Below are positions 1 through 55,376 of a stretch of DNA of 55,376 nucleotides, in pieces. The DNA is taken from contig LCDG01000006.1 of NCBI GenBank assembly GCA_000998425.1, positions 1 through 55,376 of the forward strand, in the 5' to 3' direction. The notes under the pieces were generated by a model. The model had not been told where the DNA came from and searched no databases. It was given only the letters and a program-made list of their open reading frames with translations. The DNA is from Candidatus Nomurabacteria bacterium GW2011_GWC2_42_20 (GTDB lineage: Bacteria > Patescibacteriota > Minisyncoccia > Phycocordibacterales > UBA1550). How positions within the stretch are numbered: the first letter of the stretch is position 1; each line of letters opens with the position of its first letter. The translations under genes and the position numbers were made by a program.

Positions 1-915
1 GGACGAGATGTCAGAATAGCAGAGGAGCTTAAGGTGCCAATCATATATTTTGCTGCGCCTGTAATGAATTATTCTGGCACACCAATCGGTGTTGTCGTGG
101 CTCGGTATAATCCCGAAAGAACACAGAGATTATTTGATGAGTTTGCTGAAGAAGAAAGAAAAAAGGGGAAAGAGGGGTCCCAGTTTACTCTTACAGATAG
201 AGATGGGAATATTATTTTTTCCTCTGATCCATACTACAAAAACAAGATCTTGAAGGAAAAAATAGCTGAAACACCGTCTGTGCTAGCTGCGTCATCTGCA
301 GAAAGCGGTGTTATAGAAGAGATTGGTCAATTTTCTCAAGAGAAGGTAATCACAGTTTTTGTGAAAGAGAAGGGGACGGATGACTATGTTGGTAATGGGT
401 GGATTCTCTATTCATCGAGCGGTAAAGAAGGTGTTTATAAGCCAATAACTGATTTTAAAAATAAGGTTATTTTGCTTAGCATTCTATTTTTTGCAACAGC
501 AACACTGGTCGGATTTTTGTACAGTATCGGAATCACTAATTCGCTTAAAAAACTAGTTCAGGTCTCCGAAAAGGCAGCAGCGGGTGACCTTAGTGTCAGA
601 GCTGTTGTTGACTCAAATGACGAGCTTGGGTATCTAGCAAGTGTGTTTAATCAGATGCTTGGAAGTTTGGAAGAAGCAGAAGCAAGATTAAAAGATGTTA
701 ATACTAGTCTTGAACAGCGTGTTGAAGAGCGCATAAAAGAATTAAATGAAGCAAAAGCAGGTCTCGAAAAAACTGTCGAAAGCAGAACAGCAGAGTTAAA
801 AGAAAAAGTAGAACAGTTGGAAAAGTTCGAAATGATGACAGTGGGTCGCGAGCTTAAAATGAGGGAATTAAAAAAGGAAATAGATGAGCTTAAAGGGCAG
901 GCTTCACAGTCATAG
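1..915 (+). CDS. Membrane sensor protein with extracellular sensing domain, HAMP domain and coiled-coil tail (5' partial)
   Basis: The frame is open from base 1, so the gene starts before the window. A GTG at 34 is in frame but is unlikely to be the start. The first ~150 residues look like the membrane-proximal half of a Cache-type extracellular sensor (beta-rich, with a TLTDRDGNIIFSS stretch). A hydrophobic transmembrane helix follows at about bases 463-540, then a HAMP linker at about 540-690 (AAAGDLSVRAVVDSNDELG) and a long charged coiled coil to the end. No histidine kinase, GGDEF or methyl-accepting signalling domain follows, so output would have to go through the coiled coil or a partner. 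The family is inferred from domain order. It ends in a strong shared terminator. Confidence 0.75.
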   Translation, partial: GRDVRIAEELKVPIIYFAAPVMNYSGTPIGVVVARYNPERTQRLFDEFAEEERKKGKEGSQFTLTDRDGNIIFSSDPYYKNKILKEKIAETPSVLAASSAESGVIEEIGQFSQEKVITVFVKEKGTDDYVGNGWILYSSSGKEGVYKPITDFKNKVILLSILFFATATLVGFLYSIGITNSLKKLVQVSEKAAAGDLSVRAVVDSNDELGYLASVFNQMLGSLEEAEARLKDVNTSLEQRVEERIKELNEAKAGLEKTVESRTAELKEKVEQLEKFEMMTVGRELKMRELKKEIDELKGQASQS

Positions 916-922
916 AGTTAAA

Positions 923-984
923 AAATAATCATAAAAAAACACACAGCCACTCTAGGGTGGCTGTGTGTTTTTTTATGATTATTT
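923..984. terminator. Bidirectional terminator, 28-bp perfect stem
   Basis: Arms 923-950 and 957-984 are perfect reverse complements around a 6-base loop, with A/T runs on both sides of a GC-rich core (ACACAGCCAC / GTGGCTGTGT). It lies between the convergent sensor gene and rnr and includes the rnr stop codon (979-981). It should stop transcription from both sides. Confidence 0.9.
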
Positions 985-3003
985 AACGAGTTCGTAATCA
1001 ATACTCTTCTTTTCTAGGTCAACTGCTTTTACGCGTATCCTAATCTTGTCACCAAGTGTAAAGCGTTCATGAGATTGCTTGCCAACGATGCGATATTTTT
1101 CTCTCTCAAAAATATAGTAATCATTTCCTAGATCTGAAATACGAACAAGCCCTTCGCATTTCGTTTCGTCTTCTTCTACAAATACACCCCATTCTGCAAC
1201 CCCAGATATAGTGCCATCAAATTCCATACCGACACGTTCATTCATATACTCTGCTTGCTTAAACTTGATGGAAGCGCGCTCGGCGTCAGCGGCGAGCTTC
1301 TCCATTTCAGACGAGTGCACAGCAAGGCGTCTATATTCCTCCATTTCATCTTTACTGATTTTTTCATCTGCTAAAAAGTGCGCGAGTATGCGGTGTACCA
1401 TAACGTCTGGATATCTACGAATTGGAGAGGTGAAGTGCGTGTAGTGCTCGTAGGCGAGGCCGTAATGTCCAATATTATGTATTGAGTATATTGCCTTTGC
1501 CATTGTACGCACTGTCGCAGTATTGAGCATTTTTTCCTCGGGCTTTCCCTTTATTTGTTCAAGAAATTTATTGATATCTGTCGACGAAACACGACCTTCT
1601 TTAATAGGGAGTTTATAGCCAAGTCCTGCAACAAATTTTGCAAGCTCCATCAACCTCTCAGTTTTAGGCTCGTCGTGCACACGGTACACAAATAGGTCAT
1701 CTGCGTGATCAGGATGGGCGAGCCTTCCACTTAGGTCACCAAGTTTTGAAGATACAAATTCCGCAACTTTTTTATTTGCTAGAAGCATAAACATTTCTAC
1801 GAGCTTGTTTGTGTCCTGAAATGTTTTTGTATACACACGAATTGGTTTTTTGTTTTCATCGAGCTCAAAACGCACCTCCTCGTGTTCAAAAGAAATCGCC
1901 CCTTCTTCCTTGTCCTGTTTTACAAGCTTTTTTGCGATTAGGTTTAGAGTGTTGAGTTCATCATAAAAAAGCCCAGCACCATTATCGATGATCTCCTGTG
2001 CGTTTTCATATGTAAATCGTTTTGCACTGTTTATGATTCCGCGTCCAAACCATGAATCCTTAGCAACAACTTTTGTACTTGGGTTTGTTGCAGTATCTGG
2101 CGCAAATGTAAAGACAGCCGAAAAAACTAACTTATCTTCTTTTTCATTGAGCGAACACAGATCATTTGAAAGAACCTCTGGGAACATTGGTATTACGCGG
2201 TCTACAAGGTAGATAGATGTGGCGCGCACTCGGGCTTCCTCGTCTATCGCGCTGTGTGGCTTTACATATGCGGAGACGTCCGCAATATGCACACCAATCT
2301 CGATGTCACCGTTTGAAATCGTTTGTATGGAGATAGCATCATCGAAGTCTTTTGCATCTACTGGATCGATTGTAAAGGTTGTTACATTACGGAAATCACG
2401 ACGTTTTTTTGCCTCCTCTGCGATAAATGACGGAGCAGTTTTTTTGAGAGCCTCTGCCTCTTGGTGTATTTTTTCTGGAAGCTCTATCTTGAGCCCCTTA
2501 TCGAGAACAATCGCGCGGATCTCTGTTTCGTTATCTCCAGCTTGACCTAGCACTTCAATTATCTCTGCAGTTGGGTTTTTCTTTGGGTCGTTCCAGTCTA
2601 AAAGTCTCACAAGCGCTTTTTTCCCACGAAGCTTTTCACCGTGTGGTGGATTGGGGATTAAAAAATCGACATAAATCCGCGTGTCCTGAGGGATCAAAAA
2701 TGTCGCACCATTTTCTTCGTCTATTGTGCCAACGAATGTGATTTTGTTGCGCGCGAGAATCTCCACGACCTCGCCAGTTTGTTGCGCTACTTGTCCTCGT
2801 CCAAGACGTGAATCAGCTGATTCAGCATTTAAACGCACCTTCACGCGGTCACGCGGGAGTGCGGTATTGAGAAAACCAGCTTCAATTTTTATATCATTTT
2901 CACGGGTGCTGTCTTCCCCGACTGATACAAATCCGAAACCCTTTGCGGTCGTGGTAATAACGCCTTCAACGTACGGTGTTGTTGGGGTTTTGGGATGGTT
3001 CAT
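979..3003 (-). CDS. rnr: Ribonuclease R (3'-5' exoribonuclease, RNB family)
   Basis: Processive 3'-5' exoribonuclease that degrades structured RNA in the cytoplasm. At 674 aa it is a little shorter than typical RNase R. Seen in order: N-terminal cold-shock/OB domain (VEGVITTTAKGFGFVSV), catalytic RNB domain with the acidic metal-binding motif TIDPVDAKDFDDAIS, the HYGLAYEHYTHFTSPIRRYPD block typical in this family, and a C-terminal S1 domain (GTISGVAEWGVFVEEDE). I chose the ATG at 3003. An in-frame TTG at 3015 overlaps a plausible extended -10 (TGcTATCTT on this strand), so that TTG is probably promoter rather than coding. It is divergent from rpsP. Confidence 0.95.
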   Translation of the reverse strand: MNHPKTPTTPYVEGVITTTAKGFGFVSVGEDSTRENDIKIEAGFLNTALPRDRVKVRLNAESADSRLGRGQVAQQTGEVVEILARNKITFVGTIDEENGATFLIPQDTRIYVDFLIPNPPHGEKLRGKKALVRLLDWNDPKKNPTAEIIEVLGQAGDNETEIRAIVLDKGLKIELPEKIHQEAEALKKTAPSFIAEEAKKRRDFRNVTTFTIDPVDAKDFDDAISIQTISNGDIEIGVHIADVSAYVKPHSAIDEEARVRATSIYLVDRVIPMFPEVLSNDLCSLNEKEDKLVFSAVFTFAPDTATNPSTKVVAKDSWFGRGIINSAKRFTYENAQEIIDNGAGLFYDELNTLNLIAKKLVKQDKEEGAISFEHEEVRFELDENKKPIRVYTKTFQDTNKLVEMFMLLANKKVAEFVSSKLGDLSGRLAHPDHADDLFVYRVHDEPKTERLMELAKFVAGLGYKLPIKEGRVSSTDINKFLEQIKGKPEEKMLNTATVRTMAKAIYSIHNIGHYGLAYEHYTHFTSPIRRYPDVMVHRILAHFLADEKISKDEMEEYRRLAVHSSEMEKLAADAERASIKFKQAEYMNERVGMEFDGTISGVAEWGVFVEEDETKCEGLVRISDLGNDYYIFEREKYRIVGKQSHERFTLGDKIRIRVKAVDLEKKSIDYELVK

Positions 3004-3035
3004 AATACTTTTCAAGATAGCATAAAATACAGTCC

Positions 3036-3064
3036 TTGACTACAACACAGCTTTTTGATAGGAT
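3036..3064 (+). promoter_or_regulatory. Sigma-70-type promoter of rpsP
   Basis: TTGACT at 3036-3041, 17-base spacer, TAGGAT at 3059-3064. The predicted transcription start falls at about 3071, next to the ATG at 3072, so the mRNA should be leaderless. The possible upstream start at 3036 lies inside the -35 box, which argues against it. Confidence 0.75.
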
Positions 3065-3071
3065 GTTTTTT

Positions 3072-3467
3072 ATGTTAGCAATTCGACTACAACGCGTTGG
3101 CCGCAAGAATGACCCATCATTCCGCGTCATCGTCGCAGATTCAAAGCTTAAGCCAAAAACTGGGAATGTTCTCGAGGTTCTTGGTTCATATAATGCTCGA
3201 ATGGGAAAACCTGTTATTAATATTGACCGTGCAAAGCATTGGATGTCAGTAGGCGCAAAGGCGTCGGGCACAGTGCACAACCTCCTTGTTGACCTAAAAG
3301 CAGTTACAGGCAAAAAGATTAACGTTTTGGGTAAAAAAACTCCAATTATAAAAGAGGCCAAAATAGAGGAAGTAAAAGCATCCACCCCTGCCGTAGAAAC
3401 CAAAGTGGAAGAAGTTTCAGCAGAAGCAGAAGCGTCTGAAACTCCAGTAGAAACTCCTGTTAGCTAG
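3072..3467 (+). CDS. rpsP: 30S ribosomal protein S16
   Basis: Small-subunit protein needed for 30S assembly. The N-terminus MLAIRLQRVGRKNDPSFRVI is classic S16, and the core covers about 80 residues (GKPVINIDRAKHWMSVGAKAS). The start at 3072 follows from this family N-terminus and from the promoter just upstream. The protein is 131 aa because a Glu/Ala/Val-rich tail of about 45 residues follows the core. Such tails occur in some S16 proteins; its role here is unknown. It is transcribed alone and ends in a hairpin terminator. Confidence 0.97.
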   Translation: MLAIRLQRVGRKNDPSFRVIVADSKLKPKTGNVLEVLGSYNARMGKPVINIDRAKHWMSVGAKASGTVHNLLVDLKAVTGKKINVLGKKTPIIKEAKIEEVKASTPAVETKVEEVSAEAEASETPVETPVS

Positions 3468-3500
3468 CCGTCAATAATTATTTTTACGAAGTGGTTTTCT

Positions 3501-3533
3501 AAAACACCGCACATAATCGTGTGGTGTTTTTGT
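3501..3533 (+). terminator. Rho-independent terminator after rpsP
   Basis: AAAACACCGCAC pairs with GTGTGGTGTTTT (one G-T pair) around a short AT loop, followed by T residues. It separates rpsP from the next promoter at 3539. Confidence 0.75.
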
Positions 3534-3538
3534 TGTGA

Positions 3539-3568
3539 TTGAAAATAAGTATCATGGCATGGTACAAT
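3539..3568 (+). promoter_or_regulatory. Promoter of the PilM/FtsA-like gene
   Basis: TTGAAA at 3539-3544, 18-base spacer, TACAAT at 3563-3568 with an extended TG (TGgTACAAT). The transcription start is expected near 3575, 3 bases before the ATG at 3578, so this is another nearly leaderless message. Confidence 0.65.
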
Positions 3569-3577
3569 GTAGGTGCT

Positions 3578-4783
3578 ATGGAACTTTCTTTTTTTAACAA
3601 GCGAAAACAAAATGAGGTACTTGCAGTACTTATTGACATTGGGTCAGCAAGTGTTGGCGCGTCGCTTGTAAAGATAGAGAAAGACAAAGCTCCACACATT
3701 CTTGCAAATGTTCGCGAGGATATTTCGTTCCAAGAAGTTCTTTCCTCCGCACGATTTCTTTTTGCTATGAATAATGCACTTGAGAAAGTTCTAAAGGAAA
3801 TACAAACAAGTATTGGTCAGATCGATTTGAATTTAGAACACAATAAAACCGTCTCGAATGTTTTTTGCACATTGTCATCACCTTGGTTCATTTTAAAAAC
3901 TCGCACCCTTGATATTGTGCGCGAAAAAGAATTCGATGTCACCGAGCGTGCAATAGAAGAATTTATCGATAAAGACATCGAGATTTTAAAGGATGAAATG
4001 AAGGAAATTCTGCCACCTAAAGATGTTAGAATCATCGAAAAGAAAATTCTTCAGATAAAATTGAATGGTTACGAGATAAAAAACCCATACAAGCAAAAAA
4101 CTGCGCGAGTTGAAATGTCTACAGCAATCGGCGTTTCCTCTGTGAAGGTCACAAAAAGTATCGAACGAAAGATAAATAATTTTTTTCACGTCAGCTCAAT
4201 CCATTTTGGGACGTTTCCCGTTGCTGCTTTTAGTGCCATAAGAGATATTTTCCCAATTGAAAAGAACTTCCTTTTTCTTGATATTACTGGCGAGTCGACA
4301 GATGTGTCTCTTGTTGAAAATGATCTGATTATCGGCACAATATCGTTTCCACTTGGTAAAAACTTCTTTATTCGTGCGATATCAACACGATTAAATACTA
4401 TTCATGAGGAGGCGATGACACTTTTTGTAATGTTTCTTAGGGGTGAACTTCATGATGAGCAATCTACTCAAATTGCAGGTACTATTGCGGATTCAGAAAA
4501 AGAGTGGCTAGCTCGTTTTGAAAAAGCAATTGCAACGATCGCACAAAAAGGTGTCTTGCCACATAAAATATTTTTTACGACTGATAGTGATGTTATGACT
4601 CTTTTTTCCGGTTTAATCAAGAAAGCAAAATCAGAGCTCTTGGCCGACGCATCGTTTGACCCCCAATACCTAGATCAACTCATTGTTTCAAAATTTGTTT
4701 CCTTCGGAGCTGGCGTGACACGCGACCCGTTTATCGTTGTGGAGGCATTGCTTGCTGAAAAGGTGCTTGGACAGCATATATAA
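3578..4783 (+). CDS. Actin-fold ATPase of the PilM/FtsA superfamily
   Basis: 401 aa. It has the actin/Hsp70-type phosphate-binding signatures VLIDIGSASVGASLV (near residues 17-31) and FLFLDITGESTDVSLV (about residue 240), separated by a charged insert of FtsA/PilM type. PilM is the cytoplasmic actin-like partner of inner-membrane PilN, and FtsA anchors FtsZ. The next gene, 4 bases downstream, encodes a single-pass membrane protein, so a membrane-tethering partnership is likely. No pilin, pilus ATPase or FtsZ gene is in view, so the process served is unknown. The start at 3578 agrees with the promoter; the longer frame from 3539 would begin in the -35 box. Confidence 0.7.
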   Translation: MELSFFNKRKQNEVLAVLIDIGSASVGASLVKIEKDKAPHILANVREDISFQEVLSSARFLFAMNNALEKVLKEIQTSIGQIDLNLEHNKTVSNVFCTLSSPWFILKTRTLDIVREKEFDVTERAIEEFIDKDIEILKDEMKEILPPKDVRIIEKKILQIKLNGYEIKNPYKQKTARVEMSTAIGVSSVKVTKSIERKINNFFHVSSIHFGTFPVAAFSAIRDIFPIEKNFLFLDITGESTDVSLVENDLIIGTISFPLGKNFFIRAISTRLNTIHEEAMTLFVMFLRGELHDEQSTQIAGTIADSEKEWLARFEKAIATIAQKGVLPHKIFFTTDSDVMTLFSGLIKKAKSELLADASFDPQYLDQLIVSKFVSFGAGVTRDPFIVVEALLAEKVLGQHI

Positions 4784-4787
4784 AACT

Positions 4788-6149
4788 ATGAATGACATTA
4801 TTCGAAAACAAATTAAGGACGTGATAGTGCCTCAAAGCAACGAAGTCATTCGCAGGCAGGCCAGCCTGCCTGATTCGTATGATGAGTTACCAAATGCCGA
4901 ACATGGTGACCGTATTGAAAAAAATCCATTTTTTGAGAAGACACGAAATAAAAAAGCACCACTCAAAAATACAAACAGTACCAAAAATACTGGTGGGCAT
5001 GGCGTATTTATAGCGTTATTATTTGTATTGATTATGGTTGCTGGGTTTTTTACGTTAAATTATTTTGCTTCTGCTAAGGTAGAAATAGAACCAACAGTAC
5101 TAAGCGCAAATATCGACCATGATTTTACTGCTAAATTATTGAATGAAGGCGGGGACACAGGCCTTGTTTTTAACAGACTTCCGTTTGTTGAGGAAAAATT
5201 AAAAGAAGTTCCAGCTACAATAGAGAAAAAGCTTCAAATAAAGGCTTCCGGGAAAGTAAAAATATTTAATGAATACAGCAAAGACAATCAGCGTCTTATC
5301 AAGAATACACGCCTTGAGGATGAAAAAACGCACAAAATTTACCGCATTGATCAGTCAGTTGTTGTCCCTGGAATGAAAGTCGTAAATGGGAAAAATGTAC
5401 CTGGCTCTGTAGAGGCTCTTGTGTACGCTGATGCAGCTGGCAAAGAATACAATATTACTGAACCAGCTGATTTTACGATTCCTGGTTTCAAAGGGGACCC
5501 TCGGTATGCAAAGTTTAAGGCAATGACAATTCCTGGTTCTCAAATTGTAGGGGGCTATAATGGTGTAGTAAACGTGCCATCAGACGAGGCTGTGAAGGTT
5601 GCTCAGGATGAGCTCAAGCAAGATCTCAAAAAGATTGTCGTTGAAAAAGCCCGGGCGCAGATCCCTGACGACATGTCATTATTCCCAGGAAGTATTGTAA
5701 TAAAATTCGAAGAGATACCTCAGGATTATACGTCAGAAGAGGATACGGCCAATGTTGTAATGCGCGCAACGGTTTCAGCATTCTTCATTGAGACAGCAAA
5801 GCTAACAAGTAGACTTATTGAAATTTTATTTCCAGAAAATAAAAATAATGCTTTTTTGATTCCAAATCTATCCTCAGTCGAATTTAAATTTATCGACCCA
5901 GTTGATAGTGTTGTACCTTCTGATATTTTAAATATTCGCTTCCACCTTTCTGGTGTAGTAAAATTTGTTGGGAAGATTGACACACAGAAGATTCAGAGCG
6001 AACTCGCTGGCAAGAGTAAAAAAGAATTTAGTCAAATTATTATTGAGCAAAATAATATTAGCAAAGCAGATGCCGTAATCCGTCCACCATGGAAGAATTT
6101 TTTTCCTAGTAATTCAGCAAAAATAAGCATAAAAATAATTACTAAATGA
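4788..6149 (+). CDS. Single-pass membrane protein paired with the PilM-like ATPase (unknown function)
   Basis: 453 aa, not recognised as a named family. Residues 1-70 are a polar, charged cytoplasmic tail, then one transmembrane helix (about residues 72-92, VFIALLFVLIMVAGFFTLNY), then about 360 extracytoplasmic residues. These look beta-rich, beginning AKVEIEPTVLSANIDHDFTA and including internal IPGSQIVGGYNGVVNVP and a repeat-like pattern. The topology suits a bitopic partner of the actin-like protein, comparable in logic to PilN. It starts 4 bases after the upstream stop, so the two are co-translated or at least co-transcribed. It ends with TGA, which shows that TGA is a stop here. Confidence 0.65.
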   Translation: MNDIIRKQIKDVIVPQSNEVIRRQASLPDSYDELPNAEHGDRIEKNPFFEKTRNKKAPLKNTNSTKNTGGHGVFIALLFVLIMVAGFFTLNYFASAKVEIEPTVLSANIDHDFTAKLLNEGGDTGLVFNRLPFVEEKLKEVPATIEKKLQIKASGKVKIFNEYSKDNQRLIKNTRLEDEKTHKIYRIDQSVVVPGMKVVNGKNVPGSVEALVYADAAGKEYNITEPADFTIPGFKGDPRYAKFKAMTIPGSQIVGGYNGVVNVPSDEAVKVAQDELKQDLKKIVVEKARAQIPDDMSLFPGSIVIKFEEIPQDYTSEEDTANVVMRATVSAFFIETAKLTSRLIEILFPENKNNAFLIPNLSSVEFKFIDPVDSVVPSDILNIRFHLSGVVKFVGKIDTQKIQSELAGKSKKEFSQIIIEQNNISKADAVIRPPWKNFFPSNSAKISIKIITK

Positions 6150-6228
6150 TTATAAGGGGCTGTGCCCAAAAGAATAACCAGTAATTATCTGCTATTTGTG
6201 GATAATTACTGCGTTGTTCTTTTGGAGG

Positions 6229-6257
6229 TTGACTGTATACAAAAATTTTGTTATTAT
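6229..6257 (+). promoter_or_regulatory. Promoter of infA and the ribosomal operon
   Basis: TTGACT at 6229-6234, exact 17-base spacer, TATTAT at 6252-6257. The start should fall near 6264, only about 6 bases before the IF-1 ATG. The gap before it (6150-6228) contains AT-rich sequence with no gene. Confidence 0.75.
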
Positions 6258-6269
6258 AAAAATTCACAA

Positions 6270-6485
6270 ATGGTAGAAATCGAAAAAGAAGAACTTGTAC
6301 AAGGGGAGGTTATCGAGGCGCTTCCGAGCGCTATGTTTCGAGTAGAATTTCCAGATGGGAAAATAATAATTTCATACCTTGCTGGTAAAATGCGCTTACA
6401 TCGCATCAAAGTGCTTATCGGTGATAAGGTTATGGTAAAATTAGACCCATACGGGGGGAAGGGGAGAATCATAAAGCGATTGTAA
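6270..6485 (+). CDS. infA: Translation initiation factor IF-1
   Basis: 71 aa S1-like OB-fold protein that occupies the ribosomal A site during initiation. The sequence GEVIEALPSAMFRVEF, then GKIIISYLAGKMRLHRIKV and GDKVMVKLDPYGGKGRIIKR, matches IF-1 across its full normal length. The start at 6270 gives the family N-terminus; upstream in-frame codons would cover the promoter. It leads into rpmJ and the alpha operon, the usual bacterial order. Confidence 0.96.
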   Translation: MVEIEKEELVQGEVIEALPSAMFRVEFPDGKIIISYLAGKMRLHRIKVLIGDKVMVKLDPYGGKGRIIKRL

Positions 6486-6586
6486 CAGCACAAGGGCTTG
6501 CTTTTAATTTTTAAATGCGATATAATGCCCTCACTGTTTCCAAATCAGCTGATTTGCGGCTTGGCCGTAAACCTAGCTGTCAGAAA

Positions 6587-6652
6587 GTTGCCGTAATTCT
6601 ATTGTGATTGTCCTTGTTTATTCAAAGAGAATCACAATAGAATTACGGCAAC
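6587..6652. terminator. Long inverted repeat between infA and rpmJ (23-bp perfect arms)
   Basis: Arms 6587-6609 and 6630-6652 are perfect reverse complements around a 20-base loop. There is no clear T run on the plus strand after it, so it may be an RNA-processing or attenuation structure rather than a simple terminator. A smaller palindrome (AAATCAGCTGATTT, 6542-6555) lies upstream in the same 190-base gap. Confidence 0.6.
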
Positions 6653-6674
6653 AACTAAATCAGTATAATTTGTT

Positions 6675-6788
6675 ATGAAAGTACGAGCATCAGTAAAAAA
6701 AATCTGCGTGAAATGCAAAACGGTCAAGCGTGGTGACCGTATTCGTGTTATCTGCGAAAACCCACGACATAAACAGCGTCAAGGTTAA
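6675..6788 (+). CDS. rpmJ: 50S ribosomal protein L36
   Basis: A 37-residue protein starting [20 protein letters not shown] and ending [10 protein letters not shown], the full normal length for L36. It has two cysteines (CVKC), one later Cys (VICE) and His in NPRHKQ, the zinc-binding C-C-C-H set of the zinc-containing L36 type. It lies 27 bases before rpsM in the conserved infA-rpmJ-rpsM order. Confidence 0.97.
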
Positions 6789-6815
6789 CAACATTTAAAT
6801 ATATAAAAAAGATTT

Positions 6816-7196
6816 ATGCGTATCCTAGGAGTTACAATACCAGATGAAAAAAGATTGGAGATAAGCCTTACCGCAGTGTACGGCATTGGTCGCCCGCGCG
6901 CAAAAAAGCTTCTTGATGAAGTAAACATAGAGCATGGCAAGCTAGCCAAGGACTTAACTCCAGATGATGAGGCAAAGATTCGTAAAATTATTGAGGGTCT
7001 CACACTAGAAGGCGATCTTAAACGTGAAATTTCAACAAACGTGAAGCGTTTGAAGGAAATTAAATCACATAGAGGATCACGTCACGCAAAGAAGCTCCCT
7101 GTACGCGGACAGCGTACAAAAACAAACTCACGCACAGTGCGTGGGAATAAGCGAACGACAATGGGATCAGGACGTCGTAAGGCTGACAAGAAGTAA
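6816..7196 (+). CDS. rpsM: 30S ribosomal protein S13
   Basis: 126 aa. MRILGVTIPDEKRLEISLTA and the helix-two-turn-helix YGIGRPRAKKLL are diagnostic. The basic tail SHRGSRHAKKLPVRGQRTKT contacts the head of the 30S and the P-site tRNA. No Shine-Dalgarno motif precedes it. It is followed by rpsK after 9 bases. Confidence 0.98.
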   Translation: MRILGVTIPDEKRLEISLTAVYGIGRPRAKKLLDEVNIEHGKLAKDLTPDDEAKIRKIIEGLTLEGDLKREISTNVKRLKEIKSHRGSRHAKKLPVRGQRTKTNSRTVRGNKRTTMGSGRRKADKK

Positions 7197-7205
7197 CATA
7201 ATATT

Positions 7206-7640
7206 ATGGGAAAAAAACGAATTATAAAAAAAGAAGGACAGAGCGTTGACCAGGGATTGGTATCTCGAGCTCTTTCGCGCACTGCAAAAAAGAAGCACGT
7301 AGAAGGCACTCTATATGTTCAATCTACATACAACAACACTAAGGTTCTTCTTGCAGACAAAGTCGGAAACGCACTTGTTTGGTCATCGTCTGGCTCACTC
7401 GGTTTCAAGGGCGCAAAAAAGGGTACACCATTTGCTGCAGCAAAAGTTGGCGAGCTTGTTGGAGAAAAAGCAGCAATGATCGGTATGAAGTCTGTCGATG
7501 TTGTAGTGAAGGGCGTTGGTGCTGGTCGCGAGAGTTCGATTCGTGCAGTGAATTCAAAGGGTATCGACATTTCATCGATTCGCGACGTAACACCTGTTCC
7601 ACACAATGGACCAAAGCCAAAGAAGCCACGTAGAATTTAA
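7206..7640 (+). CDS. rpsK: 30S ribosomal protein S11
   Basis: 144 aa. The core GTLYVQSTYNNTKVLLADKV through VKGVGAGRESSIRAVNSKGI and the C-terminal DVTPVPHNGPKPKKPRRI are typical of S11, which lines the mRNA exit region of the platform. A lysine-rich N-terminal extension of about 25 residues precedes the core, common in bacterial S11. It sits between rpsM and rpsD as in most bacteria. Confidence 0.98.
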   Translation: MGKKRIIKKEGQSVDQGLVSRALSRTAKKKHVEGTLYVQSTYNNTKVLLADKVGNALVWSSSGSLGFKGAKKGTPFAAAKVGELVGEKAAMIGMKSVDVVVKGVGAGRESSIRAVNSKGIDISSIRDVTPVPHNGPKPKKPRRI

Positions 7641-7664
7641 ACCTAGAATACAATAATCACAATT

Positions 7665-8276
7665 ATGAGCAGAGTTACATGTAAAATTTGTCGTCGTCTC
7701 GGAGAGACCATTTGCGGACGTGAAAAGTGCGCGTTTAAGAAGCGCCCGTATCCACCAGGTAAGTTGATTTCTGAAAAGAAACACCGCTCAACTCAGACTG
7801 ATTACGGTCGCCAGCTTCGTGAGAAGCAAAAGGTTCGCCATACATATGGCGTGAGTGAAACGCAGTTTTCGAATTATGTAAAGGAAGCTTCAGGTAAGCA
7901 AGGAGTCAATCCAGCAGAGTATCTTTTTGAGGCTCTTGAGTCACGTTTAGATAACACAGTATTTCGTGCAGGGTTTGTGTCGTCACGAGCACTTTCTCGC
8001 CAGATTGTGTCTCATGGGCACGTTATGGTCAATGGTCGCCGAAGTAACATTGCATCACGCAGAATGAAAGTTGGAGACGTTATAACAATCCGTCCAGGGA
8101 GTATGAGTACAAAACTTTTTGACGGATTAGTAGAACGTTTAAAGGCTGCTACAGTGCCAACTTGGTTTAAAATTGATGGAGATAAGCTTACTGCAACACT
8201 ACAGGGTAAGCCAAAGCCTGGACAAGCAGAGATGTCATTTAATCTCACTTCAGTTATTGAATTTTACAGTCGTTAG
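7665..8276 (+). CDS. rpsD: 30S ribosomal protein S4
   Basis: 203 aa primary 16S rRNA-binding protein that nucleates 30S assembly. It keeps the four-cysteine zinc motif at the N-terminus (CKIC at residues 6-9, then Cys 17 and Cys 22), so it is the zinc-containing form. The S4 RNA-binding domain follows (RLDNTVFRAGFVSSRALSRQ, HGHVMVNGRRSNI). The C-terminus TSVIEFYSR matches the family. Confidence 0.98.
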   Translation: MSRVTCKICRRLGETICGREKCAFKKRPYPPGKLISEKKHRSTQTDYGRQLREKQKVRHTYGVSETQFSNYVKEASGKQGVNPAEYLFEALESRLDNTVFRAGFVSSRALSRQIVSHGHVMVNGRRSNIASRRMKVGDVITIRPGSMSTKLFDGLVERLKAATVPTWFKIDGDKLTATLQGKPKPGQAEMSFNLTSVIEFYSR

Positions 8277-8307
8277 TAGTATCAGTGCCTGCGCCCAAGT
8301 ATCCAGT

Positions 8308-8336
8308 TTGCATTTATCAATGATTTAAGGTATAGT
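8308..8336 (+). promoter_or_regulatory. Internal promoter in front of rpoA
   Basis: TTGCAT at 8308-8313, 17-base spacer, TATAGT at 8331-8336, in the 90-base gap after rpsD. It would give rpoA a leader of about 24 bases and allow expression independent of the upstream ribosomal genes. Confidence 0.6.
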
Positions 8337-8366
8337 TTCATCGTCTAATTTACACCACACACCAAA

Positions 8367-9335
8367 ATGCTCGACTACAACATTACATTGCCATCGAAGC
8401 CAAAAGTTCTCTCTGAGGACGGTTTTAAGGGGAGTTACGAGATTGAAAGTCTTTATCCTGGATACGGTCACACTCTAGGTAACTCACTTCGTCGCATTAT
8501 TCTTTCATCACTTTTGGGTGCAGCAATCACCACAGTAAAGATTGATGGTGTTTCGCATGAATTTTCTACACTAAACGGTGTAAAGGAGGATGTTATTACA
8601 ATCCTTCTAAATCTAAAGAAAGTCCGCTTCAAGCTTTCTACAATGGATCCACAGACAATAACCCTTTCGGTTAAGGGTGCAAAAGATGTTACTGCAGGTG
8701 ATATTAAGGTTTCTGGCCAGGTGGAAGTTTTGAACGGAGATCAACATATTGCAACACTAACAGACAAGAACGCGTCACTCGATATTGAAATCGTTGTGGC
8801 AAAGGGCTTTGGGTACGTGTCAAAGGAGGTTCACCAGAAGGAAAAAGTCGATATTGGCACCATTGCTGTGGATGCGATTTTTACGCCAATTCGTCGTGTG
8901 AACTACGAAGTGGACAATATGCGTGTTGGCGACCGTACAGATTTTAATCGTTTGCGTATCACAGTAGAAACAGACGGCACAATCACTCCTCGTCGCGCAC
9001 TAGAGGCATCTATTGAAATTATGGTAAACCAACTCAAATCAGTTATTGGCTTCGTTGAGAAAGCAGAAGTAGAGGCAGAGGATACCTCAGATAAAAATGA
9101 GGAGAAACCTGCAAAAAGGGACACAGCTGACAATGATTTCCTAAAGACTCGTGTTGAGAACCTTGATTTGTCCACTCGCACAAACAATGCGCTTTCTAAC
9201 GCAAATATTCGCACAATAGGCGGTCTTGCGCGCAAAACAGAAGAAGACCTTCTTGAAATTGACGGTCTAGGGGACAAGGGTATTCAAGAGATCAAGCGCG
9301 CGCTTTCTGCTCACGACATAACTCTTAGGGCGTAA
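8367..9335 (+). CDS. rpoA: DNA-directed RNA polymerase subunit alpha
   Basis: 322 aa. The N-terminal dimerisation domain includes the YPGYGHTLGNSLRRIILSSL signature (about residues 30-49). A charged linker (residues 230-255) leads to the C-terminal DNA- and regulator-binding domain with two helix-hairpin-helix motifs (LSNANIRTIGGLARKTEEDL, IDGLGDKGIQEIKRAL). The intact C-terminal domain implies UP-element or activator contacts are possible. Gene order S4-alpha-L17 is the conserved alpha operon. Confidence 0.98.
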   Translation: MLDYNITLPSKPKVLSEDGFKGSYEIESLYPGYGHTLGNSLRRIILSSLLGAAITTVKIDGVSHEFSTLNGVKEDVITILLNLKKVRFKLSTMDPQTITLSVKGAKDVTAGDIKVSGQVEVLNGDQHIATLTDKNASLDIEIVVAKGFGYVSKEVHQKEKVDIGTIAVDAIFTPIRRVNYEVDNMRVGDRTDFNRLRITVETDGTITPRRALEASIEIMVNQLKSVIGFVEKAEVEAEDTSDKNEEKPAKRDTADNDFLKTRVENLDLSTRTNNALSNANIRTIGGLARKTEEDLLEIDGLGDKGIQEIKRALSAHDITLRA

Positions 9336-9360
9336 TTAATTTGAAATAAACACCACTATC

Positions 9361-9723
9361 ATGAAACATCATAAGTCGATTCGAAAATTTGGACGAGATC
9401 ACGCAGGGCGTATTGCACTCCTTCGCTCCCTTGCTCTTTCTCTTATTAAAACAGAACATATAGAGACTACTGAGGCTAGGGCCAAAGAACTTCGTCCTTT
9501 TGTGGAGAAGCTTGTGACACGTGGTGTAATGGCAGACCTTGCGTCTCGTCGTCTCATTATTTCACGCCTCGGTGGTGTGTCTGGGGAGGACGGAGCAAAG
9601 AAGCTTATTGATGAAATCTCGCCCCGTTACAAAGAGCGTGCCGGTGGGTATACACGCATTTTGAAGCTTCCTCGCCGTCAGGGAGACGCATCAAAAATGG
9701 CTGTTATTGAATTCGTGAATTAG
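9361..9723 (+). CDS. rplQ: 50S ribosomal protein L17
   Basis: 120 aa. The N-terminus MKHHKSIRKFGRDHAGRIAL and the block TTEARAKELRPFVEKLVT identify L17, which lies near the exit tunnel on the large subunit. The C-terminus GGYTRILKLPRRQGDASKMA is also typical. It follows rpoA by 25 bases. Confidence 0.98.
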   Translation: MKHHKSIRKFGRDHAGRIALLRSLALSLIKTEHIETTEARAKELRPFVEKLVTRGVMADLASRRLIISRLGGVSGEDGAKKLIDEISPRYKERAGGYTRILKLPRRQGDASKMAVIEFVN

Positions 9724-9795
9724 AAATTCTGAATCAGAAGATTCACGGCTTGGCCGCAGACTCTCGGACATAAACAATTATTAAATATTACTATT

Positions 9796-10140
9796 ATGAC
9801 ATACAAAATCGACGCAAAAGGAAAATCCGTAGGACGTGTTGCCACCGAGGCGGCAAGTGTCCTCATGGGCAAGACTTCGCCAGCATTTCAAAAGCATATC
9901 GCTGCTGACGTTGAGGTTGTAATCGAAAATGCATCAAAGGCAACAATTGCTCCTTCGAAGCTTGGCGAGGTGCACTCAAAGACGTACTCTGGTTACCCAG
10001 GCGGACTTCGCGAGCGTACAATCGGGTATACTATTGAGAAGAAGGGTTATGCTGAAGTTTTTTTACGAGCAATTTCTCGTATGATCCCTCGCAATCGTTT
10101 GCATAAGATCCGTATGAAGAATTTAAAAGTTACAGAATAA
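9796..10140 (+). CDS. rplM: 50S ribosomal protein L13
   Basis: 114 aa, shorter than the usual ~142. It has DAKGKSVGRVATEAASVLMG at the N-terminus, then KTYSGYPGGLRERTIGY, and ends with RMIPRNRLHKIRMKNLKV, matching the L13 fold with a shorter N-terminus and C-terminus. L13 is an early 50S assembly protein. It is followed after one base by rpsI, the conserved rplM-rpsI pair. Confidence 0.96.
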   Translation: MTYKIDAKGKSVGRVATEAASVLMGKTSPAFQKHIAADVEVVIENASKATIAPSKLGEVHSKTYSGYPGGLRERTIGYTIEKKGYAEVFLRAISRMIPRNRLHKIRMKNLKVTE

Positions 10141-10141
10141 T

Positions 10142-10606
10142 ATGACGACCAAAGATACTACAAAAGAAGAAGTAAAAGAGAAGGTTGTAAAGACTACTGC
10201 CGTAAAAAAAGCTGTTGCTCGTTATATTGAGGCAGTTGGTCGTCGCAAGACTTCAACCGCGCGTGTTCGTATTACAGAAGGCTCAAAAGAGTCTGTTATT
10301 GTAAACGACAAGGATGTTTCTACTTATTTTCCAACGCTTGAACTTCAAAAAATCGTTTCAGAGGCGATTGAAAAATCAAAAGTAGCCGGAAAGTTTGCTA
10401 TTACCGTGAAAGTTGTTGGTGGCGGAATTCACTCGCAAGCAGAAGCTCTTCGACATGGACTCTCTCGGGCACTTGTTACCTTTGATGAGGAGACAAGGAA
10501 GCGCTTGAAGAAACTTGGTTTCCTGAAGCGTGATCCACGCATGAAGGAGCGTCGCAAGTTTGGACTCAAAAAAGCACGTAAAGCCCCACAGTGGTCTAAA
10601 CGATAA
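10142..10606 (+). CDS. rpsI: 30S ribosomal protein S9
   Basis: 154 aa. The core begins YIEAVGRRKTSTARVRITEG and ends with the conserved tail RRKFGLKKARKAPQWSKR, whose terminal KR reaches the P-site tRNA. A charged Lys/Glu/Thr N-terminal extension of about 27 residues precedes the core. No Shine-Dalgarno sequence is seen; the ATG lies one base after the rplM stop, so translational coupling is likely. Confidence 0.97.
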   Translation: MTTKDTTKEEVKEKVVKTTAVKKAVARYIEAVGRRKTSTARVRITEGSKESVIVNDKDVSTYFPTLELQKIVSEAIEKSKVAGKFAITVKVVGGGIHSQAEALRHGLSRALVTFDEETRKRLKKLGFLKRDPRMKERRKFGLKKARKAPQWSKR

Positions 10607-10685
10607 TTATTAAATAAAAACAATGGGGGGCGATTACATAATGTAGTTTCCTCTCTTTTGTTTAATATGGTAGAATCAAATTTCT

Positions 10686-11318
10686 ATGGTAGACAATAAA
10701 CACGATATGAAAAATGATGAAATAGCCGAGGATGCACCTCAGGGGGTGTCACTTGACACAAATGATGATGATATGTATATTGACCCCGTGCAGTTTGAGA
10801 GTGAAGAGGATTTGGAGAATCCTGTGCTTGCAATGAAAAAACTCCGCGAGAAACTCAAGACATGTGAGAAGGAAAAGAAAGAGTATCTCGATGGATGGCA
10901 GAGGATGCGCGCGGACTTTGCAAATATAAAAAGGGATGAGGAGACTCGGCGCGGAGAGATGATAAAATTTGCATCGGAAGGCCTCGTTGAGGATCTTCTT
11001 CCAGTGCTCGATAGTTTCTCAATGGCCTTTGGAAACAAGGAAGCATGGGAAAAGGTAGATGCAAACTGGCGTAAAGGTGTTGAATATATTTACGCTCAAA
11101 TGTACTCTGTTCTTGAGTCGCGAGGGCTCACTGAGGTAGGAAAGGTGGGAGAGCCTGTTGACCCGAGAACCCATGTAGCGGTAGAGGAAGTTTCAGCGAC
11201 ATCAGAAAAGGATTTAAATACAGTTTCAGAAGTAATACAGAAGGGGTATCGCCTGCACAATAAAGTGATTCGCCCCGCAAAAGTGAAATCATTTGGCGGT
11301 ATTGAAAAGCAGAAATAA
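10686..11318 (+). CDS. grpE: Nucleotide exchange factor GrpE
   Basis: 210 aa. GrpE releases ADP from DnaK. An acidic N-terminal region (residues 1-50) is followed by a long coiled coil (about residues 55-95, KEYLDGWQRMRADFANIKRD) and the C-terminal beta domain with GVEYIYAQMYSVLESRGLTE and VIQKGYRLHNKVIRPAKVKS, both diagnostic. A possible extended -10 (TGgTAGAAT, 10668-10676) ends 9 bases before the ATG, again implying a very short leader. dnaK and dnaJ follow. No CIRCE element was found. Confidence 0.96.
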   Translation: MVDNKHDMKNDEIAEDAPQGVSLDTNDDDMYIDPVQFESEEDLENPVLAMKKLREKLKTCEKEKKEYLDGWQRMRADFANIKRDEETRRGEMIKFASEGLVEDLLPVLDSFSMAFGNKEAWEKVDANWRKGVEYIYAQMYSVLESRGLTEVGKVGEPVDPRTHVAVEEVSATSEKDLNTVSEVIQKGYRLHNKVIRPAKVKSFGGIEKQK

Positions 11319-11433
11319 AGTCGACTAATCGCTAGGTTACGAACTAGTAAGTTCGTGTTTCGGACATAAAAATTACTAAATTCACAGCTTGGACACATTA
11401 ATAGCCTCACTAACATAATCATACTAAACTAAT

Positions 11434-13329
11434 ATGGCAAAAATTTTAGGAATTGACTTGGGTACAACAAACAGCGCGGTTGCTATCATTGAGGGTGGTG
11501 AACCACGTATCGTTGAAAATATCGAAGGAGCACGCACAACACCATCTATCGTGGCAGTTTCAAAAAGTGGTGAACGCTTGGTGGGGCTTCTCGCAAAGCG
11601 CCAGGCTGTTACAAACCCACAGAATACGCTTTTTGGTATCAAACGTATGATTGGGCACACTTATGAAGATGAGGGTGTTCAGCGTGACAAAAAAACAGCT
11701 CCATTCGGAATAGAAAAATCTCCAACAGGTGGTGTTCTTGTGAAAATGGGTGATCGTCAGTATCGACCTGAGGAGATTTCTGCGATGGTACTTCAAAAGC
11801 TCAAGGCTGACGCGGAAGCAAAGCTTGGTGAGAAAATCACAGAAGCCGTTATTACTGTACCTGCGTATTTCAATGATTCACAGCGTCAGGCAACAAAGGA
11901 TGCTGGGCAGATTGCTGGTTTTGATGTTAAACGCATTATAAACGAACCAACGGCAGCAGCTCTTGCGTACGGTTTTAATAAAAAGAAGGATGAAAAAATA
12001 GTGGTCTACGACTTTGGTGGTGGCACCTTTGATGTGTCCGTACTCGAGGTTGGTGGCGATGTTATAGAGGTGAAGTCGACTGACGGTGATGTGCACATGG
12101 GCGGGGAAGACATTGACCAGAAGATTATTAAGCACATTGCGAGCGAGTTTAAGAAGGAGTCTGGTATCGATGTTTCTACAGACGTGATGGCTCTACAGCG
12201 CTTGAAGGAGGCGGCAGAAAAAGCAAAGCACGAGCTTTCTACAACAACAGAGGCCGAAATAAATATTCCTTTCATCACTTCAGGCTCAGACGGTCCAAAG
12301 CATCTCTTGCTCAAACTCTCTCGCGCAACTCTTGACGATCTTGCTCGCGAGTATATCGAAAAATCAATCGAAATCACAAAACGCGCAATCGCCGCATCAC
12401 CTTTCAAAAAAGAAGATATAAACGAAATCATTATGGTTGGTGGACAGACTCGCATGCCAGCTATTGTGAACGCTGTAAAGGAGCTCTTTGGTAAGGAGCC
12501 AAACCGTTCAATCAACCCAGACGAAGTGGTTGCTATTGGAGCTGCGATTCAGGCAGGAATCCTCCAAGGGGATGTAAAGGACGTACTTCTTCTTGATGTT
12601 ATTCCACTTTCTCTTGGAATCGAAACATTCGGTAATGTCGCAACAAAGCTTATTGAAAAGAATACAACAATTCCTGCATCACGTTCTCAGGTTTTCTCTA
12701 CTGCAGCAGACAATCAAACTTCGGTAGAAATTCACGTTGTTCAAGGCGAGCGCCCAATGGCTGCAGACAATAAATCCCTCGGTCGTTTTATCTTGGATGG
12801 TATTCCTCCAGCACACCGCGGTATGCCACAAGTAGAGGTTTCATTTGATGTTGACGCAAACGGAATTCTTCAGGTAAAAGCAAAAGAAAAAACTACCGGG
12901 AAAGAGCAATCAATTCGCATTGAAGCAAGCTCTGGGCTATCAAAAGATGATATTGCGCGTATGCAAAAAGAAGCGGAGATGAACGCGGAAGAAGATGCAA
13001 AGAAGCGCGAAAGTGCAGAGACAAAGAATATGCTTGAGCAGATGATTTACACTGCTGAAAAGGCGCTTCGTGATAATGGCGATAAGGTTCCCGCTGAAAT
13101 GAAGACAGCAGTTGAGAGTAAGATTGCTACTGCAAAAACAGCAAGCGCAGGATCTGATATTGAAGCTATGAAGAAGGCGTCTACAGAGCTTTCAGAAGAA
13201 CTTTCAAAAATTGGAGAGGAAATGATGAAAAGCGCAGAAGGTGCAAAAGCAGAAAGCACACCAGAAAATACGGGTAGTACAGAAGAAAAAGTACACGACG
13301 CAGAGTACAAGGAGGGAGAGGAGAAATAG
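11434..13329 (+). CDS. dnaK: Molecular chaperone DnaK (Hsp70)
   Basis: 631 aa ATP-driven chaperone. Nucleotide-binding signatures are intact: GIDLGTTNS (residues 5-13), the [16 protein letters not shown] block, and [13 protein letters not shown]. The substrate-binding domain includes LSLGIETFG and the [10 protein letters not shown]-like block. The C-terminal lid is Lys/Glu/Ala-rich. The 115-base gap to grpE holds no clear heat-shock operator. It is followed by an AT-rich heptad repeat and then dnaJ. Confidence 0.98.
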
Positions 13330-13405
13330 AATATCGAATATAGAATATAGAATATAGAATGGGTGCAGAATTTGCATTCATTCAATATTCAATATTCAAC
13401 ATTCT
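13328..13405. repeat. GAATATA heptad tandem repeat with inverted partner between dnaK and dnaJ
   Basis: From 13328 about four 7-base units (GAATATA/GAATATC variants) run to 13361, ending GAATG. From 13375 to 13405 there are CATTCATTCAATATTC-type units, roughly the reverse complement with imperfections. It can fold as a long imperfect AT hairpin and fills the whole dnaK-dnaJ gap. Confidence 0.8.
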
Positions 13406-13409
13406 ACCC

Positions 13410-14465
13410 ATGAAAGACTATTACAAAACACTCGGTGTTCAAAAAAGCGCCTCACAGGACGAAATTAAAAAAGCGTTCCGTAAGCTCGCGCACCAACATC
13501 ACCCAGACAAGGGTGGCGATGCAGAAAAATTCAAAGAAGCAAGCGAGGCGTACCAGATTCTCTCTGATGAAAAAAAGAGAAAGGAGTATGACACATACGG
13601 TTCAGCAGGTCCTGGTCATGGTTTTGGAGGAGGTCAAGGAGGCTTTGACGCTTCTGGTTTCCAGGGTGGTCATGGTTTTGAAGGGGTAGACTTAAACGAC
13701 ATATTCGGAGATTTTTTTGGAGGTGGACGTAGGGAGCAAGCCCGACGTGGGCGTGATATTTCTGTCGATTTGGAGATCTCATTTTCTGAAGCAGTTTTTG
13801 GAGTTGAGCACAAGGTTCGTATTACAAAAACCTCAGCGTGCGATGTATGTCACGGCAGTGGCGCAAAACCTAATACAAAAACAAAGGAATGTGCAACATG
13901 TAAAGGTAAGGGCCGTATTCAGGAATCAGTACGTACTATTCTAGGTAATTTTGCCCAAGAGCGTGAATGTAGCGCATGTAATGGTTCTGGTAAAATCCCC
14001 GAAGAAAAATGCGTATCATGTAAGGGGGCTGGTGTGCTTCGCAAGGAAGAGCAGATTACGATTCGCGTACCTGCCGGCATTCAAAACGGAGAAACGGTGC
14101 GTCTAACAGGCGCTGGTGAAGCTATCAAAAATGGGAAGGCAGGTGATCTGTATGTGAGGATTCATGTTTCCGAGCACAAGGTTTTTAAGCGTGATGGATA
14201 CAATCTTGTTATGTCCCTAGTAGTAAGGCTCACAGATGCTATCCTAGGAGCGGAGTACCCAGTGCATACTCTTGACGGAGAAATTAAGCTCAAGATACCT
14301 AAAGGTGTTTCTTCTGGCGAAATTTTGCGTGTTCGTGAAAAGGGAATCCCCATTGACTCGAGGCGTCGTGGAGACCTGCTTATCAAGCTCGAAGTAAAAA
14401 CCCCAACAAAGCTTTCTCGTAAAGCCGAGAAACTTATTGAAGAATTACGCGGAGAGGGTGTATAA
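13410..14465 (+). CDS. dnaJ: Chaperone DnaJ (Hsp40, type I)
   Basis: 351 aa co-chaperone that stimulates the DnaK ATPase. The J domain (residues 1-65) contains the essential HPD ([10 protein letters not shown]). A Gly/Phe-rich linker follows. The zinc domain has four CxxCxGxG repeats ([32 protein letters not shown]). The C-terminal substrate-binding domains complete it. The ATG at 13410 gives the family start [10 protein letters not shown]; the longer frame upstream would translate the heptad repeat. Confidence 0.98.
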
Positions 14466-14474
14466 TTGCACAGT

Positions 14475-15167
14475 ATGAATTTTTTCGCTATTACACCATT
14501 TTTACTGCAAACAATTGTATATCCACCAATGTGGATAGCCCTACATTTTTTTGCAAAAATTCGTGTGTATGGAATGAATAACCTCCACGGCTATAAACAT
14601 GGCATGATTTTTGCTGTAAATCACGCAAGTGAATTTGACCCTATCCTTATTCCAGCGACACTTAAACCGTTTTCGTCATTAATGCCGATGTTTTATCTCG
14701 CGCGCGAAAGAGCATTTTATGAAAAAAAGGGATTTATTAAGTTTTTTTATGGCGGCACTTTTTTTAAGCTTTGGGGTGCATATCCCGTTACTGTTGGAAC
14801 AGGGGATTACGAAGAAGCTCTCAAGCACCACATCAAAATCCTTGAACGCGGGAAGAGCGTGTGTATATTCCCAGAGGGGGGTAAAACGCGCGATGGGCAC
14901 ATTGGAGAGGGTAAGCCGGGGGTAGCGTATCTTCTTTGGCGCACGGGACGCCCGTTAGTCCCTGTAGCCATCCATGGTCATCATGGGATGGGCCCAAGTG
15001 ATTTTTTTGGCCGCACTCACTCAATATCTATTTCATACGGTAAACCAATTACACGTGAAGACCTTTTTGGTAATAATTGTGATCGTGTTCAGCCAACGCG
15101 TGAGGAACTTAAATCAGCTACCAGTGTTATAATGGCTCATATTAGAGCTATGTATAGAAGGATATAA
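14475..15167 (+). CDS. plsC: 1-acyl-sn-glycerol-3-phosphate acyltransferase (PlsC-like)
   Basis: 230 aa membrane-associated acyltransferase that would add the second acyl chain in phosphatidic acid synthesis. The catalytic HX4D motif is present as NHASEFD (about residue 52) and the substrate motif as FPEGGKTRDG (about residue 134). An N-terminal hydrophobic stretch anchors it. I prefer the ATG at 14475 to the TTG at 14466. It starts 9 bases after dnaJ, so it is probably co-transcribed. Whether the cell makes its own acyl chains cannot be judged from this window. Confidence 0.85.
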   Translation: MNFFAITPFLLQTIVYPPMWIALHFFAKIRVYGMNNLHGYKHGMIFAVNHASEFDPILIPATLKPFSSLMPMFYLARERAFYEKKGFIKFFYGGTFFKLWGAYPVTVGTGDYEEALKHHIKILERGKSVCIFPEGGKTRDGHIGEGKPGVAYLLWRTGRPLVPVAIHGHHGMGPSDFFGRTHSISISYGKPITREDLFGNNCDRVQPTREELKSATSVIMAHIRAMYRRI

Positions 15168-15170
15168 TTA

Positions 15171-15224
15171 GTACCCAAAATAAAAATCGCCTTCTTAAAA
15201 GGAGGCGATTTTTATTTTGGGTAC
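15171..15224. terminator. Bidirectional terminator, 22-bp perfect stem
   Basis: Arms 15171-15192 and 15203-15224 pair perfectly around a 10-base loop. The core is ATCGCCT/AGGCGAT with A/T runs on either side. It lies between the convergent plsC and cold-shock genes. Confidence 0.9.
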
Positions 15225-15239
15225 GTGTCCTTTTAAAGA

Positions 15240-15437
15240 CTATACACGTTCTACGTTTACTGCGCTCATTCCCTTAGGAGAGTCCTCAGTTTCAAAAGTA
15301 ACCTCATCACCCTCGCGAACATCATCAAATGATACGCCTACGAGTGAGTTAGCATGGAAGAAAAGATCCTTCTCCATACCTTCTGCTGTGATAAAACCAA
15401 AACCTTTGTCAGTAACCTTCTTAATTATTCCTTTCAT
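15240..15437 (-). CDS. Cold-shock protein (CspA family)
   Basis: 65 aa single cold-shock domain that binds single-stranded RNA/DNA. RNP1 is seen as KGFGFI (residues 11-16) and RNP2 as DLFFHANSL, where canonical proteins have VFVH. The C-terminus [10 protein letters not shown] is typical. It has a long AT-rich leader; the 240 bases between it and the divergent Hsp20 gene contain no other gene, and may hold its 5' UTR and both promoters. Confidence 0.95.
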
Positions 15438-15678
15438 AAAATTTATTTATTTAACCTACTAATATACAAAATATAGCGACAGACTACCAGTGTGTGAAAA
15501 TCGACATCTTCCTACAACCTATTCCTACTACTTTTGTGCAAACAGTTTAGCATACCTAAATATAAAAGTCAAGCTTGAAGATAGTGATAGTAAGAGTATC
15601 ATTGAAGTAAGACTTTAGCAATATAATACTGCCTGAAGCCTAATCATTACTCGTTCTTAATTATTTTATTAATAAAAT

Positions 15679-16095
15679 ATGGCTATCATAAAATGGGAAC
15701 CGTTTATAGATGTCGAGCGATTTTTTGAGGATTTTCCCGTGTCGTCATTAAAGGAGATCGGAACAGATTTGGCTGTTGATGTATACGATGAGGGGAGCAA
15801 TATTATTGCAAAGATGAATGTGCCTGGTGTTGACCCTGAGAAAATTAATGTAACAGTAGAAGACAACATGTTACGTGTTTCTGGCGCTCACGAGGAGGAA
15901 AAAGAAGAGAAGAAGAAACATTACTACCACAAAGAGATTAGAAAAGGTTCATTCGAGAGAGTCGTCTCGCTTCCGCAATTAGTTCTTAAGGATAAAGTTT
16001 TTGCAGAATACAAAAATGGCACATTGTTCATCACTCTTCCAAAAGCAAACGGCGAGGAGTCCTCGCATAAAGTTCAGGTTCAAGTAAAGAAATAA
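15679..16095 (+). CDS. Small heat-shock protein, Hsp20/alpha-crystallin family
   Basis: 138 aa ATP-independent holdase. The alpha-crystallin domain spans about residues 35-125: DVYDEGSNIIAKMNVPGVDP, VEDNMLRVSGAHEEE, a short charged loop with KKHYYHKEIRKGSFERVV, and the A-x-x-x-N-G-x-L motif (AEYKNGTLFITLPK). The short N-terminal arm and the C-terminus VQVQVKK complete it. A 48-residue ORF follows 1 base later. Confidence 0.95.
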   Translation: MAIIKWEPFIDVERFFEDFPVSSLKEIGTDLAVDVYDEGSNIIAKMNVPGVDPEKINVTVEDNMLRVSGAHEEEKEEKKKHYYHKEIRKGSFERVVSLPQLVLKDKVFAEYKNGTLFITLPKANGEESSHKVQVQVKK

Positions 16096-16096
16096 T

Positions 16097-16243
16097 ATGG
16101 GAAATAAAATAATTGTAGGCAAGGGTGGTGCTCCAAAAGGAGGGCAAAGAGGCAATCAGATGTACGGAGCACATAGCCTTTCAGCTGAACAAAAAAATGC
16201 AGCAATCAAGCCCGATAAAAAGAAAAAGAAATCAAATATATAG
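16097..16243 (+). CDS. Small basic hypothetical protein downstream of Hsp20
   Basis: 48 aa starting MGNKIIVGKGGAPKGGQRGN and ending with a lysine run (PDKKKKKSNI). It is not recognised. The ATG lies one base after the hsp20 stop and the frame ends just before a good terminator, so it is likely the last gene of that unit. Composition (Gly, Lys, Gln) suggests a disordered nucleic-acid-binding peptide, but this is only inference. Confidence 0.55.
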   Translation: MGNKIIVGKGGAPKGGQRGNQMYGAHSLSAEQKNAAIKPDKKKKKSNI

Positions 16244-16258
16244 ATTATAAAACCATCA

Positions 16259-16296
16259 ATACAAAAAGCGCTCAACTTTGAGCGCTTTTTGTATTG
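16259..16296. terminator. Terminator after the Hsp20 operon
   Basis: Near-perfect hairpin ATACAAAAAGCGCTCAA / TTGAGCGCTTTTTGTAT with a short loop, followed by TT. The 160 bases beyond it, up to the convergent peptidase gene, hold only small inverted repeats (for example AGCTATTTC/GAAATAGCT, 16377-16398) and no gene. Confidence 0.85.
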
Positions 16297-16456
16297 CTAG
16301 GCTCATTATCGCCAACAAGTTCAGAAGCTTGACCTGGCTAGTATTAAAAGCTAGCTCTAATTTAGCGTGTTATTTGAGCTATTTCTATTGAAATAGCTAC
16401 AACTCTGATGGCCCCCTGCTTGCAAACCGCTACGGCACAGCACATGTTCCACGAAC

Positions 16457-17350
16457 TCAATAGTTTATTCCTTGTTCGTAATGTTTTAATATCGCCTTAA
16501 TCCCGGCAAGATTTCTTTCCCACTCGACAGTCTCGTGAGTTTTGAGCTCAACAGTAATCGCTGGGATGTTTATTGAAGCAAGCCATCCTTCTACGTCACC
16601 GGAAACCTCATATGCGTCAAATGTTTTGATAGCCTTGTATCCAGACGCTTGGGAATACACATTCATAATATCGAGTGTTTTTGGAAGAATCCCATCCTCG
16701 CACTCTGATGCGTATACGGCGTTCGCTTTGCTGTGCCAGAAAATAGCGCCAGCGGGAGCGTATGTGGAAACAAAGTCTCGAATGGCCACAGCTTCTGGTT
16801 CCGAAAATGCACTTACCCCTGCGCTCACTACCTTGCTTTTCCAGGTGCTCTCCGGTTTCCATTTGCAGTCAAAATTTCGATTTATGTCCACCTCGTGCGC
16901 ATTGAAGCGCCCTGTTCCGTTTACTTGTTCTAGGGTTGGCACATCGCCGATTGCAAAGCGACCCTCTTTTTTGATTACACGGTATACGCCGTCTGGATTT
17001 GCAGAGGGAATCACGGCAACTGTTATATTTTTAGGAATTACGTCGAGATTTTCCTTTAGATAATCCATGAATTGATACAATAAAACCACGCTGTTCCATT
17101 CGTAACCGCCATGAATTCCCCCGACAAACATAAGGTGAGTTGGTCCCGCTCCGTACATGTATGCATCAATGTTTCTTCCTTCTACGGATTTGCCGATTAC
17201 CTTATGGACTGGGTAGGAAACAGCTGGTTCTCTCTGCGGTTCTGGTGTGATCTTTTCGCTTTGACTCGTTAGGATGAGTATGCCAATCGCGACGAGCACC
17301 ATAATAACACCAAGGATTGCAACGGTATTTTTTACACGGCGGTTCTTCAT
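16457..17350 (-). CDS. Membrane-anchored M14-family zinc carboxypeptidase (second of a tandem pair)
   Basis: 297 aa. An N-terminal transmembrane anchor (residues 8-28) places the enzyme outside the membrane. The M14 zinc-site motif HxxE is present as HGGYEW, followed by IPSANPDGV, the substrate-binding motif INRNF, and WHS for the third zinc ligand. The probable catalytic Glu is in VELKTHE. These peptidases trim peptides or peptidoglycan stems (MpaA-like), but the substrate is not shown by sequence. Its ATG shares one base with the stop of the upstream paralogue (TAATG), so translation is coupled. Confidence 0.8.
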   Translation of the reverse strand: MKNRRVKNTVAILGVIMVLVAIGILILTSQSEKITPEPQREPAVSYPVHKVIGKSVEGRNIDAYMYGAGPTHLMFVGGIHGGYEWNSVVLLYQFMDYLKENLDVIPKNITVAVIPSANPDGVYRVIKKEGRFAIGDVPTLEQVNGTGRFNAHEVDINRNFDCKWKPESTWKSKVVSAGVSAFSEPEAVAIRDFVSTYAPAGAIFWHSKANAVYASECEDGILPKTLDIMNVYSQASGYKAIKTFDAYEVSGDVEGWLASINIPAITVELKTHETVEWERNLAGIKAILKHYEQGINY

Positions 17351-18267
17351 TACTTAGCGTAGTGCTTCAGAAGTGCTTCAATACCTGCGAGGTTTTTTGT
17401 CCATTCAGTGTCTTGATGTGTGGTTAGGAGCACACTGATTGCAGGGATATTTTTCTTTGCTAGCCAGTTTACCATGTCACCTGTCAGTTTGTAGAAGTCG
17501 TAACTTTCATAGGCTGGGTATCCTGAAGCTGTAGCGTATGTAGTAGTAAGGGTCATCGTTTCAGGGAGAATTCCATTGTGGCAGCTTGAGGAAAACACTC
17601 CGCCTGCCGAGCTATACCAAACGACAACGCCCGACGGGTTATGCGCCTCGACATAGTTTTTGAATGCAATGCTTTCTGTCTCAGAAAATGCCTTGCTTCC
17701 ACCGCTCACTGGCGTGGTCATCCAAACACCTTTTGTTTGCCAATCACAATCAAAGTTACGGCTGAGGTCAACATTGTTCGCGTTGAAGCGACCGGATATT
17801 ACTATTTCGTCTGAAGTTGATACATCCTCCCTTGTGAAGCGACCTTCCTTGCCAACAACTTTTATAAGACCATCTGGATTAAGAACAGGAATGACGGTAA
17901 CCTTTACACCTTCAGGAACAACGGCAGGATTTGCCGTTAGATGATCCATCAGCTGGTAGGCAAGGAGGACTGTGTTCCATTCGTAACCACCGTGAGTGCC
18001 CCCAACAAACAACAATTCTTTTGCGCCGGTGCCGAAGTGGTATGCGGGGATAGGTCGATTTTCAACAGAAATACCAATAACAGTTTTTGTGGTGTCCACA
18101 GTTTTGGTAGTGTCGACAGGTTTTGTCGGTTCTGCTTCTGCGGTGGTCGGGGTAGTAACAGGTGCGTCTACCGCAGGAACTGGAGCTACACCTCTATTTT
18201 GGATAAAAAAGTACACACCTACCCCAATAAGTACAATGACCACTAATGCAATAATTGTTTTTTTCAT
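17350..18267 (-). CDS. Membrane-anchored M14-family zinc carboxypeptidase (first of a tandem pair)
   Basis: 305 aa, similar along its whole length to the following gene: HGGYEWNTVLLAYQLMDHL, VIPVLNPDGL, VDLSRNFDCDW and AISVLLTTHQ. The N-terminal anchor (residues 3-22) is followed by a Pro/Thr-rich spacer of about 45 residues that the other copy lacks. Differences near the active site are notable: the third-ligand region is WYSS instead of WHS, and the catalytic Glu position reads VLLTTHQ where the paralogue has VELKTHE. This copy may therefore be inactive. The ATG at 18267 was chosen because the longer frame adds a poor N-terminus. Confidence 0.75.
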   Translation of the reverse strand: MKKTIIALVVIVLIGVGVYFFIQNRGVAPVPAVDAPVTTPTTAEAEPTKPVDTTKTVDTTKTVIGISVENRPIPAYHFGTGAKELLFVGGTHGGYEWNTVLLAYQLMDHLTANPAVVPEGVKVTVIPVLNPDGLIKVVGKEGRFTREDVSTSDEIVISGRFNANNVDLSRNFDCDWQTKGVWMTTPVSGGSKAFSETESIAFKNYVEAHNPSGVVVWYSSAGGVFSSSCHNGILPETMTLTTTYATASGYPAYESYDFYKLTGDMVNWLAKKNIPAISVLLTTHQDTEWTKNLAGIEALLKHYAK

Positions 18268-18308
18268 AACATCTATTTTACCATAGATAAAGAAATGCAA
18301 GTAGTTCG

Positions 18309-18355
18309 GCTACGCTGGTAGGCCCATGGTATTAATTTGCTAATTCAGCACCGCC
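18309..18355. repeat. 47-bp direct repeat, copy A
   Basis: Pairs with copy B at 18436-18482; about 37 of 47 positions match by eye, with GGTAGGCCCA exact in both. The sequence is GC-richer than its surroundings. It lies in the 400-base gene-free stretch 18268-18668. Confidence 0.7.
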
Positions 18356-18434
18356 AATCTGGCTCGATCCTGCGTACACGCGGTGCAAGCCAAAATAAAA
18401 AACACACCACGATGGTGCACGCCTTTTGTTTTGA

Positions 18435-18449
18435 TGCTCCGCGGGTAGG
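18435..18449. repeat. Putative left attachment site (attL)
   Basis: TGCTCCGCGGGTAGG, identical to 25182-25196. It lies at the boundary between the peptidase region and the accessory genes. Confidence 0.6.
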
Positions 18450-18482
18450 CCCAAGGCATGAACTTGCTAGTTTAGGATCGCC
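18436..18482. repeat. 47-bp direct repeat, copy B, overlapping the putative left attachment site
   Basis: Second copy of the repeat at 18309. Its first bases coincide with the 15-bp sequence shared with the 3' end of tRNA-Asn. Further downstream (18512-18560) an inverted repeat AGAAACAAAA/TTTTGTTTCT encloses a small GC hairpin, a possible terminator. I see no convincing gene in 18268-18668. Confidence 0.65.
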
Positions 18483-18668
18483 CCTTCGGGTCGACACTAT
18501 CTTAGACTCAAAGAAACAAAAAAGCCCCAACGCATTAGCGTCAGGGACTATTTTGTTTCTGGCTCACTTTAGTCGACGACTTTAGAACTGTTAATTGGTT
18601 GGAAGAGTATCCGTTCCCAGAAACAGATTTAAGGGAATTAAAAGAATTACTAATAGCCTAACGTATTT

Positions 18669-19256
18669 TTATGCTTTTACTCCAGCTCGTGCGGGGAACT
18701 CATATATAAATTTCAAAAGCATTTCTAGGAAGGTCATTATCTCCTCTGCATCTTCTTTTTTCTTAATGACTATTTCATGATTTGCTTCGTTTCCGTGAGA
18801 ACGAATTTTATCAACCCATTCTTTGCTGTTAGGCGGAGCATAGTGGTTGTCTACAAGATAATTAACATACTCAAGGAACGACAACCCTTCCTTTGCGCCC
18901 TGAGCAACACCAATGTGCATCAAAAGTTTTCTTCCGGTTAACACAGCAGAGGAGTATGCTCCATGACTTGTCGATTCTCTAATTTCTGACCAAATAGTCT
19001 CTATTTCAGTTGGCAAGTTTTTCACAACGTTTCCCAATGAGACTCCTGGAACTTGAGTACCAGTTTCGAGATCAAAAAAAGTCGGACGTTTACAAAATGG
19101 GCATATTTGAATAAGGCCATCGATAGCCCCATTGTCATTTCTTTGATGAAACCAGCCTTTTTCCGAACCGATATCTTTCCCGCAAGCCGAATAACCACAT
19201 GTGTAGTTTTTTGCTGTCATTTCTACTACGTTCTGCCAATTTTTTTGTGCCTGCAT
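18669..19256 (-). CDS. DUF4145-domain protein with N-terminal zinc-finger-like cysteines
   Basis: 195 aa. Four cysteines in CGYSACGK and ICPFCKRP (about residues 20-25 and 52-55) suggest a zinc ribbon. The rest, from LPTEIETIWSEIRESTSHGA through SAVLTGRKLLMHIG to a helical C-terminus with HGNEANHE, fits DUF4145, a domain often found beside or fused to restriction and other defence enzymes. No nuclease domain is attached. It is the leftmost gene of the putative element, on the opposite strand from the recombinase. The biochemical role is unknown. Confidence 0.7.
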   Translation of the reverse strand: MQAQKNWQNVVEMTAKNYTCGYSACGKDIGSEKGWFHQRNDNGAIDGLIQICPFCKRPTFFDLETGTQVPGVSLGNVVKNLPTEIETIWSEIRESTSHGAYSSAVLTGRKLLMHIGVAQGAKEGLSFLEYVNYLVDNHYAPPNSKEWVDKIRSHGNEANHEIVIKKKEDAEEIMTFLEMLLKFIYEFPARAGVKA

Positions 19257-19319
19257 TTCTTACTTATACCACAGAATATAGTGTTTTGGAATTAAGGGGT
19301 TTAGGTGTAGTGTGAAAAT

Positions 19320-19742
19320 ATGGACCCCCAAAATACACGCCCTTGGTATCAAAAGAAGCGATACCTGATCCCGGTTGGAGTAGTTGTCTTGATGACCTTG
19401 TCAGATGGCAGTAATACACCACAGAATCAGCCTACACAAGGGGTAACTCCTGCGACATACCAAACAGAGGTGCATGCGAATACGACCTCGCAAAGTCCAC
19501 AACCGCCTGCTTCTTCCGAAAGTATTACGCAGAAAAGCGTCGTTCCGTCTACGTATACTAGCCCAGGGTTATCAAATGATAATTACTATACAAACAGCGC
19601 GGGGAACGAAGTACATTCTCCCGCTTATTCAAATACAGTTCCAGATGGAGCTTCTGCTCAGTGTCGTGATGGCACGTACAGTTTTAGTCAGTCACGGCGT
19701 GGCACTTGCTCGCATCATGGTGGTGTCTCTGTGTGGTTATAG
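19320..19742 (+). CDS. DUF3761-domain secreted or anchored protein
   Basis: 140 aa. An N-terminal basic stretch and a short hydrophobic segment (YLIPVGVVVLMTL, residues 15-27) suggest a signal or anchor. A Thr/Pro/Ser/Gln-rich spacer follows, then the C-terminal cysteine motif CRDGTYSFSQSRRGTCSHHG ending GVSVWL, which is the DUF3761 signature. The two Cys could form a disulphide outside the cell. The function of the family is unknown. It converges with the three-gene operon, only 5 bases away. Confidence 0.75.
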   Translation: MDPQNTRPWYQKKRYLIPVGVVVLMTLSDGSNTPQNQPTQGVTPATYQTEVHANTTSQSPQPPASSESITQKSVVPSTYTSPGLSNDNYYTNSAGNEVHSPAYSNTVPDGASAQCRDGTYSFSQSRRGTCSHHGGVSVWL

Positions 19743-19747
19743 TTAAA

Positions 19748-20368
19748 CTATTCTTTCTGGTCATCTGGTAATCCTATTCGAGAAAGATAATTTGAAAATC
19801 TTTGAGATAGGCGCTCCCTATATAATTCACGTAAAGACCCAAGATAGGACTTGTGATAGTTCATCACAAGTGCCTCTAGTGGAATGGTATGAAAACGTTT
19901 AAAATCGATGATCATTTCGGGGAAAATTCGAGACGCATCATCTCCAAAGGCACTGAGATAGTGATATCTATGGTATCTTTCATTTAGAATTAGATGTTTA
20001 AGGGCGCTGGCTTGTCCCTTTTTCCCGTCAAAGTCGTTCATTTTTCTTTCCTCAATATGTTGACCCTCTAAAAACTTTTCATGAGGATATGCTGGGCAGA
20101 CAAGAATTGTATCTAATATCTTATCATCACTTTTTTTAGACAGAGCTTCATCTGTCCCTATTGCATCCAGCTGCAAGTTCTTCTTTAGTTGGTTATAGTG
20201 TTGAGAAAGATCACATGCCTGTGTTAAAACAACTGCGTATGGGAATGGGAACTGAATGAGAAGATCGCCATCATCTGAAGGTATCTTATACGAAAAAGAG
20301 AGGTCTCGAAAAATGTCACCTTGGCTAATCTCTGTATTTTTTGACTGAATGTAATGTTGAGATTCCAT
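19748..20368 (-). CDS. Conserved hypothetical protein of the TIGR04255 operon (third gene)
   Basis: 206 aa from the ATG at 20368 (a TTG at 20395 would add 9 residues). It is not assigned to a named family. Notable blocks: EISQGDIFRDLSF, PYAVVLTQACDLSQHYNQ, DTILVCPAYPHEKF and LNERYHRYHYLSAF. The phrase VVLTQACDLSQ resembles a motif I recall from hypothetical proteins of mobile regions, without a known activity. It overlaps the preceding small gene by 44 bases in another frame, indicating tight coupling in one operon. Confidence 0.65.
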   Translation of the reverse strand: MESQHYIQSKNTEISQGDIFRDLSFSYKIPSDDGDLLIQFPFPYAVVLTQACDLSQHYNQLKKNLQLDAIGTDEALSKKSDDKILDTILVCPAYPHEKFLEGQHIEERKMNDFDGKKGQASALKHLILNERYHRYHYLSAFGDDASRIFPEMIIDFKRFHTIPLEALVMNYHKSYLGSLRELYRERLSQRFSNYLSRIGLPDDQKE

Positions 20369-20531
20369 TTGTGGATCTAATAACCGTTCTAACAATTTTT
20401 GATGATGGATACTGAATAGAATCTACCACAAATACCTCGTTTTTGGATACAGCTTCCTCTTTATAGGAACCAGTATTGATTATAAAGCTGTCATTTTCGT
20501 AGGATACTGTATTGTTAGTTTTTTTGTTCAT
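20325..20531 (-). CDS. Small hypothetical protein, middle gene of the TIGR04255 operon
   Basis: 68 aa, MNKKTNNTVSYENDSFIINT at the start; not recognised. It begins one base after the stop of the TIGR04255 gene and its 3' end overlaps the next gene by 44 bases. The spacing supports translation, but the protein has no diagnostic motif. It is polar, without a membrane segment, and could be an adaptor or an antitoxin-like partner; that is inference only. Confidence 0.55.
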   Translation of the reverse strand: MNKKTNNTVSYENDSFIINTGSYKEEAVSKNEVFVVDSIQYPSSKIVRTVIRSTNGISTLHSVKKYRD

Positions 20532-20532
20532 T

Positions 20533-21303
20533 TTATTTTTTCGACATTAGCTTTCTTAGCTCTGGCTTAATACTCATTTCAAATAGGTCCTGAATGAACA
20601 CATTGTAATTTCTCACTGTTTCAGCAATAACGTCTTCAGATGACAATGGGAATCTCGAGAAGCAATCATAGTCGAGAATAAACTCCTTCCTAGTGTTTTC
20701 GTTTGGGTGGTCTTGGTTCCATATACCATATCTGAACCTTAGGTCAGCTTCGTCGTATTTAAGATCAAGTTGAGTCATTGCTCGCGAAATCATCTTCTTA
20801 GTTTTTCCTCCAAATTTTACGGCACCGAGTAGGTTCTCTGCGATATAGTCAGACCAATTAAAGTTAGTCTTTATGAAATTTAAATCAACTCGATTGATGT
20901 AGCGCAAGCCCAATCTGTTGATTGTTGTAATATCAAATGTGCCTACAAAATCACGAATAACAGTATCGCAATCTTTCATCAATTCATTTTTGTCCTTGTA
21001 ACTTCTGTCTCCATACTCGATGATTATGAAATCACCCGAAATTGTCAATTTCTTTTTTCTTGTGGCGCTGAGGAATTCCCACACTTTAACGCTACTTGTA
21101 TCATTTTGAACAGAGTTCTTTTTAAGATCAAATTCCAATTTCCCCTTGATTGCATCTTTTTGTTCTTGAAAAGGGAAATCGCCTTTTATTTTTGTTGAAA
21201 ATGAAGATAAGTTTTTCAGCTCTATTTGCTCAAAGTCGAGCCTCAAAACAACCTTATCAAGAAAATTTTGTTTATAACTTGCCTTGTTTTTCTTCGTGTT
21301 CAT
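20533..21303 (-). CDS. TIGR04255-family protein
   Basis: 256 aa, matching the sporadically distributed TIGR04255 family: an N-terminal FLDKVVLRLDFEQ strand, a central beta-rich region with VWEFLSA and ISGDFIIIEYGDRSYKDKN, then TTINRLGLRYINRVDL (about residues 125-140), the family's most recognisable block. The C-terminus is helical (YNVFIQDLFEMSIKPELR). The biochemical function of the family is unknown and its patchy distribution suggests horizontal transfer. It is the first gene of a three-gene operon. The 160 bases upstream (21304-21464) hold its promoter region and no other gene. Confidence 0.75.
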   Translation of the reverse strand: MNTKKNKASYKQNFLDKVVLRLDFEQIELKNLSSFSTKIKGDFPFQEQKDAIKGKLEFDLKKNSVQNDTSSVKVWEFLSATRKKKLTISGDFIIIEYGDRSYKDKNELMKDCDTVIRDFVGTFDITTINRLGLRYINRVDLNFIKTNFNWSDYIAENLLGAVKFGGKTKKMISRAMTQLDLKYDEADLRFRYGIWNQDHPNENTRKEFILDYDCFSRFPLSSEDVIAETVRNYNVFIQDLFEMSIKPELRKLMSKK

Positions 21304-21464
21304 ATCGTTGTGACCAGTATAACAGATTTATTATATAGTAGGCATCATTCCGTTGCTGTTTGCTTGTTACTATTGCATAAAATGGTGTAAAAATCTAGGT
21401 ATAACAAAAGTTATCCTTCCTACTTACAAGGCCATGTTGCAGCGATGTCTATCGTAGAAAGTTA

Positions 21465-21752
21465 CTATAAGCTGTCGTTTTTTAGTGAATGTTCTTCCTC
21501 AAGGGCTGTGATTGCCAATTTTTGGATTTTATTTTTTTCGTTCGTAATGTGTTTAATGTGTGCCTTTTCCTTAAAATGTTGTACAGCTACAGAAAGAAAG
21601 GATACCCCAAGAATTATACCGGTCAATAAGTAAAGTACATTTTGAACATTCAAAAAAAGATTGCCAGCATAATTCCACAGAAGAAGTGAGCCACCAAAAA
21701 GGATAACTAAAACAAATACACCCTCGAAGTCTTTATTGCTGTTTTTATTCAT
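21465..21752 (-). CDS. Small two-helix membrane protein of the element
   Basis: 95 aa from the ATG at 21752. Two transmembrane helices, about residues 12-32 (VFVLVILFGGSLLLWNYAG) and 37-57 (VLYLLTGIILGVSFLSVA), then a charged coiled-coil-like tail (KEKAHIKHITNEKNKIQKLA). It is not recognised. Small two-helix proteins with a cytoplasmic tail occur as immunity, holin-like or effector proteins; nothing here decides between them. The longer frame upstream overlaps an inverted repeat and is less likely. Confidence 0.55.
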   Translation of the reverse strand: MNKNSNKDFEGVFVLVILFGGSLLLWNYAGNLFLNVQNVLYLLTGIILGVSFLSVAVQHFKEKAHIKHITNEKNKIQKLAITALEEEHSLKNDSL

Positions 21753-21841
21753 AAGTTTTGCGGGATTATATATTTGTGGCAAACAAAAAGCCCACCACAT
21801 GGTCAACGGCCGAAACCGTTCATATCGGTTTCCCGATATGG

Positions 21842-21887
21842 CCCGCAAAGACAACCCCATATGATGGGTTCTTTATGTCTTTGCGGG
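21842..21887. promoter_or_regulatory. Inverted repeat in the divergent control region of the element
   Basis: CCCGCAAAGACA (21842-21853) pairs with TGTCTTTGCGGG (21876-21887) around a 22-base spacer that itself has CCCATATGATGGG. It lies in the 220-base gap between the divergent membrane-protein gene and the 249-residue gene, so it may be an operator or an RNA hairpin. Confidence 0.5.
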
Positions 21888-21972
21888 ACTTCTTTTGCCA
21901 TGCCGCCGATTTCTCGATGGTTTAGGCTACTTCTCTATTCAGTTGTGGTAAAATTGTAGCACAGAGCTGACT

Positions 21973-22722
21973 ATGTTTAAAGGACTTAAAAACGGAAAGA
22001 AGAAGGCATATGAGATTTATGATCGAGCGTGTTGGCGTGAGGGATTCAACGATGACCTCGCTGCTTTTAGGGGGAAATACGAAATTCCGAAACTAGATGA
22101 GGAGAAACAAAATAAAAAGGATATTGAAGATTTGCTTTTGAAGTATTTTGTATCAGCGATGGACAATCTGCACTCAATGCCTGTTGCAGGTGATGCAGAC
22201 AAGGGTCCAGGGCCACAATATCTTAAGGACCGAATCATGTTTCTCAACAAATATGGCTTTCCATCCGTTTCTTTTGGGGATGCAATGGACGCAATTTTAC
22301 TCGAAGAGGTGCCTGCATACCAACCATTCGAAGTGTCTGCTGTTTCGGAAGTTACCTTGTTGGAAAATGCTGGGGCGCAACTTTGTCTACAGGTTGACGC
22401 TCTTGCAAGTAGAGATGAGACTCTCGAATATATAAGAAAAAACTGGGGTGCTATGCAAAAACTTCTTCTCGGGATGGTCCACAAAAGAAAGAGGGTCAAG
22501 ACGAGGGGCAACAGAGATCGAGACAAGCTTATCTATGATTACTATACATACTATAAAAAGCATCCCAAAGAATGGAAAGGTGCACACGCGTACCCTTTGC
22601 AAGCTGTCATTCAAAAACTTCTTGAAGATGGGTACCCTAGATTAAACATAGAAGCAATCAACCAGTCTTATCGAAGGGAAAAGAAACGCAGAGTGAAAGT
22701 CGGGCGTAAACAGACTGGTTAA
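21973..22722 (+). CDS. Hypothetical protein with a basic, possibly DNA-binding C-terminus
   Basis: 249 aa; not recognised. The N-terminal 150 residues are mixed helical. Residues ~165-249 are strongly basic (HKRKRVKTRGNRDRDKLIYD at the start, RREKKRRVKVGRKQ at the end) with a helix-turn-helix-like stretch PLQAVIQKLLEDGYPRLNIE. It would suit a regulator or replication/excision accessory protein. It is the first gene of the rightward block leading to the recombinase. Confidence 0.55.
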   Translation: MFKGLKNGKKKAYEIYDRACWREGFNDDLAAFRGKYEIPKLDEEKQNKKDIEDLLLKYFVSAMDNLHSMPVAGDADKGPGPQYLKDRIMFLNKYGFPSVSFGDAMDAILLEEVPAYQPFEVSAVSEVTLLENAGAQLCLQVDALASRDETLEYIRKNWGAMQKLLLGMVHKRKRVKTRGNRDRDKLIYDYYTYYKKHPKEWKGAHAYPLQAVIQKLLEDGYPRLNIEAINQSYRREKKRRVKVGRKQTG

Positions 22723-22752
22723 GTGTCTCTAATTTCTCGCTTGTTTTTAAAG

Positions 22753-22784
22753 ATACTGTGATCATACCAATCACGGTATTTTTT
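22753..22784 (+). terminator. Terminator or attenuator directly before the 57-residue gene
   Basis: ATACTGTGAT (22753-22762) pairs with ATCACGGTAT (22770-22779, one G-T pair), followed by six T. The T run ends at the base before the ATG at 22785, so the hairpin could end the upstream transcript or attenuate the downstream genes. Confidence 0.65.
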
Positions 22785-22958
22785 ATGTCTGAGCTGGTCA
22801 AAACAAACGAAAACATTTTAGATCGAGATATTGTCTCGTTCTTTGATTTGCTTGCTCGTTTTGATTATGAGGACAAACAAAAAGAAGGGTCGTTGTTCAA
22901 TTCTGGCTCCTCAGTCTCAGCTCCTGAGGGGTCGGAATTGGACAAAGATAATAAATAA
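22785..22958 (+). CDS. Small acidic hypothetical protein
   Basis: 57 aa from the ATG at 22785 (MSELVKTNENILDRDIVSFF), acidic and polar, not recognised. It lies between the terminator-like hairpin and the winged-helix gene, 4 bases before that gene's ATG. The spacing makes it a plausible gene; there is no domain evidence. Confidence 0.45.
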   Translation: MSELVKTNENILDRDIVSFFDLLARFDYEDKQKEGSLFNSGSSVSAPEGSELDKDNK

Positions 22959-22962
22959 AATC

Positions 22963-23469
22963 ATGACAGAGCTGAAAGATGGACACTGGTTCGCAGTTGA
23001 TAATAAATTTATTGATTCTTATGCGTCTCATTTTAGCCCTGCTACAATTGCAGTATATGTTGCTATCTTGAGGTTTAGATTTGGTAGTACAGATAGGGCC
23101 CGCATCTCGCAGGATTCTTTATCTAAAAAACTGGGAATTAGCCGAGAAGCTGTTGGTAGAGTTTTAAAAACTTTAGTTGCTCATTCTCTTTTGCGGGTTG
23201 AGAAAATTAAACGGAATAACGGTACATGGTCTTACAATGAATATCTTGTAATTGATGAGAAGTACTGGCTTCCACCATGTGACCCTATATCACACGGGGT
23301 CGAATTAAGACCATGTGATATTTGTGCAAAAAACCATGAGACCTATCATCACACTAAAAAGACTAAATACAAAAAGACTAATAAATATAGGAATGATTTC
23401 CTTTTGGAAAACAGAAGAGAACTCGCTGCTGGCTTCAAAATGGGCAAAAGGAACACTGGTTATGGATAA
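22963..23469 (+). CDS. Winged-helix DNA-binding protein (replication- or regulator-like)
   Basis: 168 aa from the ATG at 22963. Residues ~15-105 form a winged helix: DSYASHFSPATIAVYVAILR, then the recognition block ISQDSLSKKLGISREAVGRV and a wing VEKIKRNNGTWSYNEYLV. A second part has HxC/CxxC-like residues (PPCDP, RPCDICAKNH), a possible zinc site, and a basic tail. The pattern resembles phage/plasmid replication-initiation or regulator N-domains. The three repeats just downstream could be its binding sites. Confidence 0.65.
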   Translation: MTELKDGHWFAVDNKFIDSYASHFSPATIAVYVAILRFRFGSTDRARISQDSLSKKLGISREAVGRVLKTLVAHSLLRVEKIKRNNGTWSYNEYLVIDEKYWLPPCDPISHGVELRPCDICAKNHETYHHTKKTKYKKTNKYRNDFLLENRRELAAGFKMGKRNTGYG

Positions 23470-23476
23470 ACGTAAG

Positions 23477-23592
23477 TGCTGGCAAAGGTTTGCATTTTGT
23501 AACATACCGTGGCATTTATCGGAGGGATGTTGTGTTAGCAAATGTTAGCTTTTCCTAGGGGGGGGTAGTTTGTTGGCAAAGGTTGACATTTT
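23477..23592. repeat. Three iteron-like 22-bp direct repeats upstream of the recombinase
   Basis: Copies at 23477-23498, 23533-23554 and 23571-23592 share TGyTrGCAAAkGTT followed by an AT-rich end; copies 1 and 3 match at 19 of 22 positions. They fill the 175-base gap between the winged-helix gene and the recombinase. They may be operator, replication or recombination sites. Confidence 0.65.
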
Positions 23593-23644
23593 TAATGAGT
23601 GTACCGTTTTTAGAAAAGGTTATTTTAAGTTAAAATATAAACAT

Positions 23645-25195
23645 ATGAAATCTATAATTTATTGCCGTGTCTCATCTCGAGAGCAAGAAGAAACAGGATA
23701 TTCGTTGGAATCTCAGGAGAAGTTTTTGAAAGAATACGCGGATAAGCAAGCTTTTGCTATAGCAAAAGCTTATAAGGTCACCGAGTCAGCAAGTAAATGG
23801 CAAATTCGCACAACCCTAAAGGAGATGCTTGAATATGCGGAGGAAAACAATATCAATGTTATTCTCGTTGAAAAGATTGACCGCTTAACTCGTAGTCTCA
23901 AGGATGCGGCAATTGTTAATGATTGGGTTCACCAAAGAGGTGAACGAGAGGTTCATTTTACTAAAGAGAATTTTGTTCTAAGTAAAAATACCCGGTCTCA
24001 CGAAAACTTGGTTTGGGATATGAAAGTTGCCATCGCTCGTTTCTATACGAACAATCTCTCAGAAGAAGTAAGGAAGGGCCAGAAGGAAAAAATTGCACAA
24101 GGATGGCTTCCAACAAAGCCTCCACTTGGGTACAAGACGGTTGGAGAAAAAGGTCACAAGATTCATGTTGTTGATGAGGATAAAGCGCCCTTTATTAAAA
24201 AAGCATTTGAACTTTATGCAACCGGCAACTTCTCTCTTTTGTCATTGCGCGAAAAACTTTATACCGATGGCTTGCGCACGCGAGTGGGAGCAAAGCTTTC
24301 AAAGAGTCGCCTTGAGGATATTCTGAGGGACCCATTTTACTGCGGTTCTATGCGATGGAATGATGTCGTGTATCAACACGGAAGACATGAGCCCCTTGTC
24401 TCAAAGGATCTCTTTGAGAAGGTTCAGTATTCTCTAACCCGCAAAAGTGCGCCACACTATCGACGACATCTCTTTCAATTCAGCAAGATGATTAACTGTG
24501 GCGAGTGTAATGGTACCGTGAGCGCGGAAATGCAAAAAGGTTATGTGTACTATTCGTGCAAGCATGCCCGAGGATGCAATCAAAAAGGGATGACACGAGA
24601 AGAGAAAATCGAGAATGCCATTATCGGGGTATTCAAGATTTTTGAGAGCATGACGGAGGAAGAGGCTCAGGAAATTTACCGTAGAATTAGAGAGGACCAC
24701 AAAGCAGAGGCTGACTACAAGGAAAGCGCCATTAAGACCCTTAACGACCGTTACAGCTCACTACAGAGGCGTTTAGATATACTTTACGATGATCGTTTGG
24801 CAGAGAAAATAAGCCAGGAGCGCTGGCAAGGTAAACAGGATGAGATGGTACGTGAACAAACCGAGATACAGGCTCAAATCGCTAAAATTAAGCGCGAGGA
24901 GACGAAGTATTTTGAAGTGTATATAAACATTCTTGACCTAGCGCGTCGTGCTCGAGAAATTTATGAAAAGCGAACACCGGAAGAGAAACGACTTTTAATT
25001 TCGCATCTTTTTTCGAACCTCGTCTTAAAAGACAAAGAAGCTAGTTATTTATTGAAGAAACCAGTCGAGCTGTTCGCAAAAAGAGTCCAAGAGAAGATTG
25101 ACTCTCAAAAGAAGTTCGAACTCGAGAAAAGCGTTGGTAATAAAAGAAAAAACAGGGCTTTTGACCCTGCTTCTTCACCTTTGCTCCGCGGGTAG
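23645..25195 (+). CDS. Large serine recombinase (site-specific integrase)
   Basis: 516 aa. The N-terminal resolvase domain starts IIYCRVSSREQEETGYSLES, where the Ser in RVSS is the expected nucleophile, with LVEKIDRLTRSLKD further on. The recombinase domain (GWLPTKPPLGYKT, GLRTRVGAKLSKSRLEDILR) and the zinc ribbon (CGECNGTVSAEM, YYSCKHARGC, about residues 285-320) follow, then a long coiled coil. All are diagnostic. It likely integrates and excises the element. Its last codons overlap the 3' end of tRNA-Asn, so excision would change the C-terminus of the recombinase or the tRNA end. The ATG at 23645 gives the family N-terminus. Confidence 0.95.
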   Translation: MKSIIYCRVSSREQEETGYSLESQEKFLKEYADKQAFAIAKAYKVTESASKWQIRTTLKEMLEYAEENNINVILVEKIDRLTRSLKDAAIVNDWVHQRGEREVHFTKENFVLSKNTRSHENLVWDMKVAIARFYTNNLSEEVRKGQKEKIAQGWLPTKPPLGYKTVGEKGHKIHVVDEDKAPFIKKAFELYATGNFSLLSLREKLYTDGLRTRVGAKLSKSRLEDILRDPFYCGSMRWNDVVYQHGRHEPLVSKDLFEKVQYSLTRKSAPHYRRHLFQFSKMINCGECNGTVSAEMQKGYVYYSCKHARGCNQKGMTREEKIENAIIGVFKIFESMTEEEAQEIYRRIREDHKAEADYKESAIKTLNDRYSSLQRRLDILYDDRLAEKISQERWQGKQDEMVREQTEIQAQIAKIKREETKYFEVYINILDLARRAREIYEKRTPEEKRLLISHLFSNLVLKDKEASYLLKKPVELFAKRVQEKIDSQKKFELEKSVGNKRKNRAFDPASSPLLRG

Positions 25196-25196
25196 G
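25182..25196. repeat. Putative right attachment site (attR) in the tRNA-Asn 3' end
   Basis: TGCTCCGCGGGTAGG, identical to 18435-18449. It covers the acceptor-stem 3' strand and part of the T-stem of tRNA-Asn, and also the last codons of the recombinase. Confidence 0.6.
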
Positions 25197-25255
25197 GATC
25201 GAACCTACGACCAAGCGATTAACAGTCGCTTGCTCTACCACTGAGCTACCGCGGA
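25184..25255 (-). tRNA. tRNA-Asn (anticodon GTT)
   Basis: Read on the minus strand: acceptor TCCGCGG/CCGCGGA, D arm TAGCTCAGTGGTAGAGCA, anticodon stem-loop with CTGTTAA giving anticodon GTT, T arm with GGTTCGATCC. The 3' CCA is not encoded. It overlaps the recombinase stop region by 12 bases on the opposite strand. Confidence 0.95.
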
Positions 25256-25270
25256 ATTTTTAATTGTGTA

Positions 25271-25355
25271 TCCTTGAACCTCAAACCTTCGTAACTCCAT
25301 CCGACTGTTAAACAGTCGCTTGGCTAATTTCTATTGTCACTGACCCACTGCGGAA
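25271..25355 (-). pseudogene. Degenerate tRNA-Asn-like remnant
   Basis: The segment resembles the neighbouring tRNA-Asn: it shares ACAGTCGCTTG around the anticodon arm and CACTGA...GCGGAAT at the 5' end, but has an insertion in the D-arm region and no proper T arm or acceptor stem. CGACTGTT/AACAGTCG can form a perfect 8-bp hairpin. It could be a duplicated tRNA or the scar of an earlier insertion. Confidence 0.45.
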
Positions 25356-25378
25356 TACAAAAAGTATCATACCAAAAC

Positions 25379-25407
25379 TTGGGGAAATTGCAAAATTTTG
25401 ATATGAT
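25379..25407 (+). promoter_or_regulatory. Promoter of pyk
   Basis: TTGGGG at 25379-25384, 17-base spacer, TATGAT at 25402-25407. It would give a leader of about 35 bases before the ATG at 25450. Confidence 0.5.
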
Positions 25408-25449
25408 GCAAGCTTCCAAATCTATATTAAAATACAATCTTAATAAATT

Positions 25450-26883
25450 ATGAAAAAAACAAAAATCGTCGCTACGATAGGGCCAGCATCTGAGAGGGAG
25501 GAGATGCTGACAAGTCTTATAAAGGCAGGAATGAATGTTTGTCGTTTAAATTTTTCCCACGGGTCGCATGATGAGCATGCTGTGCGATTAAAAAATATTC
25601 GTACAGTGGCAGCAAGGCTAAATACACCGATTGCAATATTGCAGGATCTTTCTGGTCCAAAGATACGTATTGGCGATTTTTACCAAGAGCGTGTGATGCT
25701 AAAAAAAGGTAGTATTTTTACACTTACCACAAGGTCATGTATAGGAGATGAAGCTCACGCCTTTGTGAACTACAAGACTTTGCCAAAAGAAATCAAAAAA
25801 GGTGATTCAATACTTCTCGATGACGGTAAAAAAAGACTTGAGGTTCTCGGTGTAAAAGGGGATGAGATCAAGTGCCGCGTTATTGTTGGAGGGGAAACAA
25901 AGGGTCGTCGAGGTGTAAACCTTCCGGGTGTTGCGCTTAAAATTAGTTGTCTTACATCTAAGGATAAAAAAGATGTTATTTTTGGTATTGAAAACAAGGT
26001 TGACTACGTAGCGCTTTCGTTTGTGCGTCGGGCATCTGATATTCGTGAACTTCGCGCAATTCTTAGCAAGGCGAAATCAACTGCAATGATTATTGCAAAG
26101 ATTGAGACTGAGGAGGCTATTGATAACATAGATGCCATTATCGCTGAGGCAGACGGTGTAATGGTGGCGCGCGGGGATCTTGCTGTAGAGGTGCCAGCAG
26201 AGCAGGTCCCATTACTACAAAAAATGATGATAGAAAAATGCAACATTGCAGGCAAACCTATTATTGTTGCAACACAGATGATGGAGTCGATGATAAAGAG
26301 CCCTGTGCCAACACGAGCTGAGGTTTCCGATGTTGCAAACTCAATTTTAGATGGTGCAGATGCAGTAATGCTTTCAGAGGAGAGCGCGCTCGGTGAATAC
26401 CCAGTGGAAACAGTCTCGATGATGACACGCATCGCTATTAATGTGGAAAAAAAATATCCACACCACGAAGCTCTTTATGGAGATATTCTTACTTCTAAAG
26501 TAAACGCTAATGGCGAATACAAAAATGTAGCTGATTCAACCACGTTTGCAACCGTGAGCACTGCATCAAATGTTGGTGCTGTGGCAATAATAGCACTGAC
26601 TGAGTCTGGTTTTACTCCCCGAATGATCTCGCGATACCGTCCAATGCAGCCAATTATTGCTATGAGTGCGCGACGGCATGTAGTCGAGCAACTCGCGCTT
26701 TCGTTTGGTTGCTTCCCAGTCCTTGCAGAAAAATTAACGACAATAGAGGATGTTATAAAAGAAGTTCGTTCATTTGTAACTTCCCACAAATTTGCAAAAA
26801 AGGGAGATCGGGTGGTAATTGCCGCAGGAGTCCCTTTTGGGCGAACTGGTGGCACAAACATGCTTTTAGTAGAAGTTATATAA
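25450..26883 (+). CDS. pyk: Pyruvate kinase
   Basis: 477 aa. Converts phosphoenolpyruvate and ADP to pyruvate and ATP. The N-terminus KTKIVATIGPASE, the NFSHGSHDEH block, the metal/substrate motif IIAKIETEEAIDNIDAI with the active-site Lys, VMVARGDLAVEV, and TQMMESMIKSPVPTRAEVSD are all diagnostic. The C-terminal allosteric-type domain is present. It shares a unit with the DUF167 gene, 3 bases after its stop. Substrate-level ATP formation fits a fermentative small-genome cell. Confidence 0.98.
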   Translation: MKKTKIVATIGPASEREEMLTSLIKAGMNVCRLNFSHGSHDEHAVRLKNIRTVAARLNTPIAILQDLSGPKIRIGDFYQERVMLKKGSIFTLTTRSCIGDEAHAFVNYKTLPKEIKKGDSILLDDGKKRLEVLGVKGDEIKCRVIVGGETKGRRGVNLPGVALKISCLTSKDKKDVIFGIENKVDYVALSFVRRASDIRELRAILSKAKSTAMIIAKIETEEAIDNIDAIIAEADGVMVARGDLAVEVPAEQVPLLQKMMIEKCNIAGKPIIVATQMMESMIKSPVPTRAEVSDVANSILDGADAVMLSEESALGEYPVETVSMMTRIAINVEKKYPHHEALYGDILTSKVNANGEYKNVADSTTFATVSTASNVGAVAIIALTESGFTPRMISRYRPMQPIIAMSARRHVVEQLALSFGCFPVLAEKLTTIEDVIKEVRSFVTSHKFAKKGDRVVIAAGVPFGRTGGTNMLLVEVI

Positions 26884-26886
26884 ATT

Positions 26887-27108
26887 ATGTATATTCGCGT
26901 GCGCGTCTATGCTGGCGCTAAAAAGGAAATATTTGAAACGCATTCCAGTGATTCCTTTTTGATTTCAGTAAAGGAGCCAGCAGAGGGCAATCGCGCAAAT
27001 ACGCGGGTACTTGAGATTGTGGCAAGACATTTTGAGATAGAACCTAAGCAAATTCGCATTATTTCTGGGCATCATGCTCCAGGGAAAATATTATCGATAC
27101 CAGATTAG
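26887..27108 (+). CDS. DUF167 family protein (YggU-like)
   Basis: 73 aa, shorter than the ~95 of YggU. IRVRVYAGAKKE at the start, then SVKEPAEGNRANTRVLEIVA and IRIISGHHAPGK, match the family signature (EGKANxA and IxSGxxSRxK blocks). The function is unknown. It is co-directional with pyk. Confidence 0.85.
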   Translation: MYIRVRVYAGAKKEIFETHSSDSFLISVKEPAEGNRANTRVLEIVARHFEIEPKQIRIISGHHAPGKILSIPD

Positions 27109-27158
27109 CAGTATATGAACTATAATCCCTTCACTTGCCTTCCTTGTTTGTGGAATGA

Positions 27159-27164
27159 TATACT
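27159..27164 (+). promoter_or_regulatory. Extended -10 promoter of the hibernation factor gene
   Basis: TGaTATACT, with TATACT at 27159-27164. A weak -35 TTGCCT lies 18 bases upstream at 27135-27140. The transcription start should fall at about the ATG at 27171, giving a leaderless mRNA. Confidence 0.55.
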
Positions 27165-27170
27165 GTGTTT

Positions 27171-27542
27171 ATGAATATCAAAATTACAACAACAAATATT
27201 GAGCTTACGTCTGCAATTGAGTCATATGTAGATGAGAAGATGAGAAGTGTAGAAAAGTTTGCAATTCCGCACGAGAATGAAGAGCCGGTTGTAAGTGTTG
27301 AGATTGGAAAGACAACCAACCATCATCAGTCAGGAGATGTATTTCGAGCGGATGTGAACATGAAAGTTCGTGGAAAGCATTTTCGTGCAACATCAGAAAA
27401 AGATGACCTCTATGCGGCAATAGACGATATGCGCAATGAGCTCGTTCGTGAACTTTCTTCCCATAAGGAGAAGACGCGTACACTTGTGCGCAGAGGGGCA
27501 GGGATGATCAAAAATATGCTTCGATTTGGACGCGAGAAGTAA
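27171..27542 (+). CDS. Ribosome hibernation/stationary-phase factor (HPF/YfiA family)
   Basis: 123 aa, the short form. The N-terminus MNIKITTTNIELTSAIESYV and the later VSVEIGKTTNHHQSGDVFRA, FRATSEKDDLYAAIDDMRNE match the family. It binds the 30S decoding region and blocks tRNA and mRNA during dormancy. The C-terminal dimerising domain of long HPF is absent; a basic tail (TRTLVRRGAGMIKNMLRFGR) is found instead. The ATG at 27171 is preferred to the GTG at 27165. Confidence 0.93.
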   Translation: MNIKITTTNIELTSAIESYVDEKMRSVEKFAIPHENEEPVVSVEIGKTTNHHQSGDVFRADVNMKVRGKHFRATSEKDDLYAAIDDMRNELVRELSSHKEKTRTLVRRGAGMIKNMLRFGREK

Positions 27543-27568
27543 TACTAATAATTAATAGCGATAAAATT

Positions 27569-28198
27569 ATGAGTACACAAAATTATATTCTTACTGCTAT
27601 TGCGGTATCAGTTATCATTTTAATTGTGTGGATTAGTGGAGCAGAGAAAATACAACCAAAAGCGACAACGGAACCAGTTGCAACAGAAAATATAATAGAA
27701 ATAACCCCAGAAACAAATATGACAACAGTAATAATGACAACCAACCAAGGAGCGATCACACTAGAGCTTTTTGCCGAAACAAAACCAAAGACCGTGGAGA
27801 ATTTTGTGAAGCTTGCGAACGATGGATTTTACAATGGCACGCGTTTTCACCGTGTTATCAAAGGATTCATGATTCAAGGCGGAGACCCGCTTTCAAGGGA
27901 TGTTGCGAATCAGCCGAGATGGGGAACTGGCGGACCTGGTTATCAATTTGAAGATGAAATTGGTAATGATAATAAGAATGTAATTGGAACAATTTCAATG
28001 GCGAACTCAGGTCCAAATACAAACGGTAGTCAATTTTTTATCAACACCGCAAATAACAATTTCCTAGACACAAAGCACACAGTTTTTGGGAAAGTTGTCG
28101 CAGGAATGGATGTTGTATCAGCAATCGAGAACAACAAGACTGGTCAGAATGACCGCCCAATTGAGGATATGATTATTGAGAAGGTAGAATTGAAGTAA
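27569..28198 (+). CDS. Membrane-anchored cyclophilin-type peptidyl-prolyl cis-trans isomerase
   Basis: 209 aa. An N-terminal transmembrane anchor (residues 5-23) puts the enzyme outside the membrane, where it would help fold exported proteins. The cyclophilin domain is complete: FHRVIKGFMIQGGDP (catalytic Arg in FHRV), GSQFFINTANNNFLDTKHTV and FGKVVAGMDVV. A spacer of ~30 residues rich in Thr/Glu links anchor and domain. Its stop codon lies inside the terminator palindrome. Confidence 0.95.
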   Translation: MSTQNYILTAIAVSVIILIVWISGAEKIQPKATTEPVATENIIEITPETNMTTVIMTTNQGAITLELFAETKPKTVENFVKLANDGFYNGTRFHRVIKGFMIQGGDPLSRDVANQPRWGTGGPGYQFEDEIGNDNKNVIGTISMANSGPNTNGSQFFINTANNNFLDTKHTVFGKVVAGMDVVSAIENNKTGQNDRPIEDMIIEKVELK

Positions 28199-28240
28199 AA
28201 CAAAAGACCGACACAAATTTGTGTCGGTCTTTTGTTTTAC
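28195..28240. terminator. Bidirectional terminator: 46-bp perfect palindrome containing both stop codons
   Basis: Arms 28195-28217 and 28218-28240 are perfect reverse complements with no spacer. The TAA of the cyclophilin gene (28196-28198) and the stop of fmt (28237-28239, minus strand) lie at symmetric places in the palindrome. The core GACCGACAC with A/T runs gives good termination both ways. Confidence 0.92.
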
Positions 28241-29106
28241 TTCTGACCTCTCAAAAAATCCTCATACGCCATTTCCTTCCTTCCTTCTGGTATTACACGG
28301 TCAATTACAAGAATCCCATTATCTAGGTGAGCCTCAGTAACAACAACACGAGTGTCTCGCCCATTTCGATTGGTTAAAAAGTATGCTCTTGGCCATGTGT
28401 CAAACGCGCGAATTTTTCGAAACATGCGCGTAGAATCGTCATCGAGATAGATTTGTCCGCTACCGCTCGTCATTTTTTTTGTGTATGTTGCATTATCATG
28501 ATCCTGTTCTACAGACTTGATGACACCAGACACCCAAAGGGGGATTGTTCTAACAAGAAGTTTACCTCCAAGCGTACCAAGTATTTCCTCAAGTTCTGCA
28601 CCTTTTGGTGGCCAGTTTGGCACTGTAATTTTTTCTTGTGCAACAATAGGGCCGTGGTCAATCTCATCGTCAATAAGCATAATAGTGACACCAGCTTCGT
28701 GTGGCAACCCGACAGGAGTGTCTTCTAAGATTGCTGATTGTATTGGCGATGCACCCCGTAGTTTTGGTAGAAGTGATGGGTGCACATTGAGTGTGCCGTG
28801 TTTTGGCAAGTCGAGAATCGTACGAGGAACGATTTTCCCATATGATGCAATTATAAATAGCTGACATCCGTAGGCTGACAGACGGCCTATAAATTCAGAA
28901 TCCAGCTTTTCTGGTTCAAGTGTTGGTATATTGTGTGTATCTGCCCAAACTCCTACTTCACTTTTTGTGACCTCGAGCCCCCGCCCTTTTTCTCTTGGCG
29001 GTGCAGTAACAATAAGAGAGGGGAGCAACCCTTCCTGTGCCATTTCGTCAAGTATAATTACTGAAATGCGTGACGTGCCCCAAAATGCAATACGTGTATT
29101 ATTCAT
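28237..29106 (-). CDS. fmt: Methionyl-tRNA formyltransferase
   Basis: 289 aa. Adds the formyl group to initiator Met-tRNA. RIAFWGTSRISVIILDEM starts the formyltransferase domain; the catalytic Asn-His-Asp set is expected in LNVHPSLLPKLRGASPIQ and the following IMLIDDEIDHGPIVAQE. The C-terminal tRNA-binding domain is present. The ATG at 29106 overlaps the end of def by 8 bases, so def and fmt form a coupled pair, the usual order. Confidence 0.96.
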   Translation of the reverse strand: MNNTRIAFWGTSRISVIILDEMAQEGLLPSLIVTAPPREKGRGLEVTKSEVGVWADTHNIPTLEPEKLDSEFIGRLSAYGCQLFIIASYGKIVPRTILDLPKHGTLNVHPSLLPKLRGASPIQSAILEDTPVGLPHEAGVTIMLIDDEIDHGPIVAQEKITVPNWPPKGAELEEILGTLGGKLLVRTIPLWVSGVIKSVEQDHDNATYTKKMTSGSGQIYLDDDSTRMFRKIRAFDTWPRAYFLTNRNGRDTRVVVTEAHLDNGILVIDRVIPEGRKEMAYEDFLRGQK

Positions 29107-29698
29107 GATTATTTCGTGCCCCCTCAAGTCTTATTTTTTGCTCCTCTGCGGTTATTTTTTCTACATTGCGAGCGGAATCAATAAAAAGAGTGCCGTTCAA
29201 ATGATCTGTCTCGTGTTGAAATATTTGCGCTAGAAGCCCGCTTCCTCCCCATGTAAATACCTTGCCGTTTTCATCGTACGCGCGCACGGTTGCCTTTTCT
29301 GCGCGTGAGACCTCTCCATACAACCAACGTACCGAAAGGCATCCTTCTGGCATCCAAACTTTTTTTCGAGAGAGCTTAATGATGACAGGGTTTATGAAGA
29401 CCATGTTAGATCTCTTAATTTTTGGGCTATCGTGTGTATGCAATGAGTCCAGTTCATTGCGATCATCCTCGTCCTCTTCGTCGTCCGCATATTCAAACGC
29501 TCTATGGGATACTATAAATATACGCAAAGGAATGCCAATTTGTGGTGCTGCAATCGCAACACCATCCAGCTCCTTTTCCATGGCCGTTACCATGTCCCCC
29601 AATATCTTTTTGAGGCGTGGGGAAGAAAAATCCTTTGGATTTACTGGCTCAGCTTTTTCCCTAAGAATCGGATCTTCTTTTTGAACGATCATGACCAT
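29099..29698 (-). CDS. def: Peptide deformylase
   Basis: 199 aa. Removes the N-formyl group from new proteins. The three active-site motifs are intact: GVAIAAPQIG, EGCLSVR (zinc/iron-binding Cys) and HETDHLNG (HExxH type). An acidic insertion between motifs I and II (about residues 73-98, DDEEDEDDRNELDSLHTHDS) is unusual. I chose the ATG at 29698 (MVMIVQKEDPILREK); ATG 29692 is equally possible. It is coupled to fmt. Confidence 0.95.
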   Translation of the reverse strand: MVMIVQKEDPILREKAEPVNPKDFSSPRLKKILGDMVTAMEKELDGVAIAAPQIGIPLRIFIVSHRAFEYADDEEDEDDRNELDSLHTHDSPKIKRSNMVFINPVIIKLSRKKVWMPEGCLSVRWLYGEVSRAEKATVRAYDENGKVFTWGGSGLLAQIFQHETDHLNGTLFIDSARNVEKITAEEQKIRLEGARNNHE

Positions 29699-29737
29699 AA
29701 TTCCTGAAGCATACACTATTTTAATTTCTTTTTAAAG

Positions 29738-29797
29738 AATTCTAGAGTGACTGCTTATACGGTACTATAGTACCGTATAAGCAGTCACTCTAGAATT
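29738..29797. terminator. 60-bp perfect palindrome between priA and def
   Basis: Arms 29738-29767 and 29768-29797 are perfect reverse complements with no spacer. The last base overlaps the stop codon of priA. No run of T follows on the minus strand beyond a short TTTAAA-type sequence, so ordinary intrinsic termination is possible but not textbook. Confidence 0.75.
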
Positions 29798-31734
29798 TAC
29801 AGCAAATGGTCTGGGTTTATTTCAATGGTGAATTGCATGGGAAGCGATCGTAGCTTGGACAGAAGGTCCTGGTTTGGCCAGTTGTCTTCCGCAAGTTTTA
29901 TAATCATATGCATGCGGAAGACATTTTTTGGCTCACGTGCCATTGTTCCAGGCACGATTGGTGCATACTTTCCCAAAAAAAATTTAAGGCGCTCCATTTC
30001 TGAGGCTATTTCATCGCGTTTGCTACGCAGGGTTATTTTTATAATTGTTCCAAATGGTGGATAAGAAAATATTTTTCTAGTAGCAAGTTCGTTTTTTGTG
30101 AATTGTAATATACTACCAGAAAGCGCTTGCTCAAAAATGCTCACATCATCAGAGCGAGTTTGAATTAGTAATGACCCAATTGTTTTTTCACGAAGTGCGA
30201 GGATGAGAGCAAAAATGCGCTCAGGCATGCGAATATCTGGTATAGCAAATAGGGAGTCAACGGATACGATAGCGGTATTATCTATCGTACCAAGTAGCGG
30301 GATAGCCATTGGTGTCGCAACAAGTATGCCTCCAGTAGACTTTTGGAATTGTTCAATTATTTTTTTTGCTTGCGAACGAGTTTTTGCTCTGTCACCATCC
30401 AGGATAAATAATGGTGTTGTTGGAGAAAGTTTTAAAACTTCATCGCTGATGCGGTCTATGCCAATACCAACACCTTGAAGTTTCCACCCGCCACAATTTG
30501 GACATGTTTCATTGACATTGTTTTCAGGAATACGTGTGAACCCGCATCCATGACAGACGAACAACTGCGTTACTTGGTTTGCTGACGATTCCTTTTTGTG
30601 AATTACGAGCGGAGCGTCACATTCTGGGCATTTGACGAGAGTGCCACAGTCTCCGCATGTTGTTACAGGAGCGAGTCCTTTTCTTGCACACAGAAGGAGT
30701 ACTTTTTCGTTACGCACGCCCGCGTTTCGAAGAAGTTCTTTGAGTTCACTGCTTAGTAAAACCATTTCTCGACGACCAGTGCTTTCTCTTAATGATTTTT
30801 CTTCTTTACGCGGGTCTATCAGTATAGTTTTTGTGTTTCTGTTTGCTTCCTGACGAGCATATTGTGCGATACGAATAAATTCACCAATCACACCACTGGT
30901 AACCCTTTCATATGTCTCAGGGCGTAGTATTGGCGCCCCAATAATGAGCGTGCTCATAGAAGCTCTCGCGTATTCCTCTATAAACCCTCGCAAATCAGTT
31001 GGCGTTCGAGACGGCATTTTCCATGCATTGGAGTGCTCTTCTTCTAGAATGATTGTATTAAAATATCGCGGGAGGCTAAGATATTGTGTGGTTCCAACAA
31101 CAAGAATCGCATGTCTTTCAGATAGAGCGTTTTCCCACCTTTCAAAGACGCGCTTTTTGGTTAAGCTGCTGTGAAAAGTAAATGTATAGTTTTCAATACC
31201 TCGCTCAAGTTCTTTTGATATACGCAAAACATCGTCTTCTGTTGGAACGCAAATATAGATCGATTCGTGTCTAATGAACGCCTCACGAACAAGCCTGCGA
31301 TATGCCTCGAGGCGCATTTGCGTGGTTTCTTGAATTGCATTAATCTCGAAACTGCCAGCAGTTTTGTTTATTTTAGGTTCATTAAGCGTTCCATTAATGT
31401 GAGCATCCAATATTATTTTTGGTGTGAGAGAAAGAAGCACTTCTCCAAACTTTTGAGCTGTTGCGTTTGCAGTTTCTTCTACAGCTTTTAGAAATGATGG
31501 TAACCAAATACGACGTGGATGAGCGCGTGTTATTTTTCTTATTGCATAATCAGATGATTTTAGTGACGTTTTTGCGTCAGATACTTCTCTTGATTCGAGT
31601 ACAATGGCCGGGACCTCACGTGTGCGTATTGGAGCGATGATTACCATTCCAGCGGGAATTGGCTCTTTTGAAAAATATGTAAGTGAGCCTTGTAGTGCGC
31701 CACGAACGATTGGAGCAACGGTAATTATTTGCAT
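29797..31734 (-). CDS. priA: PriA-like primosomal protein N', probably without helicase activity
   Basis: 645 aa, shorter than the ~730 of active PriA. The zinc-binding region is intact: CGDCGTLVKCPECDAPL, VCHGCGFTR, CPNCGG (about residues 360-420), and the C-terminal domain has the REPKNVFRMHMIIK ending. The helicase core is degenerate: no Walker A (GxTGSGKT) is present where it should precede YICVPTEDD; the DEEH box reads LEEEH; motif III reads GAPILRPETY, not GSATPS; and the arginine-finger motif (QVAGRAGR) is replaced by LILALREKTIG. It may keep only a structural, DNA-binding or loader role. Confidence 0.85.
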   Translation of the reverse strand: MQIITVAPIVRGALQGSLTYFSKEPIPAGMVIIAPIRTREVPAIVLESREVSDAKTSLKSSDYAIRKITRAHPRRIWLPSFLKAVEETANATAQKFGEVLLSLTPKIILDAHINGTLNEPKINKTAGSFEINAIQETTQMRLEAYRRLVREAFIRHESIYICVPTEDDVLRISKELERGIENYTFTFHSSLTKKRVFERWENALSERHAILVVGTTQYLSLPRYFNTIILEEEHSNAWKMPSRTPTDLRGFIEEYARASMSTLIIGAPILRPETYERVTSGVIGEFIRIAQYARQEANRNTKTILIDPRKEEKSLRESTGRREMVLLSSELKELLRNAGVRNEKVLLLCARKGLAPVTTCGDCGTLVKCPECDAPLVIHKKESSANQVTQLFVCHGCGFTRIPENNVNETCPNCGGWKLQGVGIGIDRISDEVLKLSPTTPLFILDGDRAKTRSQAKKIIEQFQKSTGGILVATPMAIPLLGTIDNTAIVSVDSLFAIPDIRMPERIFALILALREKTIGSLLIQTRSDDVSIFEQALSGSILQFTKNELATRKIFSYPPFGTIIKITLRSKRDEIASEMERLKFFLGKYAPIVPGTMAREPKNVFRMHMIIKLAEDNWPNQDLLSKLRSLPMQFTIEINPDHLL

Positions 31735-31853
31735 CTGTTCATGATAATAGAAAAAGCTAAAAATATAAAATTTGTGTCGTATGTTGTATTACCACATAAA
31801 GTATTCGTTTGGTCAAAACGACCACAACGTAGTAGTATACGAGGTACATCTCT

Positions 31854-33152
31854 ATGAGCAACACATTTGTTATTAAAGGTTTTGGTGGTGAGCGAAAGCT
31901 ACACGGTAAAGTGTCTATTACTGGCGCAAAAAATGCGGCACTAAAGGCCATTGCGTCAACAGTTCTTTTTCGCGACACTGTTACTCTTACCAATATTCCT
32001 GAAATCAATGACACATTCCGCATGTTCGACCTACTAAAAGACATGGGGGCAGATGTTGTGAATTTAAAACACGGAGTGTATACAGTTTTAATCCCTCGTG
32101 GTTTTGCGACAGAGCTTTCTCCTGGGATTGCAAAACGTATGCGTTCATCCATAGTGCTCACTGGCCCTGTCTTAGCGCGTTATGGAAAGGTTTCCTTCCC
32201 GCATCCTGGCGGTTGTGTTATTGGCGCGCGACCACTCGATTTGTTTGTAGATGGTTTTGAAAAAATGGGAGCAAAAGTATCAGTAAAAGATGACTCATAT
32301 GTTGTTGAGGCAAAGGATGGTCTTAAAGGAGCGGAGTTTTTTCTTAAAAATCAAAGCGTTACAGTTACAGAAACCTTTATGATGGCTGGAGTATTAGCAA
32401 GTGGAAGTACTATTATAAAAAATGCCGCAATGGAACCAGAGATCGCTGATCTCGCACAATTTTTAAATAAATGCGGTGCAAAGATTATTGGAGCTGGCAC
32501 GCCAACAATAATCATCAAGGGAGGGAAGCTTTTGGCCGGAGCCAGGAAGCCGTACAAAACAATGCCAGATCGCATAGAAGCGGGAAGTTTCCTTGTTCTC
32601 GGAGCATTGGCTTCGCGAGAGCTTCATATTACAAATTGCAACCCGGCACACCTAGAATCTCCAATAGAGCTCCTTCGCAGCGCTGGTGTCAGCATAGAAA
32701 CAAAAAAAACTGAAATAATAGTGCGCGCGCCATCGAAGCTTCGCGCCGTTGATGTTAAAACACATGAGTACCCAGGCTTCCCAACAGATTTGCAGGCGCC
32801 AATGACAGTACTTCTTACTCAGGCAGAAGGTGAGAGTAAAGTATTTGAGACTATTTTTGAGGGGCGCTTAAACTATACGGAATCACTTTCTGCTATGGGA
32901 GCGTCTATTACAATGATGGATCCTCATAGAGTGCTTGTGCGTGGGAAGTCAGAGCTACGTGGACGAAAGCTTACGAGCCCAGATCTCCGTGCGGGACTTG
33001 CATTCGTTATTGCAGCCGTTGTTGCAAAAGGGGAGTCTGTCATCCATAATGTGGATACGACGATAGACAGAGGATATGAAGATATCGAAAATCGTTTGCG
33101 TGCCATTGGTGTAGAAATAGAACGAGCTCAAGTATTATCTGAAAGCGTATAA
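31854..33152 (+). CDS. murA: UDP-N-acetylglucosamine 1-carboxyvinyltransferase
   Basis: 432 aa. First committed step of peptidoglycan synthesis: adds enolpyruvyl to UDP-GlcNAc. ITGAKNAALKAIASTVL has the Lys and Asn of the substrate site; HPGGCVIGARPLD contains the catalytic Cys (fosfomycin target position), so Cys is retained. The C-terminal half has GLAFVIAAVVAKGESVIHN-like sequence and RGYEDIENRLRAIG. mreB follows 2 bases after its stop. Confidence 0.97.
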   Translation: MSNTFVIKGFGGERKLHGKVSITGAKNAALKAIASTVLFRDTVTLTNIPEINDTFRMFDLLKDMGADVVNLKHGVYTVLIPRGFATELSPGIAKRMRSSIVLTGPVLARYGKVSFPHPGGCVIGARPLDLFVDGFEKMGAKVSVKDDSYVVEAKDGLKGAEFFLKNQSVTVTETFMMAGVLASGSTIIKNAAMEPEIADLAQFLNKCGAKIIGAGTPTIIIKGGKLLAGARKPYKTMPDRIEAGSFLVLGALASRELHITNCNPAHLESPIELLRSAGVSIETKKTEIIVRAPSKLRAVDVKTHEYPGFPTDLQAPMTVLLTQAEGESKVFETIFEGRLNYTESLSAMGASITMMDPHRVLVRGKSELRGRKLTSPDLRAGLAFVIAAVVAKGESVIHNVDTTIDRGYEDIENRLRAIGVEIERAQVLSESV

Positions 33153-33154
33153 TT

Positions 33155-34168
33155 ATGGGAATTTTTGTAACAAAAATAGGTATAGATCTCGGCACAGCAA
33201 ATACACTCGTGTATATTCCTGGTAAGGGTATTGTTCTCAATGAACCGTCTGTTGTTGCTGTTGACCAGCAAACAAATCGCATTATGGCTGTTGGTCTCGA
33301 AGCAAAACAAATGATCGGTCGCACCCCAGACAACATTGTCGCATATCGTCCCATGAAGGATGGTGTTATTGCTGACTATCGTGTGACCGAGGCCATGATT
33401 CGATACTATATGAGCAAGGCGCTTGGTAAGTGGAATATTTTGAAACCTGAAGTAATGGTATCTGTTCCTGCAGGCGTGTCGTCGACAGAACGTCGTGCAG
33501 TTATTGAAGCTACCATCAAGGCAGGAGCAAAAAATGTGTATGTGGTAAAGGAACCCATCCTTGCGGCAATAGGTGCAGGCATCCCAATTTATGAAGCGCG
33601 TGGACATATGGTTGTTGATATTGGTGGTGGCACGACAGATGTTGCGGTGATATCTTTAGGCGGAATTGTTGCTTCAACATCAGTTAAGTGCGCAGGAAAT
33701 AAAATAGATCATGCGATTGCCGATTACATTAAAAAAACATTCAATCTAGCTATTGGTGACCGCACCGCAGAGGAGATAAAGGTTCGTATTGGGTCGGCTG
33801 TGTCAATGGACGACGAGCTTTTATTGACTATCAAGGGTCGTGATTATGTTACTGGTTTGCCACGCACAGCTCAGGTGACGACCAATGAAATAGTAAAGGC
33901 AATTGATCGAGAACTTCGTGAGATTGTCCGCGCTATTAAGGATGTGTTACAGGAGACCCCGCCAGAGCTTTCTGCTGATATTATTGATCAAGGTATAATT
34001 ATGACAGGTGGTTCGTCGCAGCTTCGAAATTTACCTGAGCTGGTAGTCCGTCGCACTGGTGTGAAGGCAGTTCTTGCAGAGGATGCTCTTTATTGTGTGG
34101 TAAAAGGTACAGGGATTGCCCTAGAACATTTGGATACATACAAGAAAAGCATCCTCGCCAAAAAATAG
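33155..34168 (+). CDS. mreB: Rod-shape protein MreB (first copy)
   Basis: 337 aa actin homologue. KIGIDLGTANTLVYIPGKGI and NEPSVVAVDQQTNRIMAVG start it; VVDIGGGTTDVAVISLGGIV is the second phosphate loop; GSSQLRNLPEL and VVKGTGIALEHLDTY end it. It lies directly after murA rather than with mreC. A second MreB is at 38556. The two differ enough to suggest distinct roles in filament assembly. Confidence 0.96.
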   Translation: MGIFVTKIGIDLGTANTLVYIPGKGIVLNEPSVVAVDQQTNRIMAVGLEAKQMIGRTPDNIVAYRPMKDGVIADYRVTEAMIRYYMSKALGKWNILKPEVMVSVPAGVSSTERRAVIEATIKAGAKNVYVVKEPILAAIGAGIPIYEARGHMVVDIGGGTTDVAVISLGGIVASTSVKCAGNKIDHAIADYIKKTFNLAIGDRTAEEIKVRIGSAVSMDDELLLTIKGRDYVTGLPRTAQVTTNEIVKAIDRELREIVRAIKDVLQETPPELSADIIDQGIIMTGGSSQLRNLPELVVRRTGVKAVLAEDALYCVVKGTGIALEHLDTYKKSILAKK

Positions 34169-34193
34169 TTTAGCTCGCTATGAGGTGAATGCT

Positions 34194-34889
34194 ATGGATT
34201 ATATTTTTGAAAACTATAAAAAAACTGGATACCTGCACCACGCGCATGTGATTGAAGGTGCATACGATATTGTTGTTCCTGCTATTACAGTCGCCATAGC
34301 AAAACATTTGAATATAGATGCGCAAGGCAATCCAGATTTTGTTGTTCAACACTACGAGTCATTTGGTGTTGATGAAGCACGCTCTCTCAAAGCCGCGCAG
34401 GCACGCTCTGGCTTCGGCTCTTCTCGCAAAATTTTTGTTATTGGCACGAATTCTTTTACGCGCGAGGCTCAAAACGCACTTTTGAAAACATTTGAAGAAC
34501 CGACCGCAGGCACGCACTTTTTTATCATTCTTCCGCGCGCTGAAACTCTTCTGCCAACACTGCTCTCTCGCGTACTTGTAGTTTCTGGGAAGATAGAGTA
34601 TGAGGATGACGCAAAAGCACTGGCTGAAAAATTTATTGATGCTAGTCTAGAAGAGCGTTTTGCAATGGCAAAAAAACTTGCCGAGAAGAAAGCAGGTGAA
34701 ACTGTTGACCGCGAGCTATTTCGCCGTATGCTTGACCACATAGAGCGTATTTTATATACAAGAACAGCAGGCGAACGTGATGATTCAACAGCCAGTGTTT
34801 TTCGCGAAATCTTTCAAGCAAAGACTTATCTTGCAGACCGTGGCTCGTCACCAAAAATGCTTCTTGAGCATCTAGCTGTGATATTGTAG
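34194..34889 (+). CDS. holB: DNA polymerase III subunit delta' (clamp loader)
   Basis: 231 aa, shorter than typical delta' (about 300+). HAHVIEGAYDIVVPAITVAI resembles the opening of delta' and the block RKIFVIGTNSFTREAQNALL, KTFEEPTAGTHFFII, LLPTLLSRV is diagnostic of the clamp-loader family. No P-loop is present, as expected for delta'. The ATG at 34194 is supported by GAGGTG 7 bases upstream; the GTG at 34185 lies in that motif. It follows mreB. Confidence 0.88.
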   Translation: MDYIFENYKKTGYLHHAHVIEGAYDIVVPAITVAIAKHLNIDAQGNPDFVVQHYESFGVDEARSLKAAQARSGFGSSRKIFVIGTNSFTREAQNALLKTFEEPTAGTHFFIILPRAETLLPTLLSRVLVVSGKIEYEDDAKALAEKFIDASLEERFAMAKKLAEKKAGETVDRELFRRMLDHIERILYTRTAGERDDSTASVFREIFQAKTYLADRGSSPKMLLEHLAVIL

Positions 34890-34903
34890 TCATGTTGCAA
34901 GTA

Positions 34904-34932
34904 TTGAATTAGGCGCTATTTCTTGCTAGACT
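34904..34932 (+). promoter_or_regulatory. Promoter of frr
   Basis: TTGAAT at 34904-34909, 17-base spacer, TAGACT at 34927-34932 with extended TG (TGcTAGACT). The start is expected near 34939, 3 bases before the ATG at 34942. Confidence 0.7.
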
Positions 34933-34941
34933 ATCGCACAT

Positions 34942-35463
34942 ATGACATACGATTTTTCGGGATTCAAAAAGAAGATGGGGGATGTGGCCGAGCACTTGAG
35001 TAAAGAGCTTTCCGCTATCCACACTGGACGCGCATCGAGCGCGATTCTTGACGGGATTTTCATTGAGTCGTACGGTGCACATTTGGCTGTGCAACACGTG
35101 GCTACTATTGCCAACGAAGATGCGCGTACGCTTAGAATAGTTCCTTGGGAGAAAGCAAATGGCAAAGAGATAGAGAAGGCGATTAATGCGGCAAACCTCG
35201 GTATTTCAGTTTCTACAGATGATTCAGGGCTTCGTATTTTTTTCCCACCGCTTACGACAGAGCGTCGTATAGCATTTACAAAGATCGTGCGTGATAAGGT
35301 TGAGGATGCACGTGTGACAGTAAAGGGTGATCGTGAGAAAACAAAGAACGATATCATTGAAACAGAGCGCGATGGCGATATGAGCGAGGATGAAAAGACT
35401 CGCGCGCTTGAGGATTTGCAAAAGCTTGTAGATGAAGCAAATGGAGAGATCTTAGGCGAGTAG
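34942..35463 (+). CDS. frr: Ribosome recycling factor
   Basis: 173 aa. Splits post-termination ribosomes with EF-G. HLSKELSAIHTGRASSAILD (residues 19-38) and the Pro-rich-joint region IRIFFPPLTTERR-like sequence LRIFFPPLTTERRIAF, then the coiled-coil tail KTKNDIIETERDGDMSEDEK, match the family across its length (about 185 usual). It has its own promoter. Confidence 0.97.
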   Translation: MTYDFSGFKKKMGDVAEHLSKELSAIHTGRASSAILDGIFIESYGAHLAVQHVATIANEDARTLRIVPWEKANGKEIEKAINAANLGISVSTDDSGLRIFFPPLTTERRIAFTKIVRDKVEDARVTVKGDREKTKNDIIETERDGDMSEDEKTRALEDLQKLVDEANGEILGE

Positions 35464-35532
35464 AAGCCACATATTTCAAATGAGCAGTTATTGTATAGTC
35501 GGAACCTAGGACGACAAGCACTGTCAATACCA

Positions 35533-36621
35533 ATGTCTATAATTTTATTCATCATCATATTAGCAGCATTGATCCTTGTGCACGAGCTTGGTCATTTTAT
35601 TGCTGCAAAACGCGCAGGTGTGCGAGTAGATGAATTCGGCCTCGGTTTCCCACCACGCCTTTTTCAGAAGAAAATAGGGGAGACGGTGTATTCTATAAAT
35701 GCTTTTCCTATTGGAGGATTTGTAAAGATTTTTGGAGAGGATCCAAACGAGGAATCATTAAGAGGTATAGACTCACCACGCAGTTTGTCCCACAAGAAAC
35801 GATATGTGCAGGCGTGGATTATTTCTGCTGGAGTTGTTTTTAATCTGCTTTTTGCGTGGTTGCTTATTAGTTTGGGCTTTATGGTCGGGCTTCCTCATTC
35901 TGTGGATGACACTAAGTACGGCGCTCGCGTACAAAATCCTGGTCTTACAATTACACAGGTATTACCATCATCCCCTGCGCAGGAAGCAGGCCTTAAAGGT
36001 GGTGACATTATTGTAAATATTGATTCCGGGTCAGACAGCATCACAAATCCTGGGATAGATGCTACTCAAGAGTTCATATCTACGCATAATGATATAAACA
36101 TTACTTACCTTCGTGGTGCAGAAGCCAAAACAATTGCGCTACAAAGCGAAGAAGGGATTGTGGACGGTCGTCGCGCAATAGGTATCTCGATGGATATTAC
36201 AGGTATTCTTAAGCTTCCGATTCATGAAGCATTTTTCGCAGGACTTTTTACTACCTCAGAAATGACATATGCGATGGCGATAGGTATCTTTGATTTTTTA
36301 AAAAATATATTCATAGGACAGGCAGATTTTCAGGATGTAGCTGGTCCCGTTGGTATTGTTGGAATCGTTAGTGATGCTGGGGCGCTAGGTTTTATACATC
36401 TAATCTCACTTACAGCAGTTATTTCGATAAATCTAGCAATAATAAATTTATTACCGTTCCCTGCGCTTGATGGGGGGCGTCTGTTCTTCCTTCTCATAGA
36501 GGCAATCAAACGGTCACCAATAAAACCTGAAGTCGCAAATATCGCAAACGGAATTGGGTTTATTGTCCTAATTGCAGTTATGGTTGCCGTAACATTCCAC
36601 GATATTGCAAAACTGATTTAG
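35533..36621 (+). CDS. rseP: RseP-type intramembrane zinc metalloprotease (site-2 protease)
   Basis: 362 aa. Cleaves membrane proteins inside the bilayer. The zinc motif HELGH is at about residues 17-21 (LVHELGHFIAAKRAGVRVDE). A PDZ domain is seen in the middle (ITQVLPSSPAQEAGLKGGDI). The third zinc ligand lies in NLLPFPALDGGRLFF (LDG motif) and there are four or so membrane helices. The ATG at 35533 gives the hydrophobic family N-terminus. It faces a convergent hypothetical gene across a terminator. Its substrates are not in the window. Confidence 0.95.
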   Translation: MSIILFIIILAALILVHELGHFIAAKRAGVRVDEFGLGFPPRLFQKKIGETVYSINAFPIGGFVKIFGEDPNEESLRGIDSPRSLSHKKRYVQAWIISAGVVFNLLFAWLLISLGFMVGLPHSVDDTKYGARVQNPGLTITQVLPSSPAQEAGLKGGDIIVNIDSGSDSITNPGIDATQEFISTHNDINITYLRGAEAKTIALQSEEGIVDGRRAIGISMDITGILKLPIHEAFFAGLFTTSEMTYAMAIGIFDFLKNIFIGQADFQDVAGPVGIVGIVSDAGALGFIHLISLTAVISINLAIINLLPFPALDGGRLFFLLIEAIKRSPIKPEVANIANGIGFIVLIAVMVAVTFHDIAKLI

Positions 36622-36629
36622 GTTAATAA

Positions 36630-36660
36630 AAAACAGGAAGCAAAAATGCTTCCTGTTTTA
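36630..36660. terminator. Bidirectional terminator after rseP
   Basis: AAAACAGGAAGCA / TGCTTCCTGTTTT with a 4-base loop, A/T runs on both sides. It separates convergent rseP and the hypothetical gene at 36670. Confidence 0.88.
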
Positions 36661-36669
36661 ACTTGCATC

Positions 36670-37188
36670 CTACTGCTTGTTTGACAATAGTCGCTGGAGT
36701 TTCGAAAAGGCTAGCATTTCAGCCTGCCCACCCTTTGGCGCCATTCGTGCAACCCTGATGAGCTCCTCGACGTTGCTACCCGCAATCTCTACTTCAAGTG
36801 TAGATATCTGCTCTTGCTGAATTGGTACAAATTTTGCCGCGAGGCTACCTTCAAGTGTTAATTTGCTAGCCCAAGCAAGTTGTTCGAATGTCTTAGAGTT
36901 CAGAACTTCCTGTAATGAAAATAATTCCCATTCGCTAAGCCGAGGTTTAACTTCTTCTTTTGAAGGATCCTTGCCACTTTTTGTTATCTTGCGATAAACA
37001 TCAAAAAATTCTTTTGTCGCGCGTTCAAGCTCACGCGTTTTTTGCAGTGATTCTGTATACGTTTCCGCCACGTTTGTTGGTGCATGCTTTTCCTCGGCAG
37101 CATTCCTTGATTTAAATGTTATACACAGTAGACTAAACCAAGCAACAAAAGCTAGAACCAAGGCAACAATAACAATGGCGTTGTTCAT
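36670..37188 (-). CDS. Hypothetical membrane-anchored protein with strong Shine-Dalgarno sequence
   Basis: 172 aa, not recognised. One N-terminal transmembrane helix (residues 4-23, VIVALVLAFVAWFSLLCITF) and a helical, charged cytoplasmic or periplasmic domain with a coiled-coil-like stretch (about residues 50-70) and APKGGQAEMLAFSKLQRLL at the end. The ATG at 37188 is preceded by AAGAGGAGATTGAG, a strong Shine-Dalgarno motif. It stands alone as a single-gene unit between rseP and proS, like four other orphan genes in the window. Confidence 0.65.
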   Translation of the reverse strand: MNNAIVIVALVLAFVAWFSLLCITFKSRNAAEEKHAPTNVAETYTESLQKTRELERATKEFFDVYRKITKSGKDPSKEEVKPRLSEWELFSLQEVLNSKTFEQLAWASKLTLEGSLAAKFVPIQQEQISTLEVEIAGSNVEELIRVARMAPKGGQAEMLAFSKLQRLLSNKQ

Positions 37189-37296
37189 CTCAATCTCCTC
37201 TTAATTTAGAAAGAACTCGAACAATTTTAGCATAAATAATACAAAAAGTCAACCAATTTGGTGCTGTATGCTTTTTAATGTAAGATACAAACATAT

Positions 37297-38550
37297 ATGC
37301 GACAGTCTCAACTTTTTACCAAAACACAAAAGGAAGCTCCTGCTGATGAGGTGGCAAAGAATGCGAAGCTCCTTATTCGAGCTGGTTTTGTAGACAAGCT
37401 ACAAGCTGGTGTGTATACATATTTACCACTCGGTCTTCGTGTGTTAAAAAACATTGAAAACATTATTAGAGAGGAAATGAACAGCGTTGGCGGACAGGAA
37501 ATTTTAATGCCCTCGCTTCAGCCAAAAGAAAATTGGCAAACGACAGGACGATGGGACACGATGGACGATTTGTATAAAGTGATAGATATCTCTGGCAGAG
37601 AAAATGCTCTCGGTCCAACACATGAAGAAATCGTTGTGCCTCTTGTGAAGCAGTTCATCTCATCATACCGCGATCTACCTTTTGCCACATATCAATTTCA
37701 AAATAAGTTTCGAATGGAGCTTCGCGCAAAATCTGGGATCCTGCGTGGCCGTGAGTTCATCATGAAGGACATGTATTCGTTTCATCGCAACGAGACAGAC
37801 ATGATTGCCTATTATGAAAAGATGAAAGGCGTATATGCGAATGTCTTTGAGCGAGTTGGTATAGGCGCAACAACGTTTTTGACATTTGCATCAGGTGGGA
37901 GTTTCTCAAAATATTCGCATGAGTTTCAGACAATCACGAGCGCAGGAGAAGATACAATCTATATTTGTGACAAATGTCGCGTTGCTGTGAACAATGAGAT
38001 TATTGAGGACCAAAAACACGCATGCCCAGAGTGTGGCGGAAAGAATCTGCGTGCAGAAACGTCAGTAGAGGTAGGTAACATTTTTGAGCTCAAAACGAGG
38101 TTTTCTGCCCCATTCAACCTTTCATACAAAGACGAGGATGGTAAAGATCAGTCTGTTGTTATGGGGTGTTATGGTATTGGGCTTGGTCGTGTTCTCGGTA
38201 CTGTGGTAGAAGTGCTAGGAGACGAAAAAGGGCTCGTATGGCCAGACGCAATTTCACCATTTGGCGTACATATTGTGGAGCTTGGAGGTTCTGGCGATGA
38301 TATCGTTCGCAAGGAATCACAAAAGCTGTATGATGAACTCATAAGTAAAGGAATAGAAGTGCTTTGGGACGATCGTGATTTACGCGCTGGTGAAAAGTTT
38401 GCAGAGAGCGATCTGATCGGCATCCCGCTTCGTGTGGTAGTATCTTCAAAAACCATCGCGAGTGAAAGCTTTGAAATAAAAAATCGCGCAACCGGGGAAG
38501 TTTCTCTGGTTGGCAAAGATGAGCTAATGGCAATGTGTAAAGCGAAATAA
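37297..38550 (+). CDS. proS: Prolyl-tRNA synthetase, compact form
   Basis: 417 aa, against about 570 for typical bacterial ProRS. Class II motifs: VYTYLPLGLRVLKNIENIIR, FRMELRAKSGILRGREFIMK, and GCYGIGLGRVLGTVVE. Where the editing (INS) domain is usual, there is a short segment with four cysteines (CDKC and CPECGG, about residues 226-250), a likely zinc ribbon. The C-terminal anticodon-binding domain is present (GIEVLWDDRDLRAGEKFAES). Proofreading of Ala-tRNA(Pro) may therefore be missing or done by a separate protein. Confidence 0.95.
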   Translation: MRQSQLFTKTQKEAPADEVAKNAKLLIRAGFVDKLQAGVYTYLPLGLRVLKNIENIIREEMNSVGGQEILMPSLQPKENWQTTGRWDTMDDLYKVIDISGRENALGPTHEEIVVPLVKQFISSYRDLPFATYQFQNKFRMELRAKSGILRGREFIMKDMYSFHRNETDMIAYYEKMKGVYANVFERVGIGATTFLTFASGGSFSKYSHEFQTITSAGEDTIYICDKCRVAVNNEIIEDQKHACPECGGKNLRAETSVEVGNIFELKTRFSAPFNLSYKDEDGKDQSVVMGCYGIGLGRVLGTVVEVLGDEKGLVWPDAISPFGVHIVELGGSGDDIVRKESQKLYDELISKGIEVLWDDRDLRAGEKFAESDLIGIPLRVVVSSKTIASESFEIKNRATGEVSLVGKDELMAMCKAK

Positions 38551-38555
38551 CTATT

Positions 38556-39605
38556 ATGTTTGATAAATTTTACCAACTTTTTTCTAATGATATCGGCATC
38601 GACCTCGGTACCGCAAATACCCTTGTATATCTGCGTGATCACGGAATCGTTATCAACGAGCCGTCTGTTGTTGCTGTAAATCAAAAGACAGGACAGGTGG
38701 TCGCGCTTGGCACGCAGGCGAAGCAAATGCTTGGCCGTACGCCTGGACACGTGGTCGCTATACGTCCTCTTGTTGATGGAGTTATTTCAAACTTCGAGGT
38801 TACAGAAGAAATGCTATCGTATCTCATTAGTAAGGCAAACAAAATTAGCAAAAAAACAGTGCGCCCAAGGGTGGTTATCGGTGTGCCTTCTGGGATTACG
38901 ACTGTTGAGGTTCGCGCAGTCTATGATGCGGCAAAAAATGCAGGAGCACGTGAAGTACACATAGTAGAGGAACCAATGGCAGCAGCAATTGGAATCAAGC
39001 TCCCAGTAAAAGACCCTATAGGCAATATGATAATCGATATTGGCGGTGGCACCACTGATATCGCAGTCATTTCTCTTGGTGGCATTGTTAGGTCTAAAAA
39101 CTTGCACATCGCAGGAGACCGCCTGAACAACGATATCATAAGCTATATTCGCGATGAATTTCGTGTGCTCGTTGGTGAGCGTACAGCTGAGAGTGTAAAG
39201 ATTGCTATCGGGTCGGCAAAGAAAGGCGCCAGTCCAATGGAAGCAGTGGTTCGTGGGCGAGACCTTGTGACAGGGCTTCCGCGTGAAGTTGTTGTTACTG
39301 ATACTGATATTCGAGAGGCGATGAGCGGGTCTATTGCAGGCCTCGTTGACGCAGTAAAAGAAGTTATTGAGACTACTCCACCTGAAGTCTTGTCAGATGT
39401 AATGAGCCGTGGAATTATACTCGTTGGTGGAGGCGCGCTTATTCGAGGGCTTGACGAATTATTGTCGCAGACTCTCCATGTACCTGTATATATTTCAAAC
39501 GACCCATTGACAGCCGTGGCTCGTGGAGCAGGCATTATTCTTGAGGATATGGACAATTTCAGAGAGGTCCTCATCGAACACGAAAATGATATACCACCGC
39601 AGTAA
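38556..39605 (+). CDS. mreB: Rod-shape protein MreB (second copy, elongasome operon)
   Basis: 349 aa. FSNDIGIDLGTANTLVYLRD and NEPSVVAVNQKTGQVVALG, then IIDIGGGTTDIAVISLGGIV, RGIILVGGGALIRGLDELL and VARGAGIILEDM are all classic MreB. It heads mreB-mreC-mreD-pbp2, the usual shape operon, and is nearer the standard bacterial MreB than the copy after murA. It starts 5 bases after proS. Its 3' end overlaps mreC by 20 bases. Confidence 0.97.
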   Translation: MFDKFYQLFSNDIGIDLGTANTLVYLRDHGIVINEPSVVAVNQKTGQVVALGTQAKQMLGRTPGHVVAIRPLVDGVISNFEVTEEMLSYLISKANKISKKTVRPRVVIGVPSGITTVEVRAVYDAAKNAGAREVHIVEEPMAAAIGIKLPVKDPIGNMIIDIGGGTTDIAVISLGGIVRSKNLHIAGDRLNNDIISYIRDEFRVLVGERTAESVKIAIGSAKKGASPMEAVVRGRDLVTGLPREVVVTDTDIREAMSGSIAGLVDAVKEVIETTPPEVLSDVMSRGIILVGGGALIRGLDELLSQTLHVPVYISNDPLTAVARGAGIILEDMDNFREVLIEHENDIPPQ

Positions 39606-40383
39606 ACAAGGTAACGTATTTTCGAATAGAAAAAATATTATTCTTAGTATTTTTATAGCTGTGAGTATTTTTTTTCTATTATATTCTCCTGTTCGGAAAG
39701 TTCTTACGCAAAGTGTGCACAATGTCGCCATCGTGGTGTGGGAGATTGGGAGTTCTGTCTCTGGTGCATTGGATTCATTTGTAACTAATTTTAAAACAAA
39801 GGACTCTCTTGTGAAGGAGAACGACATACTTAATGAGGCGCTCTCGATTATGTCAGCACAGGTGCTTGATAGAAATCTGCTTGTTGAAAGAGTGGCAAGA
39901 CTTGAAGAAGCACTAGGGCGTTCTAGTGGTGATAATCGTGTTGTAGCAAAGGTCTTGGTTGGGCCAGGACGCTCACCGTATGACACGCTTGTTATTGACG
40001 CGGGAACTGAAAATGGAGTAAAGGTTGGAGATCTGGTTTCATATGCGGGCTCTGGCGTTATTGGAGAAATTATTGAGGCTGCTTCTTCTTCTGCAAAGAT
40101 AAAAATTTATTCGTCATATGGCGACGAGCAGCTTGTTATCGTTGGGGCGCAACACCTTCCCGTGACAGCCTATGGGCGTGGAATGGGTAACTTTGAAGCA
40201 ATGGTTCCGCAGGATAGCTCTGTAGTTATTGGCGATACTGTTGTTACAAAAGAAAATCTTATTCTTGGAGCAGTTACATTTATTGAGGAAGAACCAGCAA
40301 ATCCTTTCAAGCGTATTTTTTTTCGTGTACCATTCAATATCACAGAAATCAACCTAGTTGAGGTAATAAAGATTAAGGGCTAA
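39586..40383 (+). CDS. mreC: Rod-shape protein MreC
   Basis: 265 aa. One N-terminal transmembrane helix (about residues 19-37, IILSIFIAVSIFFLLYSPV), a coiled coil (residues ~60-100), and two beta-barrel domains with ARVLVGPGRSPYDTLVIDAG-like sequence (VAKVLVGPGRSPYDTLVIDA), GTENGVKVGDLV and GVIGEIIEAASSSAKIK, matching MreC. The ATG at 39586 is the most likely start because it lies close upstream of the basic/TM region and overlaps mreB by 20 bases. MreC links MreB to PBP2 outside the membrane. Confidence 0.92.
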   Translation: MIYHRSKQGNVFSNRKNIILSIFIAVSIFFLLYSPVRKVLTQSVHNVAIVVWEIGSSVSGALDSFVTNFKTKDSLVKENDILNEALSIMSAQVLDRNLLVERVARLEEALGRSSGDNRVVAKVLVGPGRSPYDTLVIDAGTENGVKVGDLVSYAGSGVIGEIIEAASSSAKIKIYSSYGDEQLVIVGAQHLPVTAYGRGMGNFEAMVPQDSSVVIGDTVVTKENLILGAVTFIEEEPANPFKRIFFRVPFNITEINLVEVIKIKG

Positions 40384-40401
40384 AATTGCAACATTTTACA
40401 A

Positions 40402-40650
40402 ATGAAAAAACGTATCATTTTTGATTTAATTCTTTTCTTTGCCATTTTTTATTTGCCATGGTGGGTCATTGCTATTTTGGCATTTATTGGCGCTTTTTTG
40501 TGGCCAATGTATTATGAAATAATCGCATTTGGAGTCCTTATAGATGTATTGTATGGCGCAAATTCATCTACTTTCGGTGGACTGGCTGGCGTTCTTACCG
40601 CGGTCGCAATACTATTTGCAGCATCATATGCAAGGAAAGCAGTTCGATAA
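40402..40650 (+). CDS. Short MreD-like membrane protein
   Basis: 82 aa, about half the usual MreD (about 160). It has about three hydrophobic segments (FDLILFFAIFYLPWWVIAIL, FLWPMYYEIIAFGVLIDVLY, LAGVLTAVAILFAASYARKA). The motif GVLIDVLYGANSSTFGG resembles the conserved Gx2xDxxxG region of MreD. The name rests mainly on position between mreC and pbp2. Whether the product is functional cannot be told. Confidence 0.6.
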   Translation: MKKRIIFDLILFFAIFYLPWWVIAILAFIGAFLWPMYYEIIAFGVLIDVLYGANSSTFGGLAGVLTAVAILFAASYARKAVR

Positions 40651-40667
40651 ACATAGAGCTGACCCAT

Positions 40668-42410
40668 ATGTCAAAAAGAATTTCACAGAAATATTTAAAG
40701 CAACTATCTCGAGATATTAACCCAGACGAGATTTTTCTAGATTCAAAAAATTTGCCAGGCTTTGATAAATATCAATTTGAGGGACGTATTGAAAAACCAA
40801 TAAGCCATATTTCAATTTGGGGAGTATTCTTCTCTTTTCTATTGATCATATTTATTTTTTTAGCAAAGGTGACGATCCTGCAGGTTGTGCAGGGTGAAGA
40901 ATTTTTGAAAAAGAGTGAAAACAACAGACTCAGTCATACTCCATTGTTTGCGATGCGAGGGGTTATATATGACCGCAATAAAACACCTCTCGCGTGGAAC
41001 TCTTTTGACGATGAAGAAGCTCGCACAGCGCTTATTGCATCTGAAACGAGTACAACAACTGAAAAAATGCCGTTCCCACATCGTTCATATGTTACCTCCT
41101 CTGGCTTTGGCCACTTGCTTGGTTATGTGAGCTATCCAAAGCGTGATAGTCGCGGGTACTATTATCAGGAATTATTTGTCGGTAAGGATGGTATCGAGGA
41201 GTATTATAATGAAATGCTTTCTGGAGAGAATGGGTTTCAAATTATTGAAACAGACGCACTTGGCAACAGTAAGGAGGGAAGTATTGTCGAGAGCCCAAAA
41301 AACGGAACGGAGCTTACCTTGAGCATAGATTCACGCGTGCAAGAAAAGTTGTATGCAACTATTCGCGATACCTCAAACAATTTTGGCTACATGGCAGGGG
41401 CAGGCGCTATTATTGATGTCGAGAACGGTGAGCTTTTGGCTATGACGAGTTATCCAGAATATGAAAGCTCTACACTGTCTGAGGGGAAGAATAAGAAGCT
41501 TATTCAAAGCTACAACCTAGATAAGCGCGCTGTATTTCTTGACCGTGCTGTATCCGGAGTATATACCCCAGGTTCTATTATTAAACCATTTATGGCAATA
41601 GCGGCACTTGCAGAAGGCGTCATTACCCCAGAAAAACAAATTCTAAGTACTGGGTCTATTTCAATTCAAAACCCATATTATCCAAACATAAAATCAGTAT
41701 TTAATGACTGGAAGGCGCACGGGTTGGTTGATATGTGGCGCGCCATCGCAGTGTCATCCGACGTGTACTTTTATGCTATCGGAGGAGGTTATGAGGACCA
41801 AAAAGGTATTGGCATTGCAAATATTGAAAAATATGCCCGCATGTTTGGTTTTGGGGAATTGACAGGGATAGACATTACAGATGAGAAATCTGGAACAATT
41901 CCAAACCCAGAATGGAAAGCAAAAATGTTTGAAGACGGTGTCTGGCGGTTGGGTAACACATATCACACAGTCATTGGGCAGTACGGTTTTCAGACTACAT
42001 TATTGCAAGCTCTTCGCGCTGTGGCAGGTATTGCAAATGATGGGACACTTGTTACACCACATTTATTAAAAGATCCCACTCAGGAAGTCTCAACTTCAAA
42101 AATCCCAATTTTGCAACAACATCTTCAGGTTGCGCGCGAAGGAATGCGCCAAGGGGTAACAAGCGGTACCGTAACAGGGCTCGGCGTTGGGTATGTGAGT
42201 GTCGCAGGGAAGACAGGCACCGCTGAAATAGACGCTGGTAAAAAATACATCAATTCGTGGGTCGTTGGTTTTTTCCCATACGAAAAACCACGTTATGCAT
42301 TTGCAATTGTGATGGAGAGAGGCCCGCATGACAATACTATTGGTGGCGTGTATGTAATGCGCCAAATGTTTGATTGGATGAACCAGAATACTCCAGAATA
42401 TATAAAATAA
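40668..42410 (+). CDS. mrdA: Penicillin-binding protein 2 (elongation transpeptidase)
   Basis: 580 aa class B PBP. One transmembrane helix (about residues 49-68) and the pedestal domain with MRGVIYDRNKTPLAWNS. The transpeptidase motifs are intact: the SxxK Ser in GVYTPGSIIKPFM, SSD (SxN equivalent) in IAVSSDVYFYAIG, and KTGTAEI. It crosslinks peptidoglycan during elongation. It is the last gene of the shape operon. Confidence 0.94.
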   Translation: MSKRISQKYLKQLSRDINPDEIFLDSKNLPGFDKYQFEGRIEKPISHISIWGVFFSFLLIIFIFLAKVTILQVVQGEEFLKKSENNRLSHTPLFAMRGVIYDRNKTPLAWNSFDDEEARTALIASETSTTTEKMPFPHRSYVTSSGFGHLLGYVSYPKRDSRGYYYQELFVGKDGIEEYYNEMLSGENGFQIIETDALGNSKEGSIVESPKNGTELTLSIDSRVQEKLYATIRDTSNNFGYMAGAGAIIDVENGELLAMTSYPEYESSTLSEGKNKKLIQSYNLDKRAVFLDRAVSGVYTPGSIIKPFMAIAALAEGVITPEKQILSTGSISIQNPYYPNIKSVFNDWKAHGLVDMWRAIAVSSDVYFYAIGGGYEDQKGIGIANIEKYARMFGFGELTGIDITDEKSGTIPNPEWKAKMFEDGVWRLGNTYHTVIGQYGFQTTLLQALRAVAGIANDGTLVTPHLLKDPTQEVSTSKIPILQQHLQVAREGMRQGVTSGTVTGLGVGYVSVAGKTGTAEIDAGKKYINSWVVGFFPYEKPRYAFAIVMERGPHDNTIGGVYVMRQMFDWMNQNTPEYIK

Positions 42411-42490
42411 TCAGCTGTTCCTGGCTTTTTCAGTAGCTTCATGATAGTTTTAAGTTTGGTTTTTTGTTAATTATTTAGGAGGGTAGAATT

Positions 42491-42955
42491 ATGGACGCAA
42501 GCGAGGTTTTAACTCCGCAAATAAAGAATGATTTGCTTGAAAAGCTGTGTTTTGGCTTTAGTGTTTTGCATGCAAGACAGGTTATTGGCTACACCGAGGA
42601 GTCATCAAAGTTGCTCAAATTACTGATTGACGGCGAGTACATTGAGTCGAAACTCGTCTCAGAGGCAATCCATAATCGTCTTTTGGAGCTAGGGTGTGCA
42701 ATGCAGATAATGCATCTGCGCACTGGGACATTTCCTGACCATCTTGGTTCAAACGAAGTCTTTGGCTACGCATTGAAACATGGGAAGGTGCATCCGGCTG
42801 ACGTCACATTTGATCATGGGGAGACGGCAGAGGAGTATATCCTCGAATCCGACGGACTCCTCGAAGCTGTTTTTGATCAATTGCTTTCATACAAGCGTCC
42901 AGCAGAGCCTTTGTTTTCGAGCAAAGGTGGTGTGTGTTGCGGCACTTGCTGTTAA
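42491..42955 (+). CDS. Orphan hypothetical protein with cysteine-rich tail and strong Shine-Dalgarno sequence
   Basis: 154 aa, not recognised, mostly helical and acidic. It ends GGVCCGTCC, a short tail of four cysteines that could bind metal or a cofactor, or form disulphides. The ATG is preceded by AGGAGGG with good spacing, which is rare for this genome's core genes. It stands alone between pbp2 and greA and is followed by a terminator, so it is an independent unit. Confidence 0.65.
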   Translation: MDASEVLTPQIKNDLLEKLCFGFSVLHARQVIGYTEESSKLLKLLIDGEYIESKLVSEAIHNRLLELGCAMQIMHLRTGTFPDHLGSNEVFGYALKHGKVHPADVTFDHGETAEEYILESDGLLEAVFDQLLSYKRPAEPLFSSKGGVCCGTCC

Positions 42956-42983
42956 TTGTAAGCATCCTTTTATTTTTCACTTT

Positions 42984-43017
42984 AAAACACTCATGGCTCC
43001 TCCATGAGTGTTTTTTT
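42984..43017 (+). terminator. Terminator after the cysteine-tail gene
   Basis: AAAACACTCATGG / CCATGAGTGTTTT around CTCCT, followed by seven T. It ends the 42491 unit before the greA promoter. Confidence 0.9.
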
Positions 43018-43044
43018 ATTGTATAAACAGAAAAAAATTTAGAA

Positions 43045-43073
43045 TTGACTTTTAACCTATAAACCGATAGAAT
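43045..43073 (+). promoter_or_regulatory. Promoter of greA
   Basis: TTGACT at 43045-43050, exact 17-base spacer, TAGAAT at 43068-43073, near consensus. The ATG at 43081 lies 8 bases after the -10 box, so the mRNA is leaderless. Confidence 0.8.
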
Positions 43074-43080
43074 ACGATAT

Positions 43081-43548
43081 ATGTCAGAAGAAAAAGAATA
43101 CTTAAGCAAAGAGAAATTTGAAGAATTAACCAAGGAGCTTGATTACTTAAAAAGCGTTCGCCGTAAGGAGATTGCTGAGCAACTTGAGTTTGCAAAGGGG
43201 CTCGGGGACCTTTCAGAAAACGCAGAATACCACGAAGCTCGCCAAAATCAAGCGGAAGCGGAAGAGCGTGTTGCAAAGCTTGAACAAATGATTAAGCATG
43301 CTGTTATCACCGAGAAGCACAAAGGTGGGGCGGTCACGATTGGGTCAACAGCTGTGATTCTTCGCGAAGGAGAAAAAGCTGAGCGTAGATATCAGATCGT
43401 AGGCTCTGAAGAGGCAAACACAAAGGAGGGTAAAATCTCAAACAAGTCGCCACTCGGGGAGGCTCTCATGGGGAAGAACAAGGGGGACAAGGTTACGTAC
43501 GAAACACCTATGGGTGTAGTTTCCTGCACTGTAGTAACTGTCGAATAG
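43081..43548 (+). CDS. greA: Transcription elongation factor GreA
   Basis: 155 aa. An N-terminal coiled coil (residues 8-75) carries GDLSENAEYHEARQNQAEAE with the acidic Asp/Glu tip (D and E of DLSENAEY) that enters the RNA polymerase secondary channel to rescue backtracked complexes. The C-terminal FKBP-like domain has ISNKSPLGEALMGKNKGDKV. Full length for the family. It is transcribed alone; the 157 bases after it hold no gene. Confidence 0.97.
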   Translation: MSEEKEYLSKEKFEELTKELDYLKSVRRKEIAEQLEFAKGLGDLSENAEYHEARQNQAEAEERVAKLEQMIKHAVITEKHKGGAVTIGSTAVILREGEKAERRYQIVGSEEANTKEGKISNKSPLGEALMGKNKGDKVTYETPMGVVSCTVVTVE

Positions 43549-43705
43549 GAATCGGTCAACACATATCCATAAAGCCGGAAGTCAAAAAGCAGAATGCATC
43601 TTCATTAGCACCTACTTTAGACTTTCGAATCAGTAGACGGGTCACCAGAGCCGTGTCGGGACACGCGTCCTGGACGTAGACACTTTTAACATATCACTTA
43701 TTTTT

Positions 43706-45178
43706 ATGGCATCATTAGAGGAAATTCGCGCAGAGCGATTGAGAAAGATTGAGCTTCTAAAAGAAAAAGGGATAAACCCTTATCCTATCGCGACAAAGCG
43801 TTCTATTTCTGTTGCCGATGCACTTTCTTCGTTCACTAAACTCTCTAGAGAAAATAAAAAAATTACGCTCGCCGGTCGTGTAATGGCAATTCGTGGGCAG
43901 GGGGCTCTTGTCTTTTTTAATTTGCGCGACAGTGAGTCTGTTATTCAAGGCTTTCTAAAGCGAGATGATATGGATGAAGATCTATTTTCATTGTTTCAGG
44001 ACACTATTGATATAGGGGATTTCATTGAATGTACTGGAACTCTATTTATGACCAAGCGAAAGGAGAGAACTTTGCTTGTAAAAAGTTGGAAGATTCTTTC
44101 AAAAAGTTTGCGACCGCTTCCAGATAAGTGGCATGGACTTCAGGATGTTGAAGAGCGTTTTCGTAAGCGTTATTTAGATATGCTTATGTCCGATGAGGTG
44201 CGCGCGCGTTTTGTGCTCCGTTCAAAAATCATTACAGAGACCCGCTCTTTTTTAAATGACGCTGGCTATCTTGAAGTAGAAACCCCGCTTCTGCAATCCC
44301 TTGCTGGGGGCGCGCTAGCGGAGCCATTCAAAACACATCACAATGCTCTTGATATTGATTTAAATCTCCGTATAGCCCCAGAGCTATATTTGAAAAAGCT
44401 TTTAGTTGGCGGTTTCCCTCGTGTGTACGAGCTTGGACGCAATTTTCGTAATGAGGGCATCGATATGACTCATAACCCAGAGTTCACGATGCTAGAGTTT
44501 TATGCCGCATACGAAACTGCTGCATCCCAAATGGCTTTCGTGGAAAAGATGATAAAGACACTTGTAAAAAATGTTCTCAGGGGAACGAAAATAAAATCTG
44601 GAGAAGACGTTATCGATGTGTCAAAAAAATTCACGGTTACCTCATTTCTTGACCTGTTCAAGCGTTACGCATCGATAGAAAACCCAGAGACGATGTCTCA
44701 CGAAGACTGGAAGCTATCTGCTGAGCGTTTTGGTGTACATGTAGAGCCACACGATGCCGTTGAAAAAATAATGGACAATGTTTATAAAAAGGCTTGTCGT
44801 CCAAGGATAATTCAGCCAACATTTATTGTTGACTATCCTGCAGGATTTTCGCCGTTTGCAAAAAAGCAGGAATCAAATACAGCATTTATCGACCGATTTC
44901 AACTTGTTATCGCTGGCGTAGAAATGGTGAATGCATTCTCAGAGCTAAATGATCCACTAGAGCAAAAGATTCGCTACGAAGAGCAAGATAAGAAGAAAAA
45001 AGGGGGAGAGGGAGATGTGTCACCCTCAGACGAGGACTACCTGGAAGCTATAGAGTACGGGCTTCCACCTGCTGGTGGAGTTGGTATCGGTATTGATCGC
45101 TTAGCAATGATTTTCTCAGATACACGCAATATACGCGAGGTCGTACTCTTCCCGACAATGAGACCTCAGTTGGACTAA
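43706..45178 (+). CDS. lysS: Lysyl-tRNA synthetase, class II
   Basis: 490 aa. An OB-fold anticodon-binding domain (about residues 60-145, ITLAGRVMAIRGQGALVFFN) is followed by the class II core: motif 1 region SKIITETRSFLNDAGYLEVE, motif 2 region YELGRNFRNEGIDMTHNPEF, and motif 3 GVGIGIDRLAMIFSD. An acidic/lysine-rich insertion (DKKKKGGEGDVSPSDED) precedes motif 3. It charges tRNA-Lys. Confidence 0.97.
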   Translation: MASLEEIRAERLRKIELLKEKGINPYPIATKRSISVADALSSFTKLSRENKKITLAGRVMAIRGQGALVFFNLRDSESVIQGFLKRDDMDEDLFSLFQDTIDIGDFIECTGTLFMTKRKERTLLVKSWKILSKSLRPLPDKWHGLQDVEERFRKRYLDMLMSDEVRARFVLRSKIITETRSFLNDAGYLEVETPLLQSLAGGALAEPFKTHHNALDIDLNLRIAPELYLKKLLVGGFPRVYELGRNFRNEGIDMTHNPEFTMLEFYAAYETAASQMAFVEKMIKTLVKNVLRGTKIKSGEDVIDVSKKFTVTSFLDLFKRYASIENPETMSHEDWKLSAERFGVHVEPHDAVEKIMDNVYKKACRPRIIQPTFIVDYPAGFSPFAKKQESNTAFIDRFQLVIAGVEMVNAFSELNDPLEQKIRYEEQDKKKKGGEGDVSPSDEDYLEAIEYGLPPAGGVGIGIDRLAMIFSDTRNIREVVLFPTMRPQLD

Positions 45179-45244
45179 AGTCTTGCAGAAATCTGTATTC
45201 TGTGATATAAATCAAATTAGATAACTTTTAAGAGGAGTTGTGTG

Positions 45245-45502
45245 ATGACAAATTACTACAATTTGCGTGATGTTCTTCATGAGTACTATCCACTTGTTCA
45301 TGATGTTAGGCATCTGATGGTGTTGCATAATGAGCTTGTCGTTGAAATAAAAAAAGCTCAAAGCACATTTGAGTCAACTTACCAGAATGTGCCACTTTCA
45401 GCGTTTCATTGGGAAAAGATTCATCCTTCAGTGAGGATTCATTACGATATTTTGAAAAAGGGGATTGATGAACATTATGGTGTTTCAATTTCTGAGGTAT
45501 AA
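45245..45502 (+). CDS. Small orphan hypothetical protein with Shine-Dalgarno sequence
   Basis: 85 aa, not recognised. Mostly helical with His/Tyr-rich segments (YYNLRDVLHEYYPLVHDVRH). It has AGAGGAG 7 bases before the ATG at 45245; a GTG at 45242 is less well spaced. No membrane helix. It is a one-gene unit after lysS and ends before a terminator. Confidence 0.6.
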   Translation: MTNYYNLRDVLHEYYPLVHDVRHLMVLHNELVVEIKKAQSTFESTYQNVPLSAFHWEKIHPSVRIHYDILKKGIDEHYGVSISEV

Positions 45503-45530
45503 TCAGTGTTACGAAGTCTTAAAACACCAA

Positions 45531-45562
45531 AGCACTATTCGCTAAGCGAATGGTGCTTTTTT
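45531..45562 (+). terminator. Terminator after the 85-residue gene
   Basis: AGCACTATTCGCT / AGCGAATGGTGCT (one G-T pair), followed by a T run. Two further hairpins follow in the same gap: 45584-45609 (CGTCTAAAATGT / ACATTTTAGACG) and 45611-45643 (GATTTTTTCTTTTG / CAAAAGAAAAAATC). Confidence 0.8.
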
Positions 45563-45674
45563 CTTGTTATATTCCTTTCTGTACGTCTAAAATGTGGACA
45601 TTTTAGACGCGATTTTTTCTTTTGTCGGGCAAAAGAAAAAATCGGCGCCTGTGGATAACTATCGATATTTTGTG

Positions 45675-45703
45675 TTGTATGGTGGGATAAAGTGTAATAT
45701 AAT
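45675..45703 (+). promoter_or_regulatory. Promoter of the division/cell-wall cluster
   Basis: TTGTAT at 45675-45680, 17-base spacer, TATAAT at 45698-45703. It lies within the MraZ-type box array, so MraZ binding would cover it. The leader before mraZ is about 55 bases. Confidence 0.65.
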
Positions 45704-45726
45704 GTAGTTAAGTGGGAGAAAGTGGC
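45682..45726 (+). promoter_or_regulatory. MraZ-type operator array with 10-base period
   Basis: GTGGG at 45682, GTGTA at 45692, ATGTA at 45702, GTGGG at 45712 and GTGGC at 45722 lie exactly 10 bases apart. MraZ proteins bind repeated GTGGG/TGGG-like boxes with 10-base spacing upstream of their own operon, so this is the likely autoregulatory site. The second and third boxes are weak. Confidence 0.7.
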
Positions 45727-45764
45727 GAATTAGAAATTCGGCAAAGATCTCACTAAAAAATATC

Positions 45765-46199
45765 ATGCTCATAGGCGAACACACCCACACCCTAGATCCA
45801 AAGAAGCGCCTCGCTCTTCCAGTAAAGTTCCGTAAGGAGCTAGGCAAAAAAGTTGTCATCACGCACGGACTCGACAACTGTCTCTTTGTGTACCCAATGA
45901 AGGAGTGGCAGAAGGTTGCAGAGCGCTTGGCTTCGCTCCCTATGGGTCAAGCTGACACTCGTGGCTTCGGACGTTTTATGCTCGCTGGCGCAGTTGAAAC
46001 AGACGTGGATAGCATTGGTCGTATCCTTGTTCCAGATTTTTTAAAGGAGTTTGCGGATCTAAAGACTCAGGTCGCAGTTGTTGGTGTGTCTACTCGCGTA
46101 GAGCTCTGGGATGAAAAGGTGTGGCGTGAGTACAAAGCGCGTATCCAAAAGGGCGCTGACGCTCTTGCTGAAAAGCTTGGAGAGATTGGCGTAATTTAG
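45765..46199 (+). CDS. mraZ: Transcriptional regulator MraZ
   Basis: 144 aa with two SpoVT/AbrB-type domains: LIGEHTHTLDPKKRLALPVK and the second SIGRILVPDFLKEFADLKTQ. MraZ forms rings and regulates the division/cell-wall cluster; the boxes at 45682 are its likely target. It starts 1 base short of rsmH's ATG (46201) and leads the usual mraZ-rsmH-ftsL-ftsI order. Confidence 0.96.
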   Translation: MLIGEHTHTLDPKKRLALPVKFRKELGKKVVITHGLDNCLFVYPMKEWQKVAERLASLPMGQADTRGFGRFMLAGAVETDVDSIGRILVPDFLKEFADLKTQVAVVGVSTRVELWDEKVWREYKARIQKGADALAEKLGEIGVI

Positions 46200-46200
46200 T

Positions 46201-47088
46201 ATGGATAGCCACATCTCAGTTCTTTTACAGGAGGGAACAGAAGGGCTAGCGCTCACAGAAGGCAAAACTGTCTTTGAGGGAACAGTTGGCCTCGGCGGGC
46301 ACAGTCGTGTTCTTTGCGAAAAAATAGGAAAGGTGGGTCTATTTATTGGAACCGATGCTGATGCAGAGTCGCTCAAAATCGCAGAAGATCGCCTAAAGGA
46401 TCTTCCATGTAAAAAAATTTTTGTGTGCGATAACTTTCGCAACATTAAAAATATCCTCAAGCAAGCAGGGGTGGAAAATGTCGATGCTATTTTGCTCGAT
46501 ATCGGTCTTTCCAACCGTCAGCTTGAAAAGACACCACGAGGGTTCTCCTTTATGCGGGATGAACCGCTATTGATGACTTTCAGTTCATCTGGCGAGGGTC
46601 TCACAGCAAGAGAAATCGTAAACGAGTGGGCAGAGGAAAGTATCGCGGACATTATTTATGGTTATGGCGAGGAAAGGTACGCCAGACGCATCGCAAAAGG
46701 AATTGTTGAGGCGCGAAAAGAAAAGCCGATAGAAACATCAGGGCAACTCGCAGATATTGTGAAGAACTGCGTGCCAAAGTTTGGTTTTAGCAAGATTAAC
46801 CCCGCAACAAAGACGTTTCAAGCACTCCGCATTGCGGTAAATGACGAGCTTGGCGCGCTTCGCGAGGGGCTAGCAGGAGGTTTTGAATGTCTTGCAGATG
46901 GAGGCAGAATGGCAGTGATCTCATTTCATAGTCTTGAGGACCGCATAGTAAAGGAATTTTTCAAACAAAAAGCTCGCGAAGGGTTAGCAATTATCGCTAC
47001 AAAAAAGCCAATAGTGCCAAGCGACACTGAAATAAAGGAAAACCCAAAATCAAGAAGCGCAAAATTAAGAATCATAATTAAAAATTAA
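46201..47088 (+). CDS. rsmH: 16S rRNA (cytosine-1402-N4)-methyltransferase
   Basis: 295 aa SAM-dependent enzyme that methylates C1402 of 16S rRNA in the P site. DSHISVLLQEGTEGL at the start, FEGTVGLGGHSRVLCEKI for SAM binding, ILLDIGLSNRQLEKTPRGFS and the C-terminal FHSLEDRIVKEFF and RSAKLRII are all typical. Full length. It is the second gene of the cluster. Confidence 0.96.
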   Translation: MDSHISVLLQEGTEGLALTEGKTVFEGTVGLGGHSRVLCEKIGKVGLFIGTDADAESLKIAEDRLKDLPCKKIFVCDNFRNIKNILKQAGVENVDAILLDIGLSNRQLEKTPRGFSFMRDEPLLMTFSSSGEGLTAREIVNEWAEESIADIIYGYGEERYARRIAKGIVEARKEKPIETSGQLADIVKNCVPKFGFSKINPATKTFQALRIAVNDELGALREGLAGGFECLADGGRMAVISFHSLEDRIVKEFFKQKAREGLAIIATKKPIVPSDTEIKENPKSRSAKLRIIIKN

Positions 47089-47089
47089 C

Positions 47090-47422
47090 ATGACCACAAA
47101 AACACTCGATCTAAACAATATAGAAAGAAAAATCTTCTGGGTGTTAGCAGCACTCATTGGTATAGTTATTGCATTCTATTTGTACTCGGTCGCAACGCTC
47201 ACTATTGCCGTTGTGGATCGGAATAATATAAACCAAGCGTCAAATGAGCTCACAAGTATATCAAGTGCGCTTGAATCTGAATATCTTACATATGCAAATT
47301 CTATTACGCTTGCGTATGCTCAAGAACTTGGTTTCAAAGAGGTAAAAGCGATGTTTGTCGATTCATCTACTCCTATCAATGGTACTGGTGATGTCAAGGC
47401 AAAAATTTCTATGGCACGATAG
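47090..47422 (+). CDS. FtsL-like bitopic membrane protein
   Basis: 110 aa with one transmembrane helix (about residues 15-37, IFWVLAALIGIVIAFYLYSV) and a short extracytoplasmic helical domain. The position between rsmH and ftsI matches ftsL, a divisome protein that pairs with FtsB. The sequence is too diverged to name with confidence. Confidence 0.6.
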   Translation: MTTKTLDLNNIERKIFWVLAALIGIVIAFYLYSVATLTIAVVDRNNINQASNELTSISSALESEYLTYANSITLAYAQELGFKEVKAMFVDSSTPINGTGDVKAKISMAR

Positions 47423-47424
47423 CG

Positions 47425-49140
47425 ATGAAGCAACAACAACTTCACAATGTATGGTTTTTGAACATAGGGGTGCTTTTGATAGCACTCCTTTTAATTACAA
47501 AGCTTGGGTATATACAAATTGCAAGGGGGGAGTATTACCAGGATCTTGCTGAGGCAAAATACAAGATTTCAGCAACAGGAAAATTTAACAGAGGAACTAT
47601 TTTTTTTGAAGAAAGAACTGGAAGAAGGATTTCCGGAGCAACGGTAGTTGCAGATTACACTCTCGCTGTCGACCCAACCAAAATTACTAATAGCGTATTG
47701 CTTGCAGATAAGCTCCTTTCTTTTGTGAAGTTTGACCGTGATGACTTCATAGCGCGAGCAGGACGTAAGGGTGACAAGTATGAAGAAGTTGCAAAACATC
47801 TATCCGAAAAAGAGGTTGAATGGATTCGTGCACTTGGAGAAAAAGGTGTAATTTTGATAAAAGATAATAAACGTTTCTATCCTGGAGGTAGGGTCGCCGC
47901 GCAGGTGCTTGGATTTGTAGGGTCTGATGGCAGTGATAGTGTGTTACAAATAGGTCGATACGGGCTAGAGCGTTATTACAATGAGCCGTTGACACGCACT
48001 AGTACAAGTGATGCCTCAAGATTTTTTGCCGATCTTTTTTTGAAACCAGGCGCAGCTATACTTTTTGATAGAGGTCGCGAAGGTGACCTTGTCACGACAA
48101 TAGAACCTACGGTGCAGGGGTTTCTTGAGCGTACATTAGAGGACGATGTTTTAAAAAAATATAATGCTGATGGCGCTGGCGGTATTATTATGGATCCAAA
48201 AACTGGAGCAATTTATGCCATGGCGACCATGCCAACATTTAATCTAAATAATTTTTCTAAAGAAAAAGATCCAAGCGTTTTTTCAAATCCACTTGTAGAT
48301 GGTGTGTATGAAATGGGTTCCATTATCAAACCACTTACATTGGCAGCAGGGATAGATGCTGGCGTAATTACAGCAAGCACAACATATGATGACAAAGGGT
48401 TCCGCATTATAAACACAAAGAGAATAGCTAATTACGATGGTAAGGCGCGTGGCGTTGTGCCGATGCAGGAGATATTGAATCAGTCGTTGAACACTGGGAC
48501 AATGTTTGTGATGGAGCGCCTCGGTAAAGACAGATTTAGGGAATATTTCAAATCGTTTGGGCTCGGGGAGGAGACTGGTATTGATCTCCCAAATGAAGGC
48601 GTGGGGGATATTCGAAATCTGGAGAGTCCACGCGACATAGAGTATGCAACGGCATCGTTTGGACAAGGTATATCATCAACACCGATAGCAACAATACGCG
48701 CACTCGCATCGCTTGCAAACGGTGGAGTACTTGTGACCCCGCATGTGGTCAAGCGCACAGAATACAGCATTGGGCCATCGCGGGATTTTGTTCCAACTGA
48801 GAAGCGGCGCGTGATAAAAAAGGAGACCTCAGAAGAGATATCGAGAATGCTTACAGTTGTTGTAGACAAAGCATTGGTGGGTGGAACACTCAAGATGGAA
48901 CATTACAGCATTGCTGCAAAAACAGGTACAGCGCAACTCGTTGAGGACGGTAGTTATTCAAAAACAGAATACCTACACACGTTCTTTGGGTATTTCCCAT
49001 CCAATGATCCAAAATTTATCATATTTCTTACTTTAAAAAACCCGCATGGTGAAGCATATGCATCACATACGCTTTCTCTGCCATTTATGCAAATAACAAA
49101 ATTTTTGCTAAACTATTATGAAATACCGCCAGACAGATAA
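47425..49140 (+). CDS. ftsI: Peptidoglycan transpeptidase FtsI (PBP3-like)
   Basis: 571 aa class B PBP for septal crosslinking. One N-terminal transmembrane helix (about residues 8-26) and a pedestal domain (FNRGTIFFEERTGRRISGAT). The transpeptidase motifs are intact: SxxK in VYEMGSIIKPLTL, SLNTGT for SxN, and KTGTAQL. FtsI and PBP2 are the two class B PBPs in this window. It is followed after 6 bases by murF. Confidence 0.93.
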   Translation: MKQQQLHNVWFLNIGVLLIALLLITKLGYIQIARGEYYQDLAEAKYKISATGKFNRGTIFFEERTGRRISGATVVADYTLAVDPTKITNSVLLADKLLSFVKFDRDDFIARAGRKGDKYEEVAKHLSEKEVEWIRALGEKGVILIKDNKRFYPGGRVAAQVLGFVGSDGSDSVLQIGRYGLERYYNEPLTRTSTSDASRFFADLFLKPGAAILFDRGREGDLVTTIEPTVQGFLERTLEDDVLKKYNADGAGGIIMDPKTGAIYAMATMPTFNLNNFSKEKDPSVFSNPLVDGVYEMGSIIKPLTLAAGIDAGVITASTTYDDKGFRIINTKRIANYDGKARGVVPMQEILNQSLNTGTMFVMERLGKDRFREYFKSFGLGEETGIDLPNEGVGDIRNLESPRDIEYATASFGQGISSTPIATIRALASLANGGVLVTPHVVKRTEYSIGPSRDFVPTEKRRVIKKETSEEISRMLTVVVDKALVGGTLKMEHYSIAAKTGTAQLVEDGSYSKTEYLHTFFGYFPSNDPKFIIFLTLKNPHGEAYASHTLSLPFMQITKFLLNYYEIPPDR

Positions 49141-49146
49141 ATTATT

Positions 49147-50439
49147 ATGAAAACATTTATACGACACATCATCACTATTATTCTTGAAGCAGAAGCAAGG
49201 CTTGTTATTAGAAAATATAAACCTAAAATTATTGCTGTAACGGGAAGCGTTGGCAAGACATCCACAAAAGACGCAATTTTCGCAGTGGTTGGGGAGGCGC
49301 TTGTGGCTCGCAAAAGCGTAAAGAGTTTCAATAGCGAAATCGGACTCCCTCTTACAATTTTAAATTGCGAAAATGGATGGTCAAACCCAGCACTTTGGAT
49401 AAAAAACATTATAAAGGGACTTATTCTTATTACTACACGTATGCACTACCCAAAGTGGCTAGTGCTTGAGCTAGGGGCTAGTATGCCGGGCGATATTGAA
49501 CGCGCAACTCTTTTGGTGGTGCCTGATATCGCTGTCGTTACGCGTTTTGGAGATGTCCCTGTGCATGTGGAGTTTTTTAAATCACCAGACGAGCTTTTTG
49601 AAGAAAAAACAAAATTGGTAAAGGCCCTCCGTAATACCGGCGTTCTTATTGTGAATGCTGATGACGAACGAGTCCTTGCTCTACGTGAAAAAACAAAAGC
49701 AAAATCACTCACTTACGGATTAAATGCTGGCACAATGTTTAGAGCAACAAACATTCAGACGGCGTACGAGGCTGGCGTACCTGTTGGAACTACATTTAAG
49801 CTTGAATATGACGGCAACGTGTTTCCTGTCGATATGCGTGGTGTTCTTGGGAGTCAACCCGTTTATAGCGCTCTTGCGGCGATAGCAACTGGCGCATATT
49901 TGAAGCTTAACATCGTAGATATGATAGGGCGATTGTCTCTTCATATAAGCCCGCCTGGACGCATGAGAGTGCTTCCAGGACTCAAGGGATCTGCAATCAT
50001 TGACGATACATACAATGCGTCTCCAGTAGCAGCAGAGGCTGCTGTGGAAACTCTCAAGAGTATAAAGACAAAGGGGAAACGAATAGCAGTTTTGGGAGAC
50101 ATGCTCGAGCTTGGGAAATTTACAATAGAAGAGCACAAGAAGCTTGGCAAACAAGCTGGAAGTTTCGCAGACCTCGTTATTGCTGTTGGCCCTCGCGCTC
50201 AATATATAGCGGAGGGCGCGCTCGATAGCGATATGAGCGAAAAAAATATTATTCAGTTTGATGACTCACATTTGGCGGGAAAGTATTTAGAGAGTATTTT
50301 GAGTAATGGGGATATTGTTCTTGTGAAGGGTTCACAAGGTATGCGAATGGAACGAACAGTGGAAGAAATAATGGCAGAACCAGAGCGCGCCAGCGATCTA
50401 CTTGTCCGCCAAGAGGAAGAATGGAAAGTAAGGGCGTAA
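49147..50439 (+). CDS. murF: UDP-MurNAc-tripeptide--D-Ala-D-Ala ligase
   Basis: 430 aa cytoplasmic Mur ligase. P-loop VTGSVGKTSTKDAIFAVVGE, the FNSEIGLPLTILNCENGW region, IIDDTYNASPVAAEAAVETL and GSQGMRMERTVEEIM are typical of MurF. It makes UDP-MurNAc-pentapeptide. murC-murE, murD, murG, mraY and ftsW, often in this cluster, are not here. The N-terminal uridine-binding domain is short: the P-loop starts at about residue 35, so this is a reduced form. Confidence 0.92.
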   Translation: MKTFIRHIITIILEAEARLVIRKYKPKIIAVTGSVGKTSTKDAIFAVVGEALVARKSVKSFNSEIGLPLTILNCENGWSNPALWIKNIIKGLILITTRMHYPKWLVLELGASMPGDIERATLLVVPDIAVVTRFGDVPVHVEFFKSPDELFEEKTKLVKALRNTGVLIVNADDERVLALREKTKAKSLTYGLNAGTMFRATNIQTAYEAGVPVGTTFKLEYDGNVFPVDMRGVLGSQPVYSALAAIATGAYLKLNIVDMIGRLSLHISPPGRMRVLPGLKGSAIIDDTYNASPVAAEAAVETLKSIKTKGKRIAVLGDMLELGKFTIEEHKKLGKQAGSFADLVIAVGPRAQYIAEGALDSDMSEKNIIQFDDSHLAGKYLESILSNGDIVLVKGSQGMRMERTVEEIMAEPERASDLLVRQEEEWKVRA

Positions 50440-50470
50440 ATGACCCCACACATTTCCAGATAGTGCTTCG

Positions 50471-50499
50471 TTGCAGAAACAGCAAAAACGTGCTATGAT
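50471..50499 (+). promoter_or_regulatory. Promoter of tRNA-Glu
   Basis: TTGCAG at 50471-50476, 17-base spacer, TATGAT at 50494-50499 with extended TG (TGcTATGAT). A small hairpin AAAGCGCC/GGCGCTTT (50514-50533) lies in the leader before the tRNA. Confidence 0.7.
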
Positions 50500-50555
50500 A
50501 TGTTGTGTCAAAGAAAGCGCCATCAGGCGCTTTGGCATTGGTTTATGTTGCAAAT

Positions 50556-50627
50556 GGCTCTATCGTCTAGTGGTTAGGACGAAAGCTTCTCAAGCTTTAA
50601 ACCGGAGTTCGATTCTCCGTAGAGTCA
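50556..50627 (+). tRNA. tRNA-Glu (anticodon CTC)
   Basis: Acceptor GGCTCTA / TAGAGTC (one G-T pair), D arm TCGTCTAGTGGTTAGGACGA, anticodon stem AAAGC/GCTTT with loop TTCTCAA (anticodon CTC), T arm CGGAGTTCGATTCTCCG. No CCA is encoded. The surrounding gap 50440-50743 holds only the tRNA, its promoter and the leader of the next gene. Confidence 0.95.
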
Positions 50628-50743
50628 CACATAAGTACCTCATAGTCATGTAATTATATTAATGACACTCGCACTTGATTCTGTGGAACAGAAGGCGTAG
50701 GCTATAGGTAGGTTAAGTAGTTATTTAAAAAGGGGAGGCTGTC

Positions 50744-51229
50744 ATGAATACCGATCTTTTTGTGTTGCAGCATCATTGTTTGGGGTATGTGCTGCTCATG
50801 TCTCAGGTGGTGGAGGGTTTGGATTGCGTGCTTGATGATGGACTGCTGCCACCATATTACCAAGGAGTATTTCAAAAAGCAGCGCTCCTTTGTGATGAGA
50901 TTGTGCGTGATGGGCACAAAATACCATATAGCATAGCAGTTGATGGAATATGTGATGCTACAATTTGGTTTTCCTTTTTATCCAAATGCCACCCAGAAAT
51001 TTATGAGTATTTTACAACATACGAAGATGTTGTCGGAGTCTCTGAAACTCTCAAGTATTTGGGGAGGGACGATTCATCATCGTATGCGTACTCTGTGGAA
51101 TGGATTCTCACAGTGCAACAATTTTTTGTATCGCTGTGGGTCGCCGTGGCCGGCGAGTGCGCAAAGGAAGGTATTATTGTTGATATAAACCCTGCTGTGT
51201 TTCCAGAAACAAGCCTGCGTCTTCAGTAG
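50744..51229 (+). CDS. Orphan hypothetical protein with strong Shine-Dalgarno sequence
   Basis: 161 aa, not recognised. Helical, with HHCLGYVLLMSQVVEGLDCV and WILTVQQFFVSLWVAVAGEC; no clear transmembrane segment, signal or catalytic motif. GGGGAGG lies 5 bases before the ATG. It is a single gene between tRNA-Glu and the GlpQ-like gene, followed by a hairpin. Confidence 0.6.
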   Translation: MNTDLFVLQHHCLGYVLLMSQVVEGLDCVLDDGLLPPYYQGVFQKAALLCDEIVRDGHKIPYSIAVDGICDATIWFSFLSKCHPEIYEYFTTYEDVVGVSETLKYLGRDDSSSYAYSVEWILTVQQFFVSLWVAVAGECAKEGIIVDINPAVFPETSLRLQ

Positions 51230-51243
51230 AGGTAATTATTTTG

Positions 51244-51283
51244 ATCATCCACAATGTGTAAGCGTTGTGGGTGATTTTGTTTT
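51244..51283 (+). terminator. Terminator after the 161-residue gene
   Basis: ATCATCCACAATG / CGTTGTGGGTGAT (two G-T pairs), followed by TTTGTTTTTT. Confidence 0.75.
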
Positions 51284-51315
51284 TTACACAACATGTTATG
51301 CTGTACTTACTTTTT

Positions 51316-51948
51316 ATGAAAATATTTTCACACAGAGGATGGGCGGCAGGCGAGCACGAGAATACAATTTTCGCATTCAAGAAATCTGTTGAAGAGGGGA
51401 TTGGTGGTGTAGAATTTGACGTTCGTTACGGCGCTGATGGCAAAACTGTTGTCTGCGCGCACGACCCTGTTTCATGCAGTACTGCGGTAACTCTTGATGA
51501 AGTATTACAGTATTTGGAGCCAATAAAATTGGAACTACTAATCGAGCTAAAGGAGTATTCTGAAGAGTTTTATAAAGATGTTGTGTGCCTTGTTCGCAAG
51601 CATTGCCTTACAAACAGAACAACGATCTTTGGTTTCCCGTCAGAGGCTAAGTTTTTTCCATGGGGGAGTAGACAGGACGTTAAATTAGGAATTATAGCTC
51701 CATACCCACAGGATATAAAAAGATATGTTGAAATGTATGAACCAAACATGGTGCTAATGGGCTGGGGAAATAAAAAGGAGCGGTTGAAGTTTAAACTTGC
51801 GTGGTCAGTATTATCTCTATCAAAAACCTTTTCAAGGTATTCTCAAATAAAATTTGTAATTGGCGTCGCATATGGAAGTGATGATAAAAAATGGCTTTCC
51901 AGACAGCGGGGACTCTATGGTATAACGGCAGATATGCCAATTATTTAA
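51316..51948 (+). CDS. Glycerophosphodiester phosphodiesterase-like protein
   Basis: 210 aa TIM-barrel enzyme of the GDPD family. MKIFSHRGWAAGEHENTIFA holds the first catalytic His and Arg (HRG) with ENT; VEFDVRYGADGKTVVCAHDP holds the Glu/Asp metal ligands and the second His. LELLIELKEYSEE-like sequence (KLELLIELKEYSE) gives the third acidic ligand. It hydrolyses glycerophosphodiesters to glycerol-3-phosphate and an alcohol. It is cytoplasmic, since no signal peptide is seen. The ATG at 51316 follows the upstream hairpin. Confidence 0.9.
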   Translation: MKIFSHRGWAAGEHENTIFAFKKSVEEGIGGVEFDVRYGADGKTVVCAHDPVSCSTAVTLDEVLQYLEPIKLELLIELKEYSEEFYKDVVCLVRKHCLTNRTTIFGFPSEAKFFPWGSRQDVKLGIIAPYPQDIKRYVEMYEPNMVLMGWGNKKERLKFKLAWSVLSLSKTFSRYSQIKFVIGVAYGSDDKKWLSRQRGLYGITADMPII

Positions 51949-51958
51949 ATAAAACCGT

Positions 51959-51986
51959 AAAGGCTCGCTACACCAGGCGAGCCTTT
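51959..51986 (+). terminator. Terminator after the GlpQ-like gene
   Basis: AAAGGCTCGC / GCGAGCCTTTT-type hairpin around TACACCAG, followed by AT-rich DNA. Confidence 0.8.
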
Positions 51987-52024
51987 TAATTTTATATGTC
52001 CGAATTTTCTGATAGAATGAGGAA

Positions 52025-52741
52025 ATGAGAGAGTCTACAAAACAACTTCGAAAGGTCGCAATTTTTGATATTGACGGAACAATTTTTCGCTCATCGCTCC
52101 TGATAGAGCTTGTGGAAGTCCTAATAGAAATGGGGATTTTCCCAGTTTCAGCGCGCGCGGACTATGAAAAAGAAAAAGTGCGTTGGCTTGATCGTAAAGG
52201 GGACTATGAGGCATATATTATGGCTGTTGTTGCCGTATTTATGAAGAATATTAAAGGTGTACCATATAGCGAATTTATGCGTGCATCAGAATTTGTTGTT
52301 GCGCGATATCGCCATCGCACCTATGTATTTACTGAAAACCTCATCAAGGAACTAAAAAAGGACGGGTATTTTTTGCTTGCAATCTCGCAGTCACCAAAAG
52401 GGACACTCGATCTTTTTTGCAGAGATATCGGATTTGATAAGACGTATGGCAGGCTATACGAGACTGGACCAACTGATTGTTTAACTGGAAATATTTTAGA
52501 CGAACACTTGATCGCAAATAAAGCTACTATTGTGCGTCGGGCATGCGAAAAGGATGGGTTAACACTTGAAGGCTCAGTTGGTGTGGGTGACACAGAGGGT
52601 GATATATCGTTTTTAGAGCTTGTCGAGAGACCGATTTGTTTCAACCCAAATCAGAAACTTTCTCGGTATGCAAAACGTATGGATTGGGAAATAGTTGTTG
52701 AGCGTAAAGATGTGATTTATGAACTTAATAAAATAAACTAA
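52025..52741 (+). CDS. HAD-superfamily phosphatase (HAD-IB, PSPase-like)
   Basis: 238 aa. Motif I DIDGT (FDIDGTIFRSS) with the Asp nucleophile, motif II Ser in LLAISQSPKG, motif III Lys in ANKATIV, and motif IV GVGDTEGDISF. The cap region between motifs I and II is helical, as in phosphoserine phosphatase. The substrate is unknown. A GAGGAAATG context suggests an RBS overlapping the start. It is followed by the DUF5654 gene after 4 bases. Confidence 0.85.
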   Translation: MRESTKQLRKVAIFDIDGTIFRSSLLIELVEVLIEMGIFPVSARADYEKEKVRWLDRKGDYEAYIMAVVAVFMKNIKGVPYSEFMRASEFVVARYRHRTYVFTENLIKELKKDGYFLLAISQSPKGTLDLFCRDIGFDKTYGRLYETGPTDCLTGNILDEHLIANKATIVRRACEKDGLTLEGSVGVGDTEGDISFLELVERPICFNPNQKLSRYAKRMDWEIVVERKDVIYELNKIN

Positions 52742-52745
52742 AATT

Positions 52746-53003
52746 ATGGGACGAATAAACAAAATTAAAAATGAGGGGGAGAGGATTACAAGCGAGGTAC
52801 GTGACCGCTCGATGACATATATTGCTGGAGGTCTCGGTATCGTTGTTGGTCTCGCATGGAACGAGGCAATCAAATCGCTCATAGACTATTTTTATCCTGC
52901 TTCTGGAGCAAACTCGATTTCTGCAAAGTTTATATATGCAATTATTATTACGACTGTCGTGGTACTTGTAACAATGTACATCGTACGGCCTCCAAAGATG
53001 TAG
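52746..53003 (+). CDS. DUF5654 family membrane protein
   Basis: 85 aa with two hydrophobic segments: IAGGLGIVVGLAWNEAIKSL (residues ~26-45) and FIYAIIITTVVVLVTMYIV (about 63-81). The AWNEAI motif after the first helix is characteristic of DUF5654. The function is unknown. It lies 4 bases after the HAD gene. Confidence 0.7.
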   Translation: MGRINKIKNEGERITSEVRDRSMTYIAGGLGIVVGLAWNEAIKSLIDYFYPASGANSISAKFIYAIIITTVVVLVTMYIVRPPKM

Positions 53004-53079
53004 CAGGATTTTGCATAAAATTTGTAAAATTTAAAAATCTATGAGATATTGCAAATAGATTGTTCTTAAGGAGAAAATC

Positions 53080-53319
53080 GTGGAGAAAATATTGAATGAT
53101 GCTTTGGATTACATCATTAACATTCTGGTACTCATTGTGCTTGCGCTTGTATCTGTGGTAATATATCTTTTTTTTATCACAGAGGATTTGAGGCAGAAGC
53201 TATGGCGCGAATTGATCATCCTTGTTTTTGGATACGGTGGTGATATTGTCGATGCAGTATCAGCTGGTGTTCGTGGACTTTTTGATCCTGATTATGCGCG
53301 CGAGGTATTGAATTGTTAA
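53080..53319 (+). CDS. Small orphan membrane protein with perfect Shine-Dalgarno sequence
   Basis: 79 aa from the GTG at 53080, with AAGGAG 6 bases upstream. One strong transmembrane helix (residues ~10-34, DYIINILVLIVLALVSVVIYL) and an amphipathic C-terminal domain (ELIILVFGYGGDIVDAVSAG). It is not recognised. It is the last of the five Shine-Dalgarno-bearing orphan genes and has its own terminator. Confidence 0.6.
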   Translation: MEKILNDALDYIINILVLIVLALVSVVIYLFFITEDLRQKLWRELIILVFGYGGDIVDAVSAGVRGLFDPDYAREVLNC

Positions 53320-53332
53320 GGTTGTTATTTCC

Positions 53333-53364
53333 AAAAAGCCGCTCTGTGTACAGAGCGGCTTTTT
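53333..53364. terminator. Bidirectional terminator between the orphan gene and apbE
   Basis: AAAAAGCCGCTCTG / CAGAGCGGCTTTTT, perfect 14-bp arms around TGTA, with A/T tails on both sides. The apbE stop codon is next to it. Confidence 0.92.
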
Positions 53365-54288
53365 CTATGAAACAAGTGTTGATATCGGTATTTCTAATGC
53401 TTCAAATGCAGCATTTTTTGTAATAGTGCCATCATTGAACATTAAAAAATAGGGAAGTCCCAACGATCCAAGACGAGAAACTGCCTCATTTTTTGTAAGG
53501 AGTATCGCAAGCGACGCCTCAGTGTCTGCCTGCTCGCATGTCTCTGCGACAACGGTCGCGCTCATTATTTCAGAAGGCGATTCCATTGTCTTCATGTTTA
53601 CAAGGTGATGCCACTTTTTGCCATCCTGGTCACCATACGTTTGGTAGGTTCCAGATGTCGCCACCCCAGCGTTTTGTACTCCAAGGGCTGCTACAATAGC
53701 CCCAGTGCTGCGTGGGTCCTGAATAGCAATGTTCCATGACTTACCATCCTTAAATGCCCCTTTTGTCAAAATATCACCACCAGCATTGATCATGAATCCA
53801 TGTGTGCGTATGTCGATAATTTCTAAAACTGCATTCCCCGCCATATCAATTGCCATACCTTTTACAATACACGCTGGTTCAAGAATCTGCCCTGGAGCAA
53901 GTCGGACTAGAAGCTCTCGGTCGTTAAAGGCAAGGTCGCGATATGTTGGCTGTGGAGCACGCATAGTAAAATGCTCTGGTAACCCATACCCATAGGATGC
54001 AAGAATTCCTCCAACTGATGGATCAAATACACCATTTGTTTCTGATGCTAGCGCGACACATCTTTTAAGCACCTGAAAAAGCTCGACAGACACCTTGTGC
54101 CAGGCTCCGTTGCTAGTATTTAACCCCATGAGCTCGCTTTCTGGTTTGAAGCGACTAAAGCGGAAGTCATACTCACTAAATACACACTCAGCTTTTCTTA
54201 GTACATCATCTGCTTGCTCAGAGGAAACCCCGACCATTGTAATATGGACTGGGATTCCCATTGAGTGAAACACGCGATGCTCTGTCAT
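53365..54288 (-). CDS. apbE: FAD:protein FMN transferase (ApbE)
   Basis: 307 aa. Attaches FMN covalently to Thr/Ser of FMN-binding domains. GVFDPSVGGILASYGYGLPE, KGMAIDMAGNAVLEII, GFMINAGGDILTKG and ATVVAETCEQADTEASLAIL match ApbE. There is no obvious N-terminal signal sequence or lipobox, so it may act in the cytoplasm or use an unusual export route. It follows the FMN-binding-domain gene by 6 bases, and that protein is its likely substrate. Confidence 0.93.
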   Translation of the reverse strand: MTEHRVFHSMGIPVHITMVGVSSEQADDVLRKAECVFSEYDFRFSRFKPESELMGLNTSNGAWHKVSVELFQVLKRCVALASETNGVFDPSVGGILASYGYGLPEHFTMRAPQPTYRDLAFNDRELLVRLAPGQILEPACIVKGMAIDMAGNAVLEIIDIRTHGFMINAGGDILTKGAFKDGKSWNIAIQDPRSTGAIVAALGVQNAGVATSGTYQTYGDQDGKKWHHLVNMKTMESPSEIMSATVVAETCEQADTEASLAILLTKNEAVSRLGSLGLPYFLMFNDGTITKNAAFEALEIPISTLVS

Positions 54289-54294
54289 AAATAG

Positions 54295-55332
54295 TTAGTC
54301 GTCCCAATCCTCGTCATCGTCTTCATCCCAATCGTCGTGGGCATCATCATAGTCGTCATCATGATATGTACGTGAAATTGTTGGTTTTGTATTTTGTGTT
54401 TGAGTAGTCCTTGTTGTATTTATCACAGGAGTAGCGACAGTCCCCTGAGCGCTAGCTTTTGCAATAGCGCTCTCCAAAGATGACTTGAATGCAATACTTG
54501 CGTATGTTGCTCCAGACACACCTTGTATATTTGCTCCGCCAGCTTTTAAGGCTTGGTCTATTAGAAAAGGTTTCGCCTCTACAGATGGCGGCGAGTTTGG
54601 AACCTGAGGCATCGCAACCGCAGTAATCTTTCCATTAGTAAAAGTAACAGATGCTACCGCATTTCCCCATGGTGTTTGGTATGCAGCACCTGTAAAGGTG
54701 CCAGAAACACTTCCCGACGGAGCGGTAATAGTCTGTGTCGCTGTGGTCTGCCTTGTGGTCGGCGATGCTGTCCTTGATGTTGGTCTTAATGCTGATGTGA
54801 CAGCGGTATCAATGCCTGCTGCTGCAAATGTATCAGATGATGCTGACGTTGTTGGCGCTACAGGTGCTCCTTGTGCTGCTGCAACAGCAAGTGCGCTTTC
54901 AAGAGATGCTACAAATGCGCGACTTGTAATAGTTGCTCCAGAGACACCCTGGATATCCGCAGATCCGCTCCTAAGCACCTGGTCGATAAGATATGGCTCT
55001 GCGTACACAGATGGTGGCGAGTCTGGTAGCGTGGCAATCTCAACAGCGACTATTTTCCCATCCTTGACCTTTATTGCTGTTGCAAGAGGTCCCCATGGTG
55101 TCTGATAACCCTTTCCTTTTGCAGCAATGGTTGTTTGACCAGCTACTGTTTGCCTGGTCATTGATGCAGTCGTACTGTCTACAGACTCATCGTCACTACC
55201 TCTTGGTGTCGTAGCTAGGGTAGGGGTGTCGCCTTGTTTAGCGCGCTGAATCCCTAGAATAACCACCAAAACAGAAACACTCGTGAAAAAGTACACAAAG
55301 AATTTTTGTAGATTTTTTTGGAAGGATGCCAT
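54295..55332 (-). CDS. Membrane-anchored protein with two FMN-binding domains
   Basis: 345 aa. An N-terminal transmembrane helix (residues ~10-28) is followed by a Ser/Thr-rich linker, then two FMN-binding domains that repeat each other: GYQTPWGPLATAIKVKDGKI...QGVSGATITSRAF and AYQTPWGNAVASVTFTNGKI...QGVSGATYASIAF. The SGAT motifs carry the Thr modified by ApbE. A second Thr/Ala-rich linker joins them. It ends in a long Asp/Glu tail (DDDYDDAHDDWDEDDDEDWD), which is unusual. With ApbE next to it, a surface flavoprotein carrying electrons is a reasonable inference. Confidence 0.9.
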   Translation of the reverse strand: MASFQKNLQKFFVYFFTSVSVLVVILGIQRAKQGDTPTLATTPRGSDDESVDSTTASMTRQTVAGQTTIAAKGKGYQTPWGPLATAIKVKDGKIVAVEIATLPDSPPSVYAEPYLIDQVLRSGSADIQGVSGATITSRAFVASLESALAVAAAQGAPVAPTTSASSDTFAAAGIDTAVTSALRPTSRTASPTTRQTTATQTITAPSGSVSGTFTGAAYQTPWGNAVASVTFTNGKITAVAMPQVPNSPPSVEAKPFLIDQALKAGGANIQGVSGATYASIAFKSSLESAIAKASAQGTVATPVINTTRTTQTQNTKPTISRTYHDDDYDDAHDDWDEDDDEDWDD

Positions 55333-55376
55333 AGTAGTTATTAGTATTGCGTTATAATTTTTAGCCTTTTCATCGT

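Follow-up and report, generated by a model that had tools for sequence, protein, structure and literature searches.

The 3' end of the tRNA-Asn gene of Candidatus Nomurabacteria GW2011_GWC2_42_20 is the site of an integrative element. From sequence comparison, we give a probability of about 0.85 to an anatomy in which this 6.6-kb element carries its attachment site (attP) within the 3' part of its own large serine recombinase (LSR) gene, with integration swapping the C-terminal tail of the LSR for codons read antisense through the tRNA. In the window (the whole 55,376-nucleotide stretch analysed), the integrated element occupies about 18562-25182 (6,621 bp, one core copy included), as delimited by the shared core, the reading frame and the fading at 18565 of similarity to another genome of the genus (G009).

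An initial annotation had proposed an element integrated at tRNA-Asn, and this was borne out: the target, tRNA-Asn(gtt), lies at 25183-25255 on the minus strand, and a GCTC core is present at both ends of the element. The right core (25183-25186, plus strand) corresponds to the final four bases of the tRNA, while the left core (18562-18565, plus strand) lies 19 nt ahead of the tail motif described below. Identity between the tRNA 3' end and the far end of the element, at 18562 and 25183, spans only 4 nt, and it is because cores are no longer than 4-7 nt that a first repeat search at tRNA ends, with a 10-nt minimum, yielded almost no match. The left end proper to the element falls at 18562-18566. 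Sequence from about 18475 to 18565 is kept next to the same M14-peptidase gene in G009 (92% over 62 nt at 18504-18565), and the likeness fades past the GGCTC at 18565. The initial annotation had suggested looking in relatives for an uninterrupted tRNA-Asn locus, but none of those examined has a clean empty site with precisely the same flank.

The left end had previously been placed at 18435, giving a size of 6.7 kb between two copies of a 15-bp direct repeat; neither value could be upheld, given the shorter span and the 4-bp core. The repeat itself is real, with TGCTCCGCGGGTAGG found exactly at 18435-18449 and 25182-25196, and it is not due to chance, since its last 14 bases have no other exact match in the assembly of 678,769 bases. 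Its exactness and uniqueness, and a length plausible for a core, favour an element spanning 18435-25196 with the repeat as att core, but we regard this as very improbable, because the sequence to the right of the left copy is host sequence common to G009 up to 18565, because that copy belongs to a kind of repeat that lies beside many tRNAs of this genome, mostly with no recombinase nearby, and because two related loci (L048, L049) likewise carry such a tRNA-end copy outside the tail. A chromosomal repeat outside the element (R unit, 18436-18500) starts with the left copy and is the source of the 15-bp repeat. The stretch beginning with this copy resembles 18309-18367 (59 nt, 75%), part of a second, older R-like unit at 18309-18400, also outside the element.

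Repeats of the R-unit kind were found beside other tRNAs of this genome and genus. At a score of at least 12, a copy of the tRNA's own 3' end occurs within 400 nt downstream of 12 of the 38 tRNAs (direct in 8 and/or inverted in 6; Ser-cga has no downstream sequence present). No tRNA (0/38) has an upstream copy, in a control for which the full 400 nt is available for only 18 of 38 (median 270), and 21 of 1,312 mismatched tRNA/flank pairs (1.6%) reach the score. Interrupted as it now is, the tRNA-Asn gene does not reach 12; were 18562-25182 removed, the distance between its 3' end and the 15-bp copy would be 112 nt. Three features form one unbroken stretch in G003, G013, G004 and G005: the tRNA, a terminator-like hairpin (identified by eye) and a repeat that contains tRNA-end copies. 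No Rfam family matched the R units at the gathering threshold. The idea that R units serve as integron-like cassette sites is unsupported, as several adjoin tRNAs where none of the ORFs listed is a recombinase.

The recombinase does lie at the tRNA end, as first described. The LSR gene (23645-25195, plus strand; 516 aa) matches phrog_95 (1.7e-77) and the Pfam families Resolvase (1.3e-24), Recombinase (3.4e-16) and Zn_ribbon_recom (1.9e-7), all over cut-off, and an AlphaFold model of a related LSR (L053) contains long helices of the coiled-coil type. In its integrated form, the LSR still has its catalytic, zinc-ribbon and coiled-coil parts intact. All 450 phage records matching the LSR are below 60% identity. 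Its stop codon (TAG, 25193-25195) is inside the tRNA, also as initially annotated, and the accompanying proposal that integration changes the C-terminus of the integrase stands with corrected ends, with the original tail codons left about 6.6 kb away. It does not stand by way of the 15-bp repeat: the stop codon is inside that repeat as well as the tRNA, so a crossover there would leave the integrase unchanged.

These tail codons lie just within the left end of the element (18563-18661, plus strand), as the end of a start-less ORF, FRTVNWLEEYPFPETDLRELKELLIA, that closes with TAA at 18659-18661 and resembles the C-terminal tails fused to LSRs in L053, L044 and L200. Immediately right of GGCTC, the ORF codes for LTLVDDFRTVNWLEEYPFPETDLRELKELLIA and then stops, with no ATG ahead of the motif. 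Tails of this kind were first noticed by eye in L048 and L049. A first HMM built from those two and the window tail matched L046, L067, L054, L135, L040 and L073, and weakly L045 and L053; a second, built with the first matches, added L199, L203, L207, L210, L200, L044 and L201, and the tails of L122, L131 and L043 were located by eye. Among these matches, L054/L199 and L040/L210 are each one place viewed twice. No terminal repeats were found in loci L040-L078, many of which are not whole contigs.

In 10 of 11 loci, the core of the right junction (4-11 nt) recurs before the tail and would join it in frame to the LSR. The locus that fails is L040 in G022, the closest complete relative, and in one of the ten (L046) the right junction is a second tail and not a tRNA, with a TGA between the LSR and that second tail. 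Near some junctions there are out-of-frame matches as well (4-7 nt), and in L048 and L067 such matches are longer than the core. Of the 15 detached tails, 13 have a core-like tetramer ahead of the motif at a distance of exactly 19 nt (GCTC in 11, GCTG in 1, GTGC in 1), the exceptions being G022 (ATCC) and G005 (GTTT). The core varies with the adjoining tRNA, being GCTC at Asn, GCTGG at Gln (L067) and GTGC at Tyr (L203). Tail distance also tracks LSR distance (Mantel r = 0.574, p = 0.0012, 11 loci). Together, the 19-nt core spacing, the in-frame joins and the co-variation of tail and LSR make the LSR gene the most likely location of attP.

Relatives in which the two parts form a single ORF agree with this placement, namely L053 (556 aa), L044 (a diverged distal LSR) and L200 (a diverged LSR); further fusions occur in L050, which is cut by the contig end, and in L043, with another tail type. 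The fused junction lacks GCTC in L200, L053 and L073, the last having two tails and a broken LSR. AlphaFold modelled the tail of the fused L053 LSR as two helices at pLDDT below 50, which leaves the tail undefined. One could also read the tail as a separate small gene, for example a directionality factor, since no integrated locus has it attached and its protein sequence is conserved; yet 10 of the 15 detached ORFs have no ATG before the motif and the same sequence is fused to LSRs at the same spacing, which makes a gene of its own hard to credit.

The junction at the tRNA recurs among relatives. The LSR stop lies inside an ARAGORN-predicted tRNA in 23 of 37 LSR loci (fragments L075 and L076 excluded); in the rest, the ORF runs through the tRNA in one (L060) or off the contig in five, or there is no overlapping tRNA (eight). 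ARAGORN names the 24 tRNAs as Asn (11), Gln (7), Glu (1) and an intron-bearing 'Thr' (5), the 'Thr' assignment being doubtful, and for L210, L041 and L207 Rfam assigns a group I intron to the tRNA on the LSR side. In the window, a terminator-like hairpin supplied by the element lies antisense within the LSR codons (25138-25176, minus strand), while what appears to be the old tRNA terminator hairpin (18514-18549, minus strand) has been displaced to the left flank, on the host side. Across a chosen set of 25 right junctions (L051, L052 and L061 excluded), 21 have a terminator-like hairpin after the tRNA and inside the LSR codons, where mononucleotide shuffles would give 5.0; for left junctions the count is 10 of 13, where shuffles would give 1.2.

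Besides the LSR, the element holds about nine ORFs, close to the ten or so accessory genes first reported. From left to right, these encode a DUF4145 protein (18669-19256, minus strand; phrog_1305, 5.5e-20), a DUF3761 protein (19320-19742, plus; 2.8e-24), two ORFs without a family in four libraries (215 aa, 19748-20395, minus; 68 aa, 20325-20531, minus), a TIGR04255 family protein (20533-21303, minus; 6.2e-29), a 131-aa ORF whose start is doubtful owing to overlap with a LOOT RNA (21465-21860, minus), a 249-aa protein (21973-22722, plus), a 66-aa ORF (22758-22958, plus) and a winged-helix protein like phage replication initiators (22963-23469, plus; phrog_270, 1.4e-8). Four genes besides the LSR are common to this element and that of G022, among them those for the DUF3761 (53%), 249-aa (30%) and 66-aa (48%) proteins, the last also occurring in L041. 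Among the subset of cargo genes searched, none was seen elsewhere without a recombinase. Twelve elements were judged complete, at 6.6-11.8 kb, although the right end of L044 and L046 is not at a recognised tRNA. In 100 chosen proteins from these twelve and L053, the Pfam matches listed (25 of 82 families) include DUF5659 (5), DnaG-type zinc fingers (3), HTH_36 (3) and AAA_25 (2), as well as methylase, AlwI, Mrr and Shedu domains; scans of single proteins from relatives added NrS-1, Eco57I and reverse-transcriptase domains. The absence of conjugation machinery noted at the outset was confirmed, as none of the ten element proteins matched a conjugation family in four libraries and no transfer gene was found in the element; of ten relatives' proteins scanned singly, only one from L053 is a type IV coupling protein. 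These elements probably spread as small replicating or mobilised circles.

The element also encodes a LOOT RNA (RF03000; 21805-21928, minus strand; 83.5 bits), which is present in 7 of 18 LSR loci scanned, the window included. We found 37 copies over cut-off in 61 genomes and none in 14 control genomes. Of these copies, 27 are within 8 kb of an LSR, where 2.05 would be expected; every one of the 27 lies upstream of the LSR and 26 have the opposite orientation, the 8-kb limit being one picked from four tried; 19 lie within 3 kb, and seven have no LSR on the same contig. These counts exclude a below-cut-off match in G006, count each LSR place once (leaving aside second pieces and a number of weak matches) and use rounded genome sizes.

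The LSR clade occurs in 14 of 397 genomes and 13 of 179 genera of the order (profile A2, E <= 1e-120), with relatives in Taylorbacteria (L040), Zambryskibacteria (L041) and Nomurabacteria (L054). Within the genus, the tRNA-Asn locus is a hotspot. Pyruvate kinase adjoins tRNA-Asn in 8 of 10 genus loci checked, that of the window included; other LSRs occur at tRNA-Asn in G014 and G002, and no more than 0.6 kb from it in G007. Tail scars are found left of tRNA-Asn in G003 and G005, where the stretch examined has no LSR; in G009 and G011 they lie next to the peptidase gene.

For the route to this arrangement, we infer a circular form in which the LSR would read through the GCTC core into the conserved tail, some 30 aa long. 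Recombination of attP with the final bases of tRNA-Asn, carried out by the LSR, would give the LSR gene end codons and a stop from the tRNA, with start-less tail codons remaining at the far end. The element would thereby supply a new terminator for the tRNA, antisense in the LSR codons, with the old one moved to the left flank.

A decayed, immobile remnant would account for the lack of any circle seen and for the tail scars without an LSR in G003 and G005; it is an unlikely description of the window element, whose LSR is open and full length, whose tail is intact and in frame, and which has both ends present. A stronger competitor accepts the anatomy but takes tail loss to be without effect, attP having settled in a dispensable gene end as a tolerated by-product. 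The wholeness of the remaining LSR parts fits this reading, as does phage Mx8, for which the part of the published account available to us describes an integrase altered and not inactivated by the change (PMC6070905). Against it, the tail sequence is kept among LSRs that are 37-82% identical, and differences among five related tails fall mostly at third codon positions (for example 3/2/12); this conservation and third-position bias argue that selection acts on the tail in some state. We hold a by-product to be a real contender, somewhat short of even odds.

The alternative that we tentatively prefer, itself just under an even chance, is that the tail plays a part in integration or its direction, such that the integrated LSR would be altered until a tailed LSR, from an excised circle, a tandem neighbour or a newcomer, acts. 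Its extension to the clade is a little more speculative: a built-in switch in which the tail would exist only in circles or tandems, integration at several tRNA genes would lock the element, re-tailing by a tandem neighbour or an incoming relative would unlock it, and the LOOT RNA would be a conserved RNA of such elements.

Placing attP in the integrase's own gene has precedents in archaeal tyrosine 'suicidal' integrases, in phage Mx8 and in one streptococcal serine-integrase element, as far as the portions of these reports available to us describe them. The archaeal (SSV-type) integrases also have the site inside the integrase gene, which is split, often at tRNA genes, but they are tyrosine recombinases that lose function-bearing parts (PMC8371274). 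By contrast, the window LSR has serine recombinase domains and keeps the catalytic part, a C-terminal tail being all that it loses, and its attP and the splitting of its gene on integration are deduced from sequence. In the Myxococcus phage Mx8, attP likewise lies inside int, which gains a new 3' end on integration, although this is a phage that, as described, uses non-tRNA sites (PMC6070905). IME_Spy2096_SNF2 of streptococci shares a serine integrase with the recombination site in its own gene, but is one element in the protein gene snf2, and the part of the account available to us describes no tRNA targeting or detached conserved tail (PMC5357655). Integration-dependent immunity in mycobacteriophages, per the sections available, resembles the present case in that attP lies in a gene and integration at a tRNA strips a C-terminal tail and alters the protein, except that there it is a repressor gene that is split, by a tyrosine-type integrase (PMC9262239, PMC8092301). 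Among the matches listed from open-licence literature there was no account of this LSR clade, the detached tail or LOOT RNA in LSR elements, which is weak evidence, and the term 'tRNA' is absent from the main text of PMC10083194.

If this anatomy is correct, serine integrases of Patescibacteria and relatives would follow the same logic at tRNA-Asn, tRNA-Gln and tRNA-Tyr genes. A core-plus-tail scar would flag the left ends of such elements, even where no LSR remains, and the association with LSRs gives the LOOT RNA family a testable context. With one enzyme occurring naturally both with and without its tail, the way in which serine integrases control their direction would become open to experiment.

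R units, the chromosomal repeats that lie beside tRNAs outside the element and are the source of the 15-bp repeat, were found at 18309-18500 of the window and in other contig stretches (L151:7092-7600 and 9190-9450; L212, L215-L219, L221 and L228). In the source genome, 12 of 38 tRNAs carried a copy of their own 3' end downstream, in direct and/or inverted orientation; the control, pairing each tRNA with the flank of another, gave 21 of 1312 mismatched pairs. Within R units these copies begin at the T-loop and surround a conserved hairpin, and the R-unit stretches scanned with Rfam matched no family. One possibility is that R units are very small mobile elements; another is that they are trailer structures.

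A mini-insert of ~0.8 kb without a large serine recombinase (LSR) occupies the tRNA-Asn site in G003 (L122:3621-4416), starting with a tail scar (detached codons of the LSR C-terminal tail), enclosing a small ORF and ending in a second R unit. Two G014 contigs pair tRNA-Asn with an LSR: C8 has the whole gene, and C20 (1-1535, L138) ends in 30 bases of it next to another LSR. This may be a tandem array that the assembly broke up. Separately, a decayed tRNA-Asn copy was observed in the window, lying 5' to the gene (25289-25355; 71% likeness of 25289-25322 to 25199-25232), and similar sequence was seen by eye next to the tRNA in G013, G010 and G005.

Three LSRs of this group adjoin target tRNA genes containing group I introns identified by Rfam (L210:15720-15953, L041:11681-11981 and L207:1289-1545). 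LOOT RNA (RF03000), present on the minus strand at 21805-21928 of the window, had 37 copies across 61 genomes; 27 lay upstream of an LSR within 8 kb, 26 of these on the opposite strand to it. The element of G022, the closest complete relative, encodes a reverse transcriptase (L210:10372-11959; RVT_1, 3.8e-23) adjoined by a repetitive ORF, and we would guess that this is possibly a diversity-generating retroelement.

What the first reader, a model, noticed from the sequence alone, without database searches (positions are those of the whole stretch)
19748..21303. Three-gene operon (TIGR04255 protein, 68-aa protein, VVLTQACDL protein): candidate undescribed system
The genes are packed with a 1-base gap and a 44-base overlap inside a mobile element, next to DUF4145 and DUF3761 genes. 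TIGR04255 is patchily distributed with no known function, and the third protein is unassigned. Overlapping small gene plus two larger partners is how many defence or toxin-antitoxin modules look. Function is inference; nothing enzymatic is visible.
Basis: partly seen in the sequence, partly recalled or inferred. Interest (0 to 1): 0.7.

Follow-up and report, generated by a model that had tools for sequence, protein, structure and literature searches.

The report
Three-gene toxin-type module with swappable toxin
This is a widespread but apparently unstudied three-gene cassette, carried by mobile DNA in bacteria and archaea, that looks like a toxin held in check by two partner proteins; relatives keep the same controlling protein while changing the toxin, which makes a phage-defence or self-protection role likely and testable.

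Summary
The three genes are real, at the stated coordinates, on the minus strand. They are cargo of a 6.7-kb integrative element (18435-25196) in a Patescibacterium: serine recombinase, 15-bp att repeats at the tRNA-Asn 3' end, and an empty site in two congeners. The trio TIGR04255 - small protein - 'TQxCD' protein recurs in the same order in nearly every bacterial and archaeal relative found, including prophages and a plasmid. The third protein is in no family library used; its confident AlphaFold model has the MazF/CcdB toxin fold, but the MazF catalytic Arg and Thr are not conserved and an invariant Q-x-C-D is. Censuses anchored on TIGR04255 show the same layout with other third genes: true PemK/MazF, HEPN, Septu PtuB-like HNH. 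In three archaea with 73-79% identical TIGR04255, the third gene is TQxCD in two and PemK-like in one. The middle gene is either disordered or an HTH protein. Best reading: a tripartite toxin-antitoxin-like module, with TIGR04255 as constant controller or sensor, the middle protein as antitoxin or adaptor and the third as exchangeable toxin, probably anti-phage. Toxicity, neutralisation and the trigger are untested. No paper in the searched library names TIGR04255.

The parts
20533..21303 (-). TIGR04255 family protein (256 aa), first gene; proposed constant controlling/sensing component
   Evidence: NCBIfam TIGR04255 E 6.2e-29; AlphaFold2 pLDDT 93.0, pTM 0.88; weak structural likeness to guanido-kinase, AdoMetDC and TBP folds; invariant Y102, R130, G132, R134, G193, D211, D213, F241 in 29 homologues
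20325..20531 (-). small 68-aa protein, middle gene; proposed antitoxin/adaptor, mostly low-complexity with a basic C-terminal motif (SSKIVRTVIRS)
   Evidence: Syntenic ~57-87 aa ORFs in relatives; 62% P/S/T/N/Q/D/E/K/G over 25 homologues, shared C-terminal motif Y-G-x-x-K-x-x-R-x-x-I; tail absent in the middle protein that goes with a PemK-like third protein
19748..20368 (-). third gene (206 aa, ATG start; ORF open to TTG 20395), MazF/CcdB-fold 'TQxCD' protein; proposed toxin
   Evidence: AlphaFold2 pLDDT 90.9, pTM 0.86; first 36 Foldseek PDB rows all MazF; VIA-align Z 9.9 MazF-mt3, 9.3 CcdB; no Pfam, NCBIfam or PADLOC hit
18435..18449 (.). att repeat (left end of the integrative element)
   Evidence: 15-bp direct repeat with 25182-25196; empty site in L059/L060
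25182..25196 (.). att repeat (right end), 3' end of tRNA-Asn
25183..25255 (-). tRNA-Asn, integration target
   Evidence: ARAGORN; conserved in congeners
23570..25195 (+). large serine recombinase/integrase of the element
   Evidence: phrog_95 integrase E 4.2e-78
22831..23469 (+). HTH / replication-initiator-like protein of the element
   Evidence: phrog_270 replication initiation E 7e-9; Pfam HTH_36 E 1.6e-4
18669..19256 (-). DUF4145 protein, co-cargo of the element (not part of the trio)
   Evidence: Pfam DUF4145 34.2 bits; PADLOC PD-T7-4 E 3e-4, weak; phrog_1305 E 5.5e-20
19320..19742 (+). DUF3761 protein, co-cargo of the element (not part of the trio)
   Evidence: Pfam DUF3761 85.8 bits

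Best explanation
The trio is a tripartite toxin-antitoxin-like module carried as cargo by a tRNA-targeting integrative element. The third protein is the toxin/effector: a MazF/CcdB-fold protein with its own invariant Q-x-C-D, not the MazF catalytic pair. The small, probably disordered middle protein is the antitoxin/adaptor: its basic C-terminal strand neutralises the toxin and the rest couples it to TIGR04255. TIGR04255 is the constant controlling part that holds the complex and probably senses infection or another stress; when the complex is disturbed the toxin is freed and stops growth (abortive infection), as CmdC does in CmdTAC. Shown here: conserved three-gene order, predicted toxin fold, exchange of the third gene for known toxin/nuclease families, mobile cargo. 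Inferred: toxicity, neutralisation, complex formation, phage trigger.
For: (1) Conserved synteny over bacteria, archaea, prophages and plasmids. (2) Distances of TIGR04255 and the third protein covary, rho 0.78 over 27 loci, 0 of 5000 permutations as high. (3) Predicted MazF/CcdB fold. (4) Effector exchange: PemK over cut-off in G488 (L105); HEPN (L121, L130, L142, L146, L147, L149, L151, vir080); PtuB-like HNH beside prophage integrase (L089, L091, L092); in archaea with 73-79% identical TIGR04255, TQxCD (L148, L152) versus PemK-like (L150). (5) Middle gene is a HTH protein in several members, and its C-terminal tail follows the toxin type. (6) Mobile cargo.
Against: No toxicity or phage data. 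MazF likeness is by predicted structure only: profile comparison gives probability 0.5% and PemK HMM scores are not significant; catalytic Arg/Thr absent. About ten of the 20 best archaeal TIGR04255 loci show no partner genes and sit among housekeeping-looking genes. PADLOC knows neither protein. The largest class of third protein in Pseudomonadota (13 of 30, grouped by eye) has no recognised fold.
Confidence: 0.68

Rival explanations
1. An addiction (stabilisation) module: same toxin/antitoxin parts, but the role is to keep the integrative element, plasmid or prophage from being lost, with TIGR04255 as an auxiliary antitoxin or regulator and no phage sensing.
For: Repeated location on small integrative elements, a plasmid and prophages; toxin-fold third gene.
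Against: Several copies are on chromosomes with no integrase recognised within about 8 kb; addiction modules usually need only two genes; exchange of effectors under a constant TIGR04255 suits a sensor better. Does not exclude the best explanation: both may hold.
Confidence: 0.2
2. The third protein is not a poison but an enzyme (Cys-Asp centre in a MazF-like barrel) that modifies a substrate presented by TIGR04255, a housekeeping or modification pathway.
For: Invariant C52 and D53 at the start of a helix, with R134, D155, R190 and R197 (27-28 of 28) look like a catalytic set; MazF catalytic residues absent.
Against: Patchy distribution (4 of 287 Patescibacteria, 30 of 398 and 5 of 398 in two other samples, 58 of 393 in the archaeal sample), mobile cargo, and replacement by HEPN, PemK or HNH in the same slot.
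Confidence: 0.1
3. TIGR04255 with the middle protein is the immunity part and the trio protects against a toxin delivered from outside, or regulates element excision or replication rather than defence.
For: HTH middle proteins in part of the family; the element has its own replication-initiator-like gene.
Against: Third-gene families PtuB-like HNH, PemK and HEPN are effectors, not regulators; the module also occurs away from replication genes.
Confidence: 0.07

Closest known systems
MazF/PemK mRNA interferases and CcdB (type II toxins)
   Same: Predicted fold of the third protein (VIA-align Z 9.9 / 9.3, all top Foldseek rows MazF); small partner gene just upstream and overlapping; a true PemK sits in the same slot in L105.
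   Different: No sequence-profile relation, MazF catalytic Arg and Thr not conserved, about 200 aa rather than 110, invariant Q-x-C-D, third partner TIGR04255.
Toxin-antitoxin-chaperone (TAC) and CmdTAC systems
   Same: Three genes; a toxin, an antitoxin and a third partner; in CmdTAC the third partner senses a phage capsid protein and releases the toxin (PMC11618068, abstract read).
   Different: Third partner there is a SecB-like chaperone; TIGR04255 is another family with another best structural likeness (guanido-kinase/AdoMetDC/TBP-like, weak). Toxins differ.
Septu (PtuAB)
   Same: PtuB-type HNH nuclease is the third gene in three prophage relatives (PADLOC PtuB E 1e-21).
   Different: No PtuA ATPase; TIGR04255 and a middle protein instead. 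The window's own third protein is not HNH.
Combinatorial type II toxin-antitoxin network (NetFlax; PMC10440598)
   Same: One controlling protein paired with many toxins; MazF/PemK among the commonest folds.
   Different: That survey handles only two-gene systems by its own statement, so a three-gene family such as this would be outside it.
NCBIfam TIGR04255 (sporadically distributed family, function unknown)
   Same: The first protein is a member above the curated cut-off.
   Different: The family model says nothing on partners or function; none of the papers searched mentions it.

Membership tests
TIGR04255 family | match to the NCBIfam model above the curated score | tested here: met
   101.5 bits vs 30, residues 10-253 of 256
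MazF/PemK mRNA interferase | PemK-like SH3-barrel fold | tested here: met
   predicted model only: pLDDT 90.9; top 36 Foldseek rows MazF, prob up to 1.00, TM by target mostly 0.53-0.68; VIA Z 9.9, 110 residues, rmsd 3.5
MazF/PemK mRNA interferase | sequence-profile match to PF02452 | tested here: not met
   no Pfam hit; hhalign probability 0.5%; PemK HMM E 0.72
MazF/PemK mRNA interferase | conserved catalytic Arg (before Pro of strand 2) and Thr (after strand 3) | tested here: not met
   corresponding columns (by motif register) hold L/H/F and A/Y, no conserved R or T/S in 28 homologues
Type II toxin-antitoxin system | toxic protein neutralised by a small protein encoded next to it | not testable with these tools
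   arrangement fits; toxicity and neutralisation need experiments
Type II toxin-antitoxin system | two-gene organisation | tested here: not met
   third partner gene conserved
TAC/CmdTAC | SecB-like chaperone as third partner | tested here: inconclusive
   TIGR04255 model gives other folds at middling Z; absence from the list excludes nothing
Septu | PtuA ATPase with PtuB HNH nuclease | tested here: not met
   no PADLOC hit for any of the window's three proteins
Known anti-phage systems in PADLOC-DB 2.0.0 | match to a PADLOC model | tested here: not met
   none for TIGR04255 or TQxCD proteins apart from one weak E 3e-3 match; only the PtuB-like third proteins match

The most novel reading that the evidence does not exclude
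TIGR04255 is the sensor/controller of a large, so far unnamed class of three-gene immune modules across bacteria, archaea and their viruses, in which a toxin slot is filled by at least four effector types: a new MazF/CcdB-fold family with a Q-x-C-D centre, PemK/MazF, HEPN and PtuB-like HNH, plus an unrecognised family. The toxin-specific tail of the middle protein adapts each effector to the same controller. The Q-x-C-D family would be a new toxin chemistry on an old toxin fold.
Probability: 0.45. Interest if true: 0.85.

Novelty: new variant of a known kind. Interest (0 to 1): 0.75.

Why it matters
TIGR04255 is a curated family without function, found here in about 1-15% of genomes of four sampled phyla. 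Tying it to a constant three-gene layout with interchangeable toxins gives it a testable role, adds an unnamed toxin-fold family to the MazF/CcdB superfamily, and points to a class of modules that two-gene toxin-antitoxin surveys would miss. Its presence in Patescibacteria, with genomes near or under 1 Mb, shows that even minimal genomes carry it as mobile cargo.

Tried and rejected
Pfam, NCBIfam, PADLOC and PHROGs for the third and small proteins: nothing useful. PDB sequence search with both profiles: none significant. Sequence-level link of the third protein to MazF by hhalign or HMM: not significant; the link rests on predicted structure. Weak TIGR04255 match in L010: that frame is a type I restriction R-like protein, set aside as spurious. 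HicA-like third protein in L095: not supported by PF07927 or PDB. HEPN in vir080 alone: not found by Pfam or PDB, but found once aligned with two others. Cholera-toxin B rows are chance matches (E 0.65 or worse). Viral scan with window TIGR04255 alone: none. Promoter-like sites not above shuffles. Defence-island enrichment: not shown; integrases and resolvases were the commonest neighbours (11 of 143 ORFs), type I restriction R twice; no matched control was run. TIGR04255 fold: guanido kinase (Z 8.2), AdoMetDC and TBP are middling matches, so no activity is inferred.

Full report
OBSERVATION. The window lies in a 679-kb assembly of a Patescibacterium (relatives found are Patescibacteria). On the minus strand three ORFs follow one another: TIGR04255 (21303..20533), a 68-aa protein (20531..20325) and a third protein (ATG 20368..19748), with a 1-base gap and a 44-base overlap. 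The first matches NCBIfam TIGR04255 at 101.5 bits (cut-off 30); the other two match no family in Pfam, NCBIfam or PADLOC (PHROGs gives only an E 0.0095 match to a family of unknown function).

THE ELEMENT. A 15-bp direct repeat (18435-18449 and 25182-25196) contains the 3' end of tRNA-Asn. Between the repeats lie a serine integrase, a replication-initiator-like HTH protein, DUF4145, DUF3761 and the trio. In two genomes of the same genus the sequence left of 18449 continues directly into tRNA-Asn, which is the empty site (L059, L060). So the trio is cargo of a ~6.7-kb integrative element. In L012, L013 and L029 a recombinase gene likewise runs into the 3' end of a tRNA gene (Lys, Met, Glu), and L021 has a tyrosine integrase beside tRNA-Ser.

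CO-OCCURRENCE. tblastn of the third protein finds a Methylocystis plasmid with the same three genes in the same order. A scan of genome contigs gave 36 relatives of the third protein in Patescibacteria, Pseudomonadota, Clostridia, Endomicrobia, Bacteroidota, Planctomycetota, Omnitrophota, Chloroflexota, Acidobacteriota and archaea. Leaving out contigs cut off upstream (L031, L035, L041), only L045 lacks a TIGR04255 gene directly upstream; in L015 it is fragmentary. The gap between the two holds a short ORF of 57-87 aa, or about 100-180 aa in a more distant clade. Distances of the two large proteins covary (Spearman rho 0.78, 27 loci, no permutation of 5000 as high; 0.69 within the short-middle clade).

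THE THIRD PROTEIN. AlphaFold2 on 28 homologues gives pLDDT 90.9. The first 36 Foldseek rows against the PDB are all MazF (best E 2.3e-3, probability 1.00); VIA-align gives Z 9.9 for MazF-mt3 and 9.3 for CcdB. There is no sequence-level relation to PemK/MazF, and the columns of the MazF catalytic Arg and Thr, placed by motif register, are not conserved. Instead Q50, C52, D53, D155, F156, R197 and P201 are invariant in all 28, and R134, K157 and R190 in 27. It therefore shares the toxin fold but is not filed as a MazF. Two further sets, with 'SNTCD' and 'TQSCN/SQTCN' cores, are linked to it by profile comparison (probabilities 92% and 86%).

THE MIDDLE PROTEIN. In the window's clade it is about 65 aa, rich in P/S/T/N/Q/D/E/K/G (62% against 49-50% for its partners), with a C-terminal motif like YGsgKpRRiIirG (window: YPSSKIVRTVIRS). 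In other members it is an HTH protein (Chroococcidiopsis plasmid, HTH_3 E 1e-4; by reading also L090, L103, L106, L111, L113, L128), as many antitoxins are.

TIGR04255. The model is confident (pLDDT 93), but its structural matches are middling: arginine kinase catalytic domain Z 8.2, AdoMetDC 7.4, TBP 6.6. Invariant residues include R130, R134, D211 and D213. No activity is claimed.

EFFECTOR EXCHANGE. Searches anchored on TIGR04255 found it in 4 of 287 Patescibacteria above cut-off, 30 of 398 genomes of the phylum of the Duganella locus, 5 of 398 of the phylum of the Clostridia locus and 58 of 393 of the phylum of the archaeal locus L016. In the Pseudomonadota sample, 27 of 30 loci are followed on the same strand by two further genes. 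The third gene is of the TQxC superfamily in 10, PemK/MazF in 1 (L105; PF02452 E 3.9e-18 over cut-off at that place; PDB MazF E 8.5e-6), HEPN in 1, a 'LTCAT' family in 2, another unrecognised group in 13 (grouped by eye, provisional; no PDB relative), and unassigned, absent or cut off in 3. In the archaeal sample five of the 20 best loci carry HEPN, two TQxCD and one a PemK-like protein (HMM E 6.7e-11). Those last three share 73-79% identical TIGR04255 proteins, so the third gene was exchanged under a nearly constant first gene. The middle protein with the PemK-like toxin lacks the basic C-terminal segment found with TQxCD, as expected if that segment is the toxin-binding part. In three prophage contigs (L089, L091, L092) the third gene is a PtuB-like HNH nuclease (PADLOC E 1e-21), two of them beside an integrase.

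PROPHAGE COPIES. The TQxCD trio also sits after phage tail and lysis genes in prophage contigs L076-L078, beside an integrase in L078. In L079-L082 and L004 TIGR04255 is replaced by DUF6941, again near lysis genes in the prophages (the amidase in L081 is confirmed by PDB match; the others by reading). The space after the lysis genes often holds cargo genes useful to the lysogen (general knowledge).

MECHANISM. The best-supported reading is a tripartite toxin-antitoxin-like module: third protein as toxin, middle protein as antitoxin/adaptor, TIGR04255 as constant controller, perhaps sensor. The analogy is CmdTAC, in which a chaperone partner senses phage capsid protein and its loss frees the toxin (PMC11618068). 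Shown: synteny, fold prediction, effector exchange, mobility. Inferred: toxicity, neutralisation, complex formation, trigger. Rival roles are element addiction, an enzymatic pathway, or regulation of the element.

NOVELTY. No paper in the searched library (5.39 million open papers) mentions TIGR04255 or DUF6941; subscription papers and preprints were not searchable. PADLOC does not know the TIGR04255 or TQxCD proteins. The combinatorial toxin-antitoxin survey NetFlax states that it handles only two-gene systems. I call it a new variant of a known kind.

LIMITS. No control for neighbourhood enrichment was run; defence-gene neighbours are few. About ten archaeal genomes carry an apparently solitary TIGR04255 among housekeeping-looking genes. 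The MazF assignment rests on a predicted model.

Noticed in passing
window 18669-19256 (-): DUF4145 gene as further cargo of the same element; DUF4145 is treated in the HEPN superfamily survey (PMC3710099, found); weak match to the anti-phage protein PD-T7-4 and a match to phrog_1305.
   Followed up: partly
window 18435-25196: Complete ~6.7-kb tRNA-Asn integrative element in a Patescibacterium with serine integrase and replication-initiator-like gene; empty site in two congeners.
   Followed up: yes
L079-L082 (about 7000-8600), L004 1447-2875: A second architecture: DUF6941 + ~105-175 aa middle protein + TQxCD protein, in prophages near the lysin gene; function of DUF6941 unknown.
   Followed up: partly
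L100, L109, L110, L112, L114, L117, L118, L122-L127: A provisional, heterogeneous family of ~95-225 aa third proteins (NPAHxxI-like motif in several) after TIGR04255; no PDB relative.
   Followed up: partly
L134, L136-L141, L143-L145: Solitary, well-conserved TIGR04255 genes in related archaea, without a recognisable partner and beside housekeeping-looking genes; perhaps domesticated.
   Followed up: no
L028 7956-8903: TQxCD protein fused to a starch-binding CBM20 domain (Pfam E 9.9e-9).
   Followed up: no
L074 5168-10150: Rhizobium plasmid: TIGR04255 with two unassigned partners directly after a multiubiquitin/ThiF/DUF6527 cluster and near a queC-like gene.
   Followed up: partly
window 16457-18300 (-): Two tandem related genes that look like secreted M14-type carboxypeptidases, just outside the left att site (by reading).
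   Followed up: no
L095 753-1480 (-): TIGR04255 followed by a 142-aa and a 100-aa protein that look HicB/HicA-like by eye, but PF07927 and PDB searches did not confirm it.
   Followed up: partly
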